From a virus, in the IMG/VR virus record IMGVR_UViG_3300032342_000062, positions 1 through 25,388 of that record: a stretch of DNA of 25,388 nucleotides; one strand, given 5' to 3'. Below are positions 1 to 25,388 of the stretch, piece by piece. The position numbers and the translations under genes were made by a program. Below the pieces are notes generated by a model. That model saw nothing but the letters and a program-made list of their open reading frames with translations. It was not told where the DNA came from and did no database searches. Numbering within the stretch: position 1 is the first letter of the stretch; the number at the start of each line of letters is the position of its first letter.

Positions 1-1602
1 ATCGAAACGGATCAAAATACCGTCGCCTTCAAAGCGAACGGAAAATATTTCGTTCTTTCACCGTCAAATTATTACGACGGTTCCTGGCATTCGAACGGCT
101 CCCTGGTGCCTGTTATGTCGGCGGGCTCCGTTGCGTACATGGGTGGATCGGGAGTCCTGGCCGAAGATAATTCCAATTTTTATTACAACGATTTTTACCA
201 TTATCTCGGTTTGGGAACGAACGCCCCCGCTTGTCAACTTGATATGGTTTCTGGAACGCCCGCTTCTTTTCCTTCCGGTTATAATATCGCCCTGGCAATA
301 AGAAGCAACGCTTCGGTTGCTTTTATGTTGGGTGGCGGGGGCGGGCTCGCTACAATTTTTTTCGATACCACGGCGACATATATTCAATATTCGGCGGGCG
401 ATTTTACAATAGCAAGCACCCGCCTTTTCGTTCCCGCAACGACGGTGCAAGGAAATTTAATTGTAGGCTCGACCTATTTTCTTTATTTGGCTGATTTTCC
501 CGTCAAGGCGATTCCGATAACCGATTCCTCGACAGCGGGGAAGATCGTCGAAGATTCGGCTTATTTTAATTATGATAAATCGACGCACGTTTTGACCGTT
601 CAGTCAATGCAAATTGCAGGATTGACTGCAACGGGTGTCGCCTTTGAAAATGCGGGGGGAACGGCAATCGCAACGGACGCAACCTATTTCAATTACGATT
701 CCGCAACCCATGTCCTTTTCGGATCGAATATTTCTTGTGCGACCTTTGCATTATCAAACGCAACGAGCCCGCTTGTTCCGCTTTTCCATTTAACGCAACA
801 TGGAGCGAGCGGGGCTTCCTTCCAGACGGACACAGCGATCGGCGTGGAATCTGGCTCGATCGATTTAATTTCCCAATATATAGCGGGAAGCGGGAAGATT
901 GCCAAAATTTACATTGGCGACAATACTTATCCGATCGATTATTATTTCTCGTATGATGCAAGCGTTCCCCTCGCCACAACCAGGATTCGCTCGACAACGT
1001 ATATGGAAATGACACCGAGCGAAATCCACCTTTTGCCCGTAGCAATTAGCACCGCTATGGTATCGAAGCCCGCAAATATCACCTGTCTATATCTTCAAAA
1101 ACACGGAGTAAGCGGTGGAACTTTTACATCGGGCACAATTTTAGGTTGGGAGCGAGACGACGGCGACGCAATTCTCCAGGGCCTTGTTTATGGCGGGAAT
1201 ATGCACAAACTTATTCTCGGCTCCGATTCATACCCGACCGATTTTCAGTTGAAAGTTTCCGCCTATGGTACCGCCCGCTTTGCGGATATTAAGGTTGGCG
1301 GTACCGATCCGTTGCTTTCAATGGATTCAATCGGAATGAGAATCGGCGGAAGCTCGTTCGGGGGAAGCGGTCGAATGGACGGCTCTCGGCTCCGCATAAG
1401 GCACAATTCAAATACGGACGGCTTTATTATGTTCGACGGAAATTCGGCATCGAAAACAAGATATACGCTCGTCAAGGCTTCCGACGTGGCGACAAGCTCG
1501 GTTAAGGCTTTAGTCAAGGTCGATGTTTACGACACGGCGGGAAGAATAACGGATTCCGATTTATATATCGAACTGAAAACCATAGATACGTGGTCAACCT
1601 AA
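1..1602 (+). CDS. Phage tail fibre / receptor-binding structural protein (5' partial)
   Basis: The frame is open from base 1, so the N-terminus lies outside the window and at least 533 residues are present. The sequence is rich in Gly, Ser, Thr and Ala with short beta-type segments, as in trimeric tail fibres. Two kinds of internal repeat are visible. The first is YFNYDxxTHVL, encoded near 562-600 and 685-720. The second is a longer unit with LxxHGxSGxxF, then a G(V/W)E, then KI/KL and a Y-P-I/T-D segment, near 785-945 and 1090-1245. Phage fibres with the YFNYD-type repeat are common. The product probably sits on the virion tail and contacts the host surface. No C-terminal S74 chaperone motif was seen. 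It lies 11 bp before the lysis gene. A shorter GTG start at 106 is not needed because the frame continues upstream. Confidence 0.75.
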   Translation: METDQNTVAFKANGKYFVLSPSNYYDGSWHSNGSLVPVMSAGSVAYMGGSGVLAEDNSNFYYNDFYHYLGLGTNAPACQLDMVSGTPASFPSGYNIALAIRSNASVAFMLGGGGGLATIFFDTTATYIQYSAGDFTIASTRLFVPATTVQGNLIVGSTYFLYLADFPVKAIPITDSSTAGKIVEDSAYFNYDKSTHVLTVQSMQIAGLTATGVAFENAGGTAIATDATYFNYDSATHVLFGSNISCATFALSNATSPLVPLFHLTQHGASGASFQTDTAIGVESGSIDLISQYIAGSGKIAKIYIGDNTYPIDYYFSYDASVPLATTRIRSTTYMEMTPSEIHLLPVAISTAMVSKPANITCLYLQKHGVSGGTFTSGTILGWERDDGDAILQGLVYGGNMHKLILGSDSYPTDFQLKVSAYGTARFADIKVGGTDPLLSMDSIGMRIGGSSFGGSGRMDGSRLRIRHNSNTDGFIMFDGNSASKTRYTLVKASDVATSSVKALVKVDVYDTAGRITDSDLYIELKTIDTWST

Positions 1603-1613
1603 AAGGGGGGAAA

Positions 1614-2018
1614 ATGCCGAATTTTTCAAACGCTTCCCTGGAGAAATTGAAAACGTGCGACCCCAGGATTCAAAAAGTTTTCCTCGAAGTTGTAAAGATA
1701 TTCGATTGTAAAATTTTATGCGGCCATAGGGGAAAAGAAGCACAGCACCAGGCTTTCATAGAGGGAAAATCTAAACTCGACTGGCCCCTGGGCGAGCACA
1801 ATCACGAACCGAGCTTTGCCGTCGATGTGGCCCCTTGCATAAACGGGAAGCCGAGCGAAAACGAAAAGCTTTGTCGCTTCTTTGCGGGTATCGTTTTTGC
1901 GATCGCTAAAATTTACGGAATAAAAATCGGCTTTCGGTGGGGCGGCGATTGGGACATGGATTTCGATTTTTCCGATCAAACTTTTAACGATCTTTTCCAC
2001 TTCGAATTGCGGGAGTAA
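1614..2018 (+). CDS. M15-family peptidoglycan peptidase (endolysin, VanY/T5 lysin-like)
   Basis: This 134-residue protein has the M15 zinc-peptidase pattern: a GHR near residue 37, H64 and D71 in a HNHEPSFAVDV segment, and a late FHFEL with H129. H64, D71 and H129 are the expected zinc ligands. Spacing and length match small phage L-Ala-D-Glu/D-Ala peptidases such as the T5 endolysin. The expected role is cutting peptide cross-links of host peptidoglycan at lysis. The ATG at 1614 is preferred over an in-frame GTG at 1590 because AAAAGGGGGG lies directly before it and the GTG sits inside the fibre gene. There is no signal peptide, so release would need a holin or other export. A virion-associated peptidase is an alternative role. 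Confidence 0.85.
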   Translation: MPNFSNASLEKLKTCDPRIQKVFLEVVKIFDCKILCGHRGKEAQHQAFIEGKSKLDWPLGEHNHEPSFAVDVAPCINGKPSENEKLCRFFAGIVFAIAKIYGIKIGFRWGGDWDMDFDFSDQTFNDLFHFELRE

Positions 2019-2022
2019 AAAA

Positions 2023-2568
2023 ATGAAAAATATATCCGATCTTCCGCCTGGCTCTATCGGGCTTGTCCATTCTGAATTTTCGGTGATCTCTTTTGCAATC
2101 CGATTTCTTACGAAATCCTGGAGCAACCACGCCCTTATTTATTTCGGTTCTGGAAAGCACGAAACAATCGAAGCGGAAGCAAAGGGTGTTTGTATTGATA
2201 CGCTCGATTCCAGGCTCAACAAAAAAAACCGAATAAAGTTTTTCTATAATGAAAATTTGACGGTCGAGCAACTCCAGTTAATAAAGCTTTACGCTTATTC
2301 CAGGGTTGGCACAAAATATGATTATAGTGGAATCCGAAAATTTTTTGAGCGAATAGCGGGCTCCTGGTTCGGGCTTCGCCTTCGCACAAAAGACGACGCA
2401 AACCAAGATTTTTGTTCCGAGCTCTCCGTAACCGCCTTTTCTTGTGCCCAGGTTAAAACTTCGGCGAAGGAAGCTTCGGAAAGCTCGCCTGGCGATCTGG
2501 AAGCCTATTTTACTGGCCCCGAAGGGATCGCCCAGGGGTGGAAGCTTTGGGATACTTGGAACGGTTAA
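2023..2568 (+). CDS. YiiX/permuted NlpC-P60-like cysteine hydrolase
   Basis: This 181-residue protein shows the permuted papain-like (YiiX, formerly DUF830) arrangement. The catalytic His is in WSNHALIYFG (H36), and the catalytic Cys comes late in DFCSELSVTAF (C131). Members hydrolyse amide or thioester bonds in peptidoglycan peptides or lipids. In phages they are often found near tail or lysis genes. It begins 4 bp after the M15 gene, with GGGAG inside that gene's end as the likely ribosome binding site, so the two are probably co-expressed. A second cell-wall enzyme at lysis or DNA entry is plausible, but the substrate cannot be read from sequence. It is the last rightward gene before a convergent terminator region. 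Confidence 0.75.
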   Translation: MKNISDLPPGSIGLVHSEFSVISFAIRFLTKSWSNHALIYFGSGKHETIEAEAKGVCIDTLDSRLNKKNRIKFFYNENLTVEQLQLIKLYAYSRVGTKYDYSGIRKFFERIAGSWFGLRLRTKDDANQDFCSELSVTAFSCAQVKTSAKEASESSPGDLEAYFTGPEGIAQGWKLWDTWNG

Positions 2569-2603
2569 AAAGCCCAAATACGGCAATTTTTTCCCTATCC
2601 AAT

Positions 2604-2627
2604 GAAAAGGGGCGGTTTCCCGCCCCC
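2604..2627 (-). terminator. Leftward rho-independent terminator
   Basis: Bases 2609-2615 (GGGGCGG) pair with 2620-2626 (CCGCCCC) around a TTTC loop. On the minus strand the stem is followed by TTTT. It sits 62 bp past the stop of the last leftward gene, in the convergent gap. A second G/C hairpin near 2654-2668 has no T-tract. Confidence 0.65.
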
Positions 2628-2688
2628 AAATAACCCCTAAATTCGCCCAGGATACCCCCTAAAAGGGGGGGGTAGGCGGGCAGATCGT

Positions 2689-3198
2689 CTATTTTTTGGC
2701 TTCCGATAAGGGTTCCTCGTATTTTATAGCCTGGAAGATCGTAGACAGGATATTTTGGAAAGCCCCCGCATATTCCCCACAAGGCGAAGGAATCTCTCGA
2801 CTCGAAATCGAATACAGGCTATTTGTCGTCGATTCGGTTTTCAAGAACTTTTCGAAGCCTTCCACCTGGGGCTTATATTTTTCGTTCAAAACTTCCACCC
2901 GCCGATTGTATTCTTCGGCATTCGACCCGAGTTCGAAAAGCTCGAAACCGCCGTCGATCGTGACTTTCGGCTTTCCTTTTTCGTCCTTTTCGCAAAGCTC
3001 CAGGCCGAGCTTCCTTTGCTCGTTTTCCATTTCAACACGAAATTTCCCCGCCGACGTTATTTCGTTAAATTCATTTTTCAAAATATTCACGTTTTTTGAA
3101 ACGCCGTAAAACCATTGGAAGGACGGGCTCTTTTCGTATTTGATTTTCCCCAGGCGGGAAAAGGCTTCGTACAATTCGACCACTTCTTTCTTGAACAT
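2689..3198 (-). CDS. Hypothetical charged, helical protein
   Basis: This 169-residue protein is not recognised. It is highly charged, with long predicted helices and no membrane segment or signal peptide. The middle part (EMENEQRKLGLELCEKDEKGKPKVTIDG, residues about 55-83) resembles a helical hairpin with a short beta turn, then a helical stretch, then an uncharged segment with one Cys. Its start has GGGGG seven bases upstream (AGGGGGTTTT-ATG), the usual backbone signal. It is the last gene of the leftward operon, 8 bp after the DUF5672-like gene and just before a terminator. An accessory or early regulatory role is possible, but nothing in the sequence fixes it. Confidence 0.6.
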   Translation of the reverse strand: MFKKEVVELYEAFSRLGKIKYEKSPSFQWFYGVSKNVNILKNEFNEITSAGKFRVEMENEQRKLGLELCEKDEKGKPKVTIDGGFELFELGSNAEEYNRRVEVLNEKYKPQVEGFEKFLKTESTTNSLYSISSREIPSPCGEYAGAFQNILSTIFQAIKYEEPLSEAKK

Positions 3199-3206
3199 AA
3201 AACCCC

Positions 3207-3800
3207 CTATTTGAAAAATTGGTTATTTTTTCCATGAAAGCCGAACTGGTTTTCATAGTTGGGATATTTCCCGTTTCCTTCCCAAGAGAAAAGGTGAGCG
3301 ATAAATTCCGGTGCGAACGTGAAGCCCTGGCCGATAAGTTCGTCGTATCTTTGCCGACAAATTTCGTCGTCCTCGTTTGTGCAAAGCTCCAGGGCCTTCG
3401 GGTGCATTGCGATATATTCCATAAGGCGGCGGGAGCGGATCGAGAAGCCCCCGTTCCCTACGTTCCGCTCCGAATACCACCAGGGGGCCCCGATCCAATC
3501 GTAGAGCAAATATTCTTTGTGCCACGCTTTCGGATTCACGATAAAACCATCGCATTGAATTAAAAGCATAAATTCAGTATCGCAATAACTCCATAGGTGA
3601 TTAAAACAAAAATCGTCGTATTCTTTCCCGCTTGCGATATAGGGAATATCGATCTTATGCGGAGAATTTGTTTTTATATTCGTTAAATATTTCACCGCTC
3701 CGAATTCGCAATGTTTTAAACATTCCTCTATGGCGTGAATATTAGCTTCGTGCCGAAAGCAATCGGCGAGCAAAAGGGTAACGGTCGGGAGTCTTATCAT
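3207..3800 (-). CDS. DUF5672-family putative glycosyltransferase
   Basis: This 197-residue protein matches the DUF5672 pattern throughout: LLIQCDGFIVNP (residues 79-90), YDWIGAPWW (100-108), VGNGGFSIRSRRL (114-126), ED-EIC (about 143-148), FAPE (162-165) and a terminal QFGFHG (185-190). The family is thought to be GT-A-like glycosyltransferases, with the QCDG aspartate in the DxD position. The acceptor is unknown. The start overlaps the stop of the preceding gene by 4 bp (ATGA). A GT9-like transferase lies two genes upstream, so the pair probably act on a common glycan, perhaps host surface polysaccharide. Glycosylation of a phage product is not excluded. Confidence 0.85.
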   Translation of the reverse strand: MIRLPTVTLLLADCFRHEANIHAIEECLKHCEFGAVKYLTNIKTNSPHKIDIPYIASGKEYDDFCFNHLWSYCDTEFMLLIQCDGFIVNPKAWHKEYLLYDWIGAPWWYSERNVGNGGFSIRSRRLMEYIAMHPKALELCTNEDDEICRQRYDELIGQGFTFAPEFIAHLFSWEGNGKYPNYENQFGFHGKNNQFFK

Positions 3801-4339
3801 TTCCCGCCCCCTATCTGTTTCGCCTTGCTATAAAAAATTGCGTTCGAAATCGGCTTCGAGTATTCCAGAAGCGAAGCCAGGCTCCCGTTAAGCTTTTCAG
3901 CGAACGGATCGTTCCCAATTTGAAGTTGGGTGGATTTTTCCATTTCTTTTATCATTTCCACCGCTTTTGTTTTGAAGCTCTCGAAATCGTCCGTTGCCCG
4001 TTCGAATGGATCGCCCAGGGTTTCTTTTAATTCTCGAATGGTGGAGCGGCCCACCAGAATATCGGAAACGCATTCGAAAATATTTGTTGCATATTTTGTT
4101 ATAGTTTCGTTTTCGCCGATCACCACGACAAGCTCCCGACAGGTTTTCGAAAAATTATCGGCCAGGACGCAAACCGTTTGAATCCGTTGTTCTTTTATTA
4201 TTTCCGATCTTTCGTTCCGATAAGCGTTAATTATCCCGACAAGTTCGCTCGCTTCGATGCGGAATTTTTGGGCGAGCTTCCGCCGCTCGGCGTATTCCGT
4301 GATGCCGAGAATCGCCTGGAATAGTTCTTTAATTTTCAT
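3797..4339 (-). CDS. Hypothetical helical protein
   Basis: This 180-residue protein is not recognised. It looks almost entirely alpha-helical, with many Glu, Lys and Ile and an amphipathic pattern suggesting a coiled coil or helical bundle. No membrane segment is visible. The ATG at 4339 (MKIKELFQ) is preferred to an upstream GTG at 4357 because AGGGA lies just before it and the GTG overlaps a small ORF. Its stop overlaps the DUF5672-like start by 4 bp. It sits between the two glycosyltransferase genes and is probably made with them, but its role is unknown. Confidence 0.65.
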   Translation of the reverse strand: MKIKELFQAILGITEYAERRKLAQKFRIEASELVGIINAYRNERSEIIKEQRIQTVCVLADNFSKTCRELVVVIGENETITKYATNIFECVSDILVGRSTIRELKETLGDPFERATDDFESFKTKAVEMIKEMEKSTQLQIGNDPFAEKLNGSLASLLEYSKPISNAIFYSKAKQIGGGK

Positions 4340-4346
4340 ATTTTCC

Positions 4347-4430
4347 CTAAGAATCACATGGAGAATTGTATTCTTCCTCTATATTTCGGCTTAAATCCTC
4401 GAACGGATTTTCTTCGTTCAAATTTTGCAT
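4347..4430 (-). CDS. Tiny 27-residue ORF with strong ribosome binding site
   Basis: The reading frame is ATG at 4430 to TAG at 4347, giving an acidic 27-residue peptide (MQNLNEENPFEDLSRNIEEE, then YNSPCDS). AGGGGGAACC directly before the ATG matches the backbone ribosome binding site. It overlaps the end of the GT9-like gene by 13 bp and ends 7 bp before the next start, so it fills the gap between them exactly. It could be a real micro-protein or a translational coupler. Function is unknown. Confidence 0.5.
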   Translation of the reverse strand: MQNLNEENPFEDLSRNIEEEYNSPCDS

Positions 4431-5749
4431 GGTTCCCCCTTTTCCGCATGAACGAAAGTTTTTATTTTTTCAACAAGCGAATCGATCTCGATTGCATCAT
4501 AACAAACAGGGAATTCCTCTCTTGCAAACTGGCAAGGCTCAAAGCCGTGGGAGCAACAGGGGGCACAGGAAGCGGGCGAATCGATCCACCGAGCGAGCGG
4601 GTAGGTTCCGCATCGAATCCGCCCAGGGAAGGCCCCGAAGATTCCAAAGGTAGGAACGCCCTGGGCGTTCGCAATATGCAATGTACCCGTATCTACCGAA
4701 ATGCAAGCGGAAGCCAGGGAAGCGACGGCCACAAGATCAGCCACGGAACGGGAAGCTTCCGAAATATTAAAAACCCGATTTCTATACTTGCAACTTTGAA
4801 CAAGAAAATCGTTTTCTTTTGCTTTCCCTGGAGAATCACAAATTACGATCGGCTTTTTCTGGGCTTCGCAAAGCTTGTCCAGAAGGGCAAGTTTCCACAC
4901 TGGGCGGGGCGTTCGAATTATGGAATTCGAATTCAGTTGAACGAGAATAAAATCGGAAACGGGGCGGGTGGGATTGAAAACTGTAAGCCCCTGGAAAAGC
5001 TTTTTGAATTCGGCCACCCTGGAAGGATCGGGAGCCAGGGAAGGGTTCAAGCAAATATCGGGAATTCCCGTATTCGCCCACCGATTAAAAAGCTTGTATA
5101 TATTTTCCGTTTCCGCTTCTTTGCATTTTAGGATAATTGAATCGAAGGCCAGGTGATAATCGGCCCTATAAAAAAATTTCGCATTGAACGGCACGTTTAT
5201 AATTTCATCGACAAAAGGAATATCAAGCTTTTCGATTATGCTTTGCCGTTCGAATAGCGGGCGGGCGTTCAAAGGAATTCCCGCTATAATATAACAGGAA
5301 GGATAACGCATTTTTAAAAAGCGTAAAATCGGTTGCGAAAAAAGAATGTCGCCGAGCCCTATTCCATACATCCAATAAAGCAAAATTTTTTTCGATAAGT
5401 CTTCCCCACGGTATCGCTTTATTTTTCGACGCATCTTATCGGTGGGAATAATGCAATGGCCCACCTGGTCGTAAAGCTCCATAAAATGTTGGAGATCGAC
5501 GAACCATTCGGAGCCCTTCGACATTTTCAGTTTGAACCCGCCCTTATCGAAAGAGCAATCGATGTCTTTTTTCACGCCCAGGATCACCATTTCAGGCGGA
5601 AAGCTTTTGAATTCTTCCAGGGTTTCGACCTTCCCGCCGAAGATAAGCTCCAGGTCGTCCAGGGAATAACCAAGCTTTTGAAATATCGAAAACTGAATTT
5701 CGTTTATTTCAAAGCCCGTTCCTTTTTTATATGCTATCTCTCCCGTCAT
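4418..5749 (-). CDS. GT9-like glycosyltransferase (heptosyltransferase family) with extra N-terminal domain
   Basis: This 443-residue protein has the heptosyltransferase layout from about residue 119. A KILLYWMYGIGLGDILFSQP segment carries the N-terminal GxGD motif (D134). A later VDTGTLHIANAQGVPTFGIF segment matches the nucleotide-sugar-binding D-x-G-x-x-H motif. A Cys-rich CAPCCSHGFEPC stretch follows, often seen in this family. In bacteria GT9 enzymes add heptose to lipopolysaccharide core or related glycans. The first ~115 residues are not explained by GT9 and look like a separate alpha/beta domain. It starts 1 bp after the stop of a small membrane protein, with GGGGG upstream. The likely role is modifying a host envelope glycan. 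Acceptor and sugar donor are not known. Confidence 0.8.
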   Translation of the reverse strand: MTGEIAYKKGTGFEINEIQFSIFQKLGYSLDDLELIFGGKVETLEEFKSFPPEMVILGVKKDIDCSFDKGGFKLKMSKGSEWFVDLQHFMELYDQVGHCIIPTDKMRRKIKRYRGEDLSKKILLYWMYGIGLGDILFSQPILRFLKMRYPSCYIIAGIPLNARPLFERQSIIEKLDIPFVDEIINVPFNAKFFYRADYHLAFDSIILKCKEAETENIYKLFNRWANTGIPDICLNPSLAPDPSRVAEFKKLFQGLTVFNPTRPVSDFILVQLNSNSIIRTPRPVWKLALLDKLCEAQKKPIVICDSPGKAKENDFLVQSCKYRNRVFNISEASRSVADLVAVASLASACISVDTGTLHIANAQGVPTFGIFGAFPGRIRCGTYPLARWIDSPASCAPCCSHGFEPCQFAREEFPVCYDAIEIDSLVEKIKTFVHAEKGEPCKI

Positions 5750-5750
5750 T

Positions 5751-5918
5751 CTATAACCCCCAATTTTTTACTATTTGAAAAATCAGCGTGAAGGCCCCGA
5801 TCGCTCCGAGCCCCCAGACGATCGAAAGCTCGCAATATATGTCGCCACGGATTAAATAAGATGCAAGATAAAAGCCGAAAAGAAACCCCCAGATCGCCCC
5901 CGTTAAAAGCTTCGCCAT
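5751..5918 (-). CDS. Small two-span membrane protein (55 aa)
   Basis: The frame from ATG 5918 to TAG 5751 encodes 55 residues with two hydrophobic spans (about residues 7-24 and 33-50) separated by a short polar RGDIYCE loop. The start overlaps the preceding stop as TAATG, which suggests coupled translation. Longer in-frame starts (6014) are less likely because two other small ORFs with good signals overlap there. Size and topology fit a holin or other small phage membrane protein. It is however next to glycosyltransferase genes, not the lysins at 1614-2568. A partner of glycan transfer is an alternative. Confidence 0.6.
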   Translation of the reverse strand: MAKLLTGAIWGFLFGFYLASYLIRGDIYCELSIVWGLGAIGAFTLIFQIVKNWGL

Positions 5919-6034
5919 TATTCGTCGTCCTCGCTTTTCTTCGCCATTCGAACAAAGCTCCATGCGAGAAAAACAAAGCCCAGAATACAAAAAGCACCGA
6001 GCCCAATAAACCACGGATTAATTTTATCTTCCAT
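5918..6034 (-). CDS. Small single-span membrane protein (38 aa)
   Basis: ATG 6034 to TAA 5918 encodes 38 residues. A hydrophobic span (about residues 8-29, PWFIGLGAFCILGFVFLAWS) is followed by a charged tail RMAKKSEDDE. AGGGGGGAAA sits directly before the ATG. It overlaps the upstream ORF by 11 bp and the downstream one by 1 bp (TAATG). Topology is likely N-out or C-in, from the basic residues after the span. Function is not known. Holin, antiholin or an envelope-modifying accessory are possible. Confidence 0.6.
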   Translation of the reverse strand: MEDKINPWFIGLGAFCILGFVFLAWSFVRMAKKSEDDE

Positions 6035-6173
6035 TTTCCCCCCTAAATATTTTAAACAGAATTACGCATAAAAGAAGGAAGCAAACGAAAACCCCCCAGG
6101 TGATCGAATCCAGGCGGTCGACAATCTGGAGTTGATAGGCGATCATTCGGCTTACAATGACTTCGTTTCCCAT
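6024..6173 (-). CDS. Small single-span membrane protein (49 aa)
   Basis: ATG 6173 to TAA 6024 encodes 49 residues: an amphipathic N-terminal part (MGNEVIVSRMIAYQLQIVDRL), a hydrophobic span (about residues 24-42, ITWGVFVCFLLLCVILF) and a basic end (KIFRGENGR). GGGGGG is about five bases upstream of the ATG. It overlaps the VRR-NUC gene end by 22 bp. It is the first of three consecutive overlapping membrane micro-ORFs. The helix-then-span layout is seen in small holins and in spanin-like inner-membrane parts, but no family is recognised. Confidence 0.6.
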   Translation of the reverse strand: MGNEVIVSRMIAYQLQIVDRLDSITWGVFVCFLLLCVILFKIFRGENGR

Positions 6174-6544
6174 ACGCCCCCCGCAAAATATTTATTGAAT
6201 GCCAGGATTGCTTGCTCCAAAGAATAAACGACGATAGTTGCGTAGCCTTCCATGTCCAGGAAATTTAAAAATTCCTTTTGCTCCAGGGTACACTTATTCG
6301 GAAAAATTTTAACTTCCATAAAAAGACCGTGATAATTATTAACAGGAAGCGGGAGAAAAATATCTGGAACGCCCCGCTTAACCCCTTCGGATTTTAATCG
6401 CATAGCGACGGCGGGGTGGCGTTGCCCGCCGTTCGGAATAGCGAATAAATATTTTAAGGCGGGGCAACTTCCCGATTGCATTCCCGCCCAGGCAAATATT
6501 GCCGTTTGCAAGTCATGTTCGGGGCTCCGCTTTTTATTTGGCAT
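6152..6544 (-). CDS. VRR-NUC domain nuclease
   Basis: This 130-residue protein is a stand-alone VRR-NUC (PD-(D/E)XK superfamily) nuclease. Key pieces are an N-terminal helix (EHDLQTAIFAW), IPNGGQRHPAVAMRLKSEGVKRGVPDIFLPLP (residues 36-67, D61), and LFMEVKI with E77 and K79 as the ExK catalytic pair, then EQKEFLNFLDMEGYATIVV. Length is typical for phage copies. The ATG at 6544 has GAGGGGGG upstream. A longer start at 6631 would overlap the previous gene and lacks a signal. These nucleases are structure-selective and in phages may act on replication or recombination intermediates. It starts within the last 11 bases of the preceding gene. Confidence 0.88.
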   Translation of the reverse strand: MPNKKRSPEHDLQTAIFAWAGMQSGSCPALKYLFAIPNGGQRHPAVAMRLKSEGVKRGVPDIFLPLPVNNYHGLFMEVKIFPNKCTLEQKEFLNFLDMEGYATIVVYSLEQAILAFNKYFAGGVWETKSL

Positions 6545-6758
6545 CTTCGCCCCCCTCGTCGCAGTCTTGCATTTCGGCGGGCTTATCCCAGGTAATAAGC
6601 GATTCGCTTTTGCACGAACAGATTTCGGCAAAGACGGTCGATTCTGATCCTGGGTGGCCGCTTGCCAACGCTTCCGCTTCGGCTTTTGCTTCCTGGACGG
6701 TTTTAAAAAAAGGTTCGATCGATGCGGACAAAGAACTATTTGTTACAAGAAATCTCAT
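6534..6758 (-). CDS. Hypothetical small phage protein (74 aa)
   Basis: This 74-residue protein starts [31 protein letters not shown] and ends in an acidic tail. The [16 protein letters not shown] segment is a short amphipathic helix. Two cysteines in ICSCKSE (about residues 46-49) are close together. Small proteins of this type occur in phage early regions, but I know no function. GGGGGA precedes the ATG, and the start overlaps the pentapeptide-repeat gene's stop (ATGA). It also overlaps the VRR-NUC start by 11 bp, so the three are probably translated together. Confidence 0.65.
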
Positions 6759-7405
6759 TTTTCCCCCTTCCAGATTGTTTTGATAAATTTTATCATGGCT
6801 TTGTAGTTTTTTCCATGTTCATTGTTGCCGTGAGCTTCTTTAACTTTTTTCTCGAATTCCGAGATGGAACCCCAAAAACAACCGCAATTAATCGTTATGG
6901 ATTTTTTCAATTTAAAACAGATCGTAAAACCACCCCTCGAACCAATATTTCCGATCTGTTTTATATCTTCAATCGGATTTTCTTTATCCAAAAGGTAGGC
7001 CCTCGAAAGGTAGGCCCCCGAAAGGTAGGCCCCCGAAAGGTAGGCCCTCGAAAGGTTGGCCCTCGAAAGGTTGGCCCCCGAAAGGTCGGCCCCCGAAAGG
7101 TTGGCCCCCGAAAGGTCGGCCCCCGAAAGGTTGGCCCCCGAAAGGTAGGCCCCCGAAAGGTTGGCCCTCGAAAGGTTGGCCCCCGAAAGGTTGGCCCCCG
7201 AAAGGTCGGCCCCCGAAAGGTCGGCCCTCGAAAGGTTGGCCCCCGAAAGGTTGGCCCTCGAAAGGTCGGCCCCCGAAAGGTCGGCCCTCGAAAGGTTGGC
7301 CCTCACTTTAATTCCAACTTCCAGAGTAATTTTGATTGTATTATTTTCACAATCGTGAAAAAATAGAATCGAGTTAGTTATCCAACTTTTAATTTCAATT
7401 TTCAT
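6755..7405 (-). CDS. Pentapeptide-repeat protein
   Basis: This 216-residue protein has a short N-terminal part ([31 protein letters not shown]), about 21 uninterrupted pentapeptides of form A(N/D/Y)LS(G/R) at residues ~34-138, and a C-terminal domain (about 139-216) with [12 protein letters not shown], a Cys and a helical end. The repeats should form a right-handed quadrilateral beta-helix. Some relatives mimic DNA and bind gyrase (Qnr, MfpA), but most have no assigned role. Repeat regularity is unusually high here. ATG 7405 is chosen because AAAAGGGGGAAAA directly precedes it. It is the first backbone gene after the attC array, 24 bp from the last site. A phage anti-host function is possible but unproven. 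Confidence 0.85.
6994..7304. repeat. 15-bp tandem repeat array (about 20.7 copies) inside the pentapeptide gene
   Basis: Twenty perfect-length units of plus-strand form GGTNGGCCCYCGAAA run from 6994 to 7293, with a partial unit after. Only two positions vary: N (A, T or C) and Y (T or C). On the coding strand both are first codon positions, giving N/D/Y and G/R. The remaining 13 bases, including every wobble base, do not change. Confidence 0.95.
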
Positions 7406-7428
7406 TTTTCCCCCTTTTAAATTGCTTC

Positions 7429-7490
7429 GCATAACGTATCAGGCATGTACGCCGTCTGGCTTTGCAGATGGCGTACTGCCGTTGTTAGAT
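7429..7490 (-). repeat. attC-like site E (last of array)
   Basis: On the minus strand R'' is ATCTAAC (a full RYYYAAC match, 7484-7490) and R' is GTTATGC (7429-7435). The interior pairs: 7442-7445 with 7477-7480, 7447-7453 with 7470-7476, and 7455-7458 with 7465-7468, with an unpaired T at 7446 and a T/G pair between. This 62-bp imperfect hairpin is the best attC candidate here. Confidence 0.82.
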
Positions 7491-7559
7491 GCTGTTTGCG
7501 GTTGCGCACACGACGTGCGCTTCCGCCGCCGCCTATAATTTAAGAGCCGCAAAAATTGC
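7436..7559 (-). other. ORF-less mini-cassette
   Basis: The interval between R' of site D (7560-7566) and site E keeps a cassette-type leader (ATTATAGG at 7532-7539, minus strand) but has no ORF longer than a few codons. A further GC-rich hairpin (GCGCAC/GTGTGCGC, about 7505-7522) is present. It looks like a cassette that lost its gene or never had one. Confidence 0.45.
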
Positions 7560-7931
7560 AGCTAACGTTTGCGGCATTATGAAGCCGCCGAGCATTATTC
7601 CAAATAACAAATATGTTTGCTAAGGCGTTTAGCATATTCAATTTCATTGCGGGTCGAATCGCCGATATACCCGCCAACATTCAAAACCAAAATTTCATCA
7701 GCCAAATCAATTTTTCGCTTATGCAATTCATCCAAGCGGATTTTGTCGGCGACCGTAAGGCCAAGTCCATCATCACTTTTAAAATCACAACCGATAGACA
7801 ATACGATTTTACCTGTTAAGGTAAGATTCAAATTGGCCTTACGGAACGCTTTGTAAAAGCGTGTTGACCCGCACAAGCAAACAACTGTGGGGCGAGGCGG
7901 TTTGGGCGAAGCCATAATGCCGCTGTTGGTG
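7560..7931 (-). repeat. Split attC-like site D with a coding insertion in its loop
   Basis: R' is GTTAGCT (7560-7566), next to AACGTTTGCGGC as in sites A and B. The matching R'' side (GCATCCACCAACAGCGGC, minus strand) lies at 7919-7936. The arms at 7571-7581 and 7913-7923 are an 11-bp perfect inverted repeat. The loop of about 330 bp encodes most of the 173-residue protein, whereas ordinary attC loops are a few to about 100 bases. Confidence 0.55.
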
Positions 7932-8116
7932 GATGCGGCGGCGTTCAACTGTTGGTCTTGCGCGGCATCTGCCTCTAATAAAATTCTTTCAACAATTTCA
8001 AAACCGTGAATGACACCAATTAGGTGCTCATCGCCGTGCTTTTTATCAAGAAGCTGCTGATATTTTGACCTTTGTAAAAAAACAGAATACATAATTTCAT
8101 TTCTTATTGCATTCAT
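7595..8116 (-). CDS. Cassette ORF: nucleoside 2-deoxyribosyltransferase-like domain with foreign N-terminus
   Basis: This 173-residue protein has two parts. Residues 1-61 are helical and unrecognised. Residues ~75-173 (VVCLCGSTRFYKAFRKA, then LSIGCDF, then LHKRKIDLADEILVLNVGGYIGDSTRNEIEYA) match a small Rossmann-like family related to nucleoside 2-deoxyribosyltransferases, common in phages. CGSTRF would bind the nucleotide sugar, and the D/E-rich LADE and GDSTRNEIEYA segments are the expected active-site region. The join (STNSGIM, residues 62-68) is encoded by the R'' arm of site D. M68, encoded by the arm, could be a separate start (7915). The leader carries ATTATAGGAGCGCG just before ATG 8116. 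The role may be nucleotide or base salvage, by inference. Confidence 0.75.
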   Translation of the reverse strand: MNAIRNEIMYSVFLQRSKYQQLLDKKHGDEHLIGVIHGFEIVERILLEADAAQDQQLNAAASTNSGIMASPKPPRPTVVCLCGSTRFYKAFRKANLNLTLTGKIVLSIGCDFKSDDGLGLTVADKIRLDELHKRKIDLADEILVLNVGGYIGDSTRNEIEYAKRLSKHICYLE

Positions 8117-8145
8117 TCCGCGCTCCTATAATTAGCCGCCGTTTA

Positions 8146-8177
8146 CACCAACGTTCGACAAATGTGCGCCGTTAATC
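8146..8177 (-). repeat. Degenerate attC-like site C
   Basis: R' reads GTTGGTG (8146-8152) and R'' GATTAAC (8171-8177, overlapping the preceding gene's stop). Only 32 bp separate the outer ends and the stem is weak, so this is probably a deletion remnant of a full site. The GAACGTTGG context matches the other sites. Confidence 0.4.
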
Positions 8178-8438
8178 AAAAACGCGACCACACCACGCAC
8201 AATATTTTTGAGTAGAAATGGGCTTACCATCCTTGCACATAACACATGGCGCACTTTGTTTGTTGGTTGATGTCGCGCCGATCTTAGAATCTCCAAAAAT
8301 TCTTTTTTGTAAATCTCCAATATATTTCAAATAGCCCTCAATAATATCCAATTCTTCCTCTGCTGCTTTAACAAGAGGGGCATTTTTGTTGTTTGTTGTT
8401 ATTTTAAGGTCTTCAATAATTCTTCTCATTGCTTTCAT
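8172..8438 (-). CDS. Cassette ORF: small protein with C-terminal zinc ribbon
   Basis: This 88-residue protein has an amphipathic helical N-terminal half (MKAMRRIIEDLKIT... EEELDIIEGYLKYIGDLQKRIF) and a C-terminal CVMC-x11-CAWC motif (C65, C68, C80, C83), a typical zinc ribbon of four cysteines. No named family is recognised. ATG 8438 is chosen because GAAAGGAAAC sits just upstream, and the longer start at 8471 would lie inside attC site B. The stop codon overlaps the R'' end of site C, as is usual for cassettes. The AT-rich codon use differs from the phage backbone. It may bind nucleic acid or protein, but no function is assigned. Confidence 0.65.
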   Translation of the reverse strand: MKAMRRIIEDLKITTNNKNAPLVKAAEEELDIIEGYLKYIGDLQKRIFGDSKIGATSTNKQSAPCVMCKDGKPISTQKYCAWCGRVFD

Positions 8439-8465
8439 GTTGTTTCCTTTCTTCGGCGCGATTTC

Positions 8466-8543
8466 AACCAACGTTTGCGCTATGCTGACGTGCCGGTATT
8501 TCCGGCATGTGGCTTTAGCCCTTGCAGCATGGCGCTGTTAGGT
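8466..8543 (-). repeat. attC-like site B
   Basis: R'' is ACCTAAC (full RYYYAAC match, 8537-8543) and R' is GTTGGTT (8466-8472). Outer arms pair GCGC with GCGC and ATGCTG with CAGCAT. Two inner hairpins (GGC/GCC and TGCCGG/CCGGCA) make up the rest. The 78-bp length is within the usual range. The end of the 69-residue ORF lies inside it. Confidence 0.78.
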
Positions 8544-8724
8544 GCTGTTCCGGTTTTGCTTCCACTGTTTTCAGGGCGCGCATTGCTTCGGCCAGTTCGT
8601 TAAAGCACGATCCAGGCCATGCGTGTGCGTACCCCTGTCGTTCGCGACACTCGTTTTCTTCTACCATAGCTTCACGTTCGCATATTAACGCTTGCAGCTC
8701 GATCAATTTGTCTGTTTCTGTCAT
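8515..8724 (-). CDS. Cassette ORF: small hypothetical protein (69 aa)
   Basis: This 69-residue protein is acidic and helical (MTETDKLIELQALICEREAM at the start), with an AHAWPGSCFNELAEAMRAL middle. The last nine or so residues (LTAPCCKG) are encoded by the R'' side of attC site B, so its tail comes from the recombination site. ATG 8724 follows ATTATAGGGGCGCGCAA. The in-frame ATG at 8772 would lie in attC site A and is less likely. No family is recognised. It looks like one of many short, phage- or plasmid-type unknown cassette genes. Confidence 0.6.
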   Translation of the reverse strand: MTETDKLIELQALICEREAMVEENECRERQGYAHAWPGSCFNELAEAMRALKTVEAKPEQHLTAPCCKG

Positions 8725-8766
8725 TTGCGCGCCCCTATAATAAATGGTTTTCAAAACCGGAATTGC

Positions 8767-8820
8767 ATGCAACGTTTGCCCTATGTTGCCGTTTCCAATG
8801 GCACAATGGGGCTGTTGTCG
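8767..8820 (-). repeat. attC-like site A (first of array)
   Basis: R' side is GCAAACGTTGCAT (core 8767-8773), R'' side CGACAACAGCCCC (core 8814-8820). The arms GCCCCATTGTGCC and GGCAACATAGGGC pair imperfectly around a short loop, with bulged bases as in attC. R'' and R' each deviate from consensus at one or two positions, so it is less certain than B and E. Confidence 0.6.
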
Positions 8821-8838
8821 GTTGTAAAATTTGAATCC

Positions 8839-9000
8839 CTAGTGTGTTTTTGCACCGTTTTTTTGTTGTATCCAAGCATCTAAAATTAATCTGCATTGGG
8901 CATCGAAAGTTCGATATTCTTTTTCTGCAATTTTCTGCAATTTTTCTTTCGTTTCGCTGGACAATCGAATTTTTATGACTTCCATTTTTTCAGTTTTCAT
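8839..9000 (-). CDS. Ribbon-helix-helix (Arc/CopG-like) DNA-binding protein
   Basis: ATG 9000 to TAG 8839 gives 53 residues. The layout is the minimal RHH fold: a strand (MEVIKIRLSS, residues 6-15), helix A (SETKEKLQKIAEKEYR) and helix B (TFDAQCRLILDAWIQQK). Such proteins bind DNA as dimers with the strand in the major groove, often as autorepressors. It overlaps the previous gene's end by 11 bp and is followed, 18 bp later, by attC site A. Two adjacent 10-bp direct repeats overlap the -35 of the upstream promoter and could be its operator, by inference. It may equally be a cassette gene that has fused to the operon, or an antitoxin. Confidence 0.72.
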   Translation of the reverse strand: MKTEKMEVIKIRLSSETKEKLQKIAEKEYRTFDAQCRLILDAWIQQKNGAKTH

Positions 9001-9385
9001 TTTGACCTGCACAATTATTAATTAAACAAGGTGTAGCGCCACAAAATCTCTTTGGTTTTATACTATCATCATAACATAATCCGTGCGGATGCCTTTTCCA
9101 TAATTTACAAGTAATATCATTGAATTGCAGTTTTTTATTTGATAATATCGCTTCTTTCCATCCTCTTTCAAATGCCATTTCTGAAAGAGTATGTTCGTTT
9201 ACGCCTTTTTTCAGGGCAAGCTGTCCAACATCGCACCACCAAATAAGAAACGAACGAAGGCACGCCGCTTCGTTGAATTGCATTGCTTCGTCCCATGCCC
9301 GCCTTGCAATTTGTTCCATAGATTTTATTGAATAATCTTCACCAACCTTTAAATTCTGTTTTGAAATAAAATCTTCAAAATTCAT
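8990..9385 (-). CDS. Hypothetical protein with Cys-rich C-terminus (131 aa)
   Basis: This 131-residue protein is mostly helical in its first 90 residues (e.g. SMEQIARRAWDEAM, LSEMAFERGWKEAIL). It ends with a Cys-rich part (C at about residues 100-125, including GLCYDD, RFCGATPCLINNC) that could bind a metal. I do not recognise a family. Its ATG overlaps the upstream stop (ATGA) with AAGGAG upstream, and its end overlaps the RHH gene by 11 bp. The codon use is AT-rich compared with the phage backbone. Its Cys pattern resembles that of the neighbouring 62-residue protein, so they may work together. Confidence 0.55.
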   Translation of the reverse strand: MNFEDFISKQNLKVGEDYSIKSMEQIARRAWDEAMQFNEAACLRSFLIWWCDVGQLALKKGVNEHTLSEMAFERGWKEAILSNKKLQFNDITCKLWKRHPHGLCYDDSIKPKRFCGATPCLINNCAGQNEN

Positions 9386-9570
9386 TTATTGTAAATCTCC
9401 TTAAAATCAATTTGTCCAGATAATGCAAAAGAATATCCCGCCCTAAAACACATTCCATCACAAATAGCCCCTTCTTCACATTTCGATTTACATTCTTGAA
9501 AAGATTTTTCCATTGCTTTTATGTTATCCCAAACCTTGGGGGCTTTCGCCCCCTTTTTATGTTTTTTCAT
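9382..9570 (-). CDS. Small Cys-rich hypothetical protein (62 aa)
   Basis: This 62-residue protein has a basic start (MKKHKKGAKAPK) and a CxxxC-x5-CxxxC arrangement (C27, C31, C37, C41) in a helix-rich part. The pattern could hold zinc or form disulphides in a helical hairpin. No family is recognised. The ATG at 9570 overlaps the preceding TAA (TAATG) and the stop overlaps the next ATG (ATGA), so it is in a coupled operon. GAGAG lies about seven bases upstream. Confidence 0.55.
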   Translation of the reverse strand: MKKHKKGAKAPKVWDNIKAMEKSFQECKSKCEEGAICDGMCFRAGYSFALSGQIDFKEIYNK

Positions 9571-9728
9571 TAATTCACTCTCACAATTTCGATTGCTGCG
9601 TTTTTTGTTAAATTTGTGTATTTCCCAGCCATCCTGCCTGTTTTTATTTCAAGAGTTTTTGTTTCTTCGTTATACATTGCGTTTTTTTCTGCGATTTCTC
9701 TTATTGCTTTTACTGCTGCGTTTGTCAT
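9570..9728 (-). CDS. First gene of the leftward operon: small hypothetical protein (52 aa)
   Basis: ATG 9728 to TAA 9570 encodes 52 residues: a helix (MTNAAVKAIREIAEKNAMYN), then a TKTLEIKTGRMAGKYT strand-like part, then a polar end (NLTKNAAIEIVRVN). AAAGGGAGTC is the ribosome binding site, and the promoter at 9769-9797 is 41 bp upstream. It is therefore the first translated gene of the transcript that also feeds the attC array. No family is recognised. The size would also fit a small DNA-binding or regulatory protein. Confidence 0.55.
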   Translation of the reverse strand: MTNAAVKAIREIAEKNAMYNEETKTLEIKTGRMAGKYTNLTKNAAIEIVRVN

Positions 9729-9768
9729 ATTGACTCCCTTTGGTTATTTTGTTGTTTCCTTACCTATT

Positions 9769-9797
9769 AATATACAACAAAAGTCAACAAAAGTCAA
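9769..9797 (-). promoter_or_regulatory. Leftward sigma70-type promoter feeding the cassette array
   Basis: On the minus strand, -35 TTGACT (9792-9797), a 17-bp spacer and -10 TATATT (9769-9774). Two adjacent copies of TTGACTTTTG (9788-9797 and 9778-9787) overlap the -35, and GTCAATAGTAATATTG lies at 9793-9808. Transcripts would begin near 9762 and run through the small genes and the attC array. Confidence 0.68.
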
Positions 9798-9808
9798 TAG
9801 TAATATTG
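9793..9808. promoter_or_regulatory. 16-bp operator-like site, copy 1
   Basis: GTCAATAGTAATATTG is identical to the site at 14981-14996, upstream of the terminase genes. The centre is a short inverted repeat (CAATA-GTAA-TATTG). This copy overlaps the -35 of the leftward promoter, as expected for a repressor site. Confidence 0.5.
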
Positions 9809-9810
9809 CC

Positions 9811-9834
9811 TTTAAAATCAATAAGTTATAAAAT
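9811..9834 (-). promoter_or_regulatory. 24-bp shared upstream motif, copy 1
   Basis: Minus-strand ATTTT-R-TAACT-YW-TTGATTTTAAA matches 21 of 24 bases at 14219-14242. Both copies sit 13-23 bp upstream of the -35 of a leftward promoter. A shared activator or repressor site is the simplest reading. Confidence 0.5.
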
Positions 9835-9922
9835 AGTTGTTTTTATTTTTCGCATTTTTTTTGTTTTTAGTCGCAAAAACCTTTTATAAATTGTCCTCAA
9901 ATTTTATTACCGACAACTATCC

Positions 9923-9983
9923 GCATGATGCACCTGTATTTCGTTTTCACGCGAATTTCGCGGAAAATTTGGTGCATCATACG
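9923..9983. other. Large inverted repeat overlapping the wHTH gene's end
   Basis: ATGATGCACC (9925-9934) pairs with GGTGCATCAT (9971-9980). The interior pairs again (TTTTC..CGCGAA with TTCGCG.GAAAA), with one unpaired A. The outer arm includes the stop codon of the upstream gene. No T-run follows on the minus strand, so a classical terminator is unlikely. Confidence 0.55.
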
Positions 9984-10327
9984 GCTTCCCATAATTGACA
10001 AACTGTTCCTCGAATCTGGCATTCTCGAAGAAATAGTTTCCCCTCGAATGTGCAACGCTTCGCAAGCCCGATTTTTTCAAGTTCGGGCAAGCGTCGATGC
10101 GCGACTTCAAATTTTACTCCCATATAGGTATCAATCTCAAAGCTCGTAGATTGCGGGTGATCCTGCAAAACTCGATAAACTCGCATTCGCCAAGAATTAA
10201 TTTTTGCGTTTCGTTCCGCAATATGGGAGCTTGCGGGATCGGTCGCCCTGGTTGCGGGAATTTCTGTCCGCAATCGATTTATAGGGCGACCCATATCTAA
10301 GAACAAATCAGTTTGGAGCGTCGGCAT
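9977..10327 (-). CDS. Winged helix-turn-helix DNA-binding protein
   Basis: This 116-residue protein begins with a flexible region containing ATRATDPASSHIAE, typical of phage wHTH proteins of the replication region. The rest, residues ~45-116 (RMRVYRVLQDHPQSTSFEIDTYMGVKFEVAHRRLPELEKIGLAKRC, then a wing), matches a winged HTH. The HTH is followed by R-R-L-P-E-L-E, a conserved feature in these proteins. ATG 10327 is preferred because GAAGGAGGGCGACA directly precedes it. It overlaps the previous ORF by 31 bp. It is the last gene of the replication operon and likely binds DNA as a regulator or in replication, but the target is not known. Confidence 0.75.
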   Translation of the reverse strand: MPTLQTDLFLDMGRPINRLRTEIPATRATDPASSHIAERNAKINSWRMRVYRVLQDHPQSTSFEIDTYMGVKFEVAHRRLPELEKIGLAKRCTFEGKLFLRECQIRGTVCQLWEAV

Positions 10328-10707
10328 TGTCGCCCTCCTTCTCGGCCCCCTTCTTTTTCGTCCTGGAGCTTTATTTCTTCCTGTAATTCTTCCTCGGTGA
10401 TAATATCGTCCTTCACCGTTTCGAGCGTATCGGTGCGAAGATAAAATTTCTTTTTGGCGATAAAATCGTATTCGATCTTGCAAGGCACCGAGCGATATTC
10501 CTTCCCCGAATTGATAAGGACGGAATTTTTGGCGAAGGTTGCTTCGTAGGAAGCAATGTCGGCGTTCACTTGCTTCTTAAAAGAATCGAGTTTTATTTCC
10601 GCCTGGGCCCTTTTCTGAAAAGCGTCGGCCATTGCCTTCGATGCCAGGCGTAATTCTTCCTCGGTCAAAGTTACTTCCAGATACAAGGTCGTTTTTGTCT
10701 GTCTCAT
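10297..10707 (-). CDS. Hypothetical helical phage protein
   Basis: This 136-residue protein is charged, with a helical core (EEELRLASKAMADAFQKRAQAEIKLDSFKKQV, about residues 16-47), a beta-like middle (VPCKIEYDFIAKKKFYLRTDTLE) and an acidic end (ITEEELQEEIKLQDEKE). Proteins of this type are common between phage recombinase and regulator genes, but I know of no activity. The ATG overlaps the previous TAA (TAATG) with AAGGGGG upstream. The last residues lie over the next start and its GGAGG signal. Confidence 0.6.
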   Translation of the reverse strand: MRQTKTTLYLEVTLTEEELRLASKAMADAFQKRAQAEIKLDSFKKQVNADIASYEATFAKNSVLINSGKEYRSVPCKIEYDFIAKKKFYLRTDTLETVKDDIITEEELQEEIKLQDEKEGGREGGRQCRRSKLICS

Positions 10708-11018
10708 TAAAAACCCCCTTCGGTTGAATTAATTTGAATAGTGAAATTTCTTCCGATTGCTTCCCGATAATAGCGTTCTTTTTCTTGCGTCCATCTTCTG
10801 GCCGTGGTGAATGGAATTAAATCGTCGCCCAGAAAAACCAGGATCAAATAAATTCCCTTCGGCAAGGGATAAGCTTCGCCGAAGCCGAAGGCCGTATCGT
10901 ACGCTATGAAATTTTCCGAAAGCTCCGCCCGCTCCCGCAATTCAATAGATAGAAGGCGGGCGAATTTCTGGCCCCGCAATTTTGGGTAAACGTGGGAAAA
11001 TTTGATTTTATAAATCAT
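10707..11018 (-). CDS. Hypothetical protein (103 aa)
   Basis: This 103-residue protein starts MIYKIKFSHVYPKLRGQKFARLLSIELRERAELS and has a compact alpha/beta pattern with a hydrophobic middle (KGIYLILVFLGDDLIPFTTARRWT). KERYYREAIG near the end looks helical. No family is recognised. A role in controlling expression of a nuclease or phage early product is possible from its place, immediately after the exonuclease. Its ATG overlaps that gene's stop (ATGA) and the ribosome binding site lies in the exonuclease's lysine-rich tail (AGGAAAAG). Confidence 0.6.
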   Translation of the reverse strand: MIYKIKFSHVYPKLRGQKFARLLSIELRERAELSENFIAYDTAFGFGEAYPLPKGIYLILVFLGDDLIPFTTARRWTQEKERYYREAIGRNFTIQINSTEGGF

Positions 11019-12064
11019 TTTTTCTTTTCCTTTTTTTTCTTTTCTTTTGCAAGCGAAAAGCTCGAAGCTCCCCGCTCGGTATAGGATTCGACCGTTAAAT
11101 CGAAATCGGATTTTTTTAACCCCGAAACTTCCTCTAATTTTGTGAGAGAAACCGAACAGGCGGAAAGAAATTTGTCGGCGGGAATTCCTACCGCCTGGAA
11201 AAGCCCGTCAATATCGACGACATTCCGGTTTCCGCTTCGCTCTTTGAGTTTAAAGCCTGGAATCGGCTTTCCGCTCAAAACCATGTCGGTCGCCATGTGC
11301 TCGACCGCTTCGCACCATTTCGAAAGAAGCTTCGCAAGCTCCAGGGCTTTTGACATTTCGGCGGGCTCGGCTATTTTACTCGAATGATATTGAACTAGGG
11401 CCCAATCTTCCCGCCCCTTCGCAACCGCCTGGGCCCGCTCGGTCAATGCGGGGCATTCGGCTACGCTTGCACACCACCCGCAATAATCACAAGGGGAAGG
11501 CTTTTTATTCGGATCGGCGACCGCCTGGGCGACCTGGGAAACAATCGCTTCCGCTTCGGCTTTTGTGATTAAGAATTGAACTGATTTTCTTGACTTGCTA
11601 TAAATCAAAACAACGCAGACCTGTCCGAGCCCCGTCTTTTGCATTATTCCCAGGGCGTAGGCTTCCATTTGTGGGCGATAATCTCTTTCCTCGCCCGTTT
11701 TTAAATCGATCAAAAGCCCGCCGCAAATAATGTCCGCGGAACCGAAAGTGATTTCTTCGAAATTTTCGCCGATTACGGAAACCCTGGTTTCAATTTCTAT
11801 CGGCGGGCCTTTTGGAATTATGGAATTAATTTCGTGCATTGCCCACGAAACATCTTCCACCATGTCGGGCGACATCCCTTTTTCGTCGAAATGAAAATTC
11901 GGCTTCCCTGTTTCATTCGGGGAAAAAGCTTCGGCCAGGGCTTCGTGCATTCGGGTGCCCCGCTTCGATGCGTCGCTTTCTTCCCCATCGTTTTTATAGC
12001 AAGGACAAGCGATCAAAGCGGGAAAGCTCGAAGGCGATAAGGTGGGGTGGTGTTTCTGTTCCAT
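11015..12064 (-). CDS. DUF2800 / PD-(D/E)XK exonuclease with Cys cluster
   Basis: This 349-residue protein matches the DUF2800 phage nuclease pattern (RecB/Cas4-like). Visible parts are IACPCYKN (C20, C22), RGTRMHEALAEA (H40), GSADIICGGLLIDLKTGEERDYRPQMEAYALGI (D111, D120, K122, Q132), and CDYCGWCASVAEC (C192, C195, C198, C204). The D/K residues are the catalytic metal site. The Cys set probably binds an iron-sulphur cluster, as in Cas4 and AddB. It should degrade DNA ends to give single strands for the Bet protein encoded immediately upstream. The start overlaps Bet's stop (TAATG). The C-terminus is a lysine/glutamate run. Confidence 0.82.
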   Translation of the reverse strand: MEQKHHPTLSPSSFPALIACPCYKNDGEESDASKRGTRMHEALAEAFSPNETGKPNFHFDEKGMSPDMVEDVSWAMHEINSIIPKGPPIEIETRVSVIGENFEEITFGSADIICGGLLIDLKTGEERDYRPQMEAYALGIMQKTGLGQVCVVLIYSKSRKSVQFLITKAEAEAIVSQVAQAVADPNKKPSPCDYCGWCASVAECPALTERAQAVAKGREDWALVQYHSSKIAEPAEMSKALELAKLLSKWCEAVEHMATDMVLSGKPIPGFKLKERSGNRNVVDIDGLFQAVGIPADKFLSACSVSLTKLEEVSGLKKSDFDLTVESYTERGASSFSLAKEKKKKEKKK

Positions 12065-13020
12065 TATTTCCCCCCTTCTTTCGCCTGGGCCTTCCGATAA
12101 TTTTCGACCGCATCACGAAACATTTTCGGCTTTGCCAGAAGGCGTTTCTTTGCGTCCTCGGTGATTGCCGTTATTTTTTGCCCCGATTTTATCCACCCAA
12201 TTTTCACCAGGTAGCTTTCGGCGTGGCCCTCTATATCGCCGAAAGTATCGACCATTTGAAGGTCGAGCGGTTTTTCGAAGCCTTTGGAAAATTTTTGTTC
12301 AATTTCCCCCTGGACAGGAGCGGGCGTTTTTTCACCAGGTAAAACCGTTTCCACCGCTCCGTTATTCGCTTCGGAATTCGGATCGGATTTTTTTTCTGGC
12401 TCCGCCTTTTTTTCTCCCTGGGAAAGAAGAGGGGTACTAGGTTTAACCGCCTGGGCGGGGGGCTCTATGGAATCCGCTTGTGCCATTTCTTCGTGCGTAT
12501 AAATTCCGCTCAATTCCTGGGGAAAAGATTTTCGAAGGGCCAGGGCTTCGGCACATTTCGCTATCATAACGTCGGCCATTTTAAGCCAAAGCGGGGTAAG
12601 CCCGTTTTTTCCTTCCTGTTTATAAGCGTCGAAGCGGGCAACCCCCCAGAGCGGTTCTTTAAAATCGGAACGCATAACTCCCACCTTTGCGGCGGAAGGA
12701 TTGCCCTTATCGAGCCAGACATCTTTCCAAACCCCGTCCGCCCCGCACCAAAAAGGCCCGACCTGGCCCGCATATTTCCCCGATCGCTCGGCGATAAGGC
12801 GGTACCCGTCGATTCCCGTTTGGATCGCCATTACTTCCTTGCCTTCTTTTGAATTCCACCGCTTTATTGCGTGAATCTGTTTCGCCAAAGGATCGAGCCC
12901 CGTCCTTTTTGCCGTATAAAGAAAAAGTTTCAATTCGTCGTTTGACGTTCCCCTGGCCACCGTCGATTTTATAAGCCCGATCTGTTCCTCGTTATAGGAT
13001 AATGCCAATTCTGTACCCAT
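12064..13020 (-). CDS. bet: Bet/RecT-family single-strand annealing protein
   Basis: This 318-residue protein matches the phage Bet (Red-beta/RecT superfamily) family: [24 protein letters not shown] (residues ~33-55), [22 protein letters not shown] (~64-85), and LWGVARFD...[35 protein letters not shown]. It anneals complementary strands in recombination and replication. The C-terminal part, after about residue 195, is a flexible Pro/Glu/Lys-rich linker, then a short helical domain. Exonuclease follows with a TAATG overlap, a standard paired arrangement. AGGAAA precedes ATG 13020. It is 77 bp after the preceding gene, past a terminator-like hairpin, so it may have its own or read-through transcription. 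Confidence 0.88.
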
Positions 13021-13073
13021 TTGCTTTTTTCCTTTTTTTAACGTATCTTTTTTGTCGCTGTCATTCTTAACTC

Positions 13074-13103
13074 AAAAAGGGCGTAATGGATTTTCCTTAC
13101 GCC
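13074..13103 (-). terminator. Terminator-like hairpin between replication and recombination genes
   Basis: GGCGTAA (13080-13086) pairs with TTACGCC (13097-13103), and the loop adds a GGA/TCC pair. On the minus strand CTTTTT follows; on the plus strand TTTTTTATTTT follows, so it could work both ways. It overlaps the stop of the 33-residue ORF and could attenuate transcription into bet. Confidence 0.6.
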
Positions 13104-13198
13104 TTTTTTATTTTCGCAAGCTCCAGGGCCTTACGGATCGCATCGAGAAGGGTGAGCTTCCCTTCCTTCGATTTATGCGGTCGGCAAATTACTACCAT
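13097..13198 (-). CDS. Tiny basic ORF (33 aa)
   Basis: ATG 13198 to TAA 13097 encodes 33 residues (MVVICRPHKSKEGKLTLLDA, then IRKALELAKIKKA), basic with an amphipathic C-terminal helix. AAAGGGGGTGATTTA precedes the start, which overlaps the preceding TAA (TAATG). Its last codons form one arm of a terminator-like hairpin. It may be a short nucleic-acid-binding peptide or a leader-like ORF. A longer start at 13306 would lie inside the previous gene without a signal. Confidence 0.5.
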   Translation of the reverse strand: MVVICRPHKSKEGKLTLLDAIRKALELAKIKKA

Positions 13199-14049
13199 TA
13201 AATCACCCCCTTTATTTCTGGAAGTTGAATATCTTTTAACCCTATTCCGTCGTCTCTTGAAAATTCGTGAATTCCTGGGTGGCCCAGATTTTTTATACAA
13301 TGGCATTCCGCCCCGTCCAAGTCAATTTCGACGTCGGGGCAAGCCTGACTCGATTTATTTTGAACGGCAGGAGCCCTATAGCCATTATCAAAATTATTTT
13401 TTTCCCAGGTTCGAACCGCCGCTTGCCAGGATTTCATCGGACTTTTTCCAATAAGCCACCCCTTCGATTCGTAATAATCAAAAAATTTTTGTGGATCGAC
13501 TGAATTTTTCCGCTCTATGCAATAAATTTTTATTTCTTCCACGGATGGTTTACCTTTTTGTGAATTCTGGATTGGTTTTTTAAATCGCTTATTTTTAGTA
13601 TCTACAGAATCTATAGAATCTTGTCCGGAGGTTTCCTCTTCCTTATCCTTATCCTTATCTTTGTCCTCTTCCTCTTCCTTGTCTTGGGAGGTAGCCCATA
13701 GGGTAGGACTTACCCTATCCCTTAGACTATCCAACTTTTCTTTAATGTTTTTATGAAATTTCACTTTATCTGGATTAATTTTACCGTATTGAAAAGGCAC
13801 AAAATCTTTAATAATAAGTAAGTTTTCAGATATAAAGACCCGTTCTTTGCTATTATTAAAGGCGAAAATAGCGTCTTCCAGGTCAATTTCTTCCCCAAGT
13901 TGAAATCTGGCAAGTCTCATATTTATTTGCCATTCGCCCGCCACCCCGCATTTATCACAAAGATATTTCCAAAAAAGTTTATATTCGAGTTTTAAATCTT
14001 GGAACCAGGGATCGTCCCATATTTTTGTTTCTGTAAATCTTTTTGCCAT
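13198..14049 (-). CDS. Phage replication protein (replisome organiser-like)
   Basis: This 283-residue protein has three parts. Residues ~1-120 look like a phage replication initiator N-terminal winged-helix region (WFQDLKLEYKLFWKYLCDKCGVAGEWQINMRLARFQLG). A low-complexity acidic/lysine linker follows (KDKDKDKEEE). The C-terminal segment PSVEEIKIYCIERKNSVDPQKFFDYYESKGWLIG, then MKSWQAAVRTWEK, is a well-known motif of phage DNA replication proteins. A Cys/His-containing end (CHCIKNLGHPGIH) is unusual. Its position as first gene of the leftward operon, in front of bet and the exonuclease, fits replication initiation or helicase loading. GGGGG lies seven bases upstream of ATG 14049. Confidence 0.72.
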   Translation of the reverse strand: MAKRFTETKIWDDPWFQDLKLEYKLFWKYLCDKCGVAGEWQINMRLARFQLGEEIDLEDAIFAFNNSKERVFISENLLIIKDFVPFQYGKINPDKVKFHKNIKEKLDSLRDRVSPTLWATSQDKEEEEDKDKDKDKEEETSGQDSIDSVDTKNKRFKKPIQNSQKGKPSVEEIKIYCIERKNSVDPQKFFDYYESKGWLIGKSPMKSWQAAVRTWEKNNFDNGYRAPAVQNKSSQACPDVEIDLDGAECHCIKNLGHPGIHEFSRDDGIGLKDIQLPEIKGVI

Positions 14050-14069
14050 TGAACCCCCAAAAAAGAAGG

Positions 14070-14160
14070 CCGCACCCGTCCCCGTTTCTGCTTAGGGAAA
14101 ACGGAATAAAGGGTTTTGACCCACCGAGTGCGGAAAATTAAGCGTTGGTTTTCCTAAGCA
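14070..14160 (-). promoter_or_regulatory. Structured leader (possible pseudoknot) of the replication operon
   Basis: In the minus-strand transcript TGCTTAGGAAAAC (14160-14148) pairs with GTTTTCCCTAAGCA (14102-14089). Inside that loop lie a small hairpin GGGT-CAAA-ACCC (14122-14111) and CCGCAC (14133-14128), which can pair with GTGCGG downstream of the stem (14075-14070). That would be a pseudoknot. It ends about 20 bp before the start codon at 14049. No known riboswitch class is recognised. Confidence 0.5.
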
Positions 14161-14167
14161 TGATGTT

Positions 14168-14195
14168 AAAATAATTAATTCCCCGAAAAAAGCAA
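14168..14195 (-). promoter_or_regulatory. Leftward promoter candidate for the replication operon
   Basis: Minus strand -35 TTGCTT (14190-14195), 16-bp spacer, -10 TATTTT (14168-14173). Transcription would start at the first base of the structured leader, about 14161. Confidence 0.45.
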
Positions 14196-14218
14196 GGTAA
14201 AAGTGCATTTTTATTTGT

Positions 14219-14242
14219 TTTAAAATCAAAGAGTTACAAAAT
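14219..14242 (-). promoter_or_regulatory. 24-bp shared upstream motif, copy 2
   Basis: Matches the 9811-9834 copy at 21 of 24 bases. It lies 23 bp upstream of the -35 of the leftward candidate promoter and just before the rightward promoter at 14247-14275, so one factor could control both directions. Confidence 0.5.
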
Positions 14243-14246
14243 GTAT

Positions 14247-14275
14247 TTGACAGGGGTTGTTTCCGGACGTATTTT
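14247..14275 (+). promoter_or_regulatory. Rightward sigma70-type promoter
   Basis: TTGACA (14247-14252), exactly 17 bp, TATTTT (14270-14275). Start would be near 14282, about 80 bp upstream of the ParB-like gene. Perfect -35 and spacing make it the best rightward promoter in the window. Confidence 0.65.
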
Positions 14276-14363
14276 ATTACCGTTCAATAGATACTTGATA
14301 AACATAGTCAACATTCGGCCTTATCGCCTTCACCTCATAGGGAAGAACGGCGGGAAAGAACGG

Positions 14364-14828
14364 GTGCAATTCGTGAACATAAAAAGTTTACCGATAAAAT
14401 CCCTCGTTCATCCTTCCTATAACCCCCGCCAGATTTCCGAAATTCAATTCCGCTCCCTTATGGAATCCTTGCAAAGATTCGAAGCGGTCGAGCCCGCCGT
14501 AATTAATATCCACCCTGGCCGAGAAGGAATAATTATCGGGGGCAATCAACGGGTGCGGTGTGCCGAAGCCATGGGGTGGACAGAATTCCCTTGTGTGGAA
14601 ATTGATCTTTCCCCAGAAAAAGAGCGGGAGTTAAATATTCGCTTGAATGCGAATACGGGCGAGTGGGATTTCGACGTTTTGGCCAACGAATTCGAAGTTG
14701 AGGAATTGAAAGAGTTGGGCTTTCCAGAAAGCGAATTGAAATTTTTCCCCGAAGAAAATATCTTAAAAGAAAATTCAGACAAAACAAAAAAAGAAAAAAT
14801 ATGTCCTCATTGCGGAGGAAAATTATAA
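14364..14828 (+). CDS. ParB-like N-terminal domain protein with zinc-type tail
   Basis: This 154-residue protein has the ParB/Srx fold pattern: LVHPSYNPRQISEIQFRSLMESLQRF (about residues 14-39), PAVINIH, GIIIGGNQRVRCAEAMGW (55-72), FPCVEIDLSPEKERELNIRLNANTGEWDFDVL and a CPHCGGKL end. GNQR is the conserved nucleotide-binding motif. Stand-alone ParB-like domains near phage terminases are common, and some are nucleases or linked to DNA modification. GTG 14364 is chosen with GGGA eight bases upstream. An ATG at 14241 lies in the promoter's region and is rejected. A DNA-binding or packaging-associated role is inferred. Confidence 0.75.
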   Translation: MQFVNIKSLPIKSLVHPSYNPRQISEIQFRSLMESLQRFEAVEPAVINIHPGREGIIIGGNQRVRCAEAMGWTEFPCVEIDLSPEKERELNIRLNANTGEWDFDVLANEFEVEELKELGFPESELKFFPEENILKENSDKTKKEKICPHCGGKL

Positions 14829-15043
14829 TGGTTTTTAATACGGGTTTCCATTTTAAAAAACTGCGTGAAACGGTAGGGATAAGCCTGATCTGTAATATCA
14901 ACAAAGACTCATGGGGCAACGTGCTACCGATCACGACCCTTTTCTCCCATCTGCGTCATAAAATGTACGGGAGTCGGTTGGTCAATAGTAATATTGGAGC
15001 AGGGCTATTGACGTTGTTGATAAGTTGTGGGGAAAACTACTAA
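14828..15043 (+). CDS. Doubtful ORF (71 aa) after the ParB-like gene
   Basis: The ATG at 14828 overlaps the preceding stop (TAATG) with GGAGGA upstream, so translation would be coupled. The 71-residue product (MVFNTGFHFKKLRETVGISL at the start) matches no family and its end crosses the 16-bp operator-like repeat and an inverted repeat. Composition looks unlike a conserved protein. The region may instead be non-coding control or packaging DNA. Confidence 0.25.
   Translation: MVFNTGFHFKKLRETVGISLICNINKDSWGNVLPITTLFSHLRHKMYGSRLVNSNIGAGLLTLLISCGENY
14981..15012. promoter_or_regulatory. Operator-like inverted repeat with 16-bp motif, copy 2
   Basis: GTCAATAGTAATATTG (14981-14996) is identical to 9793-9808. 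GTCAATAG (14981-14988) also forms an 8-bp inverted repeat with CTATTGAC (15005-15012). It lies 133 bp upstream of the small terminase gene. Confidence 0.5.
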
Positions 15044-15118
15044 CTCACAACGTAAGGCGTTCTATTATAAGGACGCAGGTATAAAAATCGGTGTATTTTG
15101 GAATGTTGATAACTTGTG
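15015..15118. promoter_or_regulatory. Two DnaA-box-like sites upstream of terS
   Basis: TGTTGATAA occurs at 15015-15023 and 15104-15112 (minus strand TTATCAACA, one base from the DnaA box TTATCCACA). Each is within a 14-base repeat GTTGATAA(G/C)TTGTG, 89 bp apart. The rest of this stretch shows no ORF with a good signal. A cos or pac site is possible here but not visible. Confidence 0.4.
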
Positions 15119-15144
15119 AACAACGTGTTTATGAAGTGTGAATT

Positions 15145-15585
15145 ATGAAAAAATCTAAAAAAGCCATTATCGAAGCCCTCCGTTTAAACCAGGGCTTTAT
15201 TTCCAGAACGGCCGAGATGTTGGATATGTCGCCGACGAACCTTTGCAATTATATACGCCGTGATGCGAAGCTCCAACAGGTTCGAGACGAAGTGCGGAGC
15301 AAGCTTTTAGATTTCACCGAAAATAAATTGATCGAGAAAATAAAAGAAGGCGAAGGGTGGGCGATCTGTTTCGCTCTTAAGTGCCTGGGGAAAGAACGGG
15401 GTTATGTCGAGAGGCTCGAACATACAGGCGAAGGCGGAAAAGAATTGATGCCTGCCCCCCCGCTCCAGATTGTTTTTAATGTCCTTCCCCCGCCCGAAAA
15501 TAAACTATTGAAAGCAAAAGAAACCCAGGCCGTAATTTCTGGGCCTTCCAATGGGAATGGCGGAAACGGAAACCATGCAAATTGA
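15145..15585 (+). CDS. terS: Terminase small subunit
   Basis: This 146-residue protein starts with an HTH of phage TerS type (KAIIEALRLNQGFISRTAEMLDMSPTNLCNYIRRDAKLQQ, residues ~6-45), followed by a helical region (VRDEVRSKLLDFTENKLIEKIKEGEGWAICFALKCLGKERGYVER) and a Pro/Gly/Asn-rich tail. GWAICFALKCLGKERGYVER is a hallmark in many small terminases. It recognises phage DNA and forms the packaging complex with TerL. It overlaps terL by 11 bp. No strong ribosome binding site is seen at 15145, so translation may be weak or coupled. Confidence 0.85.
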   Translation: MKKSKKAIIEALRLNQGFISRTAEMLDMSPTNLCNYIRRDAKLQQVRDEVRSKLLDFTENKLIEKIKEGEGWAICFALKCLGKERGYVERLEHTGEGGKELMPAPPLQIVFNVLPPPENKLLKAKETQAVISGPSNGNGGNGNHAN

Positions 15586-16870
15586 TATAACCGCAAAGCA
15601 AAAACTTTTCCTCGAATCGAAGAAAAGAACCGTCATTTTCCAGGCGGGAATTCAATCTGGCAAAAGCGTAGTGCTCGGTTTGCGGGCAATCAATACGGTT
15701 CTCGACGGTGAAGATTTCCTTCTGGTTTCCTTTTCCTACCCGACGCTCCGTGATGTGATGTTGAAAATTATAAAAAAGTTTCTCTTTATATATTCCGAGC
15801 AAGACCCTGGGATTCATTTTAAAATAAACGAAAGCTCCATGATCGTTACCACATTTCGGGGGAATCTCAAAGGGAATATATATCTTCGATCGGGCGACGA
15901 CCCCGATTCGCTCCGTGGTATCTTTGTTCATAAAGCGGGAATCGACGAGCCCCGCAATTTTAAAACCCGCTATATATATGATATTGTCCTGGGGCGTTTG
16001 AGCCAGAGCAAAACCCCGCAAGTATTCCTCGCCACCACATCGAAGGGGAAAAATTGGGTTTGGCAGTTGAGCCAGGATCGGGAGAACGTCGAACTTATCA
16101 CACAAAGCACCCTGGAAAACAATTTCGTGAGCGAAGAATACAAAGAAATGCTTTTGCAAAACTATACATCGAAATTCGCCCGCCAGGAAATTTTCGGGGA
16201 AATCGTCGATCTATCTTCTGGAATAATAAATTCGAATTGGTTTAAATATTGCGAATATTTCAAACCGACTGGCCATTGCGTCCGCTATTGGGATGTGGCC
16301 GTATCGACAAAAACTTCCGCCGATTATTCGGCGGGGGCCTTGCTTTCCATGCAAGACGGTAAAATTCTTATTCACGATATTCGGTGGGCGAAGCTTCCCT
16401 ACCCCGATCTTCGCCGATTAATAATTGAAACCGCCCAGAACGACGGCGTGAATTGTATCGTTGGAATCGAGGAAGCGGGGCAACAGCGTGGGTTTATCGA
16501 CGACATTTCCCAGGCCCCCGAAATGGGAAATTATGTCGTGCGGGCCGAGAAGCCGAGGGGCGATAAATACAACCGTTGCCTTCCCTGGAGTGCCAGGGCG
16601 GAACTTGGTAACATTATTCTTTGCCGTGGTGCATGGAACCAGGGCTTCGCCGACGAATGCGATTCTTTCACGCCCGACGATACGCACGACCACGACGACC
16701 GGATCGATGCGGTTTCGGGCGGATACGGAATGTTGCAAGACGGCGGATCGCTTATTTTTACAACTGCACAAATAGCCCAGGAAAAAACACAGGAAGCAAT
16801 CGACAACGATCCCACAGGCTTTGGGAGAGCTTTTCTTCCAGGCGTAAACATAAAGGATTTATTCAAATGA
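15575..16870 (+). CDS. terL: Terminase large subunit (ATPase and nuclease)
   Basis: This 431-residue protein has the packaging-motor ATPase: Walker A-like AGIQSGKS (residues 24-31), IDEP Walker B (D124, E125), ATTSKG motif III (153-158), then an RNase H-like nuclease with RYWDVAVS (D240), IVGIEEAG (E299/E300) and DDTHDHDDRIDAVSG (acidic site near 375-378). It cuts concatemers and drives DNA into the prohead. I chose ATG 15575 because GGAAACGG precedes it. ATGs at 15551 and 15557 in frame are alternatives with weaker signals. It overlaps terS by 11 bp and the next gene by 4 (ATGA). Confidence 0.92.
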   Translation: MQIDITAKQKLFLESKKRTVIFQAGIQSGKSVVLGLRAINTVLDGEDFLLVSFSYPTLRDVMLKIIKKFLFIYSEQDPGIHFKINESSMIVTTFRGNLKGNIYLRSGDDPDSLRGIFVHKAGIDEPRNFKTRYIYDIVLGRLSQSKTPQVFLATTSKGKNWVWQLSQDRENVELITQSTLENNFVSEEYKEMLLQNYTSKFARQEIFGEIVDLSSGIINSNWFKYCEYFKPTGHCVRYWDVAVSTKTSADYSAGALLSMQDGKILIHDIRWAKLPYPDLRRLIIETAQNDGVNCIVGIEEAGQQRGFIDDISQAPEMGNYVVRAEKPRGDKYNRCLPWSARAELGNIILCRGAWNQGFADECDSFTPDDTHDHDDRIDAVSGGYGMLQDGGSLIFTTAQIAQEKTQEAIDNDPTGFGRAFLPGVNIKDLFK

Positions 16871-17124
16871 CGCACACGGAAAACAAAATTCGGATTCCGC
16901 TCGATCCCGCTTTTATTAAATATATCGTAACTTTTATTCTGGCCGTCTTTGCCCTGGGCTCCGCCTGGGCGACGCTCAAATATTCAATATCGAGTTTGGA
17001 AACGAAAGTTGAAACCCAGGGTCAACAAATAGCGGAAATGAAGGGAATACAGGCGGACGTTTCGTATATTAAAGGCCAGATCGATCTTCTCGTTAAAAAA
17101 GAAAACAATCGGGGGCGTAGGTGA
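16867..17124 (+). CDS. Small membrane-anchored coiled-coil protein
   Basis: This 85-residue protein has a hydrophobic span at about residues 17-37 (FIKYIVTFILAVFALGSAWA), followed by a coiled-coil-like segment (SISSLETKVETQGQQIAEMKGIQADVSYIKGQIDLLVKKE) and a basic end. The layout resembles XhlA-like membrane-associated phage proteins, but no firm family match can be made. It lies between terL and portal, overlapping both by 4 bp (ATGA and GTGA), where a membrane protein is unusual. Possible roles are a holin-like or lysis-timing factor, or a membrane anchor for packaging or assembly. The ATG at 16867 is used rather than an upstream start inside terL. Confidence 0.65.
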   Translation: MTHTENKIRIPLDPAFIKYIVTFILAVFALGSAWATLKYSISSLETKVETQGQQIAEMKGIQADVSYIKGQIDLLVKKENNRGRR

Positions 17125-19301
17125 AAACACAACTCCAGATCGCAATCGAGCGGGAGCAATCGAATAATATTCTCGGTGGCTCAATAGAAAAAACCCAGGG
17201 AATACCGAATTTTGAACCTTCTTATTTTTACGGAACCTTCCGTATGAGTGAAGGCCAGACGCAAAGCTTCGACGAAAAAAAGCCTTATGCGGGCCATTCG
17301 TGGGTTTATATTTGCTCGCATAAAATCGCCACCGTTTTAAAAAGGATTCCGCACAAGCTTGCGAAGCGAACGGACAATACCGACAAGGAAGAACATATAT
17401 ATAAACACGAAATTCTCGATTCGCTCCGCAAGCCGAACCCCTGGCAAACCAGGACAACATTCTGGGAATCGATTGTTCTTTCCCTTATGCTTCCGACGCT
17501 CCGCTCGACAGGCGGACAGGTTTTTTTGATCCCTTCGAAATTGAACGGCGAAAAGTGCGATCTTCACAAGGGCGAAATTCCCGATCTATGGTTTCCATAC
17601 GACGACAACTGGGTTTCCCCAAAGATCGAGAACGGAGTTTTTAAAAATTGGCGTTGGCAACCGCCGAATGCAAAGACAGGCTCCGAGGAAGGGGCTCTAT
17701 ATTACGAACAAAACGAATTGATCCGCATATATAATCTTAACCCCTACGATTCGCTTCGTGGTATGGCCCCGTTCGTGCCTGTCAAGTTTGCCGTGATGCA
17801 AGATTCCGAAGCTTCGCAATTCAATTATCATTTCTTCAAAAACAATGCGACGCTTTCGGGAATTTTAACGGGCGACCAACATTTAAGCCCCGCCCAAAGG
17901 TCGGAGCTTGCGAAATCGTGGAACGAATTATATTCGGGCTCCCATAAAGCGGGCTCCGTGGCCGTCCTGGGGAATGGTTTAAAATTCCAGGAAGTAACCC
18001 GCTCCCACCTCGATATGCAATTCTCGGAAATGAAGGCGATCAATAAAGACGAAGTGGTGGCCGCTTACGGTTTGAACGAGCTTGCCTTCGCTCAACTGAA
18101 ATCGATTCCCTATACGAATGTTGTCGAGGGCGTTAAAATGCTTTGGTATGATACCTATTTGCCCGTCCAGGACAATATTCTCGAAGCCATAAACACGCAA
18201 TGGGTGGAATATATCGACCCTTCGCTCTTGCTCGAATCCGATCTTTCCGAAATCCAGGCGTTGAAAGCCGATCTTGAACAAAGAACACGCATTGCCGCAC
18301 AAATGATAACAGCAATGCAAATACCTACCGCCGAAGCGGTGCGAATTGTTGGTATAGACGTAAATGTGGATGATTACCCGTGGATGAAAGAGAAACCGAT
18401 TATCGGGAACCCTGCTTTGCCTGGCATGGAGCCCGCCGCTCCGAAGGAAGAATCGAAGATGGTTAAAAAATCATGTTGCGGGGCCAGTGGTGAAAAAAAA
18501 GAAATCGACGAAAAGCATACCCAAAGAAACGCCGTTATCGCCGACAGTTTTTGCAAAATGGTTCTCGATCCTGGAGAACGGAGAATGCAAAAAATGTTCG
18601 TCCGCCTTTTTTCCGATCAAAGAAACGAAATGTTGGACAAGGTAGATACCTGGGCGAAAACAAAAAAGGCAATCGAGAAAATCACCGAAACTCCGTCTCC
18701 CGAAATTTTCCTTTTCGATCTTAAACAGGCGAACGAAGAAACCATTTCTCAATATAAGCCCCAGGTTAAAAATCAAATGAACCGTGTCGCCACCGCCCTT
18801 AAAGAAGAACTCCCGAACGGTTTGGTATCCTGGAGCGTAACCGACGAATCCACCCAGGCTTTCGTTGCCCTTCGGCGGGAAATTGTAGAAGGAATAAACA
18901 CCACGAATTTTGACCTTGCCAGAGATGAAATCGAACAGGCAATTTCCGAAGCTTTCGACGAGGGCCTTACGGTGCAAGAAACGGCGAAGCGTATTAAGGA
19001 TTCCGTTTTCGACGCAACCCAGGTTCGGATAAATAACGCCGTTACCATTGCCCGAACAGAAATCGGTTCGGTTACACAAATGACCCGCCTGGAAGCTTTT
19101 AAGGCGGAAGAAATCGAGTGGTGGGAATGGATCACGGCCAGAGATAACGACGTTCGGGAGTCGCACATGATCGACGGAGAAATTCAAGAGGTCGGGAAAT
19201 CTTTTTCGAATGGCCTAAAAATGCCGCTCGATCCGGACGGCGACGCAGAGGACGTAATTAATTGCAGATGTGTAACCGTGTATTCTAACAAGGGCGAATA
19301 A
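17121..19301 (+). CDS. Portal protein fused to MuF-like head protein
   Basis: This 726-residue protein has an HK97-type portal in the first ~430 residues (YAGHSWVYICSHKIATVLKRIPHKL..., LRSTGGQVFLIPSK, YNLNPYDSLRGMAPFVPVKFA, HFFKNNATLSGILTGDQHLSPAQ, VVAAYGLNELAFAQLKS, then a linker). The C-terminal ~270 residues match SPP1 gp7/MuF-type head morphogenesis proteins, ending with ITARDNDVRESHMIDG, GLKMPLDPDGDAEDVINCRCVTVY, the usual signature. In many phages these are two neighbouring genes. Here they are one frame with no stop between. Portal forms the DNA channel, and MuF is a minor protein packed inside. GTG 17121 is used, with GGGGGCG upstream and a 4-bp overlap with the preceding gene. Confidence 0.88.
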   Translation: MKTQLQIAIEREQSNNILGGSIEKTQGIPNFEPSYFYGTFRMSEGQTQSFDEKKPYAGHSWVYICSHKIATVLKRIPHKLAKRTDNTDKEEHIYKHEILDSLRKPNPWQTRTTFWESIVLSLMLPTLRSTGGQVFLIPSKLNGEKCDLHKGEIPDLWFPYDDNWVSPKIENGVFKNWRWQPPNAKTGSEEGALYYEQNELIRIYNLNPYDSLRGMAPFVPVKFAVMQDSEASQFNYHFFKNNATLSGILTGDQHLSPAQRSELAKSWNELYSGSHKAGSVAVLGNGLKFQEVTRSHLDMQFSEMKAINKDEVVAAYGLNELAFAQLKSIPYTNVVEGVKMLWYDTYLPVQDNILEAINTQWVEYIDPSLLLESDLSEIQALKADLEQRTRIAAQMITAMQIPTAEAVRIVGIDVNVDDYPWMKEKPIIGNPALPGMEPAAPKEESKMVKKSCCGASGEKKEIDEKHTQRNAVIADSFCKMVLDPGERRMQKMFVRLFSDQRNEMLDKVDTWAKTKKAIEKITETPSPEIFLFDLKQANEETISQYKPQVKNQMNRVATALKEELPNGLVSWSVTDESTQAFVALRREIVEGINTTNFDLARDEIEQAISEAFDEGLTVQETAKRIKDSVFDATQVRINNAVTIARTEIGSVTQMTRLEAFKAEEIEWWEWITARDNDVRESHMIDGEIQEVGKSFSNGLKMPLDPDGDAEDVINCRCVTVYSNKGE

Positions 19302-19315
19302 AAAAAGGGGGCGTT

Positions 19316-19489
19316 ATGGAAAAAATTAATCTGGCCGAATACGAGTGGCGAATTGCACAAGGGAATTTTGGAAATGTTCTTTTGCTTTGCAGAAAAGAAA
19401 AACTCTTTGAGAAAAGGATCGCTCCGAACGGGGCGATTTCTACGTCCTATGCAAACAAAAGAACACTTCCAGAATTCACAAAAAGGTAA
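19316..19489 (+). CDS. Small hypothetical protein (57 aa)
   Basis: ATG 19316 to TAA 19487-19489 encodes 57 residues, with AAAAAGGGGGCG before it. The sequence (MEKINLAEYEWRIAQGNFGN first) has a compact beta-like centre (NVLLLCRKEKLFEKRIAPNG) and a polar end. No family is recognised. It lies 14 bp after the portal gene and 3 bp before the protease gene, so it is in the head operon. It may be a small head or assembly factor. Confidence 0.55.
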   Translation: MEKINLAEYEWRIAQGNFGNVLLLCRKEKLFEKRIAPNGAISTSYANKRTLPEFTKR

Positions 19490-19492
19490 ACC

Positions 19493-21100
19493 ATGCCAAA
19501 AATAAAAGACCTTCTCGGAAAACAGGCGGACGCTTTGCCGATAATGAAACCGCTCCCTTCCCCGCCGAAGCGGATCAATTTGTCGGCGGTCGATTGCAAG
19601 GCCCTGTGCGGTTTATGCGGGCTCGAATATCTGGACGGATACGAAACTCGGGTGCTCGAATATATAATCTCGAATGAAACGCCCGATCGATACGGCGACA
19701 TTGTGCGGGCTTCGGGAATTGATCTTTCGAATTACAAGCGGGAGCCCGTTATTCATCTTTCGCACGATACACACAAATTCCCCGTTGCGAATTCTATAAA
19801 AGTTTGGTACGATTCCCAGGCGAAGGCGGTCAAAGCCTGGGCCCTGTTCGCCGACGATCGGGTGGATAGAACGGGCCTTTCCGATACCGCTTTTCGTTTT
19901 TGTTCTTCTGGATTTATGAAAGGGGCGAGCGTTGGTTTCCTTCCCAGGGATTCATATACGCCAAAGAGCGAGGAAGAACGGGAAGAAATCGGGCTCGGCG
20001 AGCAAGGGCGGGAATACAAAGAATGCGAACTTCTCGAATGGAGCGTTTGTTCGGTGCCTTGCAACCCCGACGCTTTGACTCAAATGTCCAGGACAATAAA
20101 ATCGACAGGCTCGCTTATCGAGGAAATGGAAAAACATAACTGCCGCTATTGTAAGCACGATCACAAATGCGGGTGCGGAAAAAATAAAAGCGATTCCGCC
20201 GACGAATTAAAAGCGGGAACAAAGATCGAGCGGGAGCACAAGAAAACCGTCGATAAAATTCGGGCAAGCGTGAAGGACGGAAAAATCACCCTCACCGACG
20301 AGGAAATTTTCGCCCTAATTGCCAAAGATCACCTGGCCGAGATTCCCGATTATTATACCCGCCTGGCCGCAATGGAAGACGAAGCGGGCGAGAAATCGAT
20401 CGAGGGGGCGATCGGGAAGCCTGGCTACGACGAAACGGAAAACGAAATCCGCTATCGGGTAAAAGACCCGTCTTTATTCGAAGCGGATTCTTTTCGGCGG
20501 ATCACAATTAAAAAAGACAAGCCCAGAGTTTTCGCCATTATCGGGAAATTAAAAGGCGAAAGCTCGACGACGCTCCAGGCGTATCGATTCCCGAAAGAAG
20601 ACGGGTGGACGGTTGAAAAAGCGAAAAAATGGGTTTCTTCACATAAAACAATGGAGGGCGGTATGGAGTTCGATTTTGATGGTTTAAAAAAAGATATGCA
20701 CGACAAACTCGACGCTATAAATGCGGCGATCGTCGGGCACAAGGACGAATCGGCGGGCCACCACAAGGTACACAAAGAGCTTGCCGAAGCTCATAAGGAA
20801 TTAAGCGAAGCCGTCCACGGCAAGGTCAAGGAATTAGAGGAAGAACTGGCGATCCATAAAGCCAGGCTCGAAGAATTGACCGAAGCCCACAAAGCCCACA
20901 AGGAACTTTCCGAAGCGATCCACGGAAAGATAAAAGAGCTTTGCGAAAAAATGGACGAAATGGGCGAGGACAACGAAAACGAAGGCGAAGGCGGAGAAGG
21001 CGGAGAAGACGACGGCACCGGAAACGGGAGCAAGTCATTTTACAAAACCGTTCTCCAGGGAATAAAAGGGTTCAAAGAAAACATTAACAATAAGGAGTAA
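19493..21100 (+). CDS. Prohead protease with scaffold-like C-terminal region
   Basis: This 535-residue protein begins (residues ~50-200) with an HK97-type (S78/U35) protease: VLEYIISNETPDRYGDIV, HLSHD (catalytic H91 probable), GFMKGASVGFLP, and LLEWSVCSVPCNPDA with Ser184. A Cys/His-rich part (CRYCKHDHKCGCGK, residues ~217-229) could bind metal. A further domain (about 300-385; IGKPGYDETENEIRYRVKDP, SFRRITIKK, then W-T-V-E-K-A-K-K-W-V) is one seen in phage head-protease fusions. The last ~150 residues are a coiled coil (HKELAEAHKELSEAVHGK...) and an acidic Gly/Glu-rich linker, typical of scaffolds. Scaffold and protease would be made together and the scaffold cut after assembly. AAGGTAAACC lies before the ATG. 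Confidence 0.82.
   Translation: MPKIKDLLGKQADALPIMKPLPSPPKRINLSAVDCKALCGLCGLEYLDGYETRVLEYIISNETPDRYGDIVRASGIDLSNYKREPVIHLSHDTHKFPVANSIKVWYDSQAKAVKAWALFADDRVDRTGLSDTAFRFCSSGFMKGASVGFLPRDSYTPKSEEEREEIGLGEQGREYKECELLEWSVCSVPCNPDALTQMSRTIKSTGSLIEEMEKHNCRYCKHDHKCGCGKNKSDSADELKAGTKIEREHKKTVDKIRASVKDGKITLTDEEIFALIAKDHLAEIPDYYTRLAAMEDEAGEKSIEGAIGKPGYDETENEIRYRVKDPSLFEADSFRRITIKKDKPRVFAIIGKLKGESSTTLQAYRFPKEDGWTVEKAKKWVSSHKTMEGGMEFDFDGLKKDMHDKLDAINAAIVGHKDESAGHHKVHKELAEAHKELSEAVHGKVKELEEELAIHKARLEELTEAHKAHKELSEAIHGKIKELCEKMDEMGEDNENEGEGGEGGEDDGTGNGSKSFYKTVLQGIKGFKENINNKE
20663..21100 (+). CDS. Possible nested scaffold protein from internal start
   Basis: ATG 20663 is in frame with the protease and is preceded by GGAGGG with a 4-base gap, a much better signal than expected by chance within a coding region. 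The product would be the 145-residue coiled-coil and acidic tail alone (MEFDFDGLKKDMHDKLDA at the start). Lambda Nu3 is the known precedent for a scaffold started inside the protease gene. It is an inference from sequence. Confidence 0.45.
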   Translation: MEFDFDGLKKDMHDKLDAINAAIVGHKDESAGHHKVHKELAEAHKELSEAVHGKVKELEEELAIHKARLEELTEAHKAHKELSEAIHGKIKELCEKMDEMGEDNENEGEGGEGGEDDGTGNGSKSFYKTVLQGIKGFKENINNKE

Positions 21101-21104
21101 TGCA

Positions 21105-22418
21105 ATGGCATTGCCAAAAGAATTGCAAACCGAGCTTGACAAGCTCCAGACAGAAGCGATTGCGGTCGCCAAAAAAGCGGAAGCAAAAGCCGAAGATGTC
21201 CAAAAGGGCGTCGATAAAATCAAAGCGGAATTCGAGGCGACCACGAAACGCCTGGAAGACGCTCTCAAAGCAAAAGGAATAATTACCATTTCTGGCTCCG
21301 AAGGCGATTCGAAGAAAACCTTTTCCTTCACAAAAGCTTTCCGCCTTATGGCTTTCGGTGCGGGCCACGATCTTTGCAAAGATTGCGGATACGAGAAGGA
21401 AGTTTTTGACCAGGCCATACAGAAAGCGTCCACAGCGGGCCAGTTCGCCAGTTCGGGAATTGCGGGCGGGTTTTTCATTCCCGTCGAAGTTTCCGATATG
21501 GTGATTCCTCTTGCACACGCAAAAATGCCGATCATGGACTTAAAGCCCACCCTTCTTTCGAACCTTACCTCGAATCTTTCGATTCCGAGAGTAACTTCCA
21601 GAAGCGTCGGTTATTGGATCGGCGAAAATTCCGTTCCTGGCCCTTCAGGTGTCGCCACACAATCGAAAAACGAGTTCGGTATGATTAACCTCACGCCGAA
21701 GCGTTTGGCCGTCTATAACAAGATTTCGAACTTGTTATTGCTCCAGGCCCCCGCCGTTGCGGAGAAAACCATTCTGGACGAACTGGCCCTTATGATCGCC
21801 CTCGAATGGCATAAAGCTCTTATCTATGGTACGGGAACTTCGTATCAACCCAAAGGGATAATGAAGCACTCGATTATCGCTTCCGCCGCCCTCGGTGCAA
21901 GCGGTGGCCGCTTCACGCTCGACAAAGCCCAGGTTATGCAAGCCGACATCGACAACGTCGATCTCTTGCTCGACACAGGCAATTTCGCCTATGTCATGCA
22001 CCCGCTTGTAAAACAGGGAATGAAAAGAGAACGTGTTTCCTTCGCTTCGGGAACTTCCGCCGTGGGAAATACGGGCTTCCCCGTTTACGGGCTCTATCAA
22101 GGCATGGCCGACAACAAAGCCGTGGAAGATCGAGTGGGCTACCCGATCAAATCCACCACCCAGATTTCGAAGACCAACACAAAGGGAAGCTCGACGAGTT
22201 GCTCCGATGTGATCTTCGGCGATTTCACGCAATTAATAATTGCGACCTGGGCGAACATGGTTTTGAAAAAGACCGATGTGGCGAGCGATCCGAATTCTTC
22301 GGCCTTTTTGAACGACGAAACCTGGTTCCTTATGCAAATGCAGGTCGATACGGCGATCAAAAACGAGAACGCATTTTGCCAGGTGGCCGACGCCGAAACG
22401 AATTCGCTTTTGTGGTAG
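21105..22418 (+). CDS. Major capsid protein (HK97 fold)
   Basis: This 437-residue protein begins with a charged coiled-coil delta-like domain (residues ~1-65, ELQTELDKLQTEAIAVAKKAEAKAEDVQKGVDKI) then the HK97 shell region: FFIPVEVSDMVIPLAHAKMPIMDLKPTLL, SIPRVTSRSVGYWIGENSVP, INLTPKRLAVYNKISNLLLLQAP, VEKTILDELALMIALEWHKALIYGTGTSYQPKGIM, and a long C-terminal part with NEDTWFLMQMQVDTAIKN near the end. The N-terminal part is probably removed by the protease encoded directly upstream, as in HK97. It starts 4 bp after that gene with AAGGAG just before ATG. It forms the icosahedral shell. Confidence 0.92.
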   Translation: MALPKELQTELDKLQTEAIAVAKKAEAKAEDVQKGVDKIKAEFEATTKRLEDALKAKGIITISGSEGDSKKTFSFTKAFRLMAFGAGHDLCKDCGYEKEVFDQAIQKASTAGQFASSGIAGGFFIPVEVSDMVIPLAHAKMPIMDLKPTLLSNLTSNLSIPRVTSRSVGYWIGENSVPGPSGVATQSKNEFGMINLTPKRLAVYNKISNLLLLQAPAVAEKTILDELALMIALEWHKALIYGTGTSYQPKGIMKHSIIASAALGASGGRFTLDKAQVMQADIDNVDLLLDTGNFAYVMHPLVKQGMKRERVSFASGTSAVGNTGFPVYGLYQGMADNKAVEDRVGYPIKSTTQISKTNTKGSSTSCSDVIFGDFTQLIIATWANMVLKKTDVASDPNSSAFLNDETWFLMQMQVDTAIKNENAFCQVADAETNSLLW

Positions 22419-22507
22419 GATCGGGCTTTTTGTTTTGAATTTTGTTTTGAGTTGAGAATGATTTTTTGAAACGGAATGTTTGAAACTTTAAAAAAGGAGC
22501 TTTTAAA

Positions 22508-22942
22508 ATGCCAGGTTTGTTAAACGAACTGGGGCGGTTTGCTTCCGTAATTCCCCTGGCGGGAATCGGGAGCGGAACGCAGTACAACGGTGCGGCGGCG
22601 GGAGCCACCGGAATCGACACTATGCTTTACGACCAAATTTATCTCCGCATTTCGGCGGCGGCGGCGACCACAAGCGGCGGCGTAGTGGCTTCCGTAATTG
22701 CTTCCGAGAGCAATTCGCCCGTTGCAAGCGACGTGGAAACCGTCGCAACCTTCGGAACGCTCGTAGCGGGTGCCGTCCAGACGGGTTTCGTTCTTTGCAA
22801 GGGCAAAAAGCGTTATTTCTGGATCAAAACCGTTTCGACGAACGCCGAAGCGGGAGTTTTGGCCCAGGCAATGCTCTTTAACTACGATCGCCCGCCCACG
22901 CCCGCCGTGGCTTCGGACGATACTTTCAACGTGAATTACTAA
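22508..22942 (+). CDS. Probable head decoration or minor virion protein
   Basis: This 144-residue protein is rich in Ala, Gly, Ser, Thr and Val with predicted beta-strands (YNGAAAGATGIDTMLYDQIYLRISAAAA, GKKRYFWIKTVST). It lies directly after the capsid gene, where head decoration or stabilising proteins are often found. No family is recognised with confidence. AAAAAAGGAGC precedes ATG 22508. The 89-bp gap before it holds two copies of TTTTGTTTTGA (22428-22438, 22440-22450) but no clear terminator or promoter. Confidence 0.6.
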   Translation: MPGLLNELGRFASVIPLAGIGSGTQYNGAAAGATGIDTMLYDQIYLRISAAAATTSGGVVASVIASESNSPVASDVETVATFGTLVAGAVQTGFVLCKGKKRYFWIKTVSTNAEAGVLAQAMLFNYDRPPTPAVASDDTFNVNY

Positions 22943-22992
22943 ACGAAGGGCGGGGGGAGCGATCCTTCCCCCGCCTTTTCCCTGGGGGAAAA

Positions 22993-24081
22993 ATGCCACA
23001 GATGCTTTTAAGTTCCGCCGATAGGATAATGCAATATTGCGGTTTCATCGATGCGGCGGGCGACGATCCTAAAAACAGACGGAATATAAACGCCTGGCTT
23101 CCCGCCATTTCAACCAGGATCGAAAAATTTTTAAACCGAAAATTACACATCGAGCAATATACCGAATATTGGGATTCCAGGGAAGATGTTATCGAATATC
23201 TTGTGCAAGCGGCCCCTGTTATTCAAATCAATTCGGTCATGGCTTCGAGTATGGGATTATATACGGGCGAGGAATATTTGATAATCAATTATTATCCTTC
23301 CCGCTTCGGCCACGCTATTTCTTTGAATTATCCAGTTACCCGTTGGAGAAAAGGGCTTCGGGCGATCTATACGGGCGGAATGGCTTATCACGGAACACAA
23401 TCGGTTTTTGGAATCGGGAGTTCGAGCGGTTCCTGGGCGGTTGGAAAATTCGCCACCACATCGGGCGGGTATTGTGCGAAAGTTGTCGCCGTCGATACAT
23501 CTAAAAATTTTATTAAGCTCGATAATCTTTACGGGCTCCCCCAAATCGGCGATATTCTTATCGAGCAAGATTCGGAATTCGTAAAAGGAAGTTCGACGGG
23601 GCTCGCCACAATAACCGACGCAAGCGACGAAGATTATACGAAAATTCATTTCGCTTTGAATTCCGTCGTAGGAACTTTCACGGTCGGGAAATATGTCAAA
23701 GGGCTTTCTTCTGGGTGCGTCGGCCAGATTGTCGCCGTGGGCTCGAATTGTATTTCGGTGCAATGGTATTATTTCGGCTCGGCTTCGAACTTTTTTATTG
23801 AAGGCGAAGCAATCCAGGAGCAAGATGATTATTTGAATATCGGAACCTCGGACGCTTCCGCTATTCTCACGGCTTTCATTGCCAGGGCCCTTTGTGAAGT
23901 TGCCCCCCAGATCGTAACCGCTTGCGAAATCGAAATGAGATATGTAATGAAGCACCAGTTCGATTTTGAGAACCAGGGCACCTATAAAGAGCAAACAAGC
24001 CGAAGGCCCGACAAGTTCGATTATGTTTTGCAACCCGAAACAATTGCTTTGCTCGATCCTTATCGAAGGTATTTAATATAA
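22993..24081 (+). CDS. gp6-like head-tail connector with a large inserted domain
   Basis: This 362-residue protein has gp6-like ends. The N-terminal part (QMLLSSADRIMQYCGF... NAWLPAISTRIEKFLNRKLHIEQYTEYWD, VIQINSV...) and C-terminal helical part (SAILTAFIARALCEVAPQIVTACEIEMRYVMKHQ) fit connector proteins of about 100-200 residues. The middle, about residues 130-290, is Gly/Ser-rich and beta-like (GSWAVGKFATTSGGYCAKVVAVD, FTVGKYVKGLSSGCVGQIVAVG), with two similar segments. It looks like an inserted surface or beta domain. The protein joins portal and tail. GGGGGAAAA precedes ATG 22993. Confidence 0.72.
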   Translation: MPQMLLSSADRIMQYCGFIDAAGDDPKNRRNINAWLPAISTRIEKFLNRKLHIEQYTEYWDSREDVIEYLVQAAPVIQINSVMASSMGLYTGEEYLIINYYPSRFGHAISLNYPVTRWRKGLRAIYTGGMAYHGTQSVFGIGSSSGSWAVGKFATTSGGYCAKVVAVDTSKNFIKLDNLYGLPQIGDILIEQDSEFVKGSSTGLATITDASDEDYTKIHFALNSVVGTFTVGKYVKGLSSGCVGQIVAVGSNCISVQWYYFGSASNFFIEGEAIQEQDDYLNIGTSDASAILTAFIARALCEVAPQIVTACEIEMRYVMKHQFDFENQGTYKEQTSRRPDKFDYVLQPETIALLDPYRRYLI

Positions 24082-24584
24082 TGGCGACAACTTTTATCGT
24101 AAAATCCGACGCAACGGCTTTTTTATTAAAGCAAAAACGCACGATAGCGGAGCGTTTGCGTCATGGACTTTATACGGGCGTGGCCGAATTCGCCGCTTAT
24201 GAAATCAAAAATGAAATGAGCGGTCGCCCAGGGCTTAACGCCCCGACCGGAACCCTTCGGCGATCCTGGCACGTCGATCTTCACGGCGAAGGCGAAGATA
24301 TTTCGGCGACAATGGCGAACGATGCGGTCGCCTGGTATGCGATTGTCCACCAAACGGGGAAAACGATACGGCCAGGGGCGAAGGGCTTTCTCGCCTGGAA
24401 AAAAACAACGGCGGAATCCAGAATAAGCAAGCGGGGGAAAAGCTACAAAACATATTCGCACGAATGGATTTTCACAAAAAGGCCCGTGAAGATTCCCAAA
24501 CGCTTACATATATACGAAAACTTCCAGGAATTCGGGCGGAAAATGATACAAGAAAATATAAACGAGGTTCTTTCGACAATATGA
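24081..24584 (+). CDS. Head-tail joining protein (HK97 gp10-like)
   Basis: This 167-residue protein matches HK97 gp10-type neck proteins: LYTGVAEFAAYEIKNEMSGRPGLNAPTGTLRRSWHVDL (about residues 30-67), WYAIVHQTGKTIRPGAKGFLAWKK (about 85-108) and a C-terminal helix (YENFQEFGRKMIQENINEVL). The SGRPGLNAPTGTLRRSW motif is common in these proteins. It likely builds the neck between portal and tail tube. Its start overlaps the preceding stop (TAATG), and its stop overlaps the next start (ATGA). Confidence 0.75.
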   Translation: MATTFIVKSDATAFLLKQKRTIAERLRHGLYTGVAEFAAYEIKNEMSGRPGLNAPTGTLRRSWHVDLHGEGEDISATMANDAVAWYAIVHQTGKTIRPGAKGFLAWKKTTAESRISKRGKSYKTYSHEWIFTKRPVKIPKRLHIYENFQEFGRKMIQENINEVLSTI

Positions 24585-25388
24585 GCGACACGATAAAAGC
24601 GAAAATTCGAAAATCTCTCGCCTATAATCTGGGAACCGTTACGAAAGCAAACGGTTATTTTAATAATATTGTCGAAATCAATTCGGAGCCCAGGAGCGAA
24701 GAACAGATCAAAAATTATCCCGCCGTAAATATATTCTGGGGCACCGAGAAAACTATGGAAGCCCGCCATTCGTCGGGGTGGCTCCATAAGGAAACGGTCG
24801 CCATTCTCGATTTTCACCTGGAGAATAACAACGATATTGATACATCGAGAAATAAAATCGTGGCCGATGTGGAAAAGCTTTTATTCAATAACCATTCTTT
24901 GAAGGATTCGACCGGAAACTCGACGTGCAACCAGGTTTTTTTCGTTAAGAACGACCCCTGGGGAATGGAATCGAACAAAATTTACGGCGGAATAACGATC
25001 GAGCTTAAAATCCTATACCAACAAAACCTTTTCGATCCTTATTCCTCGGCCCAGGGAACCCCGCCCGCCATGAATGAAGCGGAAACTTCCGCCTATTCGC
25101 TTCGGGAAACCTTATCGGCTTCGATCCTTTGGAATCTTACCCAGATCACAAAAGCAAACGGATACAATCGGAATATTTACGCCGATCGTGATATACAATC
25201 CTACGAGCAAATTAAAAATTATCCTTTTGCGAATGTGATCGCCCGAAGCGAGCAATATATACCCCAGGGAACCGACCGTTGGGTTCGGAAAAAGATCGGC
25301 TACATTGTGGATATTTTTTCTTTGAATGAAAATCAAATGAATGAAGAAACCGAGGCCCTTGTCGCCGACATGGAAAAAAAGTTCTTCG
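24581..25388 (+). CDS. Duplicated tail-terminator/neck-like protein (3' partial)
   Basis: The frame from ATG 24581 is open to the end of the window, giving at least 269 residues. It contains an internal duplication. Residues ~10-55 (IRKSLAYNLGTVTKANGYFNNI... EQIKNYPAVNIF) resemble ~174-219 (LSASILWNLTQITKANGYNRNI... EQIKNYPFANVI), and the following strand parts also resemble each other (AILDFHLENNNDI / YIVDIFSLNENQM, ELKI at 148-151). Each unit resembles a phage tail completion or terminator fold. The place after the gp10-like gene suggests a tail terminator. Its stop lies outside the window. Confidence 0.65.
   Translation, partial: MSDTIKAKIRKSLAYNLGTVTKANGYFNNIVEINSEPRSEEQIKNYPAVNIFWGTEKTMEARHSSGWLHKETVAILDFHLENNNDIDTSRNKIVADVEKLLFNNHSLKDSTGNSTCNQVFFVKNDPWGMESNKIYGGITIELKILYQQNLFDPYSSAQGTPPAMNEAETSAYSLRETLSASILWNLTQITKANGYNRNIYADRDIQSYEQIKNYPFANVIARSEQYIPQGTDRWVRKKIGYIVDIFSLNENQMNEETEALVADMEKKFF

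Follow-up and report, generated by a model that had tools for sequence, protein, structure and literature searches.

Genes and Hairpin Sites in the Window

The DNA that was analysed (the window) is an entire IMG/VR virus record, a linear 25.4-kb fragment of 25,388 bases. Profile matches revealed genes for a terminase, a portal-head protein and a RecT protein, which together identify the window as part of a tailed phage. Megablast of the window against cultured phages gave zero matches, and scans for Rfam families, tRNA and tmRNA gave none either. No relatives of the terminase or of the 99-aa cassette protein were found in IMG/VR, and in the RecT relatives of this phage the array region is not syntenic. 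The region from 7429 to 8820 is located within a leftward run of small genes (early operon), and here five hairpin sites, designated A to E, delimit small cassettes (Table 1). The gene that follows site A (6755–7432, minus strand) codes for a pentapeptide-repeat protein and contains about 20 near-identical 15-bp DNA repeats, the number of which is likely variable.

Table 1. Sites, ORFs and leader elements of the array, listed in the direction of transcription. E-values refer to the family covariance model R1 and are rough, because its calibration was short; scores are those of the arm-plus-pairing scan.
Feature	Position	Strand	E-value (R1)	Scan score	Remarks
ORF upstream of site E	8839–9000	-			Small protein of ribbon-helix-helix/Arc-like type (weak matches to RHH_1 and to Arc-like PHROG); either the first cassette or part of the backbone
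Site E	8767–8820	-	2e-14	52	R'' CGACAAC, R' GTTGCAT; stem GCCC/GGGC; 40-nt loop
Cassette E–D ORF (69 aa)	8515–8724	-			Stop codon within left arm of site D
Site D	8466–8543	-	5e-16	63	R'' ACCTAAC, R' GTTGGTT; stem GCGC.ATGCTG/CAGCAT.GCGC
Cassette D–C ORF (88 aa)	8172–8438	-			CxxC zinc-ribbon-like end; runs through left arm of site C, stops in its loop
Site C	8146–8268	-	3e-11	41	Extra A in right arm
Cassette C–B ORF (173 aa)	7595–8116	-			In-frame linker ASTNSG at R''
Site B	7560–7931	-	0.06 (right half)	63	Arms GCGGCATTATG/CATAATGCCGC; 358-nt loop; dG -24.7
Junction and leader CCGCAAACGTTAGCTGCAATTTTTGCGGCTCTTAAATTATAG	7533–7574	-			Identical 42 nt in relative L186, there before a different cassette
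Leader hairpin GCGCAC-GTCGT-GTGCGC	7498–7514	-			Located between B and A, in a cassette that has no ORF
Site A	7429–7490	-	1.2e-4		R'' ATCTAAC, R' GTTATGC; extra A in right arm; terminal site of the array

A preliminary description of this DNA had placed five sites on the minus strand, and all of them proved to be real. The extent given there for site B was kept: it spans 372 nt because its long loop holds most of the C-terminal half of the 173-aa ORF, a half that is related to hypothetical phage proteins. Site C had been described as 8146–8177 and was corrected to the extent listed in Table 1, since its left arm lies further upstream, inside an ORF encoding ..TSTNKQSA... The layout of site D is near-identical in the relative L188.

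Detection of the Sites by Motifs, Arm Pairing and Covariance Models

Common R'' and R' motifs, which had been taken as evidence for the sites, occur at about chance level in the window when up to two mismatches are allowed (14 matches to GCAAACGTTRG versus 11.6 expected, and 16 matches to RYYYAACARCGSC versus 16.8 expected). The R' boxes of the window (GTTATGC, GTTAGCT, GTTGGTG, GTTGGTT, GTTGCAT) keep the GTT core and otherwise deviate from GTTRRRY in one or two positions; that of site A had been read as GTTRG and is in fact GTTATGC. Full RYYYAAC matches in R'' are found in sites A and D instead of B and E. On the minus strand, sites D, E and B follow the pattern AAC-A-GCSS...SSGC-AAAC-GTT, and their stem tetramers (GCGC/GCGC in D, GCCC/GGGC in E, GCGG/CCGC in B) show compensatory differences. 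Paired, covarying arms are present in all five sites of the window and in 87 sites of the phage family described below. It is this combination of boxes and paired arms, together with the existence of relatives, that argues against chance, while the motifs alone prove little.

For an arm-plus-pairing scan, arm profiles learned from 26 sites of other phages were combined with the pairing energy. As nulls, 60 Markov copies of the window reached at most 33, and 1.34 Mb of viral DNA from elsewhere, in which 80 intI-bearing viral contigs were included, reached at most 31.5; the score of site B is well above both values. Of 300 Markov copies, 0.3% attained the arm score of 30 that was obtained for site A. 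Independently of the window, we built an Infernal covariance model (R1) from 30 sites of other phages. R1 detected sites D, E, C and A, and the right half alone of site B, the loop of which is too long for the model. In the relatives R1 gave 67 and 65, altogether 132, matches; no matches were obtained in 13 RecT phages and in 8 intI loci with canonical attC.

A second covariance model (R2) is based on 18 attC sites adjacent to intI genes and is narrower than the model of IntegronFinder. It recognised 42 sites in 22 other intI loci, and gave no match in the window even at E <= 10, nor in nine related phage arrays. A broader attC model such as that of IntegronFinder might accept some family sites. 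In strict scans for canonical motifs and arms, site A alone passed in the window, being its sole strict RYYYAAC...GTTRNRY match with strong arms, and clear canonical sites were detected in several intI loci. This was a first hint that most sites in the window are not attC. Conversely, the arm-plus-pairing scan of the 80 intI-bearing viral contigs revealed no family sites.

A Phage Family with the Same Cassette Platform

The array is not the lone cluster it was initially taken for, but one of a recurrent phage family. About 20 IMG/VR contigs, with lengths of up to 253 kb and a GC content of 0.29–0.57, carry the same cassette platform. A first pattern scan of viral sequences yielded 12 contigs, which is about the chance expectation, and the three true relatives among them were L185, L186 and L188; in L186 and L188 the arrays are convergent with terminase genes. 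Scanning for the R' box together with the leader gave 18 contigs, nearly all of them true relatives, and a last scan added L239 and L241. Three other contigs from this last scan (L240, L242, L243) contain no family sites and represent chance matches. L200 and L209 are unconfirmed as members of the family.

The largest family arrays comprise 21–27 sites. In L202, taken from the 253-kb contig, the scan counts no fewer than 21 sites over about 7 kb, and the covariance model counts about 27. N6/N4, C5 and MT-A70 DNA methyltransferases are found among the cassette cargo, and the leaders are the most conserved stretches of the arrays. The cassette leader was not found in cultured phages and plasmids. 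A host search by the leader pattern in 388 and 297 bacterial genomes, representing two phyla, and in 18 intI genomes gave no match.

In two different phages, genes for related 71-aa proteins (..IEV..F.KLSS.KLFDKLI...QQEFYNSLP) are located just before the arrays (L246, 4455–4670; L249, 3053–3268). These proteins, and likewise the product of the ribbon-helix-helix gene before site E of the window, are possibly a linked regulator or accessory factor.

Architecture of the Family Sites

In 44 of the 87 family sites an extra-helical base, mostly a G after six pairs, is present on the right (R'-side) arm, and in 5 sites on the left arm. In contrast, a one-base bulge is on the left (R''-side) arm in 34 and on the right arm in 3 of 51 attC sites beside intI genes. 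Extra-helical bases on the R''-side arm, as expected for attC, are thus not the rule in the family sites. In 51 of the 87 sites one spacer measures 1 nt and the other 4 nt. Arms pair at 10.2 of 12 positions, compared to a mean of 6.45 and a maximum of 6.81 when arms were re-dealt 200 times among the sites, a difference that is somewhat inflated because the sites were partly chosen by pairing energy. The AAC and GTT boxes are retained while the stems vary.

Almost all sites with long loops (46 of 48) are read through by the ORF of the cassette, so that the site encodes the C-terminus of the cassette protein. Across the left box, where a linker of the STN.QS type is often encoded, the ORF remains in frame, and its stop codon is in the loop or shortly ahead of R'. 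Sites C and B of the window are read through in this way, and the left arm of site D bears the stop codon of its ORF.

Sites that are up to 96% identical stand between unrelated neighbouring genes in the family arrays. Chromosomal integrons also have near-identical sites between unrelated genes, and for this reason we do not claim that such sites are independent site modules. Sedentary chromosomal integrons (e.g., Vibrio superintegrons) resemble the family as well in having unrelated small genes lined up in long arrays, with sites that are similar to each other, but the family resides in phages of very different GC content, lacks IntI and has a mirrored site polarity.

With the attC/IntI cassette arrays and the CALINs of phages (Qi et al. 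2023, PMC9892861) the family has in common co-directional small cassettes with one ORF each, foldable sites of the R''/L''...L'/R' type with AAC/GTT cores, an exchange boundary at the GTT of R', DNA methyltransferase cargo, and no adjoining integrase gene. It differs from them by the extra base on the R'-side instead of the R''-side arm, by the spacers of 1 nt and 4–5 nt, by the silence of the canonical attC model, by loops of about 115–150 nt (up to 358 nt) that code for protein C-termini, by common TTATAGG leaders and by arrays of at least 20 sites in large phages. Considering the silent R2 model, the extra base on the opposite arm and the asymmetric spacer, the designation as attC of the known kind is not supported as stated, and the sites rather appear to form a separate, mirrored class. 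According to published work (PMC6393395), strand choice depends mainly on the extra-helical bases, and the mirrored base therefore offers a natural test of strand choice in hairpin recombination.

Two cassettes of L202 (coding strand, 4484–4627 and 5332–5474) have unrelated N-termini and share a site, 94% identical between them, that encodes one common C-terminal tail (TASTPCQ.HEWLRLGK). It looks as if tails of proteins had been swapped along with the sites.

Traces of Cassette Exchange

A comparison of arrays between related phages, as it had been suggested for this locus, revealed the same leaders, different cassettes and block boundaries at R'. When the arrays of different phages were compared, 22 of 92 homology blocks began at most 4 nt upstream of R' (C|GTTRG), versus a mean of 0.7 and a maximum of 5 in 2000 random draws, with many of the blocks sharing one leader and thus not being independent. 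The same leaders stand before different genes across phages; a leader encoding MANSEIIGAGQDT, for example, precedes N6/N4 as well as C5 DNA methyltransferases in different phages. In L185 (100–763) an exact tandem duplication of a 335-bp cassette is cut at R' on both sides, and this is apparently the trace of a recent cassette reinsertion. In silico, the exchange boundary thus coincides with the R' box (G|TT), as in attC. This pattern is the signature expected of integron-type cassette exchange at R'. The R' boundaries and the block exchange in relatives speak for the earlier view of an integron cassette array without integrase in a phage, the part of that view which did not hold being the assignment to known attC. 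The position of the extra base, which is in the right arm, led us to consider recombination at the left box as well; the L185 duplication and the block boundaries favour the right (R') box.

Recombinase Genes in the Family

In agreement with the preliminary description, no IntI is encoded in the window, which is a linear 25.4-kb fragment, and in 19 relatives none was found above the cut-off. This absence is weak evidence, since most contigs of the family are fragments. A complete integron, consisting of an intI gene with the IntI-specific insertion and attI, was detected neither in the window nor in the 19 relatives.

Among these 20 records the sole match to Pfam Phage_integrase is in G019/L212, directly before the array. 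The gene codes for a XerA/XerC-like recombinase of 279 aa and is located immediately upstream of the first cassette, with the attI-like GAGTAGTTGGAGTGCAAT in between. Comparison to XerA/XerC-like tyrosine recombinases (PDB 4a8e, 5hxy) and to IntI4 (2a3v) indicates a full-length tyrosine recombinase that is related to both. It is devoid of the IntI-specific insertion, and it reaches 142 bits with the integron integrase model versus a cut-off of 265. First boundaries that are attI-like and have no left arm were seen in L186, L210, L212 and L241, and not clearly in the window. Judged by its sequence and position, the Xer-like enzyme is a candidate for the recombinase of the array; it could also be the integrase of that phage itself. 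Its role is put forward as a hypothesis, because no relatives of the enzyme were found in IMG/VR or in other records of the family.

IntI-like full-length proteins are encoded on at least 80 IMG/VR contigs (L105–L184), some of which may be mis-sorted bacterial DNA, and canonical attC arrays are present on some of them (L105, L126, L140). IntI appears to be more common in viral contigs than the few cultured examples suggest.

A Model for the Array and Its Alternatives

Our data suggest that the window, part of an uncultured tailed phage, probably contains within its leftward early operon an array of five integron-like sites around small cassettes. The array would belong to a family with its own class of sites and would rely on a tyrosine recombinase acting in trans. 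A cassette begins at the R' box (C|GTTRNNYGNAAT), followed by the TTATAGG leader with a ribosome-binding site and by one short ORF, and ends with the hairpin site. The tyrosine recombinase, probably other than classical IntI, may be provided by the host or by a co-infecting phage and would cut at R' on folded single-stranded DNA. Phage replication may expose such single-stranded DNA and allow the sites to fold. Swapped cassettes may help against host defence, as DNA methyltransferases recur in the relatives. A further-reaching version, which we consider less likely than not, is an integron analogue that belongs to the phages themselves and combines mirror-image hairpin sites, a non-IntI Xer-like tyrosine recombinase and a translated site as swappable C-terminal module, so that a single event would swap entire genes or protein tails between unrelated phages.

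It is rather unlikely, in our view, that the sites are divergent ordinary attC, with the phage having picked up a CALIN from the chromosomal integron of an unsampled host and classical IntI still recognising the sites. The R' boxes GTTATGC and GTTAGGC and the R'' box GCACAAC do occur in both family and canonical sites, and near-identical sites between unrelated genes are known from chromosomal integrons as well. Moreover, CALINs are on record for phages, and IntI1 recombined five of the six phage attC sites that were tested (PMC9892861). Evidence against this origin comes from the silence of R2 in the window and nine relatives, the mirrored extra base and the 1/4 spacer. Nor were family sites present in the 80 intI-bearing viral contigs, IntI in the family contigs, or the leader pattern in the 388 and 297 bacterial genomes searched in two phyla or in the 18 intI genomes. 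The position of the hairpins between co-directional small genes and the strong conservation of the leaders would also fit transcription terminators or mRNA-end structures, with the homology blocks stemming from general homologous recombination at conserved leaders. Unlike terminators, 46 of the 48 long sites have an ORF running through their left arm and loop, and there is no T-run pattern. Blocks starting exactly at R', the L185 duplication cut at R' on both sides, and AAC/GTT boxes that are kept while stems are variable make this explanation very improbable. A reading as chance palindromes and ordinary coding sequence would fit the chance frequency of single motifs with two mismatches; it is refuted by the covariance model and scan statistics and by the recurrence in about 20 contigs, and can practically be dismissed.

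Qi et al. 2023 (PMC9892861) described 17 CALINs in phages, including methyltransferase cassettes, and recombination of phage attC by IntI1. Since phage CALINs were already reported there, the array of the window is to be seen as a variant of them. New here are the mirrored class of sites, loops that code for protein, the repeated occurrence in uncultured phages, some of them large, and a possible non-IntI recombinase. Should this view of the family be correct, long exchangeable arrays of accessory genes are shared by tailed phages, large ones included, across unrelated genomes by site-specific recombination. This would provide a direct route for the spreading of anti-restriction methyltransferases and of uncharacterised small proteins. 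It would also generate phage mosaicism that could escape current integron searches, as far as these are tuned to ordinary attC.

A second type of hairpin, with a varying stem and a conserved 5-nt loop GTC(C/G)T, is present within cassettes and always on the coding strand. Four other 5-nt loops tested in the same way gave 0 hairpins in family DNA, compared to 12 hairpins with the GTC(C/G)T loop in 206 kb of family DNA and 10 in 1.34 Mb of control DNA. The GTC(C/G)T type occurs in the window and in L186, L188, L199, L202, L205, L207, L211, L212 and L250.
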